From an uncultured Bacteroidales bacterium (GTDB lineage Bacteria; Bacteroidota; Bacteroidia; Bacteroidales; Paludibacteraceae), in assembly GCA_900319645.1 (NCBI GenBank), contig ONPG01000003.1, forward strand, positions 248,001-312,000: a stretch of 64,000 nt of DNA. Direction: 5' to 3'. Under the pieces are notes generated by a model. It did not search any database. It was given only the letters and a program-made list of their open reading frames with translations, and was not told the origin of the DNA. This document shows, piece after piece, positions 1-64,000 of the stretch. Each line of letters begins with the position of its first letter. The stretch's first letter is position 1. A program made the position numbers and the translations under genes.

Positions 1-588
1 AACCTCAAGCGTATCGGCAAGGATTTCCAGTTCGACGGGCGCACGTGGTACGACGCACTCCTGCTCGAGCGCATCCATACGGCCGGCATGGTGGACGAGA
101 ACGGAGAGAAAGTGCACAACAACCTGACATCCGCCTATACTCGGTATTACGGTCACCCGTTCGAGGGGGCGCACAACTCGCTGGATGATGTGATGGCCAC
201 CATTGAGGTCTTCAAAGCCCAAGTGGCGGCACACGGATGGGCTTGGGCACAAAGGGATGAGTTCGGTTTTATTTCTTTCGACCGATGGCTACAGAAACGC
301 GGAGCGTATTACTATCTCGCGCAAGGAGCACATCGTGGAGAGAGCATCGAGTCCATGCTGCGTGTGGACAAGAGTTATCTTGAATGGATGGTTGACAAAT
401 GTCAGTGGACCGACCCGCAGACCCGTGACATTCTCGCTCCCTATCTCGGCAGATCTGTTGCTCCGAGCACACCAAGCACTCCGAGTGCTCCTAACGCCTC
501 TTGTGCGACGAACACCACGCTACCTAATTCTTCTGGCAAAAAGCGCGGCAAACCGACCATCTCGGACGCAGATTTGAGTCTTTTTTGA
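1..588 (+). CDS. DEDDh 3'-5' exonuclease (DnaQ/ExoX-like), 5' end missing
   Basis: The reading frame is open from base 1, so the N-terminus lies outside the window; 195 residues are visible. The segment GAHNSLDDVMAT carries the HxxxD signature of the third exonuclease motif of DEDDh nucleases (proofreading DnaQ, ExoX). It is followed by a region with SYLEWM that resembles the C-terminal domain of ExoX-like exonucleases, then a Pro/Ser/Thr-rich tail that is probably disordered. The family removes nucleotides from DNA 3' ends using two metal ions; the first catalytic motifs are off the window. Likely a repair or DNA end-processing nuclease rather than the replicative epsilon subunit, because of the extra C-terminal domain. 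Confidence 0.8.
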   Translation, partial: NLKRIGKDFQFDGRTWYDALLLERIHTAGMVDENGEKVHNNLTSAYTRYYGHPFEGAHNSLDDVMATIEVFKAQVAAHGWAWAQRDEFGFISFDRWLQKRGAYYYLAQGAHRGESIESMLRVDKSYLEWMVDKCQWTDPQTRDILAPYLGRSVAPSTPSTPSAPNASCATNTTLPNSSGKKRGKPTISDADLSLF

Positions 589-636
589 GCTTTATCCCCC
601 GAAAAACGCTAATTTTTGACAAAAAAAGCAAAAAAA

Positions 637-668
637 TTTGCATATGTCAAAAAAAAGCAGTACTTTTG
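637..668 (+). promoter_or_regulatory. Promoter of tRNA-fMet
   Basis: TTTG (637-640), 20 bases, then TACTTTTG (661-668) matches the Bacteroidota primary sigma consensus exactly. The spacer contains TCAAAAAAAAGCAG, also found in the promoters at 17539 and 33790 that drive other stable RNAs. Confidence 0.85.
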
Positions 669-673
669 CATTC

Positions 674-725
674 GCGTTTGGTTAGAAGACCGCGCTTTGC
701 GCTTAATTTGAGTCTTGCCGGACGC
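674..725 (+). other. Structured leader of tRNA-fMet
   Basis: GCG (674-676) can pair with CGC (723-725), GG (680-681) with CC (718-719), AAGAC (686-690) with GTCTT (712-716), and GCGC (692-695) with GCGC (699-702). This looser fold resembles the leader hairpins before tmRNA and tRNA-Ala. It ends 5 bases before the tRNA. Confidence 0.45.
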
Positions 726-730
726 TCGAT

Positions 731-802
<72 letters not shown>

Positions 803-808
803 CTACCA

Positions 809-846
809 AAAACAGACAGCATTTTCTGCTGCCTGTTTTCTTTTTC
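809..846 (+). terminator. Terminator after tRNA-fMet
   Basis: An imperfect stem AACAGACAGCA / TGCTGCCTGTT around loop TTTTC is followed by a T-rich run (TTTTCTTTTT). Placed just downstream of the tRNA. Confidence 0.75.
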
Positions 847-894
847 GTGTTTTTTTGCGCTTTATGAGGACATTTTGTCGGCTTTGTCTCTCGA

Positions 895-1054
895 TAGTGT
901 TCCGAGAATCTCCCCCTAATCACCCCGTAATCACGCGCTAATCACCCCCTTATCACCCCCTTTTTAGTAACGTTTTACCAAAGTTCAGGTGTTAAGGGCA
1001 CTTTCAAATCAACATAAAGTAATTTAAAGTAATTTAAAGTAATTTAAAGTAATT
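895..1054. repeat. Intergenic short-word tandem repeats
   Basis: This gene-free stretch (847-1066) holds two repeat blocks. At about 915-962 variants of TAATCACCCC occur in series. At 1021-1054 the decamer AATTTAAAGT is repeated three times plus a partial copy, with an exact 10-base period. No ORF or RNA gene is apparent. The TAATCACG words resemble the blocks near 17380 and 47570. Confidence 0.75.
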
Positions 1055-1066
1055 TTAGAATTGCTC

Positions 1067-1501
1067 TTAATTTGCGCGGAGCCAAGTCTGGTTTCTGCCG
1101 AGGAAGCCCCGTTTGTCAAGCGAACCGCGAAGAATGAGTTTGCCGTCCTTCAGGTAGATTTTGCCATAATAGAATTTGCCGGACTCGGGATCAAGTACGT
1201 TTCCTCCGACGAGTTCGCCCTTCTCCTCTTTCATGCCGCGGATGATGACCAGCCCTTCGAGCGGCTGATTGTGGTCCGCCTCTTTACATTCTGTACAGAG
1301 CAGACCGGGTTCGCCGACCAGCATTTTCGAGATCTTACCGTAGTAGAGTCCATCGGAAGCTTTATACACAGTAACGATTGAACGCACCTCTCCGGTTTTG
1401 TCATCTACGGTTTTCCAGTCGCCAAGAATGGCGGACACTTGTGCTGACAAACCCATTCCTGCTGCGAGAAAGAGGCCAAGAAAAAAGAATTTACGTGTCA
1501 T
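1067..1501 (-). CDS. DUF2147 family exported protein
   Basis: The start ATG at 1499-1501 gives a 144-residue protein beginning with a signal peptide (MTRKFFFLGLFLAAGMGLSA). A longer frame reading upstream would run through the promoter, so it is rejected. The mature part matches DUF2147: GDWKTVDDKTGE near the start, a CTEC pair, then NVLDPESGKFYYGKIYL and a final RGFLGRNQTW. Such proteins are small periplasmic or secreted beta-rich proteins of unknown function, common in Bacteroidota and Proteobacteria. The gene is divergent from rdgB and shares an overlapping promoter region with it. Confidence 0.85.
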   Translation of the reverse strand: MTRKFFFLGLFLAAGMGLSAQVSAILGDWKTVDDKTGEVRSIVTVYKASDGLYYGKISKMLVGEPGLLCTECKEADHNQPLEGLVIIRGMKEEKGELVGGNVLDPESGKFYYGKIYLKDGKLILRGSLDKRGFLGRNQTWLRAN

Positions 1502-1540
1502 AATGTGGTTAAATTTTACGATTTGATTGATTTTCGGCTG

Positions 1541-1572
1541 CAAAATTACAAAAATTATTGCGTATATGCAAA
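1541..1572 (-). promoter_or_regulatory. Promoter of the DUF2147 gene
   Basis: On the minus strand TTTG (1572-1569), 20 bases, then TAATTTTG (1548-1541). It overlaps the opposing rdgB promoter, so polymerases cannot occupy both at once. Confidence 0.8.
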
Positions 1573-1588
1573 TTTTTTCGTAATTTTG
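1557..1588 (+). promoter_or_regulatory. Promoter of rdgB
   Basis: ATTG (1557-1560), 20 bases, then TAATTTTG (1581-1588). The region 1541-1588 is nearly an inverted repeat, giving back-to-back, interlocked promoters. Confidence 0.75.
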
Positions 1589-1703
1589 CAGCGGATATGT
1601 GTGCGTGTGCATGTTTGCACGTGCGTGTAATCGCGATTACACGTGCGCAAAATTAAGAACGTGTGCGTGAATACACATGTGCAAAAAATAATAAAGAATA
1701 AAG

Positions 1704-2417
1704 ATGAGACTTGTATTTGCATCCAACAACCGCCATAAGTTAGAAGAGGTCAGGCAGATTATGCCCGCCGGCGTGGAAGTGCTGAGCCTGCAAGAAGCAG
1801 GTTTCTTCGCCGAGATAGAGGAGACAGGCACCACCTTAGCGGAGAACAGTATGATCAAAGCTCGAACCGTGGCTGATTTTCTCCAAAAAAAGAAGGCAAA
1901 TGAGCAGGTGGTTAATGAGCAAACGGCAAATGGTCAGACGGTAAATGACCTGAAGGCGGATGAGTTAGGCGTTTTTGCGGATGATACGGGTCTGGAGATA
2001 GATGCTCTGGATGGTCAACCGGGTGTTTATACCGCCCGCTGGTCAGGTTGCAGGGGAAACGAGCAGGAAGTGTTCGCCGCCAACAGAGCCAAGGCGTTGG
2101 AACAACTGCAAGGCAAAAAAGATCGCGGTGCACAGTTCAAAACCGTAGTGACCCTCATCCGAGGCGACGAGTGCATCCAAGTGGAAGGCATCGTGCGCGG
2201 AGAGATTGCAGAGAAAGAATACGGTCAGGGAGGCTTCGGTTATGACCCGGTCTTTATTCCTGAAGGCTACGACAAGACGTTCGCGGAACTGCCTGCGGAA
2301 GTGAAAAACACCATCAGCCACAGAGCACGAGCCTTGGCGAAACTGGTAGAGAAACTGAAAACTGAAAAGACGATGGACAATGGACAATGGACAATGGACA
2401 AAAAAACTGAAAAGTGA
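1704..2417 (+). CDS. rdgB: XTP/dITP pyrophosphatase with a repeat insertion
   Basis: Hydrolyses non-canonical purine triphosphates (dITP, XTP) to monophosphates, keeping them out of DNA. The Ham1/RdgB motifs are all present: SNNRHK at residues 7-12, FADDTGLEIDALDG at about 91-104, GFGYDPVFIP and the closing SHRARAL. Length is 237 against about 195 for the family. The excess lies in residues 63-87, a low-complexity insert (NEQ, NGQTV, NDL) encoded by tandem AAATGnnCAG-type words, and in a tail (TMDNGQWTMD) encoded by repeated GGACAAT. Both fall outside the catalytic motifs, so the enzyme is probably active. The tail overlaps the leader of porZ. Confidence 0.92.
   Translation: MRLVFASNNRHKLEEVRQIMPAGVEVLSLQEAGFFAEIEETGTTLAENSMIKARTVADFLQKKKANEQVVNEQTANGQTVNDLKADELGVFADDTGLEIDALDGQPGVYTARWSGCRGNEQEVFAANRAKALEQLQGKKDRGAQFKTVVTLIRGDECIQVEGIVRGEIAEKEYGQGGFGYDPVFIPEGYDKTFAELPAEVKNTISHRARALAKLVEKLKTEKTMDNGQWTMDKKTEK
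1893..1965. repeat. In-frame word repeat inside rdgB
   Basis: Diverged copies of an AAATGAGCAGAC-like word follow one another, adding about 25 codons just before the conserved DDTGL motif. Confidence 0.75.
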
Positions 2418-2418
2418 A
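2350..2418. repeat. Word repeats at the rdgB-porZ junction
   Basis: GAAAACTGAAAA words flank four copies of GGACAAT. They encode the extra C-terminus of RdgB and end seven bases before the porZ start codon. Confidence 0.8.
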
Positions 2419-2424
2419 AGGAAT

Positions 2425-5400
2425 ATGAAGAAAATTCTAACAATAGGATTACTGATAGCGGCAGGCATGTTGCATGCACAAGAGTGGCAAACCTATTTCG
2501 CGTACAACAACGTGACGCAGATAGCCATGTCAGCAAACGAAGTGTTCGCCCTGACGGACGGCAGTTTGTACAGCGTCACCAAAAACACGGAACAACTGCA
2601 CATCTACAATAACCTGCATGCCACGGGCATCTCGTGTATCTTCTACGACAATTCGACCGAACAACTGCTTGTGGCATACACAAACGGTAAGATAGACATC
2701 ATCCGCGGCTCGAATGTGGAATATGTGGGAGACCTGTACGACAAAGACATGGTTCAGCAAAAAACCATCTATAACATCACCGTTTCGGGACACACAGCCT
2801 ATCTGTCCACCCATTACGGAGTGCAGACCTTTGACCTCATACATCACACATTGATAGACAGTTACTGGATTCGTCCGGACGGAATAGAGACTACTGTGAG
2901 CGACGTGGTGATAGAGAACGACTCCATCTTCGCGTTCACGACGGACAGTATGTTCTCCGGCTGTCTGAAGGACAATCTGTCGGACTACCGTTACTGGTAT
3001 CGCGAACAACGCAGCGGCCGGAAGAGTCCAGATCCCGAGAAAGGCATACACTATCGTGACCTAAGAGACGACTGGTACGCCGGCGGTTCGGAGGGTATCA
3101 AACGTATCACTCCCACCGAGACGCTGAGTTACAAGCCGCTCGGCCCGCTTAATAACATCCCTTACAGGATGACGACCCTCGGTCAGAAACTCTATGTCGT
3201 GCCCGGAGGCCGATGGGATGTGCAATACTACCGCGACGGAGCAGTCATGATTTACGAAGACGGTACATGGACGAACATCTCTACCGCCGACATCTCTCCG
3301 TACGCCAGCAGGCCTATCAAGGACTTTATGAACGTAGCCCCCGATCCTCGGGACCCCGAGCATTTCTGGGTAACGAGCTACGGAACAGGTCTTTATGAGT
3401 TCCGCGGCACGCAAGTGACGAATAAATATCTGCCTGCGGAGGACAACACACTCGGGTCGGCCGTAGCCTCCAACATCAGCGCATACACCCGTTTGGATTT
3501 TGCCCAATACGATGCGTCCGGCAACCTGTGGCTGGCAGAATCGGGACGTGTGGAGAACCAGTTGGTAGCGATCGACACAGAAGGCGGATGGCATGGTATT
3601 CCGCTCATGGTGGATGGCCAGCAGATGATCTTGGCAACGGTGGGCGGCTTCCTCATCGACAACCGCTACCCCAACTACAAATGGATAGGTTGCGCACGCG
3701 GAGCGAACATCGGTCTGTATCTGATAGACGACAACGGCACACCGTTTGACACCTCGGACGACCGCACATGCAAACGCGACCAGTTGATTTTGCCAAGCGG
3801 TATGGCCGTCAGCATCCAGCAGTTCAACACTATGATGCAGGACCACGAAGGGCGCATCTGGATAGGCATGGAGCAAGGAATCATCATCGTTGACACGACC
3901 GATTACTTCACCACAGACCACTGTCTGCGTCCCGAGCTGATGGACAACAACGGCGAAAACCCCTTGGAAAGCCTCCATATCACGGCCTTGTGTCAGGACA
4001 CCGGCCGCCGTGTATGGGTGGGCACCGAGACTTTGGGTGTCTATGTGATCAACGAAGATGCCACAGAGATACTCGCCCACTACACGACCGAAAACTCGCC
4101 GATGCTCTCCAACGCTATTCTGTCCGTAGCCTGCGATACACACGGCATGGTCTATATCGGAACCGGAGAAGGTCTGGTCAGCTACAAAGACAAAGAACCG
4201 ACGGAGGACATCACCGACAAAACCCCCAAACAGCCGGAGACAGAAACCAACTATGGCAGCATGCAACAATGGAGGTTGCATTTCTCCTATTCCGACCCGC
4301 AGGAGATAGCCGCCACTCCGTCGCATATCTACGTATTAGCCAGCGGAGCCCTTTATTCGCTTGACCGCAAAAGCGAAGAGATCGAATACTGGAGCAAGGC
4401 GAACGGTCTGACCGGAAGTGCGATCGCCCATATCGCGTATGACGACCATTCGCAACGTCTCATCATCGCTTATACGGACGGACGCATCGACATGGTGACC
4501 AAAGACGGCGATGTCATCGCCATGCCCGATCTGTTCATCAAAGCCAGTTCCGTATCGCCCGACATCAACGCGATCACGACCGGAAAGAAATCCACATACA
4601 TGTCGATGTCCTTCGGCATTCTGGCCATCAACCCGGGCAAAGCCGAAGTGACCGACACCTATTACATAGGCGAGGACGCCTCCTCCGTCGAGGTGAAACA
4701 AGTGGTAGAGATAGGCGATTCGCTCTACGCGCTGAGCAACGAGTCGCTGTATAGCGCTTCGCTTAACGACAATCTGGTGGATTACAACTACTGGCACAAG
4801 AGCGCCCTGCCCAAGAACGGTCTCACCCACGCCGTTTCGTTCAACGGACGGCTTTATGTGTTGCTGCAAGGCGAACTCTACTACCGCCTTTCCGGCAAAT
4901 GGCAGAAAGCGTCAATAGAAACCTTCGAATGGATACGCGCTGCAGGAGGACAACTGTTAGCATTCATGAAGTGGAACAAACTGCTGCGTATCGACGAGGA
5001 GAACAACATCATCGGACTTACCGGCAACTACAATGCCACAGATGCCGTTTATACGCAAGGCCAGTACTGGCTCACGCCAATGGGTGAGGGTTTGGTGATG
5101 TTAGACAATAGCGGGGATGCGTTGTTCCGGACAGAGGGACCGAACAGCAATTTCTCATACAACCTGACCGCTGCTCACAACCGTATCTATTCCGTCATCG
5201 GCGGACGATGGGCAAGCGAGTTTTGGCGTAACGCACGTATGAATATCTTCGATGGCACCAGCTGGCTCAATATCCACAACAGTTACATCAATTCGCGCTT
5301 TGGCGTGTTTGCCATCGACCCGGTAAGCACAGCCGTTGATCCGCTCGACCCGGGACATTTCTTTGTGGCTTCATATGGCACCGGGGTTCTCGAATTCCGC

Positions 5401-6486
5401 AATTTCGAGCCCTATATGGTTCACGATAGTACCAACAGTACGTTGCGCCAGGTGAATGCCACTATCGACCGCCATTTCTACACCCGAACGGATGGCGCCA
5501 CGATGGATGCCGAGGGCAACCTGTGGGTCATGAATGCCACCAAGATAGGCCAGCCGCTCCATGTCTATACCAAGAATGGATTGTGGCACGCTATACCGCT
5601 CCACAGCCAAGGCGAAAACATCTTCTTCACCACGCCGAGCGGCATACACATCGACTACCGCAATCCTAACCGCAAATGGATGATGGACCAGCGCCATACG
5701 CCGGGAGTGATTCTCTTTGATGACGGTGGTACCCCCCTTGCCAACGGCGACGACAGATGCATCAAACGCTCTTCGTGGGTGGATCAGGACGGCAAAACGG
5801 TGACGCCGGAATACATCCTCTGCCTGGCCCAGGACCTCAATAACCGTATCTGGATCGGCACTCAGGCGGGCATCGTGGTTATTCCTTCCGCCACCGATTT
5901 CTTCACCAGCAACAGTTGCCACCGCATCATCATCCCCCGTAATGACGGCACAAACCTCGGCGACTACCTGCTGGGCAACGAACGCATCAACTGCATGGCG
6001 GTAGATGGCGGCAACCGGATGTGGATAGGCACCGAGAACTCGGGATTGTATCTAATTGAGGATGATACTATTACAGTAGCTCATTTCACAGAGAACAACT
6101 CGCTCCTGCCGTCCAACACCATCCAGTCGATCGCTATCCAACCGACTACGGGCGAGGTGTTTGTCGGGACCAGCAAAGGTCTGGCCTCCTATCTGAGCGA
6201 TGCCAGCGAATCACGGGAAGATCTGAGCAACGCCTATGCTTTCCCCAACCCTGTTCGCCCGGGATATGAGGGAATCATCAGCGTAGCCGGATTGATGGAC
6301 AAGACCGTGGTCAACATCGTGGATGCAGGAGGCAATCTGGTGTGCAAGACCAAGAGCCACGGCGGCACAGCCGTTTGGGATGGCAAACTGCCGGACGGCC
6401 GACGCGCTACGCCCGGCGTATATTCCGCCCTCTGCAACGAACCTAACGGCAAACATACGGTTGTGAAGATACTGGTGATACGATAA
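2425..6486 (+). CDS. porZ: PorZ-type T9SS protein with duplicated propeller region
   Basis: PorZ is part of the T9SS cell-surface attachment complex that processes secreted proteins and links them to lipopolysaccharide. The start at 2425 gives a signal peptide (MKKILTIGLLIAAGMLHAQ) and avoids the upstream repeat; the protein has 1353 residues. It holds many beta-propeller blades of the two-component-regulator type (WIGMEQGIIIVDTT, VWVGTETLGVYVI) and ends in a T9SS-like C-terminal domain (AFPNPVRPG ... GKHTVVKILVIR). Family members known to me are near 780 residues. Here residues of about 20-600 and 620-1270 repeat the same order of motifs (TNGKIDII / TDGRIDMV; YGTGLYEFR / YGTGVLEFR), so the whole propeller region appears duplicated. 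First gene of a three-gene operon. Confidence 0.82.
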   Translation: MKKILTIGLLIAAGMLHAQEWQTYFAYNNVTQIAMSANEVFALTDGSLYSVTKNTEQLHIYNNLHATGISCIFYDNSTEQLLVAYTNGKIDIIRGSNVEYVGDLYDKDMVQQKTIYNITVSGHTAYLSTHYGVQTFDLIHHTLIDSYWIRPDGIETTVSDVVIENDSIFAFTTDSMFSGCLKDNLSDYRYWYREQRSGRKSPDPEKGIHYRDLRDDWYAGGSEGIKRITPTETLSYKPLGPLNNIPYRMTTLGQKLYVVPGGRWDVQYYRDGAVMIYEDGTWTNISTADISPYASRPIKDFMNVAPDPRDPEHFWVTSYGTGLYEFRGTQVTNKYLPAEDNTLGSAVASNISAYTRLDFAQYDASGNLWLAESGRVENQLVAIDTEGGWHGIPLMVDGQQMILATVGGFLIDNRYPNYKWIGCARGANIGLYLIDDNGTPFDTSDDRTCKRDQLILPSGMAVSIQQFNTMMQDHEGRIWIGMEQGIIIVDTTDYFTTDHCLRPELMDNNGENPLESLHITALCQDTGRRVWVGTETLGVYVINEDATEILAHYTTENSPMLSNAILSVACDTHGMVYIGTGEGLVSYKDKEPTEDITDKTPKQPETETNYGSMQQWRLHFSYSDPQEIAATPSHIYVLASGALYSLDRKSEEIEYWSKANGLTGSAIAHIAYDDHSQRLIIAYTDGRIDMVTKDGDVIAMPDLFIKASSVSPDINAITTGKKSTYMSMSFGILAINPGKAEVTDTYYIGEDASSVEVKQVVEIGDSLYALSNESLYSASLNDNLVDYNYWHKSALPKNGLTHAVSFNGRLYVLLQGELYYRLSGKWQKASIETFEWIRAAGGQLLAFMKWNKLLRIDEENNIIGLTGNYNATDAVYTQGQYWLTPMGEGLVMLDNSGDALFRTEGPNSNFSYNLTAAHNRIYSVIGGRWASEFWRNARMNIFDGTSWLNIHNSYINSRFGVFAIDPVSTAVDPLDPGHFFVASYGTGVLEFRNFEPYMVHDSTNSTLRQVNATIDRHFYTRTDGATMDAEGNLWVMNATKIGQPLHVYTKNGLWHAIPLHSQGENIFFTTPSGIHIDYRNPNRKWMMDQRHTPGVILFDDGGTPLANGDDRCIKRSSWVDQDGKTVTPEYILCLAQDLNNRIWIGTQAGIVVIPSATDFFTSNSCHRIIIPRNDGTNLGDYLLGNERINCMAVDGGNRMWIGTENSGLYLIEDDTITVAHFTENNSLLPSNTIQSIAIQPTTGEVFVGTSKGLASYLSDASESREDLSNAYAFPNPVRPGYEGIISVAGLMDKTVVNIVDAGGNLVCKTKSHGGTAVWDGKLPDGRRATPGVYSALCNEPNGKHTVVKILVIR

Positions 6487-6488
6487 AC

Positions 6489-8009
6489 ATGAAAAAGGAT
6501 ATTCTCCGATATTTTCTCTGGACACTCTGCGCCACGGTATGGGCAGCTGTTTGCTTCATCTTGCCGGACTTTTTCGACAATCCGGTAGAGGATTGGCACA
6601 CGATAGCCACGATGGGTGCGTATGTGATAGCCATCAGCGGTGCTTCTTTCGGCATCATTTACCTGCTGGGGCTCAACACATCCGTGGCATGGATCACCCT
6701 CCCGCTTTTCGGCGCAGCAGGAGCAGCCATTTCCTATTTCCGCGTGGCTTTTCATGCCACCATAACGCCCATGATCATCGACGCCACGCTGCATACCAAC
6801 AGCGGCACGATAGCCGGAGTGGTCAGTTGGCAGTTGGTGGCTTGGATAGGAGTGAACGTGCTCATAGCCGCAGCACTGGTCGCATGGCGCGGACGGTATA
6901 TTATACTGCAACGGACGTGGATCCACGCACTGGCGGCCGTCCTCTTCATCGTCATCTATTACAATGCCCACTGGCACTTGAAATCAGCTATCAATCAGCG
7001 CTATCCGTACAATATCGTACACAGTTTTGTGGAGTACAAGAGACAGCAGCAGGAGGTTCTGGCGGAGCGCCATGAACACCCCTTCCAAGCCGAAGCCGTT
7101 CCTGACAGCATAGATGTGGTGGTCGTGCTCGGTGAAGCAATGCGGGCGGATCATCTGAGTCTCAACGGGTACGCACGCGAGACCTGTCCGCGTCTCGCCC
7201 AAAGGACGAATGTAGTGAGCCTGCCACATATCTACAGCGAATATACCTATACCGCCACCAGCGTACCCCACATCGTCACGCCGGCGGACAACTGCCATAT
7301 GGACTGGGCGGGAACCTATCACTCTTTTGTACGCACGTTTAGCAACTGCGGTTTCTACAGCGCGTGGATAAGCAATCAGGACGATGGCAGGACATACACG
7401 GCATTCATCCACGAAGCAGATACCATCATCTTCCCGAACGCAGCCAAATCCTCATACGTCTTCGACCCCTGGTACGATGAAGCGATGATTCCCATTATGG
7501 ATTCGCTGATGGCAAAAAATCACGCCGCACGGCAGTTGTTTGTGCTGCACACTATTGGCAGCCACTGGTACTACGACCTGCATGTGCCGTCGCAGTGGCA
7601 GGTGTTCCGGCCTCTGACCACCAACCGCATCATCACCAACAACGAGCAGGAGCAAGTCGTCAACTCCTATGACAACACCGTTGTTTATCTGGATGTCTTT
7701 CTCGACAGTCTGATCACAAGTCTGGCAGACAGAAACGCCGTACTCTTATACCTCAGCGACCACGGCGAAGCACTGGGCGATGACGGCGAGTGGCTGCATG
7801 CCGGCTACGCTAAGCCGTTGCACAACCCTGCTTGTATCATCTGGTATTCAAACCGATACGCACAGCTTTTCCCGGGAAAAATACAAGCCCTGCATGCAAA
7901 CCGGGACAAGCAGTACAGAACCGACTTTTTCTTCCATTCCGTACTCTCCGCAGCGGGTATCAAAGCCGAAGGAGATTACTCCTCTTTGGATATTTTTTCA
8001 GTAGAATAA
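6489..8009 (+). CDS. Membrane phosphoethanolamine transferase (sulfatase fold)
   Basis: An inner-membrane enzyme with about five N-terminal transmembrane helices (residues 8-170) and a periplasmic alkaline-phosphatase/sulfatase-type domain. Motifs follow the EptA/CptA family: VVLGEAMRADHLSLNGY binds metal, the Thr in TYTATSVPH is the expected nucleophile, and LYLSDHGEALGDDGEWLH completes the zinc site. The family moves phosphoethanolamine from phosphatidylethanolamine to lipid A, LPS core or surface glycans; the acceptor here cannot be read. It starts two bases after porZ stops, so they are co-transcribed. That fits a role in modifying the LPS that T9SS cargo is attached to, which is an inference. 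Confidence 0.8.
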   Translation: MKKDILRYFLWTLCATVWAAVCFILPDFFDNPVEDWHTIATMGAYVIAISGASFGIIYLLGLNTSVAWITLPLFGAAGAAISYFRVAFHATITPMIIDATLHTNSGTIAGVVSWQLVAWIGVNVLIAAALVAWRGRYIILQRTWIHALAAVLFIVIYYNAHWHLKSAINQRYPYNIVHSFVEYKRQQQEVLAERHEHPFQAEAVPDSIDVVVVLGEAMRADHLSLNGYARETCPRLAQRTNVVSLPHIYSEYTYTATSVPHIVTPADNCHMDWAGTYHSFVRTFSNCGFYSAWISNQDDGRTYTAFIHEADTIIFPNAAKSSYVFDPWYDEAMIPIMDSLMAKNHAARQLFVLHTIGSHWYYDLHVPSQWQVFRPLTTNRIITNNEQEQVVNSYDNTVVYLDVFLDSLITSLADRNAVLLYLSDHGEALGDDGEWLHAGYAKPLHNPACIIWYSNRYAQLFPGKIQALHANRDKQYRTDFFFHSVLSAAGIKAEGDYSSLDIFSVE

Positions 8010-8013
8010 GAAG

Positions 8014-9039
8014 ATGGCAGACTCCCGACGCATAGGATGGATTGACTACATGAAGGCGTTCTCAACCTTGGCAGTGGTCTTATATCACACCAATATCACG
8101 CCCTCTGTCAAGTCTATTGCCTATCTGGTCTGCCTGCCGGCGTTCTTTATGGCGGCAGGTCTCTTTACCAATACCAGCCTCTCTCCTTCCGCATTTTTCT
8201 GGCGCAAAACCCTCCGACTGCTCATACCTTACCTCGTTTTCGGAGTACTGAGCTGGATAGCATGGTTGTTCATCGGACGCAATTTCGGCGAGGACACAGA
8301 TGCCTCCGCATGGTGGTCTCCGCTGGCTGGCATGCTGATCGGAGATGTGGACGCCCTCGAACAGAACCGGCCGCTCTGGTTCCTCTGCTGTATGATGATG
8401 GCAGAATGGATGTATTACCTGACCGGGCACATTGCGAAGAAGTGGATGCGCCGGGCATGTGTCCTATTCGCAGCCGTAGTCGGTTGCGTCTTGGCTTGGT
8501 TCGGGATAAAAGGAATATGGGAAATGACGGCTGCATTGATCATCCTGCCACTCTATGCCGTAAGTGCGGAACAAGGTGTGAGTCTCATCAACAGAATAAC
8601 TGCACTAAAATCGAAAACCTTACTGCTGATCATGGCGGGATCCGTTGCCGGCGTTACGCTCGGATACCTCTTCAATGCGGATATCAGCATCTCACGATGC
8701 CGCTTAGGAAACCCGCTGCTATTCTATCTGACCGCCTTCTCCGTAGCGGGAATGTGGATGTCGCTGGCTGTTTTACTGGAGCGATTCGCCGGTAAGCTGC
8801 GTTTATTATGCTATCTCGGTCAAAACACACTCATCATTCTCTGCACGCATATTCCGCTTTTCGGTGCAATCAAAGGTGTTACAATGATAGCAGGCATACC
8901 ATTGGATTTCTTTCAGTCATCCGCAGGCAGCCTGTGTCTATGGGTTACAGCTATCTTGGTGGAAATACCGGTTATATGGATCATCAACACCTATTTCCCA
9001 TTCCTGATCGTGAAAAAGCGGAAATCTCCTAACCCTTGA
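8014..9039 (+). CDS. Acyltransferase 3 family integral membrane protein
   Basis: A 341-residue polytopic protein with about ten hydrophobic helices. Near the N-terminus [16 protein letters not shown] contains the Asp and His conserved in acyltransferase-3 proteins (OafA, WecH), which acetylate or acylate extracytoplasmic sugars. The C-terminus is basic (VKKRKS). It begins four bases after the phosphoethanolamine transferase and closes the porZ operon, suggesting surface glycan decoration. The last 11 bases overlap convergent folE. Confidence 0.82.
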
Positions 9040-9613
9040 TCAGTTTCAGGAACTCTTCCCTCGTTTCCTGACGGTTGAATGCTCCGGTGAAATCGGAAGT
9101 CACAGTCATGGCGTGCTGTTTCTGCACACCGCGCATCTGCATGCAAAGGTGCTCAGCTTCTATGACAACCATGACTCCTAACGGGTCAAGGGTGTTCTGG
9201 ATACAATCCTTGATCTGGGTCGTCAGACGCTCTTGCACCTGCAAACGGCGGGCAAAGACATCCACCACACGGGCTATCTTGCTCAAGCCGGTGATCCGTC
9301 CGTTGGGGATATACGCCACATGCACTTTGCCGAAGAAAGGCAGCATATGGTGTTCGCATAGCGAATAGAAATCAATATCTTTGACCACCACCATCTGGCG
9401 GTAATCCTCTTCAAACAATGCCGAACGCAGGATGGCTTCCGGATCCTCGTTATAACCTTTGCAAAGGAACTGCAAGGCTTTTCCCACACGGTGGGGAGTT
9501 TTCTTGAGCCCCTCACGCTGCGGATCTTCACCTATCTGCACAAGGGCCGTCTCTACCGTTTGGGCGATGGCGTCCGTCACCTCCGGACGGCAATGAAATT
9601 CCTGGAGATTCAT
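9029..9613 (-). CDS. folE: GTP cyclohydrolase I
   Basis: Converts GTP to dihydroneopterin triphosphate, the first step of folate synthesis. The 194 residues match the FolE core. Zinc ligands are Cys86 and His89 ([10 protein letters not shown]) and Cys157 (EHLCMQMRG); [20 protein letters not shown] forms the conserved oligomer and active-site helix. It is the last gene of the minus-strand operon from the GH16-like gene. Its ATG overlaps the stop codon of the SPOR gene by four bases, typical of translational coupling. Confidence 0.96.
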
Positions 9614-10122
9614 TTCAGAACTTTGATTTGGTCACGAACAATATACGTGTCTCCCAGCAATGCCGGGAACAGACACACTACCTCTTTCTTGTATTCACGG
9701 GCTTCCTCATACGTGCGGAAATCGCCGATACGCACTTTCCAGAACGGCGGTGCATACTGGACATACACCGTTTGGCCGAGCTGGTCTTTCAGTTTCTCCT
9801 CCAACCGCAACGCCTCCGTTTTGGCTTTCTGCTGCTGGTTGCTCGAATAAATCTGAACGCGGTAGCCGGCTATCTCCACCCACTCTTCGCCACCCTGGAT
9901 ACAGGCTTGCAGCAAATGGGCTACCGTGGAATCCTGAATAACCTGCACACCCGGCATCGAATCAAGCACATTGGGCATCACCCGGCGTGCGACAGCGGGA
10001 ACTGCTACCGTATCGGTCTGTCCCGCAAGCGTATCTGCCTGCACAGCTATCGAGTCTTCGGCACATACGGCCAGCGACATGCCGAACACGGCAATAAGTA
10101 TGAATATACGTTTCATAAGCAT
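9610..10122 (-). CDS. SPOR-domain periplasmic protein
   Basis: A 170-residue exported protein: signal peptide ([19 protein letters not shown]), a Val/Asp-rich linker, and a SPOR domain over about residues 95-165 (YRVQIYSS ... [14 protein letters not shown]). SPOR domains bind denuded peptidoglycan glycan strands at division sites. Two start codons lie six bases apart (10122 and 10116); the second begins directly with the signal peptide. It sits between the nucleoside kinase (five-base gap) and folE (four-base overlap). Confidence 0.85.
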
Positions 10123-10127
10123 GATTT

Positions 10128-11810
10128 TTAGTATCTGAACGAGCTACCACCCACAAACTCACGCAACAGCGAGGTCGGCGGTATCTCCCTCTCGGGAATA
10201 GGAATAAAATATTGCAGGAACTTGAGCAAACGGTGTGCTTCGGTATATTCCTCGCAGAACTTGGGCACATCTTGCAAAATAGGCTCGGCATGTCGTTTGA
10301 GCACTGCGAACTCAAAAATAAGCGCAGAGTTGAACATCACATCTGCTTCCTCCTGATAGGGATACACCCATTTCATCTCGCCGCGGATGACGCTCGGACA
10401 GCGGGCTATCGTCTCGCGGGCGGAGAAATTACGATACTTGTAATCACGCACGATACGTCTGAGCAAACGAATATCGGTCGTCGGAATCCAGTTGTGATTG
10501 TCTATATTGATGGTCGTCAGCGCGGACACGTAGATCTTGAAGGTCAGACTCCTGTCCACATCCGGCAGCACGCAGGGATTGAGGGCATGCAGACCTTCTA
10601 TAATGAGCACCGTGTCTTTCTGCAACTGCAACTTACGTCCCTCGAACACACGCTCGCCCTTGGTGAAATCGTATGTCGGCAATTCCACTTCCTTGCCGTC
10701 CAGCAGGTCATGCATCTGCTGGCGGAAGAAAGGCAGATCAACGGCGTTCACGTTCTCAAAATCCCACTCGCCGTTCTCGTCACGCGGCGTATCCACGCGG
10801 TTCACGAAATAATCATCCATACTCACCACCTCCGGCAATATGCCATCTACCAGCAACTGGATCTGCAAACGCTTGGAGAAAGTGGTTTTTCCGCTGGACG
10901 ACGGACCGCTGATAAACACGAACTTCGGTCGTTTCTCGGCGATGGCATCGGCTATCTGCGCTACTTTTTTCTCATGCAAAGCCTCAGCCAGCTTGATCAT
11001 CTCGAACGATTTGTTGCGTTTGCAAGCGATATTGAAATCCGTGGCGTTGTTGATGCGGAGCAACTTGTTCCAACGGTTGTACTCGCGGAAGATCGAGAAC
11101 ATCTTGTCTTGCGGAATCGACTCCTCCAGCTGCGTGGGATCCTTGCGGTTGGGGATACGGAGCAACATTCCGTCCTGATAGGGTTCGAGATCGAACACAT
11201 TGATATAGCCCGAACTGGGAAGCAGCACGTTGGTGTAATAATCAATGAAATCGCCCATCCGGAAATAGCGGCAATAGGGATTGCCGAGGGTCTCAAAGAT
11301 AGTGCTCTCGTTCTTGTGACGGGCGGCGAACATCTTGATCACCTCTTTGGTCTGTTTCTCTTCCTCATAGATAGGACGGTTCTCGGCGATGATCTGCTGC
11401 ATCCTCTGTTTGATAGCGGCGATCATCTCATGCGAGAGCACAGGCGTTTCCGCATTGTTGTCTCCGTCCTTCGACCACTGGAGCGTGCAGTAATAACCTT
11501 TGCTGATAGGGTGCTCGATGCGCAGGTCCGCACGGGGATACAGCTCGCTAATGGCACAAGCCAACACCATATTCAATGTACGCACATACACGCGCATACC
11601 CGACGGACTACTGGCATCCAGAAACTCCACATCTTTGGGCTTGTAGAGCAGAAAATCCAGGTTCTCCACCTTGTAATTGACGTGCGCGGCTATTATCGGA
11701 TAGGGCAACTGGAATCCCAGACGCTCTTTCAACTCGATGAGCGAGATACCGCGGGGCACCTCATGATAACTGCGCGTGTTCTTGCAATAAATGGTGATGG
11801 TTGGTTCCAT
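10128..11810 (-). CDS. Nucleoside (uridine) kinase with TGS and ThrRS-like N-terminal domains
   Basis: A 560-residue protein typical of Bacteroidota and some Firmicutes. Residues 1-75 look like a TGS domain (PRGISLIELKERL). The next part resembles the second additional domain of threonyl-tRNA synthetase. The second half is a P-loop uridine/phosphoribulokinase domain with Walker A SGPSSSGKTTFSKRL at about residue 300, then SMDDYFVNR and LIIEGLHALNP. It probably phosphorylates uridine or cytidine in nucleotide salvage; the N-terminal domains suggest RNA or nucleotide sensing but their role is unknown. Operonic, five bases after kdsA. Confidence 0.88.
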   Translation of the reverse strand: MEPTITIYCKNTRSYHEVPRGISLIELKERLGFQLPYPIIAAHVNYKVENLDFLLYKPKDVEFLDASSPSGMRVYVRTLNMVLACAISELYPRADLRIEHPISKGYYCTLQWSKDGDNNAETPVLSHEMIAAIKQRMQQIIAENRPIYEEEKQTKEVIKMFAARHKNESTIFETLGNPYCRYFRMGDFIDYYTNVLLPSSGYINVFDLEPYQDGMLLRIPNRKDPTQLEESIPQDKMFSIFREYNRWNKLLRINNATDFNIACKRNKSFEMIKLAEALHEKKVAQIADAIAEKRPKFVFISGPSSSGKTTFSKRLQIQLLVDGILPEVVSMDDYFVNRVDTPRDENGEWDFENVNAVDLPFFRQQMHDLLDGKEVELPTYDFTKGERVFEGRKLQLQKDTVLIIEGLHALNPCVLPDVDRSLTFKIYVSALTTINIDNHNWIPTTDIRLLRRIVRDYKYRNFSARETIARCPSVIRGEMKWVYPYQEEADVMFNSALIFEFAVLKRHAEPILQDVPKFCEEYTEAHRLLKFLQYFIPIPEREIPPTSLLREFVGGSSFRY

Positions 11811-11815
11811 AGGGC

Positions 11816-12604
11816 TTATTTTTTGTGATGGATTAGAGTATCTATTTCTATTGCTTGCCGCAATAATGATGCCATATCGCTCAGCCGGACTTGGTTGGCG
11901 GCGTCCGAGATAGCTTGGTCGGGATCAGGGTGCGTCTCGATAAACAGCCCGTCTATTCCCACAGCCAGAGCAGCACGCATCAGATGGGGAACCATCTCGC
12001 GGTTGCCGCCCGTGACACCCGATTGAGCCGAAGGCTGCTGCACGGAATGGGTGGCGTCATAGACCACCGGACACCCGTAACGCCTCATCTCCACCAGCGA
12101 ACTCATATCCACCACCAGCCTCCCGTAGCCGAACGAAGAACCACGTTCCGTGAGCCACACCCTGCCCTCTTCGGAGGCGTTCGGAGATACGGCATCTATC
12201 TTGCTGATAGCGCCGCCCATGTCCCACGGAGCCATGAACTGACCTTTTTTCACATTCACGATACGTCCTGTCCGGGCTGCTGCCTGCAGCAGATCCGTCT
12301 GACGGCTCAGGAAAGCCGGTATCTGCACCACATCTGCCACCTCGGCTACCGGAGCACATTGCCAACTCTCATGCACATCCGTCAAAATAGGCAGACCGAA
12401 CTGGCTCTTCACCTCCTGCAAGATCCTCAGACCTTCTTCCATCCCTATCCCGCGTGGAGAAGCCGATGTGCGGTTCGCTTTGTCGTACGACGATTTGAAA
12501 TACAACGGCACACCTATTTCCTCACAGATACGCTTCAGCGTCTCGGCGGTCTGCATGACGCAGTCTCTACTCTCTATGGCGCATGGTCCGGCTATCAGAA
12601 ACAT
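11816..12604 (-). CDS. kdsA: 3-deoxy-D-manno-octulosonate 8-phosphate synthase
   Basis: Condenses phosphoenolpyruvate with arabinose 5-phosphate to make KDO-8-phosphate, the precursor of the inner-core sugar of LPS. The 262 residues start with FLIAGPCAIESRD; the Cys at position 8 marks the metal-dependent class (as in Aquifex), whereas E. coli KdsA has Asn there. Further motifs are KANRTSASPRG, VKKGQFMAPWDM, TERGSSFGY and FIETHPDP. Sits six bases downstream of the GH16-like gene and five bases upstream of the kinase. Confidence 0.95.
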   Translation of the reverse strand: MFLIAGPCAIESRDCVMQTAETLKRICEEIGVPLYFKSSYDKANRTSASPRGIGMEEGLRILQEVKSQFGLPILTDVHESWQCAPVAEVADVVQIPAFLSRQTDLLQAAARTGRIVNVKKGQFMAPWDMGGAISKIDAVSPNASEEGRVWLTERGSSFGYGRLVVDMSSLVEMRRYGCPVVYDATHSVQQPSAQSGVTGGNREMVPHLMRAALAVGIDGLFIETHPDPDQAISDAANQVRLSDMASLLRQAIEIDTLIHHKK

Positions 12605-12610
12605 ATCTTC

Positions 12611-13927
12611 TTAGTTTTCTACCGACCTGTAAACGCGTGCCCACTGCACTTTCAGTTTGCCTTCGCCGCCTTTTTCCGTAACCGGTTGGAACGACTGGGC
12701 AAGGTAGAACATCTTCTCGTGCGGAAGTGTGTTCGGCACACGCAATACCTCCATGTCGTTGACAAACCATATCAGCTCTTTCTTTGTCCAACGCAGGGTA
12801 TAGACGTAGTACATCGAGCGGAGCATTCCCGTCAGCGGAACCATCCGGGTGTTCTTGCCGTCTATAAGTCCCACATGGTGAATATCGCCGTCGTAGAAAT
12901 AGAGTGCAGCCATCGGTTTGCCCGGCTCGCCGGTACTCAAACCGAAGAAATTATGACCTGTTCCCTGGCAACGCACTTTCGCCATGAACATACCCTCTTC
13001 CTGCATGAACGCCTCGCGGGTGTTCATCACATCCGAAGTATAAGGGAACACATGCTCCACAAATCCTTTTTTATCGTCCCATGCCAGCGCTTTCTTGCTC
13101 TCTTCGTGTGTCTCGATATCCATACGGCCTTCGGCGAAGAAAGTGTTCTTGCCGTCGTTATAGGCCTGCCACTCGTTCGTACGCGAGTGACCGTCTTTCA
13201 TCGCGGGGTTGGCATAACCGAAACCCGGTTTCCAGTTCTTCGACGAAGACATGTCATCGTCAAAAGCCGGACGGAACAGCTCCGCCCAGTCTATTTTCTC
13301 CTTGCGCTGGGCAAAATAGAACTTGATATCGTCCATCTTGCCTAATTCCTCGAAACGCAACTCGCGCTGGTAATCGGTCGAGTGCTCCCAGCGTTTCTCG
13401 TCCGCCCAGAATGCGTTACGCTTCTGGAAATCCTCGGTCGAGGTCTCTTTCTCCAACTCCTGCATCTGCTGCAACTCATCAGAGTTGAGCACCTTGAGGT
13501 AGTTCTTGTAGAACGCCGAGTGGTAAATCATGTTAAACATACGCAGTTCCGCCGATTTCAAACGCTCTTTGAAACTGCCTAATTTCTGAAACTCTTCCGA
13601 TTCACGGAACTGCAAAAACGCCTGGAACGTCGGGTTCTCTACCGCGGCTTTGTAACCTTTCATGCGAAGCGACGACGACAGTTTACCCAGCAAGGTCATT
13701 TTCTTGCCTTCCTCCGTGTCGCGGTACTTCGTGTTCTTCAGTTCTGCTCTGCGGTTCTGGAAATCAGAGCTCTCCATCACTTTCTTCAATGCCATATACT
13801 CCGCCAGTTCGGGCGATTTCTCGATGGCACGCCAACGTTTGACACGTTCCTGCATGTCACGTATCTCGTTCTCAAACTGCTCTGTAGAGAGCATTTTACC
13901 TGTTAGTCGGGCTGTGAATAAGTTCAT
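12611..13927 (-). CDS. GH16-like lectin-fold protein lacking the catalytic motif
   Basis: The ATG at 13927 is preferred; the frame also extends to a TTG at 13936. About residues 1-230 are charged and helix-rich, with repeated Phe-Gln and Glu-Leu blocks (SDFQNRRAEL, EEFQKLGSF, EDFQKRNAF) suggesting an alpha-helical repeat. The C-terminal 200 residues resemble the GH16/concanavalin fold (FAEGRMDIETH, MFMAKVRCQG, MYYVYTLRWTKKELIWFVND). The GH16 catalytic ExDxxE is not seen where expected (AALYFYDGD instead), so it more likely binds than cleaves glycan. No signal peptide is visible. It leads the kdsA operon. Confidence 0.6.
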   Translation of the reverse strand: MNLFTARLTGKMLSTEQFENEIRDMQERVKRWRAIEKSPELAEYMALKKVMESSDFQNRRAELKNTKYRDTEEGKKMTLLGKLSSSLRMKGYKAAVENPTFQAFLQFRESEEFQKLGSFKERLKSAELRMFNMIYHSAFYKNYLKVLNSDELQQMQELEKETSTEDFQKRNAFWADEKRWEHSTDYQRELRFEELGKMDDIKFYFAQRKEKIDWAELFRPAFDDDMSSSKNWKPGFGYANPAMKDGHSRTNEWQAYNDGKNTFFAEGRMDIETHEESKKALAWDDKKGFVEHVFPYTSDVMNTREAFMQEEGMFMAKVRCQGTGHNFFGLSTGEPGKPMAALYFYDGDIHHVGLIDGKNTRMVPLTGMLRSMYYVYTLRWTKKELIWFVNDMEVLRVPNTLPHEKMFYLAQSFQPVTEKGGEGKLKVQWARVYRSVEN

Positions 13928-13977
13928 ATTATGCAAAATTAACTATTAATATTCTTTTTTTGTTTGTGTGGCAATTC

Positions 13978-14520
13978 TTAGTTTTCCCATCCTTCTATGC
14001 TTTCCTCCAGTTCCTCCAGAGTGTTCACAAACAGGGGTTTGTAGTGTTCCTGTTCGGGGATAAAATGGAGTGCACGCATTCGTTCTATCTGTTCCACAAG
14101 CGGATCATAGAACCCTTTGTAGTTGAGCACGAACAGCGGTTTCTTGTGTTCGCCGACGGTTCCGCTGGCCACCACGTCCATCATCTCGTCCAGCGTTCCG
14201 TAACTGCCGGGCAGACATACCACCACATCGGCTATGTCGCGCATGGCTTGTTTGCGGTCGGCCATGTTCATCACACGGTACAACTCGTCGCAGTTACCTG
14301 CCAGACGTCCTGCTGCGATGATCCGTGGAGGGATGACGCCTATCACGTGTCCGCCGGCTGCTTTCGCCGCTTCGCTCGTACGTGACATCAGTCCGCCGGT
14401 TGCACCGCCGTACACCAACGTGTACCCGTGTTCGCCTATCCAGCGTCCTATCATATCTCCCAACGCTAAATATTCCTCAGGGATACTGTCCTTTGCCGAA
14501 CAATAAACTGCTATCTTCAT
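13978..14520 (-). CDS. LOG family nucleotide phosphoribohydrolase
   Basis: A 180-residue Rossmann-fold protein of the LOG (TIGR00730) family, which cleaves ribose 5-phosphate from adenosine monophosphate or its N6-substituted forms. LVYGGATGGLM and the motif PGSYGTLDEM (residues 104-113) correspond to the family signature PGGxGTxxE, with Ser replacing the second Gly. In bacteria the physiological role is mostly purine salvage or detoxification. It lies between gyrB (138-base gap) and the kdsA operon (50-base gap). Confidence 0.85.
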   Translation of the reverse strand: MKIAVYCSAKDSIPEEYLALGDMIGRWIGEHGYTLVYGGATGGLMSRTSEAAKAAGGHVIGVIPPRIIAAGRLAGNCDELYRVMNMADRKQAMRDIADVVVCLPGSYGTLDEMMDVVASGTVGEHKKPLFVLNYKGFYDPLVEQIERMRALHFIPEQEHYKPLFVNTLEELEESIEGWEN

Positions 14521-14658
14521 AAACTATTTTCTATTCAATCGCCATCACTTGCTCCGATTTTGGAATTTGTCTTGAGCAGATTTGGTTTTCCGGCGAGGGA
14601 TCAATGTGGTTCATTGTGACCGAACCGAAAAGCCAAAGATGCCAAGAGAAAACCAAAA

Positions 14659-16671
<2,013 letters not shown>

Positions 16672-16704
16672 TTATAGTGTGTTTTATTTATTATCGTTTA
16701 TTGT

Positions 16705-16765
16705 TTTCAGCTTTCAGCTTTCACCTTTCAGTTTTCAGTTTAATAAGTTTTCAGCTTTCATTTCT
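16705..16765. repeat. TTTCAG word repeats upstream of gyrB
   Basis: Six to seven copies of TTTTCAG or CTTTCAG in the gyrB 5' leader, between promoter and start codon. The same word family occurs at 20890, 41130, 45115 and elsewhere. Confidence 0.8.
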
Positions 16766-16816
16766 CCTATTTGTATTTCGCGCGCGAGCGCGTGCGCTCT
16801 CACACAAAATCGGCTA

Positions 16817-16848
16817 CAAAGATACAACAAAATTCCCACATATGCAAA
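16817..16848 (-). promoter_or_regulatory. Promoter of gyrB
   Basis: Minus strand: TTTG (16848-16845), 20 bases, TATCTTTG (16824-16817). Predicted leader about 140 bases. Confidence 0.8.
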
Positions 16849-16899
16849 TTTAACCGCTTTTTTTTTGCGTTTCGTGTGTTTTTTCGTTCATTTCCCGTT

Positions 16900-17335
16900 T
16901 TTTCCATCCTTTCCCTTCCCTATCCCACCTATCCCTCGTCCCTCTCCATTCCCATTCCCCTCGTCCCTCTCCATTCCCCCCGTCCCTCCTTCAGTATGGT
17001 GGCTGGCCTCTGTTTATATATGCGTGGGATGTTATCCCGCGCTCCTTCCTCCTCTCCATTTCCCCCGTCCCTCTCCATTCCCCATCCCATTCCCATTCCC
17101 CACTCTCCATTCCCCCCGTCCCTCCCTCAGTATGGTGGTTGGCCTCTGTTTATATATGCGTGGGATGTTATCCCGCGCCCATTCCCCACCCCATCCCCCC
17201 GCGCCCTTCTCCCTCCCATTCCCATCCTTGCATCCCTCCCATTCCGCCTCCCGTCCTGTCGATCCCGTCTTTCTTCTTTTACGCCGGATACTATCCGCCC
17301 TCCCTCCCTTGCGGGGAGGGTCGGGGTGAGGCTAT
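16900..17335. repeat. Pyrimidine-rich tract with a 75-base direct repeat
   Basis: The gene-free stretch 16849-17538 is dominated by C/T-rich sequence on the plus strand (CCCTCTCCATTCCC words). A 75-base unit occurs at 16968-17042 and 17104-17178 with two mismatches; each copy contains a hairpin, GCGTGGGAT-GTT-ATCCCGCGC. A third, related hairpin is at 17284-17298, and a CCCTCCCTTGCGGGGAGGG palindrome lies at about 17299-17322. The overlapping Pro-rich open frames are an effect of composition, not genes. Confidence 0.85.
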
Positions 17336-17377
17336 CTATTTGTCAGGTCTATATGTAGCCTCTTCGTTTGCTAAAAT

Positions 17378-17430
17378 AGCGTGATTATAGCGTGATTATA
17401 GCGTTATTATAGCGTGATTCGTGACTCGCT
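17378..17430. repeat. AGCGTGATTAT tandem block
   Basis: Four copies of an 11-base word ATAGCGTGATT, ending in AGCGTGATTCGTGACTCG. The last 18 bases occur inverted at 47560-47577, again beside the tandem words. Confidence 0.8.
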
Positions 17431-17538
17431 ACCGACCGGATACCACCTCCGATACCTTCATCGAAGCAGGCATTCCGCACGTAAAAATGCTCCGAGAACT
17501 CTAATTTGTATCTTTTTCAGATAAAAAAACACGATTTA

Positions 17539-17570
17539 TTTGCATATTTCAAAAAAAAGCAGTACTTTTG
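17539..17570 (+). promoter_or_regulatory. Promoter of tmRNA and tRNA-Ala
   Basis: TTTG (17539-17542), 20 bases, TACTTTTG (17563-17570). Spacer shares TCAAAAAAAAGCAG with the promoters of tRNA-fMet and the tRNA-Gly array. Confidence 0.88.
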
Positions 17571-17689
17571 CACTCGCTTTATGTCCGCAAACGGATTTCA
17601 TGCCGCATGGCATCCCATCCGCATGGCACTCCTATCCGCATGGCGCTCGGGACGCAAACCGAAGCCGGAGGCTGTTTGCGGACCGAAGA

Positions 17690-17760
17690 GCGGAGGCAAT
17701 GGTCGCACTTAGCAATTAGCGAAGCGGTTTGCTCTTATGCGACCCATTTGCCGAACGCGA
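17690..17760 (+). other. Leader hairpin element directly before tmRNA
   Basis: GCG (17690-17692) pairs with CGC (17756-17758) and GGCA (17695-17698) with TGCC (17749-17752), leaving GA opposite GAA. Inside, ATGG-TCGCA pairs with TGCGA-C-CCAT, with one bulged C and a single T before TGCC. The element ends two bases before the mature tmRNA. The same outer frame with different inner bases precedes tRNA-Ala and tRNA-Leu(GAG). Confidence 0.75.
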
Positions 17761-18150
17761 GGGGCTATCTGGTTTTGACAGCAGGTAGAGTAGTTGTGTA
17801 AGCACGCCGAGCATTGAGGATACGCTCGTAAATATCATCTTCGAACTATAACTGGCAACACTTCTTATGCTCTCGCTGCCTAATCGAAGTATAGTAGATT
17901 AGCATCATTCGGGCGCAAGGCGCCTGAACGGGACGTCGCTCCAAGCCGAGTCTGTGGGCTGAAGGATCAAGCGGCGCAGGAATACACAGAATAGTTTTTG
18001 CAGGCTGCGATGCAAAAGCGAAAACAAAGCAGATAAGCCGGTAGTTGGTGGCTTGGGTCTTGCTGCCGGACGAAAACCAAGGCCAAGATAAGCGTGTAGA
18101 AAGCACAAATATTCCTTGTTTGGACGCGGGTTCGACTCCCGCTAGCTCCA
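17761..18150 (+). ncRNA. ssrA: tmRNA
   Basis: Rescues stalled ribosomes by acting first as alanyl-tRNA, then as a short message that tags the nascent protein for degradation. The ends form the tRNA-like acceptor: GGGGCTA (17761-17767) pairs with TAGCTCC (18143-18149), with the alanine-identity G3-U70 pair. The T-arm GGACGCGGGTTCGACTCCCG is canonical, and TTTTGACAGC follows the 5' acceptor as in other tmRNAs. The likely resume codon is GGC at 17854, giving tag GNTSYALAA and stop TAA at 17881-17883. CCA is not encoded. 390 bases. Confidence 0.95.
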
Positions 18151-18182
18151 CACAAACGCGCGATCCTATGAATCGCGCACAA

Positions 18183-18248
18183 GCGGAGGCATCGAGCACC
18201 CCAACGACGACGAGGTCGTCGGTCAACGTGCGAGATTGCCGAACGCGA
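18183..18248 (+). other. Leader hairpin element directly before tRNA-Ala
   Basis: GCGGAGGCA (18183-18191) and TGCCGAACGC (18237-18246) form the same outer stem with a GA/GAA internal loop. The inner stem is TC-GA-GCAC against GTGC-GA-GA, with a single T before TGCC. An apical hairpin GACGAC-GAG-GTCGTC lies inside. It ends two bases before the tRNA. Confidence 0.75.
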
Positions 18249-18321
18249 GGGGCACTAGCTCATCTGGTAGAGCGTAACGTTCGCAATGTTAAGGTAAGGG
18301 GTTCGAGTCCCCTGTGCTCCA
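18249..18321 (+). tRNA. tRNA-Ala (CGC)
   Basis: Acceptor GGGGCAC pairs with GTGCTCC and includes the G3-U70 alanine determinant. Anticodon CGC at 18282-18284 in loop TTCGCAA reads GCG. CCA is not encoded. Same transcript as tmRNA, and 15 bases upstream of the next ORF. Confidence 0.93.
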
Positions 18322-18336
18322 CTCAATCAAACCGAT

Positions 18337-19470
18337 ATGGCTGTACAAATACGGGAAATAAACACCAAACGCGAATTGCGTCAGTTCATAGAGTTTGCCA
18401 ACAAGCTCTACAAGGACTGCCCGTATTACTGCCCGCCGCTCTTCTTCGACGAAATGAACTGTTTCGACCCGGAGAACAACCCTGCCCTCGAGGTCTGCGA
18501 GTTCCAGCTCTGGATGGCTTTCCGGGATAACCAACCCGTCGGACGTATTGCAGGCATCATCAACCGCAAAGCCAACGAGAAATGGGGATTCCGACACGTG
18601 CGCTTCGGGTGGTTTGATTTCATCGACGACCTTGAGGTCAGCCACGCGCTCCTTGACACCGTTGCCGAATGGGGCAAGAAACGAGGGATGGACGCACTCA
18701 ACGGACCTGTCGGTTTTACCGATTTCGACCACGAGGGACTTCTCCTCGAGGGATACGATTATCCCGCCGTCATGGCATCGCTGTACAACTACCCGTACTA
18801 CGTCAAGCATATCGACGCCTATGGGCTTACCAAAGATGCAGACTGGGTCGAGCTCCAGGTCTATCCGCCTAAAGCGACACCCGATAGGCTCAACCGTATA
18901 GCCGACATCGTCAAACAGCGGTCCAACGTACACGTGGACAAGGTCAAGAACTCACGCGAACTCGTCCGTAAATACGGAATCCAGTATATGGATGTCATCG
19001 ACGAAGCGTACCAGAAGCTCTATAACTTCCAGCCCATGACCGTCAAGCAGAAGAACTACTACAAAAACATGTATTTCCCACTGCTTAACTTCGATTTCGT
19101 CACCCTTGTAGTCAACGAGAAAAACGAGATCGTCGGTGTCGGACTGGGTATGCCGGACATCAGCGACGCGCTCCGCAAATGTGGCGGACACCTCCTGCCC
19201 TTCGGGTGGTTCTATCTGCTCAAGGCACTCAAGGCGAAGCACATGAAATCCTTCAGCTTCCTCTTGGTCGCTATACGGCCCGACTACCAGGACAAAGGAA
19301 TCATGGCGCTTCTCTTCCAGGACCAGATACCCTATATCAACCAATACGGCATCCAGATCCTCGAGACAACCAATATCCTGGAGACCAACACCAAGAACAT
19401 CGCCAACTTCACGCAGTTTGACCATAAGATACACAAGCGCCACCGCGCCTATATCAAACCACTCGTATGA
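18337..19470 (+). CDS. GNAT-like acyltransferase, function unknown
   Basis: A 377-residue soluble protein with the look of a tandem GNAT fold: an early region with VGRIAGIINRKANEKW and a later FSFLLVAIRPDYQDKGIMALLF resembling an acetyl-CoA binding segment, then TNILETNTKNIANF, typical of the end of the fold. I recognise it as a conserved Bacteroidota family of unknown substrate. It starts 15 bases after tRNA-Ala with no visible promoter, so it probably shares the tmRNA/tRNA transcript. Its stop overlaps the start of the Fur-family gene by four bases. Confidence 0.65.
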   Translation: MAVQIREINTKRELRQFIEFANKLYKDCPYYCPPLFFDEMNCFDPENNPALEVCEFQLWMAFRDNQPVGRIAGIINRKANEKWGFRHVRFGWFDFIDDLEVSHALLDTVAEWGKKRGMDALNGPVGFTDFDHEGLLLEGYDYPAVMASLYNYPYYVKHIDAYGLTKDADWVELQVYPPKATPDRLNRIADIVKQRSNVHVDKVKNSRELVRKYGIQYMDVIDEAYQKLYNFQPMTVKQKNYYKNMYFPLLNFDFVTLVVNEKNEIVGVGLGMPDISDALRKCGGHLLPFGWFYLLKALKAKHMKSFSFLLVAIRPDYQDKGIMALLFQDQIPYINQYGIQILETTNILETNTKNIANFTQFDHKIHKRHRAYIKPLV

Positions 19471-19931
19471 AAAACAAACTACCATACGACACGGCTCTGG
19501 GAAAACTCAACGCTTATATCGCGGCGAACAACATGCGACATACTACCGAAAGGGAAATGGTTCTCAACGAGATCTGCGTCATGACCCAGCCCTTCACGGC
19601 GGAACAACTGGCGGAACACTGCCGACCTCTGCGACTTTCGCAAGGAACTGTATATAATTCGCTCGCGTTATTCGTTTCGGCACGAATTTTGCACGCCTTC
19701 AACCGGGAGACCGGAAGAACCGTCACCGAGTACGAACTGGCAGAAGAAGAGAAATCGCATATCCAGATCGTTTGCACACAATGCGGACGTATCGCAGAGG
19801 CACACGACAAAGCCATCGAACATATCGTCGCCTCACGCAAATACAGCAATTTCATACCGGGACACTACTCCATGCGTATCTACGGCCAATGCAAAGTGTG
19901 CAGAAAAAAGAGAATGACCAAAGAAAAATAA
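19467..19931 (+). CDS. Fur-family metal or peroxide regulator
   Basis: A 154-residue transcription factor: winged helix at about residues 20-90 (MTQPFTAEQLAEHCR, SQGTVYNSLALF) and dimerisation domain with structural zinc Cys pairs CTQC (103-106) and CKVC (142-145). The usual His-rich stretch before the first pair is reduced to SHIQIV, so the regulatory metal site may differ from classical Fur. Which of Fur, PerR or Zur it represents cannot be told. Translationally coupled to the acyltransferase-like gene. Confidence 0.85.
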   Translation: MKNKLPYDTALGKLNAYIAANNMRHTTEREMVLNEICVMTQPFTAEQLAEHCRPLRLSQGTVYNSLALFVSARILHAFNRETGRTVTEYELAEEEKSHIQIVCTQCGRIAEAHDKAIEHIVASRKYSNFIPGHYSMRIYGQCKVCRKKRMTKEK

Positions 19932-19967
19932 GAAAATGTCAAAATGACAAAATGATAAAATGCCAAG
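19928..19967. repeat. AAAATG word repeats
   Basis: Five AAAATG-type words in tandem fill the gap between the Fur-family gene and the peptidase; the last one supplies the peptidase start codon context. Confidence 0.7.
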
Positions 19968-20657
19968 ATGATTACGCCCACAACATTATATTGGATTATT
20001 TTTATCGTCATCGCCCTGGCGAGTTGGATTGTCTCCGCTTCGCTCAAGCGTAAGTTCGAGCGCTACTCCAAAGAGCCGCTGCCAATGACCGGACGCGATG
20101 TAGCGCAGAAGATGTTGCGCGACCATGGTATCAACGATGTGCAGATCACGTGTATCAAAGGCCAGCTGACCGACCACTACAACCCTGCCACCAAAACTGT
20201 CAATCTCTCAGACGCAGTCTATCATGGCGCTAACGTAGCCGCCGCTGCAGTGGCAGCACACGAATGTGGTCACGCCGTGCAGCACGCCACCGCCTATGCG
20301 CCACTCAAAATGCGCTCCGCACTCGTTCCCGTCGTCTCGTTCAGCAACCAGTGGATGACATGGATACTCCTCATCGGTATGCTGACCATCAATACTTTCC
20401 CGCAACTGATGTTGGTCGGAATAGGTCTGTTCGCTATGACCACCCTCTTCTCCTTCATCACATTGCCCGTTGAGGTCAATGCCAGCCAGCGAGCCGTCAA
20501 CTGGCTTCGCGAAGCAGGCATCACCGACAATCACACCACCGAAATGGCGTCCGACGCACTCCATAGTGCCGCATACACATACGTAGTAGCAGCTCTCTCG
20601 TCCCTCGCCACACTGATCTATTACATCCTCATCTTCCTCGGTGGAAGAAGAGACTGA
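19968..20657 (+). CDS. Membrane zinc metallopeptidase, YugP family
   Basis: A 229-residue membrane protein with an N-terminal helix (residues 6-25), a cytoplasmic segment, and the zinc motif HECGH (residues 98-102, VAAHECGHAVQHA). Two or three more hydrophobic helices follow (residues 118-165 and 205-224), with a likely third zinc ligand in LPVEVNASQRA. The family (Zn_peptidase_2) is widespread; its natural substrates are poorly known. Start chosen at ATG 19968, directly after the AAAATG repeats. Confidence 0.88.
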   Translation: MITPTTLYWIIFIVIALASWIVSASLKRKFERYSKEPLPMTGRDVAQKMLRDHGINDVQITCIKGQLTDHYNPATKTVNLSDAVYHGANVAAAAVAAHECGHAVQHATAYAPLKMRSALVPVVSFSNQWMTWILLIGMLTINTFPQLMLVGIGLFAMTTLFSFITLPVEVNASQRAVNWLREAGITDNHTTEMASDALHSAAYTYVVAALSSLATLIYYILIFLGGRRD

Positions 20658-20707
20658 TCATTGAAATAAGTCCGAGTGAGCCGCTTCGCGCAGCCCTCTC
20701 CGACTAA

Positions 20708-20781
20708 GGTCCCGTAGCTCAATTGAATAGAGTGTCAGATTCCGGTTCTGAAGGTTCTGGGTTTGAGCCCCAGCGGGATCA
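20708..20781 (+). tRNA. tRNA-Arg (CCG)
   Basis: Acceptor GGTCCCG pairs with CGGGATC. Anticodon CCG at 20742-20744 in loop TTCCGGT reads CGG. CCA not encoded. The last part of this gene is duplicated 58 bases downstream. Confidence 0.9.
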
Positions 20782-20842
20782 CAAGAGCGGAAGCTCGCAC
20801 CGCAGGTGCAAATTAGCATAATTTGCCCCAGCGGGATCACAA
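20767..20842 (+). repeat. Duplicated 3' end of tRNA-Arg
   Basis: GCCCCAGCGGGATCACAA occurs at 20767-20784 (inside the tRNA) and again at 20825-20842. Between them lie a GCACC-GCA-GGTGC hairpin and an AAATTA-GCA-TAATTT hairpin. Either a truncated second tRNA copy or an old integration site. Confidence 0.8.
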
Positions 20843-20875
20843 AAGGCAGCCAATCTTGGCTGCCTTTCCTTTTAT
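20842..20875 (+). terminator. Bidirectional terminator
   Basis: Perfect inverted repeat AAAGGCAGCCAA / TTGGCTGCCTTT separated by two bases, followed by CCTTTTAT. It can end the tRNA-Arg transcript and, on the minus strand, the nuclease operon. Confidence 0.88.
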
Positions 20876-20896
20876 CCTGCCTTTTATTTTCAGTTT

Positions 20897-22195
20897 TCAG
20901 TTTCCCCTTAGTTTTACGTCCACGATGATAGGGTCATGGTCGGCATAGCGGTGGCAACTCTTGTCGCGCATTTTGTAGGCGGCGTGCGAGTAGTACCAGT
21001 CGGCATTCACATGCCACGGCATCACCCTCACCACCTGTGTCGTCATCGTCGGCGAGGCGAAACAGCGATCCAGATAGCCTGTCTCGCTGTGGTACGAATA
21101 CGAATAATCGTCCGGACAATACACCTGCAGCATATCCTCATACCCTGCGCGTACAATACGCTGGATAGGCTGCTCCTGCGTATAGCAGTTGTAGTCGCCT
21201 AACAGCAGCACATCGCTGTCTCCGAAATGCTCCACGGCTTTCGGAAGCATGGCTAACAGCGAGTCCGCATTCTCCAGACGCTTGGCGTTGGTGTCATACT
21301 GACGCCGGCGCGTGCTCTTCGACTTGAAATGGTTAACGCTGACAATCAGTTTCTTGCCCGTAGGGCGTCCCTTGCGGTCCAACTGCTCGAATCCCTGCGC
21401 GATCATACGCGGGTGATAGTGCCCGGCGGTATCCGCATAGGCGGACATCCATTCGCCGTAAGGCTGCACACGGTCGGTGCGATACACGAAACAACCGCTT
21501 ATCTTGTCCTCGTTGCTCCACCCTGTCTCCACATACGCATAGTGTTTGCCGGCTCTGTTAAGCGCCTCCACCAGCATCCGCGGAGCATGGTCACCTTTCT
21601 GCATCTCGCACAACGCATACACGTCGCCGTCCATCTGGCGGATAGCCTTCACCAGCTTGCGTGTCTTCATCTTCAGCTGCTCAGGAGTGGTCTTCTTCGA
21701 CGCATAGCCGCCTAAATCGGCGAAATAATTCTCTATGTTCGCACCCACGATACGCAACTCGTCTTTCCCGCAGAAGGGCAATGCCGCCTTGCGCACAGGC
21801 CTCACTCTCGGAGCTTTACCCGTCACCAACTGCCTCGGAGCGGTCACACGCGCTTTCAGACCTTTCACCATATCGCCCGTCTGCACGTCGTAATACGCAT
21901 TCCGGCAATGCACGCAGATCGATACGGCATAGTTGTGCTGCTTGATCTGCCAATAAGCCGTACTGTCGCCGTCCGCCAGCCCGAACGCTTTCTCCTCCGG
22001 GCAATAGAGCCTTTCGGGCGCCAGGATGAGCGAGTCGTAGTAATTGCCGCACACCACCAGCGGCGTCGTAATCTCCACGATCTGGTTCTGATACTTCGCC
22101 CATTCGGACTGAAGCTGACTAAGGGACACTCGCTCCACTGCCGTCACCACGGCGAATGGAAGGAGCAGTAGAGCCACTAACGTACGTAAGCGCAT
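20897..22195 (-). CDS. Secreted endonuclease/exonuclease/phosphatase-family nuclease
   Basis: A 432-residue exported protein: signal peptide (MRLRTLVALLLLPFAVVTA), an N-terminal region of about residues 25-140 that may be an OB-like domain (QIVEITTPLVVCGNYY), then the EEP catalytic domain. Its motifs are RIVGANIENYF, EMQKGDHAPRML, VNHFKSKSTRRR, LLLGDYNCYTQE and the final HRYADHDPIIVD. This resembles the extracellular nucleases of Bacteroidota that digest DNA or RNA outside the cell. Last gene of the operon headed by the giant surface protein, 19 bases after the small protein gene. Confidence 0.85.
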   Translation of the reverse strand: MRLRTLVALLLLPFAVVTAVERVSLSQLQSEWAKYQNQIVEITTPLVVCGNYYDSLILAPERLYCPEEKAFGLADGDSTAYWQIKQHNYAVSICVHCRNAYYDVQTGDMVKGLKARVTAPRQLVTGKAPRVRPVRKAALPFCGKDELRIVGANIENYFADLGGYASKKTTPEQLKMKTRKLVKAIRQMDGDVYALCEMQKGDHAPRMLVEALNRAGKHYAYVETGWSNEDKISGCFVYRTDRVQPYGEWMSAYADTAGHYHPRMIAQGFEQLDRKGRPTGKKLIVSVNHFKSKSTRRRQYDTNAKRLENADSLLAMLPKAVEHFGDSDVLLLGDYNCYTQEQPIQRIVRAGYEDMLQVYCPDDYSYSYHSETGYLDRCFASPTMTTQVVRVMPWHVNADWYYSHAAYKMRDKSCHRYADHDPIIVDVKLRGN

Positions 22196-22214
22196 ATCTT
22201 TTACTTTTTAGGAG

Positions 22215-22811
22215 TTACTGATTCACTCTCCGGCATCTAAGACGCCGCCATACACCATAAGCCAACGCCATCAGCAGCAGCACGAACGGCTCGCCCACAG
22301 GTACTCGGTCAGGAAGCACGCCGATAGGATCATCGTCTTCACCGGGAATGCCACCGCCCCACGAAGAAGGTTTGCGGAGAACTTTGTTCGCATTATTGGC
22401 GATTGATATCTCCTCGCCGGCGGGCAAATAGGCGGATGTGGACTGGAACTGGATCACAGGCATGGATACCGCCCCGGTCCCGTACGTGATTCCCCTGCGG
22501 CTGCCGGAAGAGCGGTAACTGACTCCGCCTCCCGCATTGCCGCCGCCTCCGGCTACTGACGGACCTTGCGACGAAACACGATAGGTGAACGGAGTCGTCA
22601 TCGCGCCACCGTTAGCATTGGGCTTGAACGTACGCACTTCAGGTGTGTACGTAGCCACAGGCACATGGGAACTGTAGGACACCGATGTCGAACGGAAATG
22701 GTATGTCGGAGGCGCAACACAGGATACATCCTGCAGCGCATTTGCCGGCAAGCCGCAACTCAGCACGAGCCACGCTGCCAATAAACATCTATATAATATT
22801 CGTCTTTCCAT
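22215..22811 (-). CDS. Small exported protein with C-terminal membrane anchor
   Basis: I do not recognise a family. The 198 residues have a signal peptide (residues 1-25), a Ser/Thr/Gly-rich middle with a poly-Gly segment (VAGGGGNAGGGV), and a C-terminus of VPVGEP, a hydrophobic helix (about 175-187) and a basic end (RRLRCRR). That order (short motif, helix, Arg cluster) looks like a protein-sorting tail or stop-transfer anchor. It lies six bases after the giant gene, so it may be its partner or anchor. Confidence 0.6.
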   Translation of the reverse strand: MERRILYRCLLAAWLVLSCGLPANALQDVSCVAPPTYHFRSTSVSYSSHVPVATYTPEVRTFKPNANGGAMTTPFTYRVSSQGPSVAGGGGNAGGGVSYRSSGSRRGITYGTGAVSMPVIQFQSTSAYLPAGEEISIANNANKVLRKPSSWGGGIPGEDDDPIGVLPDRVPVGEPFVLLLMALAYGVWRRLRCRRVNQ

Positions 22812-22817
22812 TTTTCC

Positions 22818-25800
22818 TTACTGTATTTGCTGTCCTAACATCGTATAGACATGGCCGTCGCGCAAAATGAGCACATGTCCGTCTTTCACTATCTTAATGG
22901 CGTTCACCTCGTCTCCTCCGATCAGATCGCTTCCCGTGGTGATCGGGTTAGTGGGTCCCTCACCCGGCGTAAAGCCTTTGCGGCGGATATAGTAGCGTGC
23001 CTGGTGGCTCACCGGAGGTGTCTCTATATCTATACGGATACCGTCCACTATCTCCCTTTCGCTTTCCATGAGCGCGTCATACAGTACTAACGTGCCGTCT
23101 ATATTGTTCACGCCCGTGAACCACAGATGCGTTACCGGCTCAAACGGCAGCTCGCTCATGTAGAACGAAATCGGCACATTCATCACTTCGTCTCGCAGGT
23201 CGATACTCAGTCCGTAGCCGCCTTCCGAAGCGTAGATATTGAACGGAGTCGCAGGAGCGGAGGTGTTCGAGTAGTTGTCGATATTGACGGTCGTCAGCAT
23301 CGCGTCCTCGCCGTCTATGACTGCGGCGTGATACCCTTGTCCTATCAACAGACGCGAGGTGCATCGGCTCGAAGCGGGGTTCACCGCCGTCACGGTCATG
23401 ATTCCTTTCTTCACGCCTTTGGCGTTCGCGCGGCGCGGTGCACTCAGAGGTTTCACCTGACTCACTTTGGTCACCACGCGGGTCGTGTCGAGGTGTACCT
23501 CCAATCTCTGTCCTGTTGTCTCATCTGTCATCTTGACTACTATCGCGTGCATCGGAGGCAGATAGCGTTCCGGATTAGTGATCGTGTTGGAGGTTAGCAT
23601 TGCAGCGTCTCTTCCTATCGTGATATATTCGCCGGAGGAGTTGATATAATCAAACTCGGGCTTGAGACTGTTGTCCGCTAAGAATCCCCAGATGTCGATA
23701 TAGCCCATCGTCGGGTTTCCGAACACGAACATATTGGCATCCACAGCGTTCGAGAGTGTGTAACTCTGACTTCCGGCGGTGGTTTGGTAAGCCAGTTTGC
23801 CGGCCTTGCCGCTGCCGTCTGCCTCTGTATCACGCGTGGAGCGCAGGTTGTGCTCGTACATATCTTCCACTTTCTCGCCGCTCCGGGTGTAGTAGTAATA
23901 CACGTCGTCGTTCTTCGGCAGACGCACTATAGCATCCTGCCCGGAAGCCGTGCGCGTATAGATGGCCCAGCCATAAGCGGCAGGCAGCGACAGATCCATG
24001 CCGTTGGTCACGCGGGTCCAGTCGGCTTCGGCGGTATAGTTGGTGTCGTCCTCGTTGAAGTTGTTACCTTTGTGTACCGCCGAACGGTTGTATTGCGACA
24101 GCCAGAACGACGCATTGCCGGTGGTGGCGTTACGCCCGCGGGCATCAAACGGACCCACTTCCCAGGGTGTGGTATGCCCCGTCTGGTCGGCGTTCGAGAT
24201 AAACACATCGCCGCTCAACATTCCCGTCACAGGAGCAGAACGCAACGCCCATGTCTCGTTCGGGGTTGTCATATCCACCACGGCGCCGTTGTAGTTCAGC
24301 AACTGCTGATTAGCCATCGCCGTTCCGGGCATGAAGCGGATGGAATCACAGGTGTTGTACTGATATCCTGTCTTCTTCACCACGCCCACAACTTTCGGAG
24401 CGGTCAACTCGGGATAAGGCAGACCGTCTGTCATCGGAGGAATGACCACGCTGGTTGTTGCCAACGGCACGAAATGCGCATCCTCGTGTATCGGCTGGTT
24501 ATGCTGGTTGATTCCCACCCAGTTGTCCGGGTTGTTCCATTCGCCGTTTTCCGACTTCGGATCCCAGCGCACGTAGTCCGGCACTACCGACAGCGTGAAC
24601 GGAACAGAACCAACGGCACAGCCACTCGGAGACAAAGTCGGGAAACCACCCCATGTCATCATCTGGATAGTGAATGTGTAGTTATATCCCGGACGCATTC
24701 TGTAGTTGCTGTTGGGAGCAGGACTCAGTTTGATGGTATCCCCTGTTTCATAATAATTCTCACGAAGCATTTCTCGCTCCCACTTGATATCCGGCAACAG
24801 ACGGATGAAATGGATACCCTCGCGGTATTCCGGGTCGTTGGTGGAGAGTAACACTACGGTATCCAAAGCTGTTTGCACATCCATTGCATCAACCGGAATG
24901 GCTATCTCACTATTAGCGGTAATCTGGTCAGCCAGTATGACAGCCGGCTCTTTCTCCTCCGCCTCGGAACGCGTAAATCCGCCTAACTTCATCGGCACAT
25001 CCCCTCCTAACGTCGGTTTCAGTTTGACGAATACCGGCGTCGGGCATACCTCTACCGCCATATCCAGCATCGCGTCCGAACCCGTTCCAACAATCGGGAA
25101 GATTATGTATTGAACCGAGTCTCCGGAGGCAATAGTAGCCGTCATCTTCGACTGATACAAGGTCAGGTATCCGTTGTTCACCAGATCCGAAAGCAGCGTA
25201 TAGGCAACCACACCGTCCGACAAAGTCACATGTTGTTCTCCCTGAATACGGACCATCTCGTTGCGGCTCACTTCCGACAGGTTGCGGGCAAACTGGTTGG
25301 CGTTGGTCGTTCCGTCGGGATCGCAACGCAGAATTTCGGTAAGTACTTTCTTGATATCTTTGTACTTGTAGCCGTAGCGCTCCAAACTCTTGGCGTCTGT
25401 CGTATCGGCATACAGCAACCAGTCGTCCATACACGAACCGTTGATATCCACCGGCGCCAGACTGTCGCGCAAGAGCGAACCCTTGACACGCAGACTGATG
25501 TCATACGTAGTGTTGGCGCACATGCCCACTACCACATTCTCGGGCTCCTCCTCGCCGTTCAACACCAGCGTCATTCGGTTGCTGACCTTCAGATCGCTGG
25601 TCATCGCGCAGATACTGTTGTGCAAATCCCTATAGGATAGCGACATACGTACTTTGTAACTTTTATTTGCCTCCGCCGTCATTACCGCCTTGTGGATCAC
25701 GTACAGCACAGGACGGATACTGTCATCTACGTTCTCGTAGATATAGCCCATGCGGAACTTGGTCGCGCCATCCGTATGCTCAAACCGATAGATGAGATCC

Positions 25801-28800
25801 GACAAATTGGAGAATATCGAGTCATCGTGTTGCGGTTCATAGTGAAACGGCGGCATTTTGATTTGTCCGTAGATGGTATCGCGCTTCGGCGATTCGGTTT
25901 TGTGCGGTACGCGGGTCTCATTGATATATCCGTCCACCATCGGCACAAAGGTAGTATCTGTTCCTTTGACCTTGTGGACGGTATAATACACGTCTTTACC
26001 GTTGTACTTATCGTTGTTGAATCCCTGGTAATCCACACGCAGTACTACGTGGGTGAGCGAATCACTCTCGCCTTCCTCCACACACGTCGTGTTCGCCTGA
26101 TAAGCTATCAACGGCGGTTTGGAAGCAAAGATACGCATGTCGTCAATAATGAAGTCGTTTCCGTCAAAATTCGATGCCATATTGTATATCCGCACGCGGA
26201 ATTTCTCATACGAGCCTTTGGTGCTAATCGGGAAATAAATCTGACTCCATTTGTTGGAGGGCTGGATATCTCCGGTCATATAGGAGGTCACATCCACCCA
26301 TTTGTCTGCTTTGTCATCCCATCCCTGCACGCTGAAAAGGAAGTTCGGGTTGGCTTTATCTTTCTGGCTGGAGGGGTTGCCCACGTAGCCGGAGAAGAAC
26401 ATCTGCTGTCCTTCGCACAACTGGGTCTCCAGCGAGATAGCAGCCACCTGTCCGGCGGAAGCCATACCGTCGCAATAGATCATATATCCGTTCTCGGCGC
26501 CGCCGTGCTGCTCCATCTTGTGCCAGAAGTTGCTATACGGAATGCGGTTGATGATACCATACTCACCTCCGTTCGGGAAGTTCTCCGCAAAGTCGTTGTG
26601 ATAGCGGTTGTCCGGCAAGGCGGGCGTCTTCGGGTAACTATATCCGTATGTGGCATCTGCCCACGGAAGCGGATGAGGATAAACATGATAATCGCTACCC
26701 GGCTTGTTGTAGTCGAAATCCAGATACTCCAACACCTCGTAATTCTGCTCTATCTCGTCGTTGGTGATGATGGCTTTGTCCACACCGCCGACCTTGTTTT
26801 CCTGCAGCGGACCGTACTTGGCAGGACGGTGGTAAATCACCTTCCAGCGGCAGATATTGAAATAGTAGTCGCCATCTACCGTTTTCTCCCCGTCGCCTGT
26901 GCCGGTTGTTTTTTGGCTGCGGGCACGCAGGCAGTAGTAAACCGTGTCGGCTTCTCTGCCTTCGGCGATGCTCGATTTGGCTGGTACATCGAGGAAATCG
27001 TCGCCTTCGGTAACACGATGCGAACAGCGCTCATAGGTTTTAGTCTTCGGGTTATAGGTGTACCATAACGCTTCTGCATCCCATCCGGCTACCCAGATCA
27101 TCGTATCTTTACGGGCATCGCTCCATCCTCCGGTTTCCCAGTTGTCGTCTCGCATATAGTAGCCCAGCAACGACTCCGAGTGTCCGCCTTTTCGCAGGTT
27201 GTCGTAGTTGTACCGCTGCTCGGTATTGAGCAACAGACGGTTGCCTGTCGGAGCCATGATCTCGTGGTCCTCCATATATTTTTCGTTCTCAAAGGGACCT
27301 GTCGCTGGGGATTTGTAGTTCTCCATCTGCGCCGCCATCTCGGTCCACGGTCTCAACTCGAATATCTCGCGAAGCGAGAGCGTCGGCTCGATAATATCCT
27401 CCATGGTGTCCAAACGGGCGGTATCAATCTGGTTGACATACTTCATGGATACCGGCAGGTTGTCCATATAGTTACTCAGCTCCACGGCGTACGTAACCGT
27501 CTCTTTGCCGGTGGGCGGAACCACCAGAGGCGATTTGGCAGGAGGATCTGTCTTGGAACCATAGTTTCTCGACGGATATTGGAACACCGTGTAGCGTCCC
27601 TGGGTCACCAGTTTCTTGCCTCCCTTTCCGTCGGGCACCGAGTCTCCGATAATACGGTACGGATAGTTGTACTTACCCGTGTTACGCGGCGGAGCTACCC
27701 AGTACTCATCCGCTATGTCTTGGTCCTCTGAACCCGGTGTGAGGTTGAACCATCTCCACCATCCGTAGAAACTGCGCTCGCGAACCGGCAACTCCACATC
27801 CTGGTCTGCGTAGTCGGTGGCAGCAGGGTTGTAATAGTAGAGAATACGGCGGTTCTCGTGTACCTGCTGCATACCATTGGCGTCCAGAGGATCACCCGAT
27901 GCACCCTCACTATGGTGAAGCGTTTGGTTGTTGTCATACTTGAACAAACTGGCCTGCGAAACCGAAAGGCGGAAATTGACGTAACGGTCATGGCTGCCGT
28001 CATTCACCACATAGGCGAAATAGAGGTATGCCACACGGGGAGAACGGATACCGTTCTCTTTGCATCGCATCGTGATCGTATTGGACGTTCTGCCGCTGAT
28101 CTCACACCACGAAGGCGTGTTTCCGTATTCGTCTATGAGACGCACCTCCGCACGGGCGATACTCGTCAGATCCATGGCATCGGTCAGATCCGCCGTGCTA
28201 TCGCTATCACGGATGGAGGAAACCACGTGATTATCCACATCCAATATGTTCTCGCCCACATGACGGAGCGTGTGAAGCGTAAATTTATGCTCATCTTCAT
28301 CGACTGTGATGGTTGGGGGGAAGGCATAGTTGTACTCGTCATTCTCCACCACGCAGAGCACGGAGTCAAAAGGAACCTGGTGGTATGCCTTTCTGATCAA
28401 AGGTATCTTCAGGTGTGCGTCGTCCACGCTGGTGAACGAACTCCATTTGTCTTTGAACCGGTATTCGGGTGCGCCCGGCTGGAGCGAGATCACCACGTCC
28501 AAGGTGTCCACCACATTCGTGGTTCCCGCAGGACTGTCGCCCGAAGGAGTGATGGTCGTAATCAGAGTACTCCTGTTCGTAGTAATACTCAATCCGCTCG
28601 CGCCTTCATCAAAGCGACGGTCATGAATCTGTGTGATGCTGCAGTTGGTCTTCCACTCTTTGCCTGGGGCGGGGTCGATCAGGTCCGCTATGTCGTTCTC
28701 GTCTTCGCGGCAGCAATATACAACCTTATTGTCTAAGAGCATCGAATACTCTTTGTAGGCTTTGTAACGCGTCTTGATTTGCACCGGATCAAGACTGTTA

Positions 28801-31800
28801 TAGCCGAACTCCGCTTCGCTGTGGTCCGGATAAGGGCCGTTGTTGAGCAGGTTGTATTCCTGCAGCAGATAGCCCCAGGAGAACACAGAGGCTTCTTTCT
28901 TGTTCGTCGTCAACGTGAGCGAAGGCGTCTCTCCGCCGGTGAATTTCAGCCATTTGTCTGCGCCGAATTGGAGAATAACCTGCTCCTCGAAGTTGGCGTT
29001 GCTGTTCACATAAACGTTCGTATATTCATACGTCAGCGTGGCTGCGCCGGTGGACGCTACGTCGGGTTCCGACGAACCGTTGATAACGAAGTCTAGATTG
29101 ACGTCATACTCCGTTCGAAGCGTCAACTGTTGATTTGCTTGGCTAATATAGGTATATTTCCACGGGGTGATATAACGGTTGCTGCTGTTAGCGGCATCCA
29201 GCGATCCTTTGATAAGAGCATTCTTCGTGTCACGCTGTTTGAGCGTAGAACCGTCCTGCGTATATCGGCGGAAGATCAAACCTCCTGTTCCGGCTGTGAT
29301 GAAATAGCGTGTTCCGCCATCCATGACCGACCAAATAAGCTCGGCTCCTTCCAACGAGGCTTGCATCAACGGCACACGACCCCGAACCGGATAGTTTACC
29401 CCTTCTACCGTCTCGTTGGTAGAGATGATGAGTGTATCCAGGTTGTTACCCAGGGTGTTATCATCCTTGGTAACCAAGGTGATATGGTCGCTAACGGTTT
29501 TGTCTTTGTCAATCGTGAAATAGGACGAAGAGGCTCCTTCGCTGGTGAAAGAGCAAAGGGTAGAGGCCAAATGAAGCTCCGACGTGACTTCCTCGGATTC
29601 CAATATCTCTTCTCCCAACACATTCTCATCTATATCATGCAACTGGCGGGAAAGAACTTTCGCAAGCGTGAAGTTCAACTGTTTGCTTGCGTTAGCGAGC
29701 GGGCTGAAGTTATAAACCGGATTCTCCGGAGTCAAAACCAGTTTGGTCTCAACAGCGCCATGGTGGGCAGTTTTGGTACGGACGATAATATCGCGATAGC
29801 GCGAACCGTCGGGACGGATATGCAGTCCCGGTGCACCCTCTTTCCAACGACCGTAGTACTCTTTGATTTTATTGGGACCTAAGGGGCGGAGAGTGATACG
29901 GATGGTATCGATGATATCGATATATTCGCCCTCATAGCGTACATTCACCACCGGTGTATTCAAACCGCTGGTGACGAGACGTCCGAAATAGTTCTTTTCC
30001 AAGCGGTCGTTCATGTGCGGTTTGTCTTCATCCTGGACAACTTCTCCTAAGCTTTCCACGCGCGCATCGCGGATATATTCAAAGGTCTCATCCAAGCGGT
30101 AGTTGCTGCTAAGACGCATTTGTGTATATTCGGTAATGATCTTATTGTCATTCGGATGGAAATACGTAATCTTGTCGCCCACCATCATCTGCAGCATCAG
30201 TTGCTTGCCGATGAGTTTGGACCATACAGGGTTTTCTATCGCTTCGTCTTGGTGAAAACCGAACGTAATCGTGTCCGTCCATTCCACCGTTGTGTCGGGC
30301 AGAACCACATAATGCTCATCTACCACGCCCACACCGGAAATGGTGAAGTTAGTAACGAGGCTTTTAGAACCATCGAAATAACCTGTCGCGGGATTATAAT
30401 ATACCGTATCTCCGCATTCATCGGGAAAGTCATTTTTTTGAATTTTTCCTTCTCCATTTCTATCTAAATAGTGGGTTGTGAAGAGTTTGGTACTATCAAT
30501 ACAGGGAGACATAGGATCCGGCCAGCCTTTGCTGGATTTGAAAAGACCCGCCCAGGTGTTGTTGGCAAGGACTTTATTAAATTCGCCAGCCACATAATAC
30601 AAACCGATATACTCCTCTTCGGCAGGCATGAAGTGCTCATAGAACATAACGGAATCGACAGCGCCATGCACCATCTCACGTTTCGGATCCAGTACATATT
30701 CGCCGTCCGCACACTCCGCACAAACCGTATTGTTACCAACAATCAAGTATGTACTCATGTATTTCGGATCCCGGTTCTCCGCGTTCGCCATACCTTGGTA
30801 GGTATTGGTCCAATCCGTAAAATGACGGGCTGTCGCATAACGAGGAGCGTCCGAGTTCGGGTGCGTCAGGAAATAGCGTTTGCCGTCCGTGGGGTGAATA
30901 AAGGAAAGAGCCACACTAATACCTCCTGTGTATTTGGCTTGCGCGTAGAGAATCAGGGAGTCTCCGGCGAAGGCGCTCAAATCAACCACATCGCCCGGTT
31001 TATACCACGTACCGTCTCCGGCGGTCGTATCCGCCTTCGTGTACCATCCGCGGAAATTATAACCGTTTATCAGACGTGGTTCGCTCAATACTACCCTCGT
31101 TTCTTCCGCCTTAGCATGCGTGTTTGGAAGCGTTGCTCCGTAATGGCCGTTGTTATCGTAGCGGACATACTTGTCTTTCTCCGCGCGTACGAACTCCAGA
31201 CCGCCGTTTGCAGTACTCTTGTTGGTATAGACACGCGCCCAACCGGTCATGCCGCCGGTAACCGTACCACCGCCGCCTGCCAAAGGTACCGTGTTTCCCA
31301 CAACATACTCGCTCCATCCGTCGATATCGAAACCCTCATCTTCATCGCTGAACTCCGCGCCGGAGTACAGCGTCGCTTTGATAGTAAGCGCTGCATATGC
31401 GTCGGTGATCGTCCACATCTCGTTACATATCCAAGAGGTATCACCCGGCTCGGGGTGCATCTCGAGGTTACGATACCTGCCTCCACCCGCGTCCACTTTA
31501 AGGAATACACCCGCAGGACGGAATTCCACACCGAGGTTCTGCTTGCTCGTCTGCGTCGTGTCCACGATCATACGTCCGAAAGCACCTCGCGGAGCACGAA
31601 TATCCATATGTTGGAGCTTCAAGGTCTGAATTGAGTCAAACTGCGAATTAAATGCATCTCCTTGGTCCGTACTGCAATACTTGTTCTTGTACCCCACATA
31701 GTAATACGTACTATCGGACATCGGCACATTCATATAATCGGTCATGTAGTAGTTTGTCTCTCCAAGACGCTCCATGCACACCAAACGGTCGATGGTATAG

Positions 31801-32795
31801 ATCTTCTTCTTTTGGGTGTATTTCTCCGGCGTTACAGCAAAGTTTGTATTGTATTGCTTATAATCCTGCTCGTCGTACGCGAAAAAATACGAATCCGGGC
31901 AAATAGAAGTCAACGGATCATTCAGTATATACAAACGGAAAATTGTACGCGGGGTGTTATGGTGTTTATCTTTATTACCAAAAGCATACAATGCCTGACC
32001 CGGTAGAGCCTCTGCTTCATTGTTACTATACTGTATAGTTTTAAGAGTTTTATTGAAACCAACCAATGAAGCATTGGTGTAAGAATAAGGAGCGTTGCCT
32101 CGCGGGATATCCAACCAATAGACTTCGCGATAAGGCAGACCTAAGAAACCATAACCCTTCTCTCCATTGAATCGACCTTGGGCATCTTGATCCGTTCTGC
32201 CCTCCAGGGCTGTTAATCTTTTATTCGGGTCAAACGTGGTTACGGTTGAGTAGTTCGTCGGTACGACAAAGACGGCGTTACAGATATTTTTATTATCCTT
32301 TTCTCTGGTCAAATTGCCTCGATACATGTGCGCTTTTCCCGGATAGGTAAGCAATGTATAGGAATCTCCATCGGGGTTGGTACTCCACATCGTATAGGCG
32401 ATGCCATCTATTGGATAGAGAGCACCTGAACCACTGTTGCGGAATGGTACCGGGGCGTCTATCGTCCAGATAGAAGTAGATGACGGCTCGGTTGCGTCGG
32501 GTGCTTGAGGAATCAACTTGAGGATGTTTCCTTTTCCTTGTGGCGCATCCCCATCTACATCCCAGTTCGTGTAGTTAAAATAGCCACCCGTATAACTCGG
32601 ATAATGGCACACGAAATACTCCTCTCCATTCACCATCGTGGACAGCAAAATCTTGTCACCCGGTTTAAGATTAACCACCAAACCTCCATCCGTCGGCGTA
32701 AAATCGTAAACGGCGCCAAAACTCTTTATTGGGAACAATACAAGGGCTAACAACAACACCCGAATTCCGAAAGTGCGCAAGCGATTCTCCTTCAT
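22818..32795 (-). CDS. Giant secreted surface protein (3325 residues)
   Basis: The start at 32795 gives a signal peptide (MKENRLRTFGIRVLLLALVL) and skips weak upstream codons. Modules with related cores recur (NGEEYFVCH near 50, DGKRYFLTH near 640, GGTRYFITA near 1190). Near 575-610 an InlB-type repeat is visible (GYNFRGWYTKAD). At about 2010-2240 a jelly-roll-like domain ends in DFIIDDMRIFA, as in carbohydrate-binding modules. The C-terminus reads AIKIVKDGHVLILRDGHVY, related to the tail of the GH53 enzyme and likely a secretion signal. No enzyme motif was found; it is probably an adhesin or matrix protein. One sixth of the window is this gene. Confidence 0.8.
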   Translation of the reverse strand: MKENRLRTFGIRVLLLALVLFPIKSFGAVYDFTPTDGGLVVNLKPGDKILLSTMVNGEEYFVCHYPSYTGGYFNYTNWDVDGDAPQGKGNILKLIPQAPDATEPSSTSIWTIDAPVPFRNSGSGALYPIDGIAYTMWSTNPDGDSYTLLTYPGKAHMYRGNLTREKDNKNICNAVFVVPTNYSTVTTFDPNKRLTALEGRTDQDAQGRFNGEKGYGFLGLPYREVYWLDIPRGNAPYSYTNASLVGFNKTLKTIQYSNNEAEALPGQALYAFGNKDKHHNTPRTIFRLYILNDPLTSICPDSYFFAYDEQDYKQYNTNFAVTPEKYTQKKKIYTIDRLVCMERLGETNYYMTDYMNVPMSDSTYYYVGYKNKYCSTDQGDAFNSQFDSIQTLKLQHMDIRAPRGAFGRMIVDTTQTSKQNLGVEFRPAGVFLKVDAGGGRYRNLEMHPEPGDTSWICNEMWTITDAYAALTIKATLYSGAEFSDEDEGFDIDGWSEYVVGNTVPLAGGGGTVTGGMTGWARVYTNKSTANGGLEFVRAEKDKYVRYDNNGHYGATLPNTHAKAEETRVVLSEPRLINGYNFRGWYTKADTTAGDGTWYKPGDVVDLSAFAGDSLILYAQAKYTGGISVALSFIHPTDGKRYFLTHPNSDAPRYATARHFTDWTNTYQGMANAENRDPKYMSTYLIVGNNTVCAECADGEYVLDPKREMVHGAVDSVMFYEHFMPAEEEYIGLYYVAGEFNKVLANNTWAGLFKSSKGWPDPMSPCIDSTKLFTTHYLDRNGEGKIQKNDFPDECGDTVYYNPATGYFDGSKSLVTNFTISGVGVVDEHYVVLPDTTVEWTDTITFGFHQDEAIENPVWSKLIGKQLMLQMMVGDKITYFHPNDNKIITEYTQMRLSSNYRLDETFEYIRDARVESLGEVVQDEDKPHMNDRLEKNYFGRLVTSGLNTPVVNVRYEGEYIDIIDTIRITLRPLGPNKIKEYYGRWKEGAPGLHIRPDGSRYRDIIVRTKTAHHGAVETKLVLTPENPVYNFSPLANASKQLNFTLAKVLSRQLHDIDENVLGEEILESEEVTSELHLASTLCSFTSEGASSSYFTIDKDKTVSDHITLVTKDDNTLGNNLDTLIISTNETVEGVNYPVRGRVPLMQASLEGAELIWSVMDGGTRYFITAGTGGLIFRRYTQDGSTLKQRDTKNALIKGSLDAANSSNRYITPWKYTYISQANQQLTLRTEYDVNLDFVINGSSEPDVASTGAATLTYEYTNVYVNSNANFEEQVILQFGADKWLKFTGGETPSLTLTTNKKEASVFSWGYLLQEYNLLNNGPYPDHSEAEFGYNSLDPVQIKTRYKAYKEYSMLLDNKVVYCCREDENDIADLIDPAPGKEWKTNCSITQIHDRRFDEGASGLSITTNRSTLITTITPSGDSPAGTTNVVDTLDVVISLQPGAPEYRFKDKWSSFTSVDDAHLKIPLIRKAYHQVPFDSVLCVVENDEYNYAFPPTITVDEDEHKFTLHTLRHVGENILDVDNHVVSSIRDSDSTADLTDAMDLTSIARAEVRLIDEYGNTPSWCEISGRTSNTITMRCKENGIRSPRVAYLYFAYVVNDGSHDRYVNFRLSVSQASLFKYDNNQTLHHSEGASGDPLDANGMQQVHENRRILYYYNPAATDYADQDVELPVRERSFYGWWRWFNLTPGSEDQDIADEYWVAPPRNTGKYNYPYRIIGDSVPDGKGGKKLVTQGRYTVFQYPSRNYGSKTDPPAKSPLVVPPTGKETVTYAVELSNYMDNLPVSMKYVNQIDTARLDTMEDIIEPTLSLREIFELRPWTEMAAQMENYKSPATGPFENEKYMEDHEIMAPTGNRLLLNTEQRYNYDNLRKGGHSESLLGYYMRDDNWETGGWSDARKDTMIWVAGWDAEALWYTYNPKTKTYERCSHRVTEGDDFLDVPAKSSIAEGREADTVYYCLRARSQKTTGTGDGEKTVDGDYYFNICRWKVIYHRPAKYGPLQENKVGGVDKAIITNDEIEQNYEVLEYLDFDYNKPGSDYHVYPHPLPWADATYGYSYPKTPALPDNRYHNDFAENFPNGGEYGIINRIPYSNFWHKMEQHGGAENGYMIYCDGMASAGQVAAISLETQLCEGQQMFFSGYVGNPSSQKDKANPNFLFSVQGWDDKADKWVDVTSYMTGDIQPSNKWSQIYFPISTKGSYEKFRVRIYNMASNFDGNDFIIDDMRIFASKPPLIAYQANTTCVEEGESDSLTHVVLRVDYQGFNNDKYNGKDVYYTVHKVKGTDTTFVPMVDGYINETRVPHKTESPKRDTIYGQIKMPPFHYEPQHDDSIFSNLSDLIYRFEHTDGATKFRMGYIYENVDDSIRPVLYVIHKAVMTAEANKSYKVRMSLSYRDLHNSICAMTSDLKVSNRMTLVLNGEEEPENVVVGMCANTTYDISLRVKGSLLRDSLAPVDINGSCMDDWLLYADTTDAKSLERYGYKYKDIKKVLTEILRCDPDGTTNANQFARNLSEVSRNEMVRIQGEQHVTLSDGVVAYTLLSDLVNNGYLTLYQSKMTATIASGDSVQYIIFPIVGTGSDAMLDMAVEVCPTPVFVKLKPTLGGDVPMKLGGFTRSEAEEKEPAVILADQITANSEIAIPVDAMDVQTALDTVVLLSTNDPEYREGIHFIRLLPDIKWEREMLRENYYETGDTIKLSPAPNSNYRMRPGYNYTFTIQMMTWGGFPTLSPSGCAVGSVPFTLSVVPDYVRWDPKSENGEWNNPDNWVGINQHNQPIHEDAHFVPLATTSVVIPPMTDGLPYPELTAPKVVGVVKKTGYQYNTCDSIRFMPGTAMANQQLLNYNGAVVDMTTPNETWALRSAPVTGMLSGDVFISNADQTGHTTPWEVGPFDARGRNATTGNASFWLSQYNRSAVHKGNNFNEDDTNYTAEADWTRVTNGMDLSLPAAYGWAIYTRTASGQDAIVRLPKNDDVYYYYTRSGEKVEDMYEHNLRSTRDTEADGSGKAGKLAYQTTAGSQSYTLSNAVDANMFVFGNPTMGYIDIWGFLADNSLKPEFDYINSSGEYITIGRDAAMLTSNTITNPERYLPPMHAIVVKMTDETTGQRLEVHLDTTRVVTKVSQVKPLSAPRRANAKGVKKGIMTVTAVNPASSRCTSRLLIGQGYHAAVIDGEDAMLTTVNIDNYSNTSAPATPFNIYASEGGYGLSIDLRDEVMNVPISFYMSELPFEPVTHLWFTGVNNIDGTLVLYDALMESEREIVDGIRIDIETPPVSHQARYYIRRKGFTPGEGPTNPITTGSDLIGGDEVNAIKIVKDGHVLILRDGHVYTMLGQQIQ

Positions 32796-32925
32796 AATCA
32801 TAACTTTTTCAATCATACAATCTATAAACAATACTAATACTCAAAACTCTCTGTTTGCTCCTTTTTACAGGCAAACAAGAGAGGCGAAACTTTATATACT
32901 TAGGTATATACAAAGAAATTTGCCG

Positions 32926-32957
32926 CAAAGTTACGACATTTTTTTGACCAATGCAAA
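32926..32957 (-). promoter_or_regulatory. Promoter of the giant-protein operon
   Basis: Minus strand: TTTG (32957-32954), 20 bases, TAACTTTG (32933-32926). The leader is about 120 bases. I see nothing else in 32832-33084. Confidence 0.8.
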
Positions 32958-33084
32958 TATTTTTGTCGAAAAATGCGTAATAATGTCATATTGCAACATA
33001 GACTTGTCAATTTTTCACACTTTTTTTCTTTTTGTAGAAACAAATTGAAGACAAAATAAAAAGTGAGCGAAATCGGAAAGAGAG

Positions 33085-33123
33085 AAAAACAAAAAGTGAG
33101 ACGATTCTCACGAACCGTCTCAC
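33085..33123 (-). terminator. Terminator of the tRNA array
   Basis: On the minus strand GTGAGACG, a 12-base loop, CGTCTCAC, then TTTTTGTTTTT. About 40 bases after tRNA-Leu(GAG). Confidence 0.85.
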
Positions 33124-33161
33124 CCCATCAGTATGAAACAAAAACTTTACTTTCTCTTGCG

Positions 33162-33245
33162 TGCGCAGGATGAGACTCGAACTCACACGATCTTGCGACC
33201 ACTACCCCCTCAAAGTAGCGTGTATACCAATTTCACCACCTGCGC
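33162..33245 (-). tRNA. tRNA-Leu (GAG)
   Basis: 84 bases with a long variable arm; acceptor GCGCAGG pairs with CCTGCGC. Anticodon GAG in loop TTGAGGG. CCA not encoded. Third gene of the array. Confidence 0.9.
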
Positions 33246-33313
33246 GTCGCGTTCGGCAACAAGGTCGCATTGACTGACCGCGCAGCGGTCATTAGGGCGA
33301 CTTGTGCCTCCGC
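33246..33313 (-). other. Leader hairpin element before tRNA-Leu(GAG)
   Basis: On the minus strand GCGGAGGCA and TGCCGAACGC form the same outer stem as before tmRNA. The inner stem CAAG-TCGC pairs with GCGA-C-CTTG, with the bulged C and single T in the same places but different bases. The apex is TGACCGC-TGC-GCGGTCA. Confidence 0.75.
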
Positions 33314-33372
33314 TCTCCCCAAAAATTAAAATTTTCGGGGACCCCATAAAGGGGCAATTTAAAAGATCACTG

Positions 33373-33454
33373 TGCCCAGAACAGGACTCGAACCTGCACA
33401 CCTCGCGGCATGCGCACCTGAAACGCACGCGTCTACCAATTCCGCCATCTGGGC
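33373..33454 (-). tRNA. tRNA-Leu (CAG)
   Basis: 82 bases with a long variable arm; acceptor GCCCAGA pairs with TCTGGGC. Anticodon CAG in loop TTCAGGT. CCA not encoded. Second gene of the array. Confidence 0.9.
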
Positions 33455-33524
33455 GCGCTTGCATCAATACTTCGCGTGACTCGCGGCATGCCGCTCGATT
33501 ACGCCTATGTATTGTGCTACGCTT
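33455..33524 (-). other. Diverged leader hairpin before tRNA-Leu(CAG)
   Basis: Minus strand: GCG-TA-GCA-CAATAC pairs with GTATTG-A-TGC-AAG-CGC, which abuts the tRNA with no spacer. The layout (outer GCG/CGC, internal loop, GCA/TGC, one-base bulge, inner stem) matches the other elements though the sequence differs. A GCGGCATGCCGC palindrome lies inside. Confidence 0.6.
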
Positions 33525-33570
33525 TTCGGTCTGCAAAACTGCGTTTTACATCCCGAGGTTTGTTGGACCC

Positions 33571-33592
33571 TTTTTTGTCGTACGACAAAAAA
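33571..33592. repeat. 22-base perfect palindrome after tRNA-Gly
   Basis: Six T, GTCGTACGAC, six A, reading the same on both strands. It starts a few bases after the tRNA-Gly 3' end, inside the array. It could be a processing hairpin, a weak terminator or an operator. Confidence 0.7.
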
Positions 33593-33597
33593 AAAGG

Positions 33598-33670
<73 letters not shown>

Positions 33671-33758
33671 AAAACTTTCTTTTAAAACTACTCTCTAAAA
33701 GATCGCTTGCCTTCGTCCTTTCGAGAGGTAAAAACTCCTTCATTTCCGAAAGCGGGTG

Positions 33759-33790
33759 CAAAAGTACTGCTTTTTTTTGACATGACCAAA
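33759..33790 (-). promoter_or_regulatory. Promoter of the tRNA-Gly/Leu/Leu array
   Basis: Minus strand: TTTG (33790-33787), 20 bases, TACTTTTG (33766-33759). Spacer again contains TCAAAAAAAAGCAG. Between this and the rpsF promoter (33791-33989) I see only A/T-rich sequence. Confidence 0.87.
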
Positions 33791-33989
33791 TATTTTTGAA
33801 AAAAAATGCAAAAAAAATGCATTTTCTTGTTTTTTTGCCCCAAAATCGGGTAAAAAAGGGTGTTTTCGGGTCCAATTTGTATCCACTCGTCCTCCGCTCA
33901 TCGTCGGCTTAACGTCGGCTCCATGTTATGTTGTTAACCAACAAAAGATGCTAAAAAAAGATGTCAAAAACAAAAAAAATGCGAAAAAA

Positions 33990-34021
33990 TTTGGTCATGT
34001 CAAAAATTTGTTGTAATTTTG
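33990..34021 (+). promoter_or_regulatory. Promoter of the rpsF operon
   Basis: TTTG (33990-33993), 20 bases, TAATTTTG (34014-34021). Spacer starts GTCATGTCAAAAA, like the divergent tRNA array promoter. The leader is about 80 bases. Confidence 0.85.
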
Positions 34022-34110
34022 CACGCTTTTTCGCCACGTGTGCATACACATACACGGGCGGATACGCACAAGTAAACATTATTAATAATTAAATCATCCA
34101 ATTTACTACA

Positions 34111-34461
34111 ATGGTAAATCATTATGAAGCTGCCTTCGTTTTGACACCCGTTTTGTCTGAGCCGCAGACAAAGGAGGCAGTAGAAAAATTCGAGAATCTT
34201 CTCACGCAGAACGGCGGTACCGTTTTGAACCGTGAGGAGTGGGGCTTGAAGCAGCTTGCTTACCCTATCCAAGGTAAAAATTCGGGATTCTACTTCATTC
34301 TTCAGTTTGACGCAGAGCCCGCAGTAATCGCTACCCTCGAGACCGAGTTCCGTCGTGACGAGCGCGTGATCCGCTTCCTGACGACCCGTCTTGACAAGTA
34401 CGCATTTGAGTACGCCGAGAAGCGTCGTGGTAAAAAACAATCTAACAATGAGGAGGCTTAA
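34111..34461 (+). CDS. rpsF: 30S ribosomal protein S6
   Basis: A 116-residue protein of the 30S platform that binds 16S rRNA as a heterodimer with S18. It starts [19 protein letters not shown] and keeps the family core [16 protein letters not shown] and [15 protein letters not shown], with a charged C-terminus ([13 protein letters not shown]). First gene of rpsF-rpsR-rplI, the standard order in Bacteroidota; rpsR follows after two bases. Autoregulation by an S6:S18-binding leader is known in many bacteria; the 80-base leader here was not checked for that fold. Confidence 0.97.
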
Positions 34462-34463
34462 TC

Positions 34464-34730
34464 ATGGCACAGAATGACGAAATCCGCTATCTGACTCCGC
34501 AACAGACGGACCAGAAAAAGAAAAAGTACTGCCGTTTCAAGAAGAGCGGCATCAAGTACATCGATTACAAAGATCCTGAGTTCCTCAAGAAGTTCCTGAA
34601 CGAGCAGGGCAAGATCCTTCCCCGCCGTATCACCGGTACTTCGCTGAAGTTCCAGCGCAAAGTGGCTCAGGCGGTTAAGAAAGCACGCCACCTGGCTCTG
34701 CTGCCTTACGTAACCGATATGATGAAGTAA
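34464..34730 (+). CDS. rpsR: 30S ribosomal protein S18
   Basis: An 88-residue, strongly basic ribosomal protein. [20 protein letters not shown] and [20 protein letters not shown] are the conserved S18 segments; [14 protein letters not shown] ends the fold. Partner of S6 on the 30S platform. Two bases separate it from rpsF and 33 from rplI. Confidence 0.97.
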
Positions 34731-34763
34731 TTGTTTAACCGACTTAATTGAAAGGAAAAAATT

Positions 34764-35207
34764 ATGGAAGTAATTCTGATTCAAGACCTTGCAAACCTCG
34801 GTTTCAAGAATGACATCGTAAAAGTACGCGACGGCTACGGACGCAACTACCTTCTGCCGCAGAAGATTGCTATCATCGCCAACGAGAGCAACCGCAAGCA
34901 GTTGGCAGAGAACCTGAAACAGCAGGCTCACAAAGCCGCAAAAATCCTGGCTGACGCTCAGGCACTCGAGGCTAAACTGGCTGAGACCGTAATCGAGGTA
35001 AAAGTAAAAGCAAACGAAGACGGCAAGATCTTCGGTACCGTTACCACGCAGAACATCTCTGACGCACTCAAAGCACAGGAGATCCTGATCGACAAGAAGG
35101 TGATCACCATCGCCGAGCCGATCAAGCAACTGGGTGAGTACACCGCACAGGCTCGTCTCCATCGTGAGGTTAAAGCTGACATCAAACTGAATGTAGTAGC
35201 TGAGTAA
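34764..35207 (+). CDS. rplI: 50S ribosomal protein L9
   Basis: A 147-residue protein with the L9 N-terminal RNA-binding domain (MEVILIQDLANLGFKNDIVKV ... YGRNYLLPQKIA), a long connecting helix (about residues 43-75) and the C-terminal domain (GKIFGTVTTQNISDAL). L9 spans between neighbouring ribosomes and helps maintain the reading frame. Last gene of the rpsF operon; a repeat-filled gap separates it from rpmE. Confidence 0.97.
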   Translation: MEVILIQDLANLGFKNDIVKVRDGYGRNYLLPQKIAIIANESNRKQLAENLKQQAHKAAKILADAQALEAKLAETVIEVKVKANEDGKIFGTVTTQNISDALKAQEILIDKKVITIAEPIKQLGEYTAQARLHREVKADIKLNVVAE

Positions 35208-35214
35208 AATTGAT

Positions 35215-35350
35215 TTACGATAGGACGATTGACGATTGAACGAATGATTGTTCAATTGAAGAAATTGTTCGATGATCCGCTATAAATCGTCAATAAAATA
35301 AAATCGTCAATAAATCGTAAATCGTAAATCGTTAAATCGTCAATTAAAAA
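35215..35350. repeat. AAATCGT / GTCAAT word repeats
   Basis: Tandem, slightly varied words (AAATCGTCAAT, AAATCGTAAATCGT, ACGATTGACGATTG) fill nearly the whole rplI-rpmE gap. Confidence 0.8.
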
Positions 35351-35361
35351 TTTGATTTTTT

Positions 35362-35616
35362 ATGAAAAAAGGAATTCATCCGGAAAACTACCGCGTAGTG
35401 GTTTTCAAAGATATGTCTGACGGTACTCAGTTCTTCAGCCGCTCTACTGCTGCCACGAAGGATACCATCGAAATCGACGGCGTTCAGTATCCGCTGATCA
35501 AGCTCGAGATCTCGAACACGAGTCACCCGTTCTACACCGGTAAATCCAAACTGGTGGACACCGCTGGTCGTGTGGACAAATTTATGTCTCGCTACGGCAA
35601 TCGCACTCGCAAGTAA
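35362..35616 (+). CDS. rpmE2: 50S ribosomal protein L31 type B
   Basis: 84 residues; MKKGIHPENYRVVVFKDMSD and SSHPFYTG-like NTSHPFYTGKSKLVDTAGRV are the family marks. The zinc-binding Cys residues of type A L31 are absent, so it is the type B (zinc-independent) form standard in Bacteroidota. A strong terminator follows. Confidence 0.95.
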   Translation: MKKGIHPENYRVVVFKDMSDGTQFFSRSTAATKDTIEIDGVQYPLIKLEISNTSHPFYTGKSKLVDTAGRVDKFMSRYGNRTRK

Positions 35617-35628
35617 TCATTGCGACCA

Positions 35629-35667
35629 AATACGGGCGGGCATTTTGTCCGCCCGTATTGTTTATTT
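35629..35667 (+). terminator. Terminator after rpmE2
   Basis: AATACGGGCGG / CCGCCCGTATT, an 11-base perfect stem around a 9-base loop, then GTTTATTTTC. Confidence 0.88.
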
Positions 35668-35709
35668 TCACTTACCAACACATCGTTATTCCGGTAAAAC
35701 GTAATCGCT

Positions 35710-36498
35710 ATGCAAAACACACAACTCTGGCGCGCCCTCGGCCGCAATTTCATCATCTCCATCATCCTTTTCGGAGCCTTGTTAGGACTCCTCTGGCTCG
35801 TGGAATGGATCCTCAATTGTCAATTGTCAATTGTCAATTATCAATTACTCAAGTGGAGCAATCCCGCCTGGGTGGTCGGTATTCCCGCCTCCGTCATCGG
35901 CGTAGCCTATATCCTTACCGTGCGCGACCCGCACAACTACACCGGCTTCTATGCCGGCATCGTCATGTCTTTCCTGCTGGGCATTCAGTTCCTGCTGCAA
36001 CAGCAATACGATAGCACTTTCCTCTATTTCTTCGTCTTCATCCCCTTCCAGATGATGTCGATCTACAAATGGAGCCGCAACAAAAACGACGGAGGAGCCA
36101 GCTTCGAGCCGAAGTTCCTCGACACCCCGCGTCTGATACTCTCTGTCGCCATGCTCATCTTCATCACAGCAGGCGACTTCCTGATTATGAACTACGCCAT
36201 CAACGGCTCACTCTCCTTCAGCAACGGACGCGAAGTGATCATCCTGCTCCTCAACGGACTGCTCATCTCCTCCTCTTTCCTCGCCAACTACTGGCTCATC
36301 TACCGCAAAACCGACTCGTGGATATACTGGCTCATCTATAGCCTTGCCGGCATCGGGCTGTTTATCCTCATCGGAAACGTCTTCTCCATCGTCCTCTTCA
36401 CGTTCTTCCTCGTCATCAACATGACAGCAGGACTCGCCTGGATCAAGGCCACCAAACCGGAGAATATGGGCTGGCTGGCAATGTTTAATAAAGAATAA
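35710..36498 (+). CDS. PnuC-like nicotinamide riboside transporter with a repeat insertion
   Basis: A 262-residue protein with seven or eight hydrophobic helices. The C-terminal half fits the PnuC family, importers of nicotinamide riboside and related vitamins (FLANYWLIYRKTDSWIYWLIY corresponds to the substrate-binding Trp and Asn segment). The substrate could also be another vitamin of the PnuC superfamily, such as thiamine or riboflavin. Residues 37-48 (LNCQLSIVNYQL) come from a tandem CAATTGT repeat inserted in frame in the first loop. Confidence 0.75.
   Translation: MQNTQLWRALGRNFIISIILFGALLGLLWLVEWILNCQLSIVNYQLLKWSNPAWVVGIPASVIGVAYILTVRDPHNYTGFYAGIVMSFLLGIQFLLQQQYDSTFLYFFVFIPFQMMSIYKWSRNKNDGGASFEPKFLDTPRLILSVAMLIFITAGDFLIMNYAINGSLSFSNGREVIILLLNGLLISSSFLANYWLIYRKTDSWIYWLIYSLAGIGLFILIGNVFSIVLFTFFLVINMTAGLAWIKATKPENMGWLAMFNKE
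35812..35851. repeat. In-frame CAATTGT repeat in the pnuC-like gene
   Basis: Four tandem TCAATTGT/TCAATTAT words, encoding about 13 residues between the first two membrane helices. Confidence 0.8.
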
Positions 36499-36556
36499 AT
36501 CGAAATATCGGTATATCGACATATCGGTATATCGAAATATCGAAATATCGAAGATT
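36499..36556. repeat. ATATCGAAATATCGGT tandem words
   Basis: Seven copies of an 8-base ATATCGRW-type word occupy the whole gap between the pnuC-like and RluA-family genes. Confidence 0.85.
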
Positions 36557-37528
36557 ATGATAAAACGCAAACAAGACACCGTATTGAAAGTCACCGAACC
36601 GGCTGCACTCATGGATTTCCTGATTGCCAAAATGGGCGGTATGGCCAAGTCCTCAGTCAAACAACTGCTCGGACAGCGTCGCGTCAAAGTGGGTAACGCC
36701 GTACAGACCCGGCACGACTACGCCCTCCAACCCGGCGACACCGTTACCGTCTCTTCCGGACGCGGCAACTCCCAACTCACCCACCCCAAACTGCGCATCG
36801 TCTATGAGGACGACGACCTCATCGTGGTCAACAAACAGCCGGGCCTGCTTACCGTAGCCGCTACGCCCGGTTCCTCCGAGACCACCGCGTTCTCTATCCT
36901 GCGCGCGTACGTAAAAAAACAGAACGCGCGCGCGGGCGTGTACGTAGTGCACCGGCTCGACCGTGAGACATCCGGCCTGCTCGTCTTCGCGCGCTCCGAA
37001 CAACTGCAACACTATATGCGCCAATATTGGCGTGATTTGGTCACCGAGCGAACCTATATAGCCCTCGCCGAAGGAGTCCTCACACCTCCCGAAGGCAAGA
37101 TCACCACATGGCTCACCGAGGACAAACGCAACGCCGTGGTCTATTCCTCGCCCGTGGACGACGGTGGCGACATCGCCATCACCAACTACAAGGTACTCAA
37201 AACTTCACAAACCCCACCTCAACCCTCCCCACAAGGGAGGGAGAATGGGCGGCTCATCTCCTCCCTTGAGGGGAGGTCGGGAGGGGTTGTTTATTCCCTC
37301 GTCGAATTGCATTTGGAAACAGGCCGTACCAACCAGATCCGCGTCCACCTCGCTTCCAAAGGTTGTCCCGTGGTGGGTGACCGCAAATACGGCCACGGCA
37401 ACGAATCCAGCCCTATCGACCGCCTCTGCCTGCATGCCAAAGTGCTGGAGTTCATCCACCCCGTGACTGAGAAGAAAGTCCGTTTCGAGTCACCCGTACC
37501 TAAAGAATTCAACAGAGTGTTACAATAA
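36557..37528 (+). CDS. RluA-family pseudouridine synthase with an in-frame palindromic insertion
   Basis: Isomerises uridine to pseudouridine in rRNA or tRNA. An S4 RNA-binding domain covers about residues 10-70 (VKQLLGQRRVKVGNAV); the catalytic domain follows with the active-site Asp in HRLDRETSGLLVFA (about residue 136) and closing motifs GRTNQIRVHLAS and GDRKYG. The target base cannot be read. Residues 215-245 (SQTPPQPSPQGRE to SSLEGRSGG) have no counterpart in the family and are encoded by an inverted-repeat unit at 37207-37290. The insertion lies in a loop before YSLVELHLETGRT and need not destroy activity. Confidence 0.9.
   Translation: MIKRKQDTVLKVTEPAALMDFLIAKMGGMAKSSVKQLLGQRRVKVGNAVQTRHDYALQPGDTVTVSSGRGNSQLTHPKLRIVYEDDDLIVVNKQPGLLTVAATPGSSETTAFSILRAYVKKQNARAGVYVVHRLDRETSGLLVFARSEQLQHYMRQYWRDLVTERTYIALAEGVLTPPEGKITTWLTEDKRNAVVYSSPVDDGGDIAITNYKVLKTSQTPPQPSPQGRENGRLISSLEGRSGGVVYSLVELHLETGRTNQIRVHLASKGCPVVGDRKYGHGNESSPIDRLCLHAKVLEFIHPVTEKKVRFESPVPKEFNRVLQ
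37207..37290. repeat. Palindromic CCCTCCC element inserted in a coding sequence
   Basis: Two roughly 32-base arms in opposite orientation (AACCCC ... AAGGGAGG), each with its own small hairpin, flank a 15-base centre. Related single copies occur at about 17299-17335 and 59255-59292. Confidence 0.75.
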
Positions 37529-37539
37529 TTCAAACCACT

Positions 37540-38877
37540 ATGCGCAAAATCCTCTCCTTCGTACTTTGTACCTTGTCCCTTTGTACCTTATCCGCGGCTC
37601 CGCGCCGCGTACACACCATCGGCGACAGCACGATGTCTGACTACAAACCCGCCGCCACACCCAAACGCGGATGGGGTATGTATCTCCAGGCGTTCTTCAA
37701 CCCCGACTCCGTCGAGGTCAACAACCGCGGCAAATCCGGCGCCTCCACCCGTACGTTCTACGAGACCGATAACCTCTGGCCCTCCGTCAAGACCCAGATG
37801 CACGCCGGTGACTACCTCATCATCCAGTTCGCCCACAACGACGAGAAATGCAAAGGCGAAGATGTCTTTGTCCGGAACGCCCAACTGCGCGCCGAAGGCA
37901 AAGATACCCTGACCGACATGCGCGGCACGGAACCCAACACCACCTATAAGGAATACCTCCGTACGTTCATCCGCGAGGCACGCAGCATGGGCGTCACTCC
38001 CGTGCTGATGGCTCCTATCTGCCGCGCGTATTTCAAGGACGGCAAGATCAACCCCGAAGGCCGGCATGATTTGACAAATGCCAATTCTCAATTACCCGTA
38101 AATAAAAACTACGTTCGCTGTATGCGCGAAGTGGCACAGGAGATGAACGTCCCCTTCCTGGATATGACCGCCCGCAGCTGCGAGATGTACGAGACTGCTG
38201 GCAAAGACTACTGCATGGCAAACTATTTCAACTGCGGCGACAAAACCCACACCTCCGCCGCCGGTGGCATGGCTATAGCCCGTCTGGCTTTCCAACTCAT
38301 CAGCAACGCTCCCGAACTCGCGGCGATGCGCCCCTGGCTCGTCTCCCCCGAAGAGGATGAGTTGCAGGCTTATGCACAGCAGATAGAGGAATCAGGCAAA
38401 CAGGCGGCTTTCGCCGCCAAAGGCAAGCCCTTCAGCGAGACTCTTCCGGTCTCCGGTTTGTCGAATATGCAGACTTCCAAAAAAGGCTGTATAGCCGCAG
38501 GAGGCGCATGGCCCGCCGGAGAGATCGACGAAGTGGCTAACCGCTACATCGAATACACGATTGCGGCAGAGCCGAAAAAAGGCCTCGTCATCGAGACCAT
38601 CACCCTGCCCGTTCGCGCCAAAGGTTCTGACGGCATGAACCTCCATATCAACTACGGCTTCGGCGAGGACTTCAGCGGTGTCACCACTATCTACGAGAAC
38701 ACCGCCCTGCCCAAAGGCAAATGGCTCACCATCACCCTCGACCAACCTATCCTCGTGCCGGCCGGACAGACCCTTCATCTCCGTATTCTCCCCTGGCACG
38801 ACTCCAACGGACGACCGCAAACCAAACGCTACCTCCAGCTCGGAGACCTCCGCCTTACCGGCAAGCGCCTTTTCTGA
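37540..38877 (+). CDS. Exported SGNH/GDSL esterase (rhamnogalacturonan acetylesterase-like)
   Basis: A 445-residue secreted hydrolase. A signal peptide (residues 1-20) precedes the SGNH domain: Ser in TIGDSTMSD (block I), Gly in RGKSGAST (block II), Asn in QFAHNDEK (block III), and the Asp/His pair in GDKTHTSAAG (block V). This pattern suits CE12-type esterases that deacetylate pectin or xylan. The C-terminal part after about residue 290 is a separate beta-rich module, perhaps carbohydrate binding. Part of the signal peptide (VLCTLSLCTL) is encoded by the word repeat TTTGTACCTT. Confidence 0.85.
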   Translation: MRKILSFVLCTLSLCTLSAAPRRVHTIGDSTMSDYKPAATPKRGWGMYLQAFFNPDSVEVNNRGKSGASTRTFYETDNLWPSVKTQMHAGDYLIIQFAHNDEKCKGEDVFVRNAQLRAEGKDTLTDMRGTEPNTTYKEYLRTFIREARSMGVTPVLMAPICRAYFKDGKINPEGRHDLTNANSQLPVNKNYVRCMREVAQEMNVPFLDMTARSCEMYETAGKDYCMANYFNCGDKTHTSAAGGMAIARLAFQLISNAPELAAMRPWLVSPEEDELQAYAQQIEESGKQAAFAAKGKPFSETLPVSGLSNMQTSKKGCIAAGGAWPAGEIDEVANRYIEYTIAAEPKKGLVIETITLPVRAKGSDGMNLHINYGFGEDFSGVTTIYENTALPKGKWLTITLDQPILVPAGQTLHLRILPWHDSNGRPQTKRYLQLGDLRLTGKRLF

Positions 38878-39080
38878 GCCGTTCAAGAGACTTTTTCCGA
38901 ACCGAACATAGACTTTTCTGCGCTCAGAAAGCGCCTCCTCCGTGCGGTAAAACAGGACATTTCCACGCGACCATCACGGGACCATGTCCTTAGAAAGACC
39001 CAATATACAACATTCCTGATCCGCTCCGGCAAGAGGCAGACAAAATCTCCATTCCGCTCCGGCTCACCGCCACCAACCAA

Positions 39081-39131
39081 AAACAGACGCCCGTCAGGCG
39101 TCTGTTTCCGTATCCGCCGTACATGGCGGAT
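39081..39131. terminator. Convergent terminators between the esterase gene and gapA
   Basis: Stem AAACAGACGCC / GGCGTCTGTTT (39081-39107) with loop CGTCA can act in both directions. A second stem ATCCGCC / GGCGGAT (39112-39131) is followed by TTTT on the plus strand. The remaining gap (38878-39080) holds no gene, only part of a dispersed repeat at 38968. Confidence 0.8.
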
Positions 39132-39151
39132 TTTCCATTACAAGGCCGGTA

Positions 39152-40219
39152 TTACTTCAGCTCTGCGAGGTACTTGATAGTACGTACCATCTGGCTGGTG
39201 TAGCTGTTCTCGTTGTCGTACCAGCTAACTACCTGTACCTGATAGGTGTCCTCGTCGATCTTGGCTACCATGGTCTGGGTTGCATCGAAGAGCGAACCGA
39301 ACTTCATACCGATTACATCGCTCGAAACGATCTCGTCCTCGGTGTAACCGAAGCTCTCGGTCTGAGCAGCCTTCATAGCTGCGTTGATGCCCTCTTTGGT
39401 GATGTCTTTGCCCTTAACAACAGCTACCAGGATAGTGGTCGATCCGGTCGGAGTCGGAACACGCTGTGCGCTACCGATCAGTTTGCCGTTCAGCTCAGGG
39501 ATAACCAAACCGATGGCCTTGGCTGCACCGGTGCTGTTCGGAACGATGTTCTGTGCACCTGCACGGCTACGACGCAGATCACCCTTACGCTGCGGACCGT
39601 CGAGAATCATCTGGTCACCGGTGTAAGCGTGGATAGTGCTCATGATACCGCTCTGGATCGGAGCGTATTTGTGCAGAGCAGCTGCCATAGGAGCCAAGCA
39701 GTTGGTAGTGCAGGATGCTGCGGAAATAACGGTATCTGCCGGAGTCAGGGTCTTGTGGTTTACGTTGTAAACGATGGTCGGCAGGTCGTTGCCGGCAGGA
39801 GCCGAGATAACAACCTTCTTTGCGCCGGCCTGGATATGAGCCTCAGCTTTAGCTTTGCTGGTGTAGAAACCGGTGCACTCCAATACTACATCGATGCCCA
39901 GCTCGCCCCAAGGCAGCTCGGCTGCGTTCGGCTTAGCGTAGATAGTGATCTCCTTGCCGTCAACGGTGATCGAACCCGGAGTTACTACAGTCTTGCCGTC
40001 CTCTGCGAGAACTGCGTCTTTGTAAGCAACAGTGTGCTTGCCCTCACCGAACTTGCCTGCGAAACCACCCTGAGCGGTGTCGTATTTCAGAAGGTGTGCC
40101 AACATCTTCGGGCTGGTCAGGTCGTTGATTGCAACTACCTCGTAACCCTCAGCTTCAAACATCTGACGGAATGCCAGACGACCAATACGGCCAAAGCCGT
40201 TAATTGCTACTTTTGTCAT
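39152..40219 (-). CDS. gapA: Glyceraldehyde-3-phosphate dehydrogenase
   Basis: Oxidises and phosphorylates glyceraldehyde 3-phosphate to 1,3-bisphosphoglycerate in glycolysis. NAD-binding start [15 protein letters not shown], catalytic Cys in [12 protein letters not shown] (about residue 170), and C-terminal [14 protein letters not shown] are all intact. At 355 residues it is longer than the usual 335, mostly through the stretch [17 protein letters not shown] and nearby loops. Monocistronic, with its own promoter and terminator. Confidence 0.97.
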
Positions 40220-40275
40220 AATTGTGTTTTTTATTAGTTTGTTAGTAAAAAAATCCTTTTCTTTGAAAAGCGGTA

Positions 40276-40305
40276 CAAAGTTACACTATTTTTTTGACAT
40301 ACAAA
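40276..40305 (-). promoter_or_regulatory. Promoter of gapA
   Basis: Minus strand: TTTG (40305-40302), 18 bases, TAACTTTG (40283-40276). Spacing is slightly short. Confidence 0.65.
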
Positions 40306-40388
40306 AATAAATCGTAATTTTTTCTTAATTTTGTCACTTTTATTTACCAAAACGCGCACGCAAAAGCGCACGCGAACATTTTTTAGTG

Positions 40389-41036
40389 TTATTTTCGTCC
40401 AAAATCAGCCGGAATCTCTCCCCATTTCTTGGTGTCCCATTTATAGATCGGAGTAGTCCAACTGTTGTCATGCAGCCACTGCTCGGCCTTGCGGAGCATA
40501 AAAAACAAATCCTCGTTTCCGGCATTCCACTCCAACTTGGTATCCGCATGTTTCTTTTTGAGCCACGCCAACGCCGTACGGCTGTCCGAATAGAGCACCC
40601 ACGGCAGGTTGTTCTGTTTCAGGTATGCCAAACCCAATACGATTGCCAAAAACTCTCCGATATTGTTCGTTCCGCCGTTGAACGGACCTCTGTGAAAAAC
40701 CTCGGTGCCCGTATCGGCTATCACGCCGCGAAACTCCATAACGCCCGGATTGCCGCTGCACGCAGCATCCACCGCCAGAGCGGGAAGAACCGGTTGGGTG
40801 GAGCTTCCCCCCGGAAAGAGAGAGGGATTGCCGGCTGTGGGAGATTTGGGTTTGCGGATGATATATTGTTCCGGAGAAGAGGCAAAGGCCTTTTCGGCTT
40901 CAGCCTTCGTGGCAAATCCTTTGTACGCAGCTCCTGCCTGACCTTTCACCTGCGCCTCACACTCACTCCACGAGTCATAGATGCCCGGCTTCAAACCACG
41001 CCACACCACGTAATATTCGCTTTTTTTCTTTGCCAT
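40389..41036 (-). CDS. rnhA: Ribonuclease H with N-terminal viroplasmin domain
   Basis: Degrades the RNA strand of RNA-DNA hybrids. Residues 5-52 form the hybrid-binding caulimovirus-viroplasmin domain (YYVVWRGLKPGIYDSW ... YKGFATKAEAEKAF). The catalytic domain carries Asp90 (AVDAACSGNPG), Glu128 (NNIGEFLAI), Asp151 (YSDSRTAL) and the terminal Asp in IPADFGRK. The linker (residues 62-84) is Pro/Ser-rich. It begins 11 bases after tRNA-Arg(CCT) on the same strand, so co-transcription is likely. Confidence 0.93.
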   Translation of the reverse strand: MAKKKSEYYVVWRGLKPGIYDSWSECEAQVKGQAGAAYKGFATKAEAEKAFASSPEQYIIRKPKSPTAGNPSLFPGGSSTQPVLPALAVDAACSGNPGVMEFRGVIADTGTEVFHRGPFNGGTNNIGEFLAIVLGLAYLKQNNLPWVLYSDSRTALAWLKKKHADTKLEWNAGNEDLFFMLRKAEQWLHDNSWTTPIYKWDTKKWGEIPADFGRK

Positions 41037-41047
41037 TTGCTGATTGG

Positions 41048-41119
41048 TGACTCGCCCGGGAATCGAACCCGGATTTGAGCTTTAGGAGAGCCCCGTTCTA
41101 TCCATTGAACTAGCAAGTC
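41048..41119 (-). tRNA. tRNA-Arg (CCT)
   Basis: Acceptor GACTTGC pairs with GCGAGTC (one G-U). Anticodon CCT in loop CTCCTAA reads AGG. Unlike the other tRNAs here, CCA is encoded (41047-41045). Confidence 0.92.
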
Positions 41120-41127
41120 AATATATA

Positions 41128-41163
41128 CCCCTTTCAGTTTTCAGTTTTCAGCTTTCAGTTTTC
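41128..41163. repeat. TTTCAG word repeats
   Basis: Five TTTTCAG/CTTTCAG words between tRNA-Arg(CCT) and the DUF2461 gene. Confidence 0.8.
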
Positions 41164-41875
41164 AACATCTACTGGGAAATTCCCCGTACTCCTCAAAGGT
41201 GTAGTTGAGAAAATCGTTCATCGGTTTGGCGGCGGCAGCGATGTCCGTGACGATATCGATGAAATCAGGCGAACTGACTGTTTCGTCGCTCAGCGGACAA
41301 CTCACTGTGTACATCTTGTGCTTCAGCCATTCCGCATGCACGAAATTCGGGTCAAAACCTGCCGGCACTTTCTTCAAACCGGTTCCCCAATAACTGTCAA
41401 AATCCTGTCCGAAGTATTTCTTCCAGTGTTTCGACCCCATAATCGTTTCCACCTCTTCGTAGTTGGCTTCTATCTCGCTCCGGAGTGCTTTCAGCAACTC
41501 CTTTCCCGGATCCCATATACCCGCGGCGAACATACACTGCCCCGGCTGGATATGTACGTAATATCCGCCCCGCATGGATTTCTTGCCCCAGGTCTTCGGC
41601 TGCCCCGGCACACCTGCGGCGGGAAAACAACCGAACCACTCTTTGTACGGTCTTTTGTCGGTTGAGAAACGGATGTCACGGTTGATTCGCCAGATACAAT
41701 CCTTGGGCTGCAGCGGTGCAAGCACAGGATCCATCTCCGTCAGACGGCGCAGATACTCCTCCGTGAACGCCACAAAGCGGTCACGGCAAGCTTGGTACCA
41801 TGCTCGGTTGGCATCAAACCACTCTTTGTTGTTGTTCACCGCCAACTCGCCCAGAAATCGTAATGTATCTTTCAT
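41162..41875 (-). CDS. DUF2461 family protein
   Basis: A 237-residue cytoplasmic protein of the DUF2461 (TIGR02453) family, found in many bacteria and fungi, with no established activity. Family marks are NNNKEWFDANRAWYQ near residue 13, RINRDIRFSTDKRPYKEWFG at about 63-82 and GGYYVHIQPGQCMFAAGIW at about 103-121. No signal peptide or membrane helix. It lies 46 bases downstream of rfbD, across a repeat-rich gap. Confidence 0.87.
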   Translation of the reverse strand: MKDTLRFLGELAVNNNKEWFDANRAWYQACRDRFVAFTEEYLRRLTEMDPVLAPLQPKDCIWRINRDIRFSTDKRPYKEWFGCFPAAGVPGQPKTWGKKSMRGGYYVHIQPGQCMFAAGIWDPGKELLKALRSEIEANYEEVETIMGSKHWKKYFGQDFDSYWGTGLKKVPAGFDPNFVHAEWLKHKMYTVSCPLSDETVSSPDFIDIVTDIAAAAKPMNDFLNYTFEEYGEFPSRC

Positions 41876-41921
41876 TGAACTATTGAACTCTTTAACGTCG
41901 CATAGCGACCATTTTAACGTT

Positions 41922-42785
41922 TTAACATTTTAACGCCTTTATGCATCGCATCAAAGCCTCCTCCCAATGCGGAATCGACACGCCGAACGTCTTTTTGAAC
42001 TTCGATTTGTCCAGCACGCTATAGTGCGGACGGGGTGTCTTGTACGCATATTCCTCCGACAGAATAGGCCGAACCTGACAATCGATACCTCCGTACATCC
42101 GGTGGATGGCTATCGTGAAGTCATACCACGAGCACACACCTTCGTTGGTGAAATGGTAGATACCGGGATGCCACACCGGCGACTCGATAACCGTGAACAC
42201 CGCCCACGCCAAATCCGCCGCATAAGTCGGTGTGCCTATCTGGTCAAACACCACGCCTAATTCCTTACGCTCGCTGCCCAGACGGATCATCGTCTTCACG
42301 AAATTGTTTCCGAAAGAGGAATAGAGCCACGCCGTGCGGATAATAACCGCATCGGGACACTCTGCCAACAGACGTTTCTCACCCTCGTATTTCGTGCGTC
42401 CATACACGGTACGCGGCGCCACCTGATCCGATTCGCGGCAGGGCACATGCTCGTTGCCTGAGAAAACGTAGTCCGTACTGATGTGGATCACGCGCACGCC
42501 TTGCGAACCCAAAACCGTCAGCGCCCCGGCGTTGATCTTCATCGCGGTCGCCTCATCCTCTTCGGCTTTATCCACATTCGTATATGCCGCGCAGTTGACG
42601 ATCAGATCAATCGCATTCGCCTCCACAAACGCCGAAACGGCTGCGCGGTCGCAGATATCCAGTTCATACGTATTCTCCGCCACAAGCACATCCGTGAAGA
42701 AATACCGGTGCTTTGGATGCTTCGCGCTCAGCACACGCATCTCGTTCCCCAATTGTCCGTTACTGCCGGTTACAAGTATATTCAT
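41922..42785 (-). CDS. rfbD: dTDP-4-dehydrorhamnose reductase
   Basis: The last step of dTDP-L-rhamnose synthesis for surface polysaccharides. A 287-residue extended SDR protein: NAD(P)-binding GSNGQLGNEM at residues 7-16, catalytic STDYVFSG and YGRTKYEGE (Tyr and Lys), and the substrate-binding RTAWLYSSFGNNFV. rfbC lies upstream on the same strand across a repeat-filled gap of about 100 bases. rfbA and rfbB are not in the window. Confidence 0.95.
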   Translation of the reverse strand: MNILVTGSNGQLGNEMRVLSAKHPKHRYFFTDVLVAENTYELDICDRAAVSAFVEANAIDLIVNCAAYTNVDKAEEDEATAMKINAGALTVLGSQGVRVIHISTDYVFSGNEHVPCRESDQVAPRTVYGRTKYEGEKRLLAECPDAVIIRTAWLYSSFGNNFVKTMIRLGSERKELGVVFDQIGTPTYAADLAWAVFTVIESPVWHPGIYHFTNEGVCSWYDFTIAIHRMYGGIDCQVRPILSEEYAYKTPRPHYSVLDKSKFKKTFGVSIPHWEEALMRCIKALKC

Positions 42786-42888
42786 AATTATTATTTACAA
42801 TTTGACAATTTACAATTTTCATTCAATTGAACAATCAATCGTACCTCGTCAATCGTCCAATCGTCAATTGATTCGTCCATTCGTCAAT
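42786..42888. repeat. CAATTT / GTCAATCGTC word repeats
   Basis: ACAATTTGACAATTT words and CGTCAATCGTCCAATCG words fill the rfbC-rfbD gap, the same family as at 35215-35350. Confidence 0.8.
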
Positions 42889-43436
42889 CAAAACGGAGAA
42901 TCAAACTCCGCCATCGTCGGGTGTTTCTTGTCTTTCTCGCTAAGGATACGCAGGTCAGCCGGCACTTGCCAGTCGATGTTCAATGCCGGGTCGCTCAGCA
43001 GCAGACCGCCGTCCGCCTCCGGGTGGTAGAGGTTATCGCATTTATAGGTAAAAATAGCCGTTTCGCTCAGCACGGAGAAACCATGCGCAAAACCCCGCGG
43101 GATAAAGAACTGACGTTTGTTCTCTTCGCTCAGTTCCACGCCATACCATTTGCCGAAGGTCGGGCTGTCTTTCCTCAGATCAACGGCCACGTCCAACACC
43201 CTTCCCGCAGTGCAGCACACCAACTTGGCTTGGGTGTAAGGCGGACGCTGGAAATGCAGACCGCGCACTACGCCGTACGACGAACACGACTGATTGTCTT
43301 GCACAAAGACCGCATCTATACCTGCTTCCTGATAACGCGCTTGGTTGTAGGTCTCTACAAAATACCCGCGTGCGTCACGGAAGACCTGCGGCTCTATCAC
43401 CAACAGGCCCTCAATGGGAGTTTTTATTACATTCAT
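42888..43436 (-). CDS. rfbC: dTDP-4-dehydrorhamnose 3,5-epimerase
   Basis: Epimerises dTDP-4-keto-6-deoxyglucose at C3 and C5 in dTDP-L-rhamnose synthesis. 182 residues in a cupin fold: EPQVFRDARGYFVETYNQ, VQDNQSCSSYGVVRGLHFQ (catalytic His), FIPRGFAHGFSVLS and YHPEADGGLL. Sits 39 bases after the flotillin gene and upstream of rfbD. Confidence 0.96.
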   Translation of the reverse strand: MNVIKTPIEGLLVIEPQVFRDARGYFVETYNQARYQEAGIDAVFVQDNQSCSSYGVVRGLHFQRPPYTQAKLVCCTAGRVLDVAVDLRKDSPTFGKWYGVELSEENKRQFFIPRGFAHGFSVLSETAIFTYKCDNLYHPEADGGLLLSDPALNIDWQVPADLRILSEKDKKHPTMAEFDSPF

Positions 43437-43475
43437 TATTATATCTGTAATTCCTGATTTTTAATTCGTCAATTT

Positions 43476-44981
43476 TTAATTCTTTTTGATCTTTGCCTCG
43501 CCGGCTATTACTTGGCTGTTGTTCTGCATGATACTTGCCATATCCACACCGGTCGCCTCTTTGATCACTTCCATCGTCTGGCGCATCACTACGGGCACAT
43601 TGCCGCTGATACCTGCCGCCTCGCTTCCGCTGGTTCCATACACATGCACATCATTGATGCTGGTGAGCGGCTCAGCCACTTTGGCTGCTACGTCCGGCAA
43701 TATCTTCACCATCATCTCCGCGATAGCGGCGCCGTTATATTTCTTGTACGCCTCGGCTTTCTTGTCCATAGCCGCCGCTTCCGCCTCACCTTTGGCTTTG
43801 ATGGCAGCTGCTTCGGCTTTACCGACGGCCTCTATACCGGCGGCCTTCTGTTGCTGGGCGAACAAATCGGCTTCTGCCTGAGCTTTCACCGCCGCGGCTT
43901 TCTGCTCCGCCTCATAGCGTTCCGCCTCCGCCTTGCGTTTGCGTTGCTCCAGCTCAGCCGCTGCGTTGATCTCTTTCTGATACTTGTCCGCATCGGCCTG
44001 TTTGTTGATCTGCGCATCCAGCAACTTCTCCTGAATAGCAATCTCCTGTTCGCGCAACAACTGCTCTTGTTTGGCTTTCTCCACCTCTGCCTCAATCGTC
44101 AGACGGTTGATCTCTTTCTGACGCTCTTGCAGACGGATCGACTTGGCTGCCTCCGCCTCAACGGTCTTCACGTTGATCTCCTTGGCTTGCTCTTGCTTCT
44201 GGATCTCGTATGCCGCGTCGGCTATAGCCGCCTGGGTGTCCGCTTGTTTCTTCAGGTCCGCCTGCTTGACGGCCAACTCCGTGTTGCGTATCGCTATCTC
44301 AGTCTCCGACTGCACGCGTGCGTCGTTGGATTCTTTAGCCGCTATAGCGCGGGCGATAGCCACGTCACGCTCCGCGTTGGCTTTGTTGATAGAAGCTTCT
44401 TTGGTGATCTTGCAGGTGTTGTCTGCGCCTAACGCGTGAATCAACCCCTCGTTATCCGTGATCGACTGGATGTTACAACTCAGTATCTCGATTCCTAATT
44501 TCGCCATGTCCGGCGCAGCCTTCTCCTGTATCTGGTTCGAGAATCCGTCACGGTCCACGTTGAGCGAACGCAGATCCTGCGTACCGATGATCTCACGCAT
44601 GTTTCCTTGCAGCGAGTCGCGGATTTCTTTGGCGATCTCCTCACGGTCTTTGCCCAGGAAGTTAGCCGCGGCCACGTTGATCAGGTTCGGATCGATCCGC
44701 ACTTTTGCTACGGCATCCACATCCACATTGATAAAGTCGGACGTGGGAACCGACGAATCGGTCTTGATATCCACACTCAGCTGCCCAAGATACAACCGGT
44801 CCACTTTCTGCAAACCGGGAATCCGCAATCCACCGGTTCCGATGAGATACTTGGGGTTTCTACGCGGCCATCCGGAGATAACCAGAGCTTGGTTTGGCGA
44901 TGTTTTCACATACGAGACAACAATCAACAGAATCAGCACACCCAGCGCGATTCCGATACCGATCAGCATAGATTCGTCCAT
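43476..44981 (-). CDS. Flotillin-like SPFH membrane scaffold (YqiK type)
   Basis: A 501-residue membrane protein: one N-terminal helix (residues 5-25), an SPFH domain at about residues 28-200 (NQALVISGWPRRNPKYLIGTGG with a Gly-rich turn), then a long Ala/Glu/Lys/Gln-rich coiled coil (about 200-410) and a short C-terminal region (MMVKILPDVAAKVAEPL). Flotillins organise membrane microdomains and protein complexes. The usual NfeD-like partner is not adjacent. Confidence 0.92.
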   Translation of the reverse strand: MDESMLIGIGIALGVLILLIVVSYVKTSPNQALVISGWPRRNPKYLIGTGGLRIPGLQKVDRLYLGQLSVDIKTDSSVPTSDFINVDVDAVAKVRIDPNLINVAAANFLGKDREEIAKEIRDSLQGNMREIIGTQDLRSLNVDRDGFSNQIQEKAAPDMAKLGIEILSCNIQSITDNEGLIHALGADNTCKITKEASINKANAERDVAIARAIAAKESNDARVQSETEIAIRNTELAVKQADLKKQADTQAAIADAAYEIQKQEQAKEINVKTVEAEAAKSIRLQERQKEINRLTIEAEVEKAKQEQLLREQEIAIQEKLLDAQINKQADADKYQKEINAAAELEQRKRKAEAERYEAEQKAAAVKAQAEADLFAQQQKAAGIEAVGKAEAAAIKAKGEAEAAAMDKKAEAYKKYNGAAIAEMMVKILPDVAAKVAEPLTSINDVHVYGTSGSEAAGISGNVPVVMRQTMEVIKEATGVDMASIMQNNSQVIAGEAKIKKN

Positions 44982-45020
44982 AAGTTAATCAGATTTATAG
45001 GGTTAATTCCAAATCTGCTG

Positions 45021-45052
45021 CAAAATTACAACAAAAATTGCACATACGCAAG
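45021..45052 (-). promoter_or_regulatory. Promoter of the flotillin-rfbC-rfbD unit
   Basis: Minus strand: CTTG (45052-45049), 20 bases, TAATTTTG (45028-45021). Confidence 0.75.
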
Positions 45053-45121
45053 AAAAAGTCCAACTTTTTTTGAGAAAGTGGCATTTTTTACCTTTTTCCT
45101 AAATCACCCATTCCCAAGTTT

Positions 45122-45562
45122 TCAGCTTTCAGTTTTCAATTGGTTACGGATGTCGTCATAGGAGAAGCCGCGCTGGAGGAGGAAACGGAGAAGACGGTCG
45201 CCCTCGCGGCCGGAGGAGTCGATGAGACGGGTGAGGATACGGAAATAATCGGTTTCATCGATAGAATCGAGGGCTTCGCGGATAGAAGATTCGGGCAGTT
45301 GGAGCGCACGAAGACCCGCCTGAATCTTGAGTTTGCCCCAGGATTGGTATTCGAGTTTGTCATGCACATAGGCGTGGCAAAAACGATCGTCGTTGAGAAA
45401 GTCGTTGGCATAGAGACTTTGCCCGATTTCATCGAACAAATCCGCAGGTGCGCCCCATTCAAAAAGCTTGCGGCGGACATCAGCGGCACAATGTTCCGCA
45501 CGGGCACAATAGGCTTCGGCTTTATCAAGCCATTCGGCCTTGGACAATTCTCGGTTTGCCAT
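45122..45562 (-). CDS. recX: RecX-family regulatory protein
   Basis: RecX binds RecA filaments and limits recombination activity. The 146 residues consist of three-helix repeats with family motifs KAEAYCARAEHCAADVRRKL, FLNDDRFCHAYVHDKL and GKLKIQAGLRALQLP. The last residues (LKTES) are encoded by TTTCAG word repeats. Its start overlaps the 3' end of prmC by 38 bases. Confidence 0.87.
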   Translation of the reverse strand: MANRELSKAEWLDKAEAYCARAEHCAADVRRKLFEWGAPADLFDEIGQSLYANDFLNDDRFCHAYVHDKLEYQSWGKLKIQAGLRALQLPESSIREALDSIDETDYFRILTRLIDSSGREGDRLLRFLLQRGFSYDDIRNQLKTES

Positions 45563-46436
45563 AGATATCGTTGTGAATGTGTATATCGGTATAACCTAAT
45601 CGTTTGAGCATGGCAGAAACTTCTGCGGGATAAGCCTCGTTGATCTCGAAAAACAATGCTCTTTCCTGCCGGTCGGGGATGGATGCTTGGGGATTGCTAA
45701 AGAGTTCAGCTATGCGGCGATAGAAACGGAGCGGATCAGCGTCCGGGACAAAGAGCGCAGAGGAGGGTTCGTAGTCCAAAACATTCGGTCTCATCGAGGA
45801 TTTTTCGCTTTCGCAGATATAGGGAGGATTGGAGACAATTAAGTTGAAAGATGAAAACTGAAAGTTGAAAGATACGCTTTCTGCGAAGATGTCTGCAACC
45901 CGGAAGTTGACCTCGACATGGTTACGGATAGCGTTTTGGCGGGCGACTTCGATAGCCTCGGGTGATATATCGATACCCGTCACCTGCCAGTTCGGATGGG
46001 CTTTCTTGAGGGCGATCGCAATACAGCCGCTGCCTGTGCCTATATCCAGAACATGTACACATTTGCTCATTTGCTCATTTTCACATTTACTCATTTGCCC
46101 ATTTTCACATTTGCTCATTTCCGTATTGATTCGCTCTACTAACTCAGCGGTTTCGGGACGAGGGATGAGCGTCGCAGGAGTGACCAGAAGATCCAAACCG
46201 TTCCACAAAGTGTGACCGAAAATATACTGAATCGGTTCATTTCGCAGCAAACGCGCGATTATTTGGTCAATTGTTTGCGTATTCGGTATATTTTTTGTAT
46301 CTTTGCAGCCGAATTGCAGTTGTGTACGGCTTTTGCCGGTGAGTTCTTCGAGTATCCACCACGCCAAAGCGACTGCCTCGTCGGCGGGATAGACGGGCAT
46401 CAAACGCGTTTTGATATAAGCGATTATTTCTTTCAC
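45525..46436 (-). CDS. prmC: Release-factor glutamine methyltransferase with two repeat insertions
   Basis: Methylates the Gln of the GGQ motif in peptide chain release factors using S-adenosylmethionine. A helical N-terminal domain (FGHTLWNGLDLLV, PRPETAELVE) precedes the Rossmann domain with VLDIGTGSGCIAIALKK and the active-site NPPYI (about residue 203). At 303 residues it exceeds the usual 280. The extra comes from a tandem insert just before VLDIGTGSG (CENGQMSKCENEQMSKC, residues 105-125) and one just before NPPY (VSFNFQFSSFNL). Both are products of word repeats, yet the motifs around them are intact. Confidence 0.92.
   Translation of the reverse strand: MKEIIAYIKTRLMPVYPADEAVALAWWILEELTGKSRTQLQFGCKDTKNIPNTQTIDQIIARLLRNEPIQYIFGHTLWNGLDLLVTPATLIPRPETAELVERINTEMSKCENGQMSKCENEQMSKCVHVLDIGTGSGCIAIALKKAHPNWQVTGIDISPEAIEVARQNAIRNHVEVNFRVADIFAESVSFNFQFSSFNLIVSNPPYICESEKSSMRPNVLDYEPSSALFVPDADPLRFYRRIAELFSNPQASIPDRQERALFFEINEAYPAEVSAMLKRLGYTDIHIHNDIYGKPRIVQGRMA
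45838..45875. repeat. In-frame GAAAGTTGAAAG repeat in prmC
   Basis: Four AAGTTGAAAGATGAAAACTG-type words, encoding residues directly upstream of the catalytic NPPY motif. Confidence 0.75.
46053..46125. repeat. In-frame TTTGCTCATTT repeat in prmC
   Basis: Seven words of the form CATTTGCTCATTT or CCATTTTCACATTT in tandem, encoding about 22 residues immediately before the SAM-binding motif. Confidence 0.85.
46274..46305 (+). promoter_or_regulatory. Promoter of ribD inside prmC
   Basis: TTTG (46274-46277), 20 bases, TATCTTTG (46298-46305), on the strand opposite prmC and within its coding sequence. It gives ribD a leader of about 160 bases that is antisense to the prmC 5' end. Confidence 0.75.
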
Positions 46437-46440
46437 GCTG

Positions 46441-46471
46441 CAAAATTACAAAAAAAAAATGATATACACAA
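46441..46471 (-). promoter_or_regulatory. Promoter of prmC-recX
   Basis: Minus strand: TTTG (46471-46468), 19 bases, TAATTTTG (46448-46441). The -7 element ends only four bases before the prmC start, so the message may be nearly leaderless. Confidence 0.75.
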
Positions 46472-46473
46472 AT

Positions 46474-47556
46474 ATGGATTACGAAAAATACATCAAACGA
46501 TGCCTTGAGTTGGCTCAACGAGGCGAGTATTGGGTGGCTCCGAACCCGATGGTGGGCGCAGTATTGGTACATGAACAAAGGAACAATGTACAAAGTACAA
46601 AGGAGGAGATTATTGCGGAAGGCTGGCACGAACGGTTTGGAGAAGGACATGCGGAAGTCAACTGTTTCCGGAATGCGGAAAACAAGCTACAAAGGGACAA
46701 TATACAATGTGCAAAGGATTTTTATAAAGACTGCACGCTGTTTGTTTCTTTGGAGCCGTGCAGCCATTACGGGAAGACGCCGCCTTGCGCGAAACTGATT
46801 ATCGAGAAAGGTGTCGGGCGCGTAGTGGTCGGCATGCCGGATCCGAATCCGTTGGTGGCAGGCAGAGGAGTGCAGATGCTACGCGAGGTGGGAATAGAAG
46901 TGGTAGTGGGTGTGTGCGAGAAAGAGTGCCGCGAACTGAACAAGCGCTTCCTGTGTCTGCATGAGAAAAAAAGACCATACGTGATCCTTAAATGGGCGCA
47001 AACCGGCGACGGGTTTATTGATGTACTAAGGGACAAGGGACAAAGTAAAACGGCACATCTGAACGGGGCGTTGGCTATCTCGACGGAAAAGACGAAGGCG
47101 ATCGTACATAAAATGCGGGCAGAGAACATGGCAATCATGGTGGGAACCAATACCGTACTGATGGACAACCCGCGTCTGCTGAACACCCATTGGGAGGGCA
47201 GAAACCCCATTCGCGTGACGGTGGACAGACACGGTATTTTGCCGATGGAATCGAGGATTTTTGCTCCTACTGAGAGCGACTACAAGGGGATTGATCCTGT
47301 GATTGTTTATCGCGAACGGACCGACTGGCCGTTTATTACCGAAGACTTGGGCAAACGAGGTATTCATTCTATTCTGGTGGAAGGCGGGACACGTCTGTTG
47401 GAACATATTTTAGAGACAGGAATCTGGGACGAGATCCATGTGGAAGTAGCACCCGAATTGCGCATAGGCGAAGGCGTGAAAGCACCCGAGATCACATTGC
47501 CTGATACCTTTGAAGAGGTCAATGGGCATCGTTTATACACGCTTTTTTCCCGTTAA
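46474..47556 (+). CDS. ribD: Bifunctional riboflavin biosynthesis deaminase/reductase with repeat insertions
   Basis: Carries out the second and third steps of riboflavin synthesis: deamination of the pyrimidine, then NADPH-dependent reduction of its ribose. The ATG at 46474 (MDYEKYIKRCLELA) matches the family start better than the in-frame ATG at 46459. The deaminase half has zinc motifs GHAEVNC and PCSHYGKTPPC; the reductase half starts near residue 145 (RPYVILKWAQTGDGFID) and has LVEGGTRLLEHIL. Three short word-repeat insertions (QRNNVQSTKE, NKLQRDNIQCAKD, LRDKGQSKTA) interrupt loops but no motif. Confidence 0.93.
   Translation: MDYEKYIKRCLELAQRGEYWVAPNPMVGAVLVHEQRNNVQSTKEEIIAEGWHERFGEGHAEVNCFRNAENKLQRDNIQCAKDFYKDCTLFVSLEPCSHYGKTPPCAKLIIEKGVGRVVVGMPDPNPLVAGRGVQMLREVGIEVVVGVCEKECRELNKRFLCLHEKKRPYVILKWAQTGDGFIDVLRDKGQSKTAHLNGALAISTEKTKAIVHKMRAENMAIMVGTNTVLMDNPRLLNTHWEGRNPIRVTVDRHGILPMESRIFAPTESDYKGIDPVIVYRERTDWPFITEDLGKRGIHSILVEGGTRLLEHILETGIWDEIHVEVAPELRIGEGVKAPEITLPDTFEEVNGHRLYTLFSR
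46571..46721. repeat. In-frame GTACAAAG repeats in ribD
   Basis: Two clusters of ACAAAGG/GTACAAAG words at 46571-46606 and 46684-46721. A third small cluster is at 47027-47048 (GGGACAAGGGACAAAG). Confidence 0.8.
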
Positions 47557-47557
47557 C

Positions 47558-47612
47558 GAGTCACGAATCACGCTATAATCACGCTATAATCACGCTATAA
47601 TCACGCTATTTT
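47558..47612. repeat. ATCACGCTATA tandem block, inverted relative to 17378
   Basis: CGAGTCACGAATCACGCT followed by three to four ATAATCACGCT words, the reverse complement of the block at 17378-17430. The rest of the gap to the next promoter (47613-47734) shows only A/T-rich sequence. Confidence 0.8.
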
Positions 47613-47734
47613 TACCAACGATTTAGAAAGTTGAAAGATAAAAACCGAAAGTCCATCCTCATGATTAAAATAGCGCAAAGAAAGAATAAAAGATAGAATA
47701 AAATTCTATTTTTCGCAGTTTTTTTGCTAAAAGG

Positions 47735-47766
47735 CTTGCGTATGTGCGTTTTTTTTTGTACTTTTG
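47735..47766 (+). promoter_or_regulatory. Promoter of the GH53 gene
   Basis: CTTG (47735-47738), 20 bases, TACTTTTG (47759-47766). Leader about 120 bases. Confidence 0.75.
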
Positions 47767-47790
47767 CAGGCTCAAAAGGCGAACAGACTA

Positions 47791-47846
47791 AAAAAGACAC
47801 AAGCTTAGCTAAAAAAGACACAAGCTATTCACGAAAAAGACACAAG
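47791..47846 (+). repeat. Triplicate AAAAAGACACAAG in the GH53 leader
   Basis: The 13-base word occurs at 47791-47803, 47812-47824 and 47834-47846, about 21-22 bases apart, in the 5' untranslated region. Possible regulator binding or RNA element. Confidence 0.8.
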
Positions 47847-47893
47847 TATATACAAAACAACACAACCATACACACAAAACACGACCAAACGAC

Positions 47894-49657
47894 ATGAAAA
47901 AAACATTATTGACAATCCTTTTATGCGCGGGCGCATTGAGCGTGAGCGTGTCAGCCGCTGAGAAAGCGGACTGGTATCTATATGTGTGGGCTCAGGATGG
48001 TCCGCAAGGCGATTTGGGTCAGTTTGAGACCACCGAAGAAGCGAATATATTCGTGATTCCGTCATGCGAGGTGACCGTACAAGGTATCGGTTTTTGCGTT
48101 CGCAACGGCAGTTGGTCGTCCCAATACGGCTGGGACAGCGAGAGCGTGAGCACAACGGGAACGGATGTGCGTCTTGCCACCTCCACCCAAGCCAACGGCT
48201 GGCTGGCATTGCCGGCAGGCACCTACAAAGTGACATGGAACAGCACGGCTCTCACCATCCGTTTTGACACGCCGGACGAGGAAGAGCCGGGTGAACCGGA
48301 AGAACCGGAGACCAAAACAGGCAAGTTCCTGCGCGGAGGCGACCTGAGCATGGTGACCTATCTGGAAGACTGGGGAACAGTATATAAATACAAGGACGGG
48401 ACAGCCGGAGACGTGTTTGAGATCCTGGAGAAATACGGCGTTAACCTCGCCCGTTTGCGTTTGTACAACACGCCGGGAACAGCCGTCAAGAGTGGCAGCA
48501 CGACCTATCGTACGCCGGTCAAGTCTCCGCGTAACAACTGGCAAGGCTATGCCTATGCCGGACCGGATGACGTGCTGGAACTGGCGAAACGCGCCAAGGC
48601 TCATCACATGCAGATATGTCTGTCTATCTACCTGAGCGATTACTGGGCAGGAGCCACCGAGCAATATATCCCGCAAGCATGGAAAAACGTGACGAGCAAC
48701 GACGTGCTGGCCGACTCAGTTTACAACTATGTGTATGCGTATATGCAACGGCTTGCCGCTGAGGATATTTACCCAGAATATGTGTCTGTGGGCAACGAGA
48801 CGAACTACGGTATTCTCTACACCAGCCTTAACGGAACGAAAGTGGGCTTCGGCGGTCATACGGACAACATCAGCCAATGCGTCAAACTGTTCAACAAAGC
48901 CTATGACGCCATCAAAGCCGTTTCGCCGGAGAGCAAGGTGATCATCCACCACAGTTACGGCGACGCAGGGAAAATAGGTGTATGCCGCAATTTCTTCAAG
49001 AACCTGCAGAACAACGGTTGCAAGTTCGACATAGTGGGCGGATCGTACTACCCCCACTGGTCGCAAAACCACGGAGCAAGCGACGACACACCAACCGGCA
49101 TGCTGGCCTGGGCACGTGACATGGAAACGAATATCGGCAAGCCTGTGATGCTGATGGAAGTGGGTTACTCGTGGACCCAATACCGTCCGAACGAGAAAAA
49201 CGGCGGAGACTACGAAGGCCAACTGCACATGAACGGCAGTTACAACGAGGCATCGGAGGCAGGTCAGGAAGCATTTATCAAGAGTCTGCACGAGGCATTG
49301 GACAGCGACGAGAACATCTTGGGCTACATGTACTGGGATCCTGTTTTCGTGGATCAGAAAGTGAGCGGAAGCTGGACCGAGGTATGCTGGGCGGAGAAAT
49401 ACGACTCGGGCTATGACACCTGGTGGCAGGACGGCAACATCATCTCCAACACCACGCTGTTTGACTACAACGGCATGCCGCTGAGTGCGTTGTGGCGCGA
49501 GACAGGAGCCTATTACCAGCCGGGGACCACAACCGGGAACCCCAGCCGGGAAATCCCATCAAAAGAGGGCGTGAAAATTCTTCGGGACGGACAACTCTAT
49601 TTGATGTACGAAGGAGCGATGTACAACGTACAAGGAACGAAAGTAATTGGAAATTGA
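47894..49657 (+). CDS. Secreted GH53 endo-beta-1,4-galactanase
   Basis: Cleaves beta-1,4-galactan side chains of pectin. The 587 residues comprise a signal peptide (1-21), an N-terminal beta-rich domain (about 25-120) of the type that binds starch or pectin at the cell surface, an acidic EPGEPEEPE linker, the GH53 catalytic barrel (about 140-540) and a C-terminal tail. The acid/base Glu lies in VSVGNETNYG (about 302) and the nucleophile Glu in MLMEVGYSW (about 423). The tail KILRDGQLYLMYEGAMYNVQ resembles that of the giant protein and the remnant at 63823, and is probably a secretion or anchoring signal. Confidence 0.88.
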   Translation: MKKTLLTILLCAGALSVSVSAAEKADWYLYVWAQDGPQGDLGQFETTEEANIFVIPSCEVTVQGIGFCVRNGSWSSQYGWDSESVSTTGTDVRLATSTQANGWLALPAGTYKVTWNSTALTIRFDTPDEEEPGEPEEPETKTGKFLRGGDLSMVTYLEDWGTVYKYKDGTAGDVFEILEKYGVNLARLRLYNTPGTAVKSGSTTYRTPVKSPRNNWQGYAYAGPDDVLELAKRAKAHHMQICLSIYLSDYWAGATEQYIPQAWKNVTSNDVLADSVYNYVYAYMQRLAAEDIYPEYVSVGNETNYGILYTSLNGTKVGFGGHTDNISQCVKLFNKAYDAIKAVSPESKVIIHHSYGDAGKIGVCRNFFKNLQNNGCKFDIVGGSYYPHWSQNHGASDDTPTGMLAWARDMETNIGKPVMLMEVGYSWTQYRPNEKNGGDYEGQLHMNGSYNEASEAGQEAFIKSLHEALDSDENILGYMYWDPVFVDQKVSGSWTEVCWAEKYDSGYDTWWQDGNIISNTTLFDYNGMPLSALWRETGAYYQPGTTTGNPSREIPSKEGVKILRDGQLYLMYEGAMYNVQGTKVIGN

Positions 49658-49682
49658 TAATTGATAATTGAAAATTGAAAGA
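49640..49682. repeat. GATAATTGAAAATTG words
   Basis: Four to five AATTGATAATTG words between the GH53 stop and the lipoprotein gene. The last supplies the TTG start codon of the lipoprotein. Confidence 0.8.
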
Positions 49683-50631
49683 AAAAAGAATCATATTTAT
49701 TTGGCTGGCAGCGGCGGTATGCCTGTGCAGCTGTGACGTGCTGGAGCGGAAACACCAGGCAGGTGTAGCCGTTGAGTTGAACGGACACTATCTCTATCAA
49801 TCGACCTTGGATTCGCTGACCTTGGGTTTGAACAGCACGGATAGTGCCGATGTAGCAACCCGTTTTATCCGCCAATGGGCGGAAGACATGCTGGTTTACG
49901 ACGGCGCACAGAGCCGACGCAACGATGCGATAGAGAAAATGGTGAACGACTACCGCAACAGTCTGTATATACAAGCCTATGAACAATGGTTGATCAGCAA
50001 GAGGATGCCTAAAGAAGTGAATGACAGCATATTGCAGGCTCTCTATGACCAACTGAGCGACCGGTTGAAACTGAAAGAAAGTATTGTCAAAGGCATCCTG
50101 GTGGTCGTGCCGAACGAAGCTCCGGGCATGGATGATCTGCGCGACTGGCTTCGCATCGCCAACGGCGAGCAAGTACCCGTGAGACACGAGAAGCACAAAA
50201 ACAGAACCAGACGAAACATTCTGCTCAAGAAAGAGCCCAAAGAGGAAGAGAAAAGCGAAGAGGAAGTGCGTTCGGATGCCTTGGACAACATCGAGAAATA
50301 CGCTTATCAGAACGCCAGCGGCTACGAGCTGTTTACCGACGAATGGAAAACCACCACGGAACTGCAAGCTCTGATGCCCTTCGAGCGCAACGAGATCGAC
50401 CAGATGTTGCGCAAAGACAGCCACATCGAGTTAGCCGACTCCACCAACACCTATCTGCTGCAAGTAACCGACAAATATATCGTCGGAGAACTGATGCCGC
50501 TCGACTACGCCCGGCCTCAGTTGGAGGAATACATACTCACCACCCGCCAGGTGGAATTCCTCCGCAACGAACGCGGACGGATGTATGACGAAGCAATACA
50601 ACAAGGAAAAATAGTGTTTTACGAAAACTAA
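49675..50631 (+). CDS. Periplasmic lipoprotein of the SurA operon
   Basis: A 318-residue lipoprotein: hydrophobic start IFIWLAAAVCLCSC with lipobox Cys, then a helical region like the N-terminal chaperone part of SurA-type folding factors (TRFIRQWAEDMLVYDGAQ). About residues 170-205 are highly charged (KNRTRRNILLKKEPKEEE). I see no PPIase domain. It precedes the SurA-like gene by six bases, so I infer a role in outer-membrane protein folding. No ATG is available; the start is a TTG lying within a word repeat. Confidence 0.65.
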   Translation: MKEKRIIFIWLAAAVCLCSCDVLERKHQAGVAVELNGHYLYQSTLDSLTLGLNSTDSADVATRFIRQWAEDMLVYDGAQSRRNDAIEKMVNDYRNSLYIQAYEQWLISKRMPKEVNDSILQALYDQLSDRLKLKESIVKGILVVVPNEAPGMDDLRDWLRIANGEQVPVRHEKHKNRTRRNILLKKEPKEEEKSEEEVRSDALDNIEKYAYQNASGYELFTDEWKTTTELQALMPFERNEIDQMLRKDSHIELADSTNTYLLQVTDKYIVGELMPLDYARPQLEEYILTTRQVEFLRNERGRMYDEAIQQGKIVFYEN

Positions 50632-50637
50632 TCAAGC

Positions 50638-51987
50638 ATGCAAACAAAAAGGAAATATATCCTTGCGATGGCTCTGCTGCTCAGTTTGGGCAGCATGGCG
50701 CAAGGTGTGATCGACGAAGTGATCTGGGTCATCGGCGACGAAGCTATCCTCCGCAGTGAAGTGGAGGAAGAACGGCTTCGGGCTCAGTACGAGGGTCAGC
50801 AGATCAAAGGTGACCCCTATTGTGTCATTCCGGAACAACTGGCCGTGCAGAAACTGTTTCTCCACCAGGCGGAGATAGACTCGGTCACCGCCAACGAATC
50901 GAGTGTGAGTCACCAGGTGGATATGCGTATCAACTACTATATCAACCAGATAGGATCGAAAGAGAAGATGGAGGAGTATTTCCGCAAGACGAGTAGCGAC
51001 ATCCGCGAGGAGATGATGACGACGGTGCGCAACCAGATGATCATCCAGCAGATGCAGAGCAAACTGACGGAGAACATCAAACCCACTCCTTCGGACATCC
51101 GCCGTTTCTACAACTCGCTTCCCGCTGATTCCATTCCGCTGATGCCGGCACAAGTGGAAGTTCAGATCCTGAGCTTCGAGCCTCCTGTTCCGATAGAAGA
51201 GACCGAACGTATCAAACAGCGTCTGCGCGAGTTCACGGAACGTGTGCAGAACGGAAGTGCTGATTTCGCCATGCTGGCACGCTTGTATTCCGAGGACACA
51301 GAGAGTGCCAAACGCGGCGGCGAACTGGGATTCGTGGGCCGTGGCCAGCTGGTGACGGAGTTTGCCGACGTGGCGTTCAACCTCAACGACCCGAAGCGTG
51401 TGAGCCGTATCGTACAAACCGAGTACGGATACCATATCATCCAGTTGATCGAGAAAAAAGGCGAGCGTATCAACTGCCGTCATATCCTTCTCCGTCCGCG
51501 TATCAGCGCCAACGACAAGATCCGCGCCATCGAACGTCTGGACAGTATCGCACAACTGATCCGCAACGATTCTCTGCAGTTTGAGCAAGCCGTGATCATC
51601 TATTCGCAGGACAAGAACACGGTAATGAACGCCGGTCTGATGATCAACGCCAACTCGGGCAGCAGCCGGTTTGAATATCAGGATCTGGCACCCGAGATAG
51701 CCAAGCAGATCTACAACATGCAAGAAGGCGACATCTCCCAGCCGTTTGTGATGATGGACCCGCAGAAAAACAAAGAGGTTTGCGCCATCGTACGGCTGAA
51801 GAAAAAAACCGATATCCATCGTGCTAACCTGACCGATGATTTCCAAGCCATCAAAACGATGCTGGAAGACAAACTGAGTCGCGAGTTTATTCACAACTGG
51901 ATTCTGAAGAAACAAAAAGAAACATATGTGCAGATCGCCCCGGAATGGCGAGGCTGCGATTTCGAGTACCCGAATTGGCTGCATTGA
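50638..51987 (+). CDS. SurA-like periplasmic peptidyl-prolyl isomerase
   Basis: Chaperone for outer-membrane beta-barrel proteins crossing the periplasm. The 449 residues have a signal peptide (1-21), a SurA-type N-terminal domain starting VIDEVIWVIGDEAILRSEVE, then two parvulin domains: about 175-275 (FAMLARLYSEDTESAKRGGELGFVGRGQL) and 280-375 (CRHILLRP ... GDISQPFVM). The first keeps the parvulin signature and is likely active; the second is degenerate in its central motif. Belongs to a cluster with the lipoprotein, OstA-like and beta-barrel genes. Confidence 0.88.
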   Translation: MQTKRKYILAMALLLSLGSMAQGVIDEVIWVIGDEAILRSEVEEERLRAQYEGQQIKGDPYCVIPEQLAVQKLFLHQAEIDSVTANESSVSHQVDMRINYYINQIGSKEKMEEYFRKTSSDIREEMMTTVRNQMIIQQMQSKLTENIKPTPSDIRRFYNSLPADSIPLMPAQVEVQILSFEPPVPIEETERIKQRLREFTERVQNGSADFAMLARLYSEDTESAKRGGELGFVGRGQLVTEFADVAFNLNDPKRVSRIVQTEYGYHIIQLIEKKGERINCRHILLRPRISANDKIRAIERLDSIAQLIRNDSLQFEQAVIIYSQDKNTVMNAGLMINANSGSSRFEYQDLAPEIAKQIYNMQEGDISQPFVMMDPQKNKEVCAIVRLKKKTDIHRANLTDDFQAIKTMLEDKLSREFIHNWILKKQKETYVQIAPEWRGCDFEYPNWLH

Positions 51988-52010
51988 TGTGCAGCGTTAG
52001 GTTGTAAAGG

Positions 52011-53630
52011 GTGGCTATGCCACGTGAGAGTGTCAAGATGGTTTTACGGCGTAAAACGTTATACATAGTAGTTCTGTTGAGTTGCTGTTTCGGCGTATAT
52101 GCGCAGGAGCAGCAGAAAAAGACGATGGTGTATCTGGAGCGGTCGGAGACGCTTAATTTCGACGAGAAACGTATAGCCGACGCACAGATACTGGTCGGCG
52201 ATGTGGTGTTCCGCCACGAGGACGCGCTGATGTATTGCGACAGCGCATATTTCTACGAGAAAAGCAACTCGCTGGACGCTTTCGGTCACGTGCGGTTTGT
52301 GCAAGGCGACACGCTGCAGGGTTTCGGCGACCTGCTCTACTACAACGGCAACACCAAACTGGCGAGAATGCGGCGCAACGTGCGTCTCGTACACGGCAGA
52401 CCGGACGAGAACCCGACCATCCTCACCACCGACAGTCTCAATTACGACCGCAACCGAGGTATCGCCTATTACTACACCGGCGGCACAGTAAGCGACTCGC
52501 TGAACACACTCACGTCGGTCAAAGGCACCTATACGCCCAACACCAAGAAAGCCGTTTTCAGCAAGGAAGTCCAACTGGTGAATCCGAATTTCGTGCTGAC
52601 GAGCGACACGTTGCTGTACAACACCGCCACCAAAGTGACGGACATCATCAGTCCGACCACTATCGTCTATGACAAAGAGACGGATATCTACACTTCGCGC
52701 GGATGGTACAACACCGAGACCGAACACTCGATGCTTTTAGACCAGTCGCTGATCGTCCACAGCGACGGCCAGACCCTGACAGGCGACACCATATACTACG
52801 ACAAGCATATCGGTTACGGTCAGATCATCGGTCACATGGAGATGCACGACTCCACCCAGCATGCTACGCTGTATGGCCAATACGGCGAGATGTGGGAAGA
52901 AGACAACCGCGGTTTCGCCACCGACAGCGCACTGATGGTGGATTGGTCGGACAGTCTGCATTGGGCTTATATCCATGCCGACACGCTGTTTACCGAGGCG
53001 TTGCACTACACCGACAGCGCGATGAACGACACCTCTTACCGCCGCGTACGTGCGTACTACGGCGTGCGCGTCTATAGAGACGACATGCAGATGGTGTGCG
53101 ACTCGCTGGTCTATCTGAGTATGGACTCGACGATCCACCTCTATCAGATGCCCGTCTGCTGGAGCGGCAGGCAGCAAATCAGTTCCGACAGCATCTGCGT
53201 CTATCTGAAAAACAACATAGTGGATCATGCGGAGTGTATGGTGGATGCGCTATGCGTCATGGAGGACTCGCTGGGGCAGTTCAACCAGATGAGCGGCAAG
53301 GAGATGATCACCTATATGGAGAACGGCGAAGTCAAACTGGTTGATATGAGCGGCAACGCCCAGACCGTTTACTACCCACTGGAGGAGGACGGCAGTATCG
53401 TTGGCATGAACACCACCGAGAGCAGTTTTATCCGGGTCTATGTCGAGAACCAGCAGGTGCAACGAATGAGGTTTACCAAGAACACCACCGGGATCCTTTA
53501 CCCCATGGACCAGATTCCTTCGGGCGCAGACCGGCTGATGACGTTCTTCTGGGCAATCACCCACCGTCCTACGGACAAAAATGACGTGTTCCGCAAAACA
53601 GACCTTAGCAAGATGAAAACGGAAAGGTGA
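52011..53630 (+). CDS. OstA-like LPS-transport protein
   Basis: An exported protein of the OstA/LptA-LptD N-terminal family. LPS passes across the periplasm along such beta-jellyroll bridges. The 539 residues start with a hydrophobic segment (LYIVVLLSCCFGVYA); ATG at 52011 and 52038 are both possible, the second beginning MVLRRKTLYIV. A regular series of strands follows: ADAQILVGDVVFRHEDALMYC, NSLDAFGHVRFVQGDTLQGF, TILTTDSLNYDRNRGIAYYY. Long length and repeated units fit the Bacteroidota OstA-like group. It follows the SurA-like gene by 23 bases. Confidence 0.8.
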   Translation: MAMPRESVKMVLRRKTLYIVVLLSCCFGVYAQEQQKKTMVYLERSETLNFDEKRIADAQILVGDVVFRHEDALMYCDSAYFYEKSNSLDAFGHVRFVQGDTLQGFGDLLYYNGNTKLARMRRNVRLVHGRPDENPTILTTDSLNYDRNRGIAYYYTGGTVSDSLNTLTSVKGTYTPNTKKAVFSKEVQLVNPNFVLTSDTLLYNTATKVTDIISPTTIVYDKETDIYTSRGWYNTETEHSMLLDQSLIVHSDGQTLTGDTIYYDKHIGYGQIIGHMEMHDSTQHATLYGQYGEMWEEDNRGFATDSALMVDWSDSLHWAYIHADTLFTEALHYTDSAMNDTSYRRVRAYYGVRVYRDDMQMVCDSLVYLSMDSTIHLYQMPVCWSGRQQISSDSICVYLKNNIVDHAECMVDALCVMEDSLGQFNQMSGKEMITYMENGEVKLVDMSGNAQTVYYPLEEDGSIVGMNTTESSFIRVYVENQQVQRMRFTKNTTGILYPMDQIPSGADRLMTFFWAITHRPTDKNDVFRKTDLSKMKTER

Positions 53631-53656
53631 AATAAGAAAACTGAAAACAATAGAAT

Positions 53657-54418
53657 ATGAAAAAAGGAATTTTAACATTGATGGCGATGTGCCTTGCATT
53701 GAGCGCAAGTGCGGTAGATCTGCCCAAACAAGGTTTCGGAATCCAGATTGGCTGGGCACAGCCTATTCTCCGGTTGAATGACGCGAACACCGCCTACCCG
53801 AAGGATTCGATGGTCAACACCGTCCGTCTGAAAGGTTTCAAAATCGGATTGGTTTATGACGCCAGTTATATCGCCGGACTGGGAAGCAGCATGGGAATCA
53901 ACTACACATTTGGTGCCCATACGGAGAAATGGCACAACGTGGATCCCCGCCAGCAGGCTATCTATCCGCGTCAGCGGGAGTTGTTCACCTATCACGAAGT
54001 AGAACTGTTCGTGGATTGGCAGTACAAGTTCGAGGTAGCCAAAGAGACCTATCTGATGCTTTATACAGGTCCTACCATACAATGCGGTCTCGGATTCAAT
54101 CTGCGCGTCGATCAGCAGGCGATAGACAACACGACCTTGGACGTGGAAACCCTGCACGGTGTGCGCAAATACAGCGCCTATACCACCGAAGACAGACCTA
54201 ACGATTCGTTGAAACGTCTGAATGTCACATGGGGCGTAGGAGCCGGATTCCAATACAAGCGCTATTTCCTGCGCGGCGGATACGACTTCGGATTGATCAA
54301 CCCGCACAGGTACGGCCAGTTTGTCAATGCGGCAGGCGAGACCATCGACCGCAACACCCGCGGACGATTTGACCAGTGGAGTATCAAGATAGGCATGTAC
54401 CTGATTTACGCCGACTGA
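53657..54418 (+). CDS. Outer-membrane beta-barrel protein
   Basis: A 253-residue exported protein with a signal peptide (MKKGILTLMAMCLALSASA) and alternating hydrophobic strands ending in an aromatic-rich C-terminus (WSIKIGMYLIYAD), typical of small Bacteroidota barrels (OMP_b-brl/PorT-like). No specific function can be read. It follows the OstA-like gene across a short word repeat (GAAAACTGAAAAC), and its stop codon overlaps the dnaG start (TGATG). Confidence 0.75.
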   Translation: MKKGILTLMAMCLALSASAVDLPKQGFGIQIGWAQPILRLNDANTAYPKDSMVNTVRLKGFKIGLVYDASYIAGLGSSMGINYTFGAHTEKWHNVDPRQQAIYPRQRELFTYHEVELFVDWQYKFEVAKETYLMLYTGPTIQCGLGFNLRVDQQAIDNTTLDVETLHGVRKYSAYTTEDRPNDSLKRLNVTWGVGAGFQYKRYFLRGGYDFGLINPHRYGQFVNAAGETIDRNTRGRFDQWSIKIGMYLIYAD

Positions 54419-56385
54419 TGATCCCCAAAGAAACCATAGACAAGATCTACTCCGCGGCGAAGATTGAGGAGGTGGTAAGCGACTACGTGACGCTGCACAA
54501 ACGCGGCGCCAACCTGATAGGTCTGTGTCCTTTCCACAACGAGAAGACCGGTTCGTTCACCGTCAGTCCGTCCAAAGGTATCTACAAATGTTTTGGTTGC
54601 GGAGCCAGCGGTCACTCGGTAGGTTTTATCATGGAGATAGAGCAATGCAGCTACGTGGAGGCTCTCAAGCAACTGGGCAAGAAATACCATATTGAGGTGG
54701 AGGAGCGCCAGTTGAGTGCCGACGAGCAGCAACGGCAGGACGACCGGGAGTCGATGTTTGTGGTGAACGACTACTGCAACCAGTGGTTTCAGCAGCAGTT
54801 GTGGGAAACGGAAGAAGGCAAAGCTATCGGTCTCAGCTATTTCCGCGAACGCGGACTGAGAGACGATATCATCCGCAAATTCCAATTGGGTTACTCACCC
54901 GAGAAAGGCAATCCGCTTGCTCTCTCGCTGAAGAAGAAAGGCTTCGACGAGAAATATATCACCAACAACGTGGACACCAAGATCGGTTGCGGCGTGTGCG
55001 GCAAGAGCGAAGACGGACGGCTGTACGACCGTTTCCGCGACCGGGTGATGTTCCCTATTTTCACCGTCAGCGGCAAACCCGTTGCGTTCGCCGGACGTAT
55101 TCTCAAGAAGAAAGAGAACGTAGGCAAATACGTTAACTCGCCGGACTCGATTATCTATAGCAAGACCAACGAGTTGTACGGCATTTTCCAAGCCAAACAA
55201 ACGATTGCGCGCAAAGACCTGTGCTATCTGGTGGAAGGCCAGATGGACGCTATCTCCATGCATCAGTCGGGCATCGAGAACGTGGTGGCGAGCGGCGGAA
55301 CAGCGTTGACCAAACCCCAGATACGGCTCATCAAACGATTCACGAGCAACATCACCGTCCTCTATGACGGCGATGCAGCGGGAATCCATGCTGCACTGCG
55401 GGGTATAGACATGTTCCTGGAGGAGGGATTCAACGTCAAGGTGGTGTTGCTGCCGGACGGAGAAGATCCCGACAGCTACGCACAGAGCCACGACGCCAGC
55501 GAGTTTATCCGCTATATCGAATCCAACCAGACGGATTTTATCCGTTTCAAATCCGCCTTGCTGAGCAAGGACGCCGGCGACGATCCGCATAAACGCGCCG
55601 AACTGATCAAAGACATCACTTCCTCCATCGCAATTATCCCCGACCAAATCACCCGACAGGTGTATGTGAAAGATACCGCAGACCGCCTGCATATGGACGA
55701 ACAGCTGCTCACACGCGAGGTAATCCGTCTGCGCCGCGAGAAAGTAGCCGAAGCAGAGAAACGGCGCAACAGCGAGACGGAGAACAGCACACCGGCAGAA
55801 ACGGTTTCTCCGGCGTTTCCGGGCACACGGAACACCCCGGTTTCATCGGGCAAAAAGGAGGAGCCTGTCTCCCGTCTGGAGAAGAACTACTACAATCTCA
55901 TGCAGATGATTGTGCAGTTTGGCGAGCAGCCGGTGGAGATAGAGGAGACGATACTCAGTATCGGCGACGTGATTATCCTCACGCTGGAGAACGACGAGAT
56001 CAAGCCGCCTAAAGCGGTTTACCAGCATATTATCGACGAATTCAAGCGTCACAGCAAAGACGAAGGATTCCGCGCGGAGACCTTCTACAAGTTCCACCCG
56101 GATCCGGAGATCAGCAGCATGGCGGTGGAGATGATCGCCTCACCCTACCGCTGGGTGGAAGCGCACGACGAGAACCGCCTTGGCGAACTGGTGATCCAAC
56201 TGCTGTTCGAGATCAAACTGACAGTCATCGAGACGCAGATTGAGGAACTGAACACAGGACTGAAAGAGGCACAGCAGACCGGCGACTGGGAGCGAATGAA
56301 AACACTGCTGTCCTACCAGCCCGAACTGCTTCAGCGCCGCAACGAGATCAGCAAGCAACTGGGCAACCGGATTATTACACTATAA
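54418..56385 (+). CDS. dnaG: DNA primase
   Basis: Makes RNA primers for replication. The ATG at 54418 gives MIPKETIDKIYSAAKIEEVV, the standard start; a longer frame inside the barrel gene is rejected. The zinc-binding domain has Cys37, His40, Cys58 and Cys61 (LCPFHNEKTGSF, KCFGCGASGH). The RNA polymerase core includes TOPRIM residues in LVEGQMDAISMHQSG and VLYDGDAAGIHAA. The C-terminal helicase-interaction region follows a charged linker (about residues 440-495). 655 residues. Confidence 0.96.
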   Translation: MIPKETIDKIYSAAKIEEVVSDYVTLHKRGANLIGLCPFHNEKTGSFTVSPSKGIYKCFGCGASGHSVGFIMEIEQCSYVEALKQLGKKYHIEVEERQLSADEQQRQDDRESMFVVNDYCNQWFQQQLWETEEGKAIGLSYFRERGLRDDIIRKFQLGYSPEKGNPLALSLKKKGFDEKYITNNVDTKIGCGVCGKSEDGRLYDRFRDRVMFPIFTVSGKPVAFAGRILKKKENVGKYVNSPDSIIYSKTNELYGIFQAKQTIARKDLCYLVEGQMDAISMHQSGIENVVASGGTALTKPQIRLIKRFTSNITVLYDGDAAGIHAALRGIDMFLEEGFNVKVVLLPDGEDPDSYAQSHDASEFIRYIESNQTDFIRFKSALLSKDAGDDPHKRAELIKDITSSIAIIPDQITRQVYVKDTADRLHMDEQLLTREVIRLRREKVAEAEKRRNSETENSTPAETVSPAFPGTRNTPVSSGKKEEPVSRLEKNYYNLMQMIVQFGEQPVEIEETILSIGDVIILTLENDEIKPPKAVYQHIIDEFKRHSKDEGFRAETFYKFHPDPEISSMAVEMIASPYRWVEAHDENRLGELVIQLLFEIKLTVIETQIEELNTGLKEAQQTGDWERMKTLLSYQPELLQRRNEISKQLGNRIITL

Positions 56386-56428
56386 AAAACACACCCTATC
56401 CATAAGAGGGAGAAGAATATACCGAATT

Positions 56429-57196
56429 ATGTTATTCAAGGAAATAGCCTACGGGCCTATACACAGCCGGCGTCTGGGCACAAGCCTGGGAATGGAGATT
56501 ATGCCGCTGGACCACAAACTCTGCACGTTTGACTGCGTCTATTGCGAGTGCGGGTGGAACCAACCGGTCAGCCACCCTACTCTTCCTACGCGAGACGAAA
56601 TACGCACCGCATTGGAAGCCAAACTGCAAGCCTTGACGGCGGAAGGTACGAACCTGGATGTAATCACTTTCTCCGGAAACGGAGAACCGACGTTGCACCC
56701 TGATTTTCTGCCGATTATCAAAGACACCTGTGCATTGCGCGACCAGTATTGCCCGCAGGCGAAAGTGAGTGTGCTGAGCAACTCGACCCAACTGGGCAGA
56801 GCCGATGTGGTGGAAGCCTTGCGGATGTGCGACAACCGTATTCTCAAACTGGACGCAGCCACCGACACGATGATGCGACGGATTGACCAGCCGGTGAATA
56901 AGGCACTGGATGTGCGGACGCTCATCGGATGGCTCCAGCAGTTCGACGGCGATTTTACGCTGCAGACCTGTTTTCTGCGGGGGGAACATGCCGGAGCGGT
57001 CATCGACAACACCACCGGGGCGGAACTCCGCCAGTGGTATCAGGCAGTGGAGGAGTTGCGTCCCAAACAGGTGATGATCTATGTCATTGACCGCCAGACG
57101 CCGGAGGAGCATCTGGAGAAGATCACCCGCGAGGAGATGGAGCGTATCGCTGCTCCGCTCCGCGAAAAAGGAATAGACGTTATTGTCAGTGCCTAA
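56429..57196 (+). CDS. Radical SAM protein
   Basis: 255 residues with the cluster motif CTFDCVYC (CxxxCxxC, residues 32-39) and the SAM-binding TFSGNGEPTLHPDF. The start MLFKEIAYGPIHSRRLGTSL is typical of a conserved group of small, uncharacterised radical SAM enzymes in Bacteroidota. No auxiliary cluster or peptide-binding domain is visible. Twelve bases upstream of the glycosyltransferase gene, so they share an operon, but no common pathway can be inferred. Confidence 0.85.
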   Translation: MLFKEIAYGPIHSRRLGTSLGMEIMPLDHKLCTFDCVYCECGWNQPVSHPTLPTRDEIRTALEAKLQALTAEGTNLDVITFSGNGEPTLHPDFLPIIKDTCALRDQYCPQAKVSVLSNSTQLGRADVVEALRMCDNRILKLDAATDTMMRRIDQPVNKALDVRTLIGWLQQFDGDFTLQTCFLRGEHAGAVIDNTTGAELRQWYQAVEELRPKQVMIYVIDRQTPEEHLEKITREEMERIAAPLREKGIDVIVSA

Positions 57197-57208
57197 GATA
57201 CATTTTCC

Positions 57209-58183
57209 ATGAAGATTCTCGTAGCACCGCTGAACTGGGGTCTGGGTCATGCCAGCCGCTGTATCCCGCTCATCCGCCAGTGGCTGAGCGAGGGGCATGA
57301 GGTGGTTCTGGCAGGTGACGGCGACAGTCTGACCCTTCTGCGCAAGCATTTCCCGAGACTGAGGTATGCCTATCTGGCGCCACTCCATCTGCGTTACGGC
57401 AAAGGTAAGAGCCAGGTCTGGGCGATTGTCCGGTCGCTGCCGCAACTGATCAGATGGTCGATTCAGGATCACACGATGTTGGCCGCACTGCTGCGCGAGG
57501 AACATTTCGACCGCGTGGTGAGCGACAATCGTTTTGACCTTTGGTCACGTCAGACCGAGTGCGTCTATATCACCCACCAGCTGCATATCCGTCTGCCCCG
57601 GGGCTGGCGGTGGGCGGAGGGGCTGATGACACGCTGGCACCGGCGTATATGGCGAAACTACGACCAAGTGTGGGTGCCCGACTATGCGGACGAGGCGGAG
57701 AGCCTCAGCGGATGGCTCGGACACTTAGGAGAAGATATGTCTCCCCTCGGCGAGCAAAAAATCCGCTATATAGGTCCGCTAAGCCGGTTTGGAAAAGGAC
57801 AAGGGGACGAAGGACAAAGTACAAAGGAGCAAATTGTGGCTGTTTTGAGCGGACTGGAACCGCAGCGGACACAACTGGAGCGGGAGATCATCAGCCGCTA
57901 TAGGGGAAAAGAACAGAGAGTGCTGGTGGTTCAGGGTCTGCCGGGCAGGCCGATGACGCGGATCCAACGCGGAAATATCACCGTTGTGCCCTATATGGCG
58001 GACGAGGAACTGAAGCATGCGTTGCTCGGAGCAGAGCGGATCATCGCCCGTTCGGGCTATTCAACCATCATGGATCTGCATGCCTTGGGAGTGCTCAACA
58101 AGGCGGAACTCATCCCTACTCCGGGGCAGAGCGAACAGGAGTATCTGGCGGAATGGATGAGGAAACAGAAAACTGAAAACTGA
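57209..58183 (+). CDS. MurG-like glycosyltransferase with a repeat insertion
   Basis: A 324-residue cytoplasmic GT-B protein: N-terminal MKILVAPLNWGLGHASRC (Gly-rich loop with His) and a C-terminal nucleotide-sugar region (RIIARSGYSTIMDLHALG, LIPTPGQSEQEYLAEWM) resembling the MurG/GT28 acceptor site. Donor and acceptor are unknown. Residues 195-208 (GKGQGDEGQSTKEQ) come from ACAAAGTACAAAGG words in the interdomain region, and the C-terminal KTEN from GAAAACTGAAAAC words. Confidence 0.8.
   Translation: MKILVAPLNWGLGHASRCIPLIRQWLSEGHEVVLAGDGDSLTLLRKHFPRLRYAYLAPLHLRYGKGKSQVWAIVRSLPQLIRWSIQDHTMLAALLREEHFDRVVSDNRFDLWSRQTECVYITHQLHIRLPRGWRWAEGLMTRWHRRIWRNYDQVWVPDYADEAESLSGWLGHLGEDMSPLGEQKIRYIGPLSRFGKGQGDEGQSTKEQIVAVLSGLEPQRTQLEREIISRYRGKEQRVLVVQGLPGRPMTRIQRGNITVVPYMADEELKHALLGAERIIARSGYSTIMDLHALGVLNKAELIPTPGQSEQEYLAEWMRKQKTEN
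57792..57830. repeat. In-frame GGACAAAG repeat in the glycosyltransferase gene
   Basis: AAAGGACAAGGGG, GAAGGACAAAG and TACAAAGGAG words in tandem; same family as in ribD. Confidence 0.8.
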
Positions 58184-58205
58184 AATCTATAAAACTACTA
58201 TAACC

Positions 58206-58937
58206 ATGCGTAAGATTTTTTTACTGCTGCTGGCAGTCGCCATTCTTCCGGCTTGCCAGAGAACCAAACAAGTGTGTTCGTTCACCACAGAGGCGATAGC
58301 TGTCAATGCGTCATCCGACAGCATACAAGACAGCGCTTATCTCGCTGATCTGCAGCCCGTCAAAGAGAGTCTGGAGCAGGAGATGAGTGTGGCGTTAGGC
58401 TATGCACCGGAGCGAATGTGGGTAGCCTCTCCCGAGTGCCCGATGCTCAACTGGGCAAGCGATGCGTTGTGGGAAGCCGCGAAGCGGGTGTCTCCCAAGC
58501 GTGTGGATTTTGCGGTGGTGAACATCGGCGGTATGCGTTGCGAGTGGCAGGCAGGCAACGTGACACGTCAGTGCGTGTTCGAGCTCATGCCGTTCGACAA
58601 CCGCTTGGTTGTGCTGACACTCAGAGGCAGCGATGTGCTGGATCTGTGTCAGTCGTTTGCCAACTGCGGCGGCCAGGGTGTTGCCGGACTGAGGATGAAA
58701 GCGGTGGACGGACGGCTGGCGGAAGTGCTGATTGACGGCAAAGCCGTACAACCGGACAGTCTGTACACGATAGCCACCAGCGATTACCTGTCCGGCGGAG
58801 CCGACCATATGGAGGCTCTGACGCGTTATACGGACTATTGGAACAGCGATCTGCTGATCCGCGATCTGTATCTGGACGCCGTGAAAGAGCAAGGCACTAT
58901 CACCGCTAAGATTGACGGGCGGATGACGCTGCTGTAG
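58206..58937 (+). CDS. 5'-nucleotidase C-terminal-domain lipoprotein
   Basis: 243 residues: lipoprotein signal (LLAVAILPAC), then the substrate-binding C-terminal domain of UshA-type 5'-nucleotidases (DFAVVNIGGMRCEWQAGNVT, ELMPFDNRLVVLTLRG, YTIATSDYLSGGADHM). The metallophosphatase domain that does the chemistry is absent. In many Bacteroidota the two halves are separate neighbouring genes; here the downstream neighbour is instead the convergent LD-carboxypeptidase gene, so its partner must be elsewhere or lost. The 3' end overlaps that gene by 32 bases. Confidence 0.85.
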   Translation: MRKIFLLLLAVAILPACQRTKQVCSFTTEAIAVNASSDSIQDSAYLADLQPVKESLEQEMSVALGYAPERMWVASPECPMLNWASDALWEAAKRVSPKRVDFAVVNIGGMRCEWQAGNVTRQCVFELMPFDNRLVVLTLRGSDVLDLCQSFANCGGQGVAGLRMKAVDGRLAEVLIDGKAVQPDSLYTIATSDYLSGGADHMEALTRYTDYWNSDLLIRDLYLDAVKEQGTITAKIDGRMTLL

Positions 58938-59841
58938 ATAGGGGCATAGACTTGATGACGGCGCCGTCGGACGTGACGGAAAGCACGGAGGGAGTGTTCA
59001 GCCACAGCGGCAGATTGTGCTCCACATGGCCCACAGGAGCATTGAATAAAACGGGGTAGTTGTATTCGGCAACTGCCTCTTTTATTGTTTCATAGACGGT
59101 TCCGGGCATAGAAGGGTCGTCGTCGCAATCGGAGAACTGACCTACGATGAGACCGCTGATGCTCGCCAGCACTCCGCTAAGCCGCAGGTTGCGGATCATG
59201 CGGTCGATATGGTAGTGCCGTTCACAGATGTCCTCTATCAAAAGAATAGGAGAAACTCCTTTCCTTCCCTCTCCGCAAGAGAGGGAAGACGCAGCGGCTT
59301 GCAGTCCGTAAGGCGTGCCTTGCAGTCCGTAGAGCACGGACAGGTTGCCGCCGACGACAGGTGCGCACACGGTGCCCGGACGATTGAGCGGGTGCGCCGG
59401 AAGGGTATATTCCAGCGGCTCACCGCGGAGTATCCGGCGCAGGGCACGAATCGGTTCACTCTCCTCGGGCAGCGTGGCAATGTGCTTGCACATGATGCCG
59501 TGTATCGTGGCGCAACCGCTGAGGGCGGCTGCCTGATGAAGGGCGGTGATGTCACTGAAACCGAGAACAGGTTTGGTAATAGCCGGGACACGGTCGATGA
59601 TACGTTGTAGTCCGTAACCTCCGCGGCTGCAAAGGATGAGATCGACAGAGGTATCCGTCATCGCTTCGCTCAGGTCAGCGAGACGGTGGTCGTCGGTACC
59701 GGCGAACCGTCCCCATTCGTCGCGCGCGTGCGCGCCCACGCTTACCTTATATCCCCACGCGCGCAAGCGTGCGGAAGCAGCATCGATGAGTGCCGGATCC
59801 AGATGACCGGAAGGAGAGACTATACGTATATGACTGATCAT
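58906..59841 (-). CDS. LD-carboxypeptidase (peptidase S66)
   Basis: Releases the terminal D-alanine from muropeptide tetrapeptides during cell-wall recycling (LdcA family). The 311 residues have nucleophile Ser96 in GFSDITALH, a conserved Glu in LLIEDICERHYHIDR and His in APVGHVEHNLPLWL. No signal peptide, so cytoplasmic. A short insert (SSLSCGEGRKGVSP, about residues 186-199), encoded by a palindromic TTCCCTCTCCGCAAGAGAGG unit, precedes the Glu motif. Confidence 0.9.
   Translation of the reverse strand: MISHIRIVSPSGHLDPALIDAASARLRAWGYKVSVGAHARDEWGRFAGTDDHRLADLSEAMTDTSVDLILCSRGGYGLQRIIDRVPAITKPVLGFSDITALHQAAALSGCATIHGIMCKHIATLPEESEPIRALRRILRGEPLEYTLPAHPLNRPGTVCAPVVGGNLSVLYGLQGTPYGLQAAASSLSCGEGRKGVSPILLIEDICERHYHIDRMIRNLRLSGVLASISGLIVGQFSDCDDDPSMPGTVYETIKEAVAEYNYPVLFNAPVGHVEHNLPLWLNTPSVLSVTSDGAVIKSMPLSTAASSARQS
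59255..59292. repeat. Palindromic CTTCCCTC element in the LD-carboxypeptidase gene
   Basis: Inverted repeat TTCCCTCT-CCGCA-AGAGAGGGAA, in frame, related to the element at 37207 and the one near 17299. Confidence 0.75.
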
Positions 59842-59856
59842 TGCTTTTTAATCACA

Positions 59857-59885
59857 TCAGCCCCGCCCAATAGGAGCGAGGCTGA
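59857..59885. terminator. Possible convergent hairpin between spt and LD-carboxypeptidase genes
   Basis: TCAGCCCCGC / GCGAGGCTGA with one mismatch. No clear T-run on either side, so weak. Confidence 0.4.
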
Positions 59886-59917
59886 AATTATCGGTTTATC
59901 GGTTGTTGAAGAGCATT

Positions 59918-61108
59918 TTATCCCACATATTCAGGCACACCCTCTTTGAGGACACGTGCGATGATTTCCACAGCCTCGTCAATGACGGGCTCAGTGTGCG
60001 TGGCCATGAGCGTGGTACGCAGCAGGCACTCGCCTTCGACGCACGCAGGAGCCATAACCGGATTGACGTACACACCTTCGTCAAACAGTTTCTTGCCGAA
60101 ATACAGAGTATCGAGTGTCTTGTAGGTGAAGATCGGCACGATAGGTGTCGGCGCTTCGATGATCTTGATACCGGCTGCCAGAAGCTGTTTCTGGAAATAC
60201 TTGGCGATGTTCATCAGTCGTGTGGGACGTTCAGGATCGAGGATAAGCTGATGCAGTGCCTCGAGAGCCGTAGCTGCGGAGCAGGGCGTGATGGAAGCGG
60301 AGAAGATGAACGGACGGCTCACGTGGCGCAACCAGTCGGCTACGCGGTGAGAAGTCAGCATACAACCTCCGATGGAAGCCAGCGACTTGGAGAAAGTCAG
60401 CATGGTGATATCCACTTTGTCGGTCAGTCCGAAATGCGCGGCTGTGCCTCGTCCGCCGGGACCCAGAACTCCGAAACCATGCGCATCATCGACCATCACG
60501 CGGGCGTTGTATTTCTCAGCCAACGCACATATCTCCGGCAGTTTGCAGATGTCACCGCGCATGGAGAACACTCCGTCGGTGATAATCAGTTTGCCTGCCT
60601 CCTCGGGGATGGACTTGAGCTGGCGCTCCAAATCCTGCATATCCGAGTGACGATAGCGAAGCACCTTGGCATAGCTCAAACGGCAAGCATCGTAGATAGA
60701 AGCGTGGTTCTCGCGGTCGTTGAGGATATAGTCGTCCTTGCCGGCGATAGCGGAGATAATAGCCAGGTTGGTCTGGAAACCCGTGGAGACGGTCATCGCC
60801 TCCTCGTATCCAGTGAACGCAGCTATCTCGCGCTCCAGTTGCAGGTGCAGGTCCAGCGTACCGTTGAGAAAACGGCTGCCGCTCACGCCTGTACCGTATT
60901 TGTCGAGCGCCGCATGGCCGGCCTTGATCACCTCTTCGTTCTCCGTGAAGCCGAGGTAGTTATTGGAGCCGAGCATAATCACGCGGTGGTTCTCCATCTG
61001 CACAATAGGTGCCTGACGGCTCTCCAGCTCGTGGAAGTACGGATAGATACCTAATTGGCGAACCTGTTTGAGGGTCTCAAAATGGTCGCATTTTTCGAAT
61101 AAATCCAT
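59918..61108 (-). CDS. spt: Serine palmitoyltransferase (PLP-dependent)
   Basis: Condenses L-serine with a long-chain acyl-CoA, the first step of sphingolipid synthesis. The ATG at 61108 (MDLFEKCDHFETLKQV) gives the family length of about 396; codons upstream are rejected. Motifs of the alpha-oxoamine synthase group: SNNYLGFT, YGTGVSGSRFLNGTLDLH, DDAHGFGVLG, and the PLP lysine in TFSKSLASIGG (about residue 239). The opening GIYPYFHELES matches Bacteroides Spt; KBL or BioF are possible alternatives but less likely. Confidence 0.82.
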   Translation of the reverse strand: MDLFEKCDHFETLKQVRQLGIYPYFHELESRQAPIVQMENHRVIMLGSNNYLGFTENEEVIKAGHAALDKYGTGVSGSRFLNGTLDLHLQLEREIAAFTGYEEAMTVSTGFQTNLAIISAIAGKDDYILNDRENHASIYDACRLSYAKVLRYRHSDMQDLERQLKSIPEEAGKLIITDGVFSMRGDICKLPEICALAEKYNARVMVDDAHGFGVLGPGGRGTAAHFGLTDKVDITMLTFSKSLASIGGCMLTSHRVADWLRHVSRPFIFSASITPCSAATALEALHQLILDPERPTRLMNIAKYFQKQLLAAGIKIIEAPTPIVPIFTYKTLDTLYFGKKLFDEGVYVNPVMAPACVEGECLLRTTLMATHTEPVIDEAVEIIARVLKEGVPEYVG

Positions 61109-61190
61109 AGAATATAATAGTATAAAGTCGAAAGACAAAAGACCGTAACCTATGGTTACTCAAAGCATAATCGGCTTTGAACGATAGTGG

Positions 61191-61234
61191 TCTTTGAGCG
61201 TTAGCGGTCTTTTATCTTTGAGCGTTAGCGGTCT
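61191..61234. repeat. Direct repeat after mdh
   Basis: CTTTGAGCGTTAGCGGTCT occurs twice, 24 bases apart, between mdh and spt. A GTAACC-TAT-GGTTAC hairpin lies just beyond (61145-61159). Confidence 0.8.
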
Positions 61235-61236
61235 AA

Positions 61237-62178
61237 CTAAAGAACGTTGAGTTCTTTGAGGATAGCGGTTGTTTTGCGGACTGCTGCTTCGCTGTCACGC
61301 AGTTTCTGCATTTCTGCATCGGAGATCTTCAGCTCGAGGATCTTCTCGATACCGTTCTTTCCGATGATACAGGGCACACCGATGGTGATGTCCTTCATGC
61401 CATACTCGCCCTCGAGAGCAGCGGAGCAAGGGATCATCTTCTTCTGGTCCTTGATGATAGCCTCAGCTACGGAAGCAGCGGCAGCACCCGGAGCCATCCA
61501 TGCGCTGGTGCCGAGCAGACCGGTCAGCGTAGCACCGCCTACCATCGTGCTCTTCACTACGTTCTCCAGCTCCTCCTGGCTCAGGAACTCGCTGACGTTG
61601 ATACCTTTATAGGTGGTGTAGCTGGTCAGAGGGATCATCGTGGTGTCGCCGTGACCGCCGATTACGAAACCGTCCACATCGTTGGCGTTGCACTTGAGAG
61701 CCTGGCTCAGGAAATATTTCAGACGTGCGCTATCCAACGCACCACCCATACCGATCACGCGGTTACGCGGCAGACCGAGTGCGTGCAGGGTGAGGTAAGC
61801 CATCGTGTCCATCGGGTTGGAAACAACCACGAGGATTGCGTTCGGGCTGTATTTCAGCACCTGATCGCAAACGCTCTTGACGATACCGGCGTTTACACCG
61901 ATAAGCTCCTCACGCGTCATACCCGGTTTGCGCGGCAGACCCGAAGTGATGATCACTACGTCCGATCCGCTGGTCTTCGAGTAGTCGTTGGTCACACCTT
62001 CCACTACCGTGTCGAAGCCCATCAGCTGGGCGGTTTGCATAATATCCATGGCTTTGCCCTCAGCAAAACCCTCTTTGATGTCAATCAGACATACCTCGTT
62101 GGCTACCTCGTTTACGGCCAACACGTTTGCGCAAGTAGCACCTACGTTTCCTGCGCCTACAACAGTTACTTTACTCAT
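61237..62178 (-). CDS. mdh: Malate dehydrogenase
   Basis: Interconverts malate and oxaloacetate with NAD. The ATG at 62178 gives MSKVTVVGAGNVGATCANVL and 313 residues, the usual length. Active-site features: Arg pair region SGLPRKPGMTREELIG, Asn in VVSNPMDTM (Pro-Met rather than the LDH Val), and catalytic His in VIGGHGDTTMIPL (about residue 176). This is the LDH-like MalDH class common in Bacteroidota. It shares an interlocked divergent promoter region with aroB. Confidence 0.95.
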   Translation of the reverse strand: MSKVTVVGAGNVGATCANVLAVNEVANEVCLIDIKEGFAEGKAMDIMQTAQLMGFDTVVEGVTNDYSKTSGSDVVIITSGLPRKPGMTREELIGVNAGIVKSVCDQVLKYSPNAILVVVSNPMDTMAYLTLHALGLPRNRVIGMGGALDSARLKYFLSQALKCNANDVDGFVIGGHGDTTMIPLTSYTTYKGINVSEFLSQEELENVVKSTMVGGATLTGLLGTSAWMAPGAAAASVAEAIIKDQKKMIPCSAALEGEYGMKDITIGVPCIIGKNGIEKILELKISDAEMQKLRDSEAAVRKTTAILKELNVL

Positions 62179-62262
62179 AGTATTTGAAATTTTAATGTAT
62201 ATATTCCTTATTATGCTTTTGAGTTTTGAGTTCCGTCTTTCCTCTTTTCTCAAAATAGCGTG

Positions 62263-62294
62263 CAAATTTACAATTTTTTTTTCATATATGCAAA
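62263..62294 (-). promoter_or_regulatory. Promoter of mdh
   Basis: Minus strand: TTTG (62294-62291), 20 bases, TAAATTTG (62270-62263). Confidence 0.8.
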
Positions 62295-62310
62295 ATTTTT
62301 TGTACTTTTG
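62279..62310 (+). promoter_or_regulatory. Promoter of aroB
   Basis: TACTTTTG at 62303-62310 with a 20-base spacer; the upstream element (62279-62282) is TTTT rather than TTTG. It overlaps the mdh promoter. The leader would be only about six bases. Confidence 0.6.
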
Positions 62311-62322
62311 CAGCGTGTTTCT

Positions 62323-63369
62323 ATGATTTGTACAGATTTACATAGTTGTTTGTCGCCGATTTTGGTGAAATACGACCCTTCGCAAGTGGTTGTAGTCCGT
62401 GACAGCAAGGTGGAGTTGAGTCCATCCGTATCGGCTCTTTTCTCCGCGCATCTGGTGCTGGAGACAGATGAGTCGCGCAAAGGGATAGAGAGCGTCGAGC
62501 GTATCTGGGATTTTCTGCTGGAGCACCATGTCACGCGCAGCGGCGTGCTGGTGGCTGTCGGCGGCGGTGTGCTGACGGATATGGCGGGTTTTGCGGCTGC
62601 CACCTACAAACGCGGTATCGCGTATGTGAATGTGCCTACCACCCTGTTGGCGATGGTGGACGCCTCTACCGGCGGCAAGACCGGATTCAACTACGGCGGG
62701 CTGAAAAACAGCATCGGTGCGTTCTGTCAGCCGGTAGCCACGGTGATCTATCCGCCGTTCCTCAAGACCCTCCCTCCGCATGAGTTCCTCAGCGGTTTTG
62801 CAGAGATGCTCAAAACGGGATTGTTGGAGAGCGAGGGAACAACTCCACGTTTATGGGACAGGTTGCTGCAATATGATCTGGATCAAGTCGAAAGCGATGA
62901 GGGGTTATCACCCTTAATCGCCTCCTGTATCGCTGTGAAGGAACGTATCGTGGCGGCCGATCCGACGGAGAAGGGACTCCGCAAAGCACTCAATTTAGGG
63001 CACACTTTCGGTCACGCTTTGGAGGAAATCCAAATGGTAAATGGTCAATGGTCAAATGGTAAATGGCTTCACGGCTATGCCGTGCTCTACGGCATGATTG
63101 CAGAGCTTTATTTGTCAGTGAGTTTGTTAGGCTGCCCGCGCGAGCCCTTGCAGCAACTGACCCAACTGATGCTGCACTATTACGGCAAACCGCAATGCAA
63201 GTGTTCCGACCGCGAACAACTCATCGCGCTCATGCGCCAGGACAAAAAGAACGAGCGCACAGCCGAGATCAACTGCACGCTCCTGCGCCGCATAGGCGAA
63301 CCGGTTATCAACCAAGTCATTACACCTTCCCAAGCCGCCGAAGCATGGGATTACCTCTTCAGTCTGTAG
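62323..63369 (+). CDS. aroB: 3-dehydroquinate synthase with a repeat insertion
   Basis: Second step of the shikimate pathway. The ATG at 62323 (MICTDLHSCLSPI) lies just after the promoter; the longer frame would begin before it. Motifs: VAVGGGVLTDMAGFAAATYKRG, PTTLLAMVDASTGGKTG, the KNSIGAFCQP loop and zinc ligands in LNLGHTFGHALE and LHGYAV. Between these last two, residues 240-250 (QMVNGQWSNGKW) are an insertion from GGTCAAT/GGTAAAT words. It sits between two parts of the zinc site yet keeps the ligands. 348 residues. Confidence 0.93.
   Translation: MICTDLHSCLSPILVKYDPSQVVVVRDSKVELSPSVSALFSAHLVLETDESRKGIESVERIWDFLLEHHVTRSGVLVAVGGGVLTDMAGFAAATYKRGIAYVNVPTTLLAMVDASTGGKTGFNYGGLKNSIGAFCQPVATVIYPPFLKTLPPHEFLSGFAEMLKTGLLESEGTTPRLWDRLLQYDLDQVESDEGLSPLIASCIAVKERIVAADPTEKGLRKALNLGHTFGHALEEIQMVNGQWSNGKWLHGYAVLYGMIAELYLSVSLLGCPREPLQQLTQLMLHYYGKPQCKCSDREQLIALMRQDKKNERTAEINCTLLRRIGEPVINQVITPSQAAEAWDYLFSL
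63031..63066. repeat. In-frame AATGGTCAATGG repeat in aroB
   Basis: Four AATGGTMAA words in tandem, giving MVNGQWSNGKW. Confidence 0.85.
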
Positions 63370-63429
63370 GAAGTGGTTGGGAGTTGGCAATAATCGCAAT
63401 CATTTGGCCTCCATATTTCCCCGGATTTC

Positions 63430-63600
63430 CCCCAAGAGAAAGAAAAAAGAAAAAGAAAAGAACCAAAAGAATAAATAAAAAAGAAAGCCCAGCCCCGCCC
63501 ACCACCGTAGGTGGTAGTCTGACTACCACCTTTAAATAAAGGTGGTGGACTGCGCGTACACGCGCGGAAGCGCGCGACACGCCGGCATGGCACGGCGTGG
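63430..63600. repeat. Purine tract and hairpins downstream of aroB
   Basis: The stretch 63370-63822 has no convincing gene. It contains an A/G-only run (63431-63465 and beyond), two nested ACCACC/GGTGGT hairpins (63499-63545) of which CCACCTTTAAATAAAGGTGG is the strongest, and GCGCGTACACGCGC-type alternating sequence near 63551-63580. Confidence 0.7.
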
Positions 63601-63697
63601 CGGTCGGACGGACTTATTTTTCAGAAAAGATTTTTAGAACCATCTTATGGTTCGGTCAGGCTTGGGGCTTGGGGCTTGATCCGGCTGTCCATAGGAG

Positions 63698-63786
63698 ATG
63701 GTCCCGTGATGGTCTTGTGCTGTGCCGCACGGACCAAGCACTTGACCATCACGGGACCATGTCCTAAGAAAGTCCTAAGAAAGTCC
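63698..63786. repeat. ACCATCACGGGACCATGTCC repeat, also near 38968
   Basis: ATGGTCCCGTGATGGTC at 63698-63714 faces its inverse at 63743-63759. The latter continues into ATGTCCTAAGAAAGTCC. Nearly the same sequence is at 38968-38998. Confidence 0.8.
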
Positions 63787-63822
63787 TTACCAAATCCCCC
63801 TTGACATTCCGGAAGACGTTTG

Positions 63823-63957
63823 TCAATCACCGAGCCTGTAACCTTGTACGTTGTACATGATACCTTTGTACATGAGATAGAGTTGTCCGTCACGGAGGTG
63901 TGTGGTGGCGGAACGAATTATAGTATGACAGTCAGGGAACACAAAAACTATTAGTTT
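63823..63957 (-). pseudogene. Remnant C-terminal tail of a secreted protein
   Basis: The frame between an in-frame stop (63958-63960) and TGA (63823-63825) encodes only 44 residues with no ATG before the conserved part, yet includes THLRDGQLYLMYKGIMYNVQ, nearly identical to the tail of the GH53 galactanase. The body of the gene is missing, either deleted or separated by a frameshift. Many bases also match the GH53 tail at nucleotide level, suggesting recent common origin. Confidence 0.6.
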
Positions 63958-64000
63958 TTATTTTTATCGCCCATGTTATTTATCATGTCAGTCATTGTCA
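63951..64000 (-). CDS. Possible C-terminus of a gene running off the window
   Basis: A frame open at the window edge ends MTDMINNMGDKNKN followed by TAA at 63953-63951. Too short to identify; it may be a chance frame. Confidence 0.25.
   Translation of the reverse strand, partial: TMTDMINNMGDKNKN

Follow-up and report, generated by a model that had tools for sequence, protein, structure and literature searches.

Palindromic repeats that enter genes have been described in Rickettsia (RPE, PMC2229807) and, as intragenic REPs, in several other bacteria (PMC3733652). RPE are characterised as dispersed, hairpin-forming sequences of 105-146 bp that are listed with no known enzyme of their own and that occur in frame in conserved protein genes as well as in RNA genes, i.e. 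those for tmRNA and RNase P RNA (PMC2229807). The GTAG and CGTC families of REPs are presented as short palindromes with heterogeneous stems, some of them intragenic, and the CGTC REPs, which include those of Bacteroidetes, as having no associated transposase (PMC3733652). MITEs and other small bacterial repeats are described as non-coding, dispersed, and structured when transcribed (PMC2229807).

We analysed a stretch of 64,000 nt from a Bacteroidales genome ("the window"), in which similar hairpins precede a tmRNA gene and several tRNA genes. For these hairpins, the initial annotation had offered two explanations, a signal for the 5′ maturation or the folding of stable RNAs and a mobile hairpin tolerated at these places. 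The latter is supported: copies are dispersed, one is nested within another, some lie in frame within proteins, the stems are compensated, the 3′ ends are placed at boundaries, and the element is present or absent between species at the same tmRNA, tRNA, rpmF, and murB sites. The hairpins are likely to be members of a family confined to one genus and made up of small palindromic DNA elements that appear to be mobile and carry no gene.

Hairpin units in the window and two families

A window scan for the frame GCGGAGGCA-N-TTGCCGAACGC yielded exact matches at the three hairpins assigned to family A in Table 1, and none was found in 100 dinucleotide shuffles. According to ARAGORN, the mature tmRNA, tRNA-Ala(CGC), and tRNA-Leu(GAG) start 2, 2, and 3 nt past the respective hairpins. 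RNAfold reproduces the GCG/CGC and GGCA/TGCC stems, the GA/GAA internal loop, and the inner stems in all three copies, confirming the structure that had been drawn. The folding z-scores are −3.1 (tmRNA), −3.1 (tRNA-Ala), and −2.4 (tRNA-Leu(GAG)), and the leader of tRNA-Leu(CAG) has a value of −2.5.

Table 1. Positions of the hairpin units in the window.
Feature	Position	Strand	Basis
Hairpin 1, unit 5′ of tmRNA, TCGG...CCGA type	17647..17686	+	RNAfold; module type recurs in other copies
Linker AGA, tmRNA unit	17687-17689	+	
Hairpin 2, family A, 5′ of tmRNA (17761-18151)	17690..17758	+	Frame, RNAfold, model R1 75.3 bits
GA after hairpin 2 of the tmRNA leader	17759-17760	+	
Hairpin 1, tRNA-Ala unit, GCGCGAT...ATCGCGC	18158..18178	+	RNAfold
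Hairpin 2, family A, 5′ of tRNA-Ala(CGC) (18249-18322)	18183..18246	+	Frame, RNAfold, model R1 48.1 bits
Hairpin 2, family A, 5′ of tRNA-Leu(GAG) (33161-33245)	33249..33313	-	Frame, RNAfold, model R1 67.0 bits
Linker AGA, tRNA-Leu(GAG) unit	33314-33316	-	
Hairpin 1, tRNA-Leu(GAG) unit: GGGGTCCCC, AT-rich hairpin, GGGG	33317..33345	-	RNAfold
Hairpin 2, family B (GCGTAGCACA...GATGCAAGCG), directly 5′ of tRNA-Leu(CAG) (33372-33454)	33455..33522	-	Fold and pattern
Hairpin 1, family B unit, TCGG...CCGA type	33526..33556	-	RNAfold

The extent of the element is larger than the annotated hairpin, which stands as drawn but forms one unit with the adjoining 5′ stretch, hairpin 1. The order is a variable hairpin 1, an AGA- or AAA-like linker, hairpin 2 (GCGGAGGCA...TTGCCGAACGC) as the 3′ half, and usually GA. 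Hairpin 1 was detected upstream in 176 of the 180 copies that have enough 5′ sequence, with a search so permissive that 315 of 516 control windows were also positive (median −10.3 kcal/mol versus −16.4 kcal/mol for the copies); the case for it therefore rests on the recurring ends TCCC/GGGA, CCCC/GGGG, and TCGG/CCGA together with the linker. No Rfam match overlapped the element, either in the window at the gathering score or in 20 loci at E ≤ 1. At positions 674-730 of the window, the leader of the first tRNA-Met folds as a hairpin ending in TTGCCGGACGCTCGAT and could be a degraded relative of the element.

The hairpin before tRNA-Leu(CAG), initially regarded as a diverged fourth copy, keeps the layout, but it belongs to a second family (family B) and has no match to the family A model R1 at E ≤ 10. 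Scanning 61 genomes with the family B pattern returned 21 matches, which lie in 15 of these genomes, compared with 4 for a backward control pattern. Members were chosen by eye on the basis of a common inner sequence, and all seven recognised members adjoin a tRNA gene, six in sense (Met, Ala, Thr, Gln, and twice Leu, one of the latter cut by a contig end and read by eye) and one antisense at the 3′ end of a tRNA-Leu gene. None of the other 14 pattern matches has a tRNA within its locus. The 4-nt arms are fully complementary in five members, and L394 and L401 have one mismatch; the minimum-energy fold of L394 deviates. Family B, so far found at tRNA genes in 7/7 cases, one of them antisense, keeps a tRNA-specific reading alive for this family.

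Other frames of similar layout are also present before tRNAs; as they were found via tRNAs, they are uninformative about tRNA specificity. Further frames flush with tRNA 5′ ends, several of them with GACGA-like tails, occur at L235, L240, L248, L253, L255, L082, and L110, and possibly form a third family. Flush hairpins as a feature of all tRNA leaders were rejected: leaders without family A have them in 30 of 161 cases versus 15 of 157 and 18 of 159 in the comparisons, a modest excess that is inflated by tRNAs within the 90-nt leader window.

Distribution, pairing, and placement of the copies

With the covariance model, the own genome gave 15 copies, and 48 of the 61 congeneric genomes were also positive, the number ranging from 0 to 52 per genome. 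In 245 genomes from other genera of the same order, two of these genera belonging to the same family, it found none (E ≤ 1e-4, strict filters). The covariance search proposed in the initial annotation did return additional copies before stable RNAs in relatives, with supported covariation, but most copies lie elsewhere. Among the matches listed, the named records with the frame pattern are for the most part MAGs from gut and rumen with Paludibacteraceae or Bacteroidales in the title; the match coordinates of the congeneric model search and of the pattern scan are also those among the matches listed. In genome G054, which has 52 copies, the copies at L190-L192 are closely spaced and nested, one lying within another at L191, and they include a subfamily with the frame GGCA/TGCC altered to GGTA/TACC on both sides.

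For the analysis of context, 184 distinct copies were collected from the fetched loci with a regular expression for the outer frame, which misses 6 of the 15 copies of the own genome; high scorers are favoured, and orthologues were counted separately per species. Fourteen loci (L070, L073, L081, L094, L105, L124-L126, L149, L160, L167, L187-L189) were left out as chance frame matches before individual inspection. A later check of these frame matches, from other phyla and three viral contigs, revealed no paired inner arm in 13 of the 14.

The outer frame served as the search key, and its invariance therefore carries no evidential weight. In an alignment of 35 copies built by MAFFT without structure, 93.5% of the cells are paired, compared with 78.8% after shuffling, and double changes occur at 14 of the 23 pairs. 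The number of doubly changed cells is 117 versus a shuffled mean of 32.6, with no value as high in 500 shuffles and 7-19 in slid controls, so that the covariation noticed in the inner stems of the window copies is far above chance. For 113 model-aligned copies (109 distinct), the alignment of which was fitted to the structure, the values are 449 and 112.6.

Each of the four Watson-Crick types is common in the two pairs that vary most, where G-T accounts for 3 of 336 cells, in contrast to 34 of 581 in the tRNA acceptor stems of the same loci (p = 9e-5). This depletion is local: pairs 3-4 have G-T in 14/336 cells, which is not rare, and 37/336 of their cells are unpaired. A DNA palindrome explains the scarcity no less well than an RNA does, and copying from arm to arm would suit it too. 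The claim of selection on an RNA structure is thus upheld by the covariation as far as a selected structure is concerned, but a DNA palindrome suits the few G-T pairs at least equally. Copies flush with tRNAs fold no better than the remaining copies (p = 0.53).

Of the 184 copies, 44 have a sense tRNA or tmRNA gene 2-8 nt downstream, 8 have an antisense one at 0-3 nt, i.e. they lie past its 3′ end, 20 have an open-frame ATG no more than 15 nt away, and 13 have an antisense -7 box (11 of them at 3-5 nt); the remaining 99 have none of these neighbours. In shifted controls, the values are 0-2 for tRNAs, 3-18 for ATGs, and 0-5 for boxes. Because the ATG class barely exceeds its controls, the case for start codons rests on the 12 of 123 non-tRNA copies with an ATG at 1-3 nt, compared with 0-3 in 13 shifted controls. 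Antisense stop codons at 1-5 nt were found for 11 of the 123 copies, versus 0-3 in shifted controls. The arrangement is polar: a tRNA or tmRNA gene lies within 10 nt on the 3′ side of 52/184 copies and on the 5′ side of 2/176. For 47 copies, the nearest sense tRNA is no more than 300 nt downstream, and in 44 of these cases it is at 2-8 nt. The 3′ end of the element is set beside functional boundaries regardless of the direction of transcription. The placement before stable RNAs reported for the window holds, but sense tRNA and tmRNA leaders account for 44/184 copies only.

Two further contexts were observed. At L114 and L039, a -7 promoter box of the TACCTTTGCAC type lies on either side of the element, and the copy may thus separate two promoters. 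At L104, L107, and L195, the 3′ end adjoins a boxA-like TTCTTTGAC, a type found in leaders of RNA operons.

Occupied and empty sites and possible modes of spread

An ORF pass identified 26 copies inside open frames, 18 of which were translated; seven conserved-looking frames were chosen for a Pfam search, and all seven had a match (MurB, DapB, an RND transporter, two FAD-dependent proteins, a SpoU methylase, and a NUDIX protein). At L015 and L178, the copy stands early in the open frame, ahead of the domain that was matched, which makes an insertion into the protein less sure. The alignments of MurB and DapB to solved relatives break exactly at the inserted peptide. In MurB, an insert of 36-38 amino acids between YP and VKIPAAW replaces a short SPQG loop in 5 of the 39 genomes with a match, and 34 are without the insert. 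The inserts of the five species are nearly identical in DNA and the flanking codons differ, which could mean exchange or constraint and not new insertion. Other, unrelated short insertions occur in the same MurB loop at L298, L301, L304, and L315, showing that it is an insertion-tolerant site.

Orthologous leaders, too, are mostly without the element. Two of three aligned relatives (L223 and L214) have no spacer at the tmRNA/tRNA-Ala junction, and the third has only a few nucleotides. Among 30 displayed tRNA-Leu(GAG) leaders, five have the family A frame, two more have a diverged frame with a matching layout, and the others have plain spacers or other hairpins. One of 30 displayed tmRNA leaders, that of the own genome, contains family A; the match coordinates place a copy flush with tmRNA in at least six of the 58 genomes where a tmRNA was matched (five in sense at 2-8 nt, one antisense). 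Of 30 rpmF leaders inspected by eye, 21 are plain, two have family A, one is a hybrid with its 3′ frame, three have a compact pseudoknot, and three have other structures.

How such an element might move can be outlined tentatively. The folded strand, as single-stranded DNA or as a cruciform, might be the substrate of a trans-acting enzyme; copies with broken stems would then stop spreading, and the surviving lineages would therefore have different yet well-paired arms. This detail of folded-DNA mobilisation is conceivable, though we give it less credence than its alternatives taken together. Joining at the 3′ end would be exact, with the adjacent short spacer lost or replaced, so that the element would end at the start of the essential sequence. 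In our preferred view, flush 3′ ends are what is observed, as deeper losses are lethal. Where the element lies in a tRNA or tmRNA leader, it would be transcribed and presumably removed together with the leader by RNase P. The flush 3′ end is not predicted by random insertion, and spacer loss is an added assumption; in addition, the bias at tRNAs (44 sense versus 8 antisense) and the location of all family B members at tRNA genes exceed what a passive passenger would show.

As candidate target-site duplications, flush direct repeats of at least 9 nt were present at 7/184 copies, versus 0.6 in shuffled sequences; by eye, two of them are promoter consensus, one is element versus element, and two are locally repetitive DNA. 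Mobilisation by a Y1/RAYT enzyme, as in REP/RAYT or IS200/IS605-derived repeats, was rejected: Y1_Tnp was found in 23 of 61 genomes, and one of 30 Y1 loci contained a copy of the element. No Y1_Tnp was detected in the draft genomes G054, G017, G001, and G050, which have high copy numbers.

Alternatively, an integration machinery could recognise a target feature and bring the 3′ end to gene edges, chiefly those of tRNA genes, and later spacer loss would not be needed. Such targeted docking would account for the 44 of 47 copies at 2-8 nt from a downstream sense tRNA, and the exclusive location of family B members at tRNA genes, with 14/14 other pattern matches having no tRNA, points in the same direction. 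However, by eye no evident common sequence follows the GA at tRNA starts, start codons, -7 boxes, and stop codons, and docking at the base of downstream hairpins was rejected for non-tRNA copies (flush in 20/128 versus 37-42 in shifted windows). We consider targeted docking somewhat unlikely and prefer precise 3′ joining with spacer loss; targeted docking is the main alternative, strengthened by family B.

A wider reading, which we also rate as rather doubtful, is that families A, B, and others form one class of mobile hairpins that dock at boundaries and swap hairpin 1, with B being tRNA-specific and the start-codon copies perhaps being portable leaders. The members would have a defined 3′ end exactly at a tRNA 5′ end, a start codon, a -7 box, or a stop codon. 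The loop of an additional hairpin, hairpin 0, would pair with the 3′ strand of hairpin 2, and the resulting pseudoknot might act as a portable translational leader.

The start-codon copies could instead be a separate regulatory RNA, in which hairpin 0 and the 3′ frame form an H-type pseudoknot (at rpmF, dNK, and others) and the hairpin modules were inserted into a pre-existing start-codon pseudoknot. Of 11 start-codon copies tested, 9 have hairpin 0 and complementarity between its loop and the 3′ frame, compared with 0/42 at tRNA 5′ ends and 0/8, 0/13, and 5/98 in other groups. By eye, a compact H-type pseudoknot stands alone before the start codon of rpmF (L328, L338, L342) and dNK (L356, L375), with differing but compensated arms of the loop and the 3′ strand and with GCGA- or CGAC-like tails; these compact forms may represent either regulatory leaders or short relatives of the element. 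As a general feature upstream of start codons, the pseudoknot was rejected, with 21 cases at 10,368 start codons versus 11 in shuffles, and it would account for a minority of the copies; we regard a separate regulatory RNA as improbable. Of six small proteins encoded close to copies, five lie immediately after a start-codon copy; the six gave one Pfam match (DUF3467) and weak phrogs matches.

The remaining explanation, a cis-acting RNA leader whose hairpin positions RNase P or insulates and folds the stable RNA, with the non-tRNA copies as strays, takes up the maturation or folding signal of the initial annotation. It would be in line with the strong covariation, with the sense orientation of 44 of the 52 tRNA-abutting copies and of six of the seven family B members at tRNA 5′ ends, and with the other hairpin frames flush with some tRNAs. 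Nevertheless, it is very improbable, as 140/184 family A copies are not sense leaders, the eight antisense copies past tRNA or tmRNA 3′ ends are unable to act on a 5′ end, the family A frame is absent from 25/30 tRNA-Leu(GAG) and 29/30 tmRNA leaders displayed, tRNA copies are no better structured, G-T is scarce in the most variable pairs, and the excess of flush hairpins without family A is modest. A dedicated tRNA/tmRNA leader element was therefore rejected for family A. The presence of copies at start codons, promoters, and stop codons, and in enzymes also gives the mobile element an appearance other than that of a dedicated tRNA-maturation signal.

Comparison with known palindromic repeats

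By description, the element resembles RPE in being a dispersed palindrome of about 100-150 bp with in-frame copies in conserved proteins (PMC2229807). It differs in being confined to one Bacteroidales genus and in consisting of two consecutive hairpins, and membership in RPE is not claimed. Furthermore, its 3′ end adjoins tRNA 5′ ends and other boundaries, whereas RPE are described as lying inside RNA genes, and the 12-bp terminal inverted repeats listed for RPE were not seen in the element (PMC2229807).

Like the REPs, the element is a short palindrome with heterogeneous stems and some copies in genes (PMC3733652). In contrast to them, its stems are longer and bulged, its two hairpins differ from each other but share one orientation, and its docking at functional boundaries is polar. 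A GTAG or CGTC tag beside the hairpin was absent in the copies inspected, which have AGA or AAA before and GA after hairpin 2. With MITEs and other small bacterial repeats, it shares being non-coding, dispersed, and structured on transcription (PMC2229807). Unlike MITEs, it has no terminal inverted repeats across the whole unit, and candidate target duplications were seen at few copies (7/184).

Integron attC sites are imperfect hairpins in which the outer boxes are conserved, some bases are extrahelical, and the apical part varies, and the element is similar in all of these respects. Its reverse complement contains GTTCGGC, one mismatch away from the attC motif GTTRRRY. However, its outer boxes are not perfect inverted repeats.

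The listed titles and abstracts of the open-licence literature on small palindromic repeats, RPE and REPs, Bacteroidales, or tRNA contexts contained no report of the element. The family offers an unusually clear structural covariation, many empty comparison sites, and a polar docking rule. With it, two questions become accessible to tests: by what route repeats spread when no transposase is known for them, and in what way genes withstand insertions exactly at tRNA ends, at start codons, and within enzymes, MurB among them. It is also a caution that a covarying hairpin 5′ of stable RNAs is not necessarily a cis-regulatory RNA. RPE and REPs are the nearest kinds, from which this family of rumen and gut Bacteroidales is distinct, and its new aspect is the polarity of docking, with 52/184 on the 3′ side versus 2/176 on the 5′ side.
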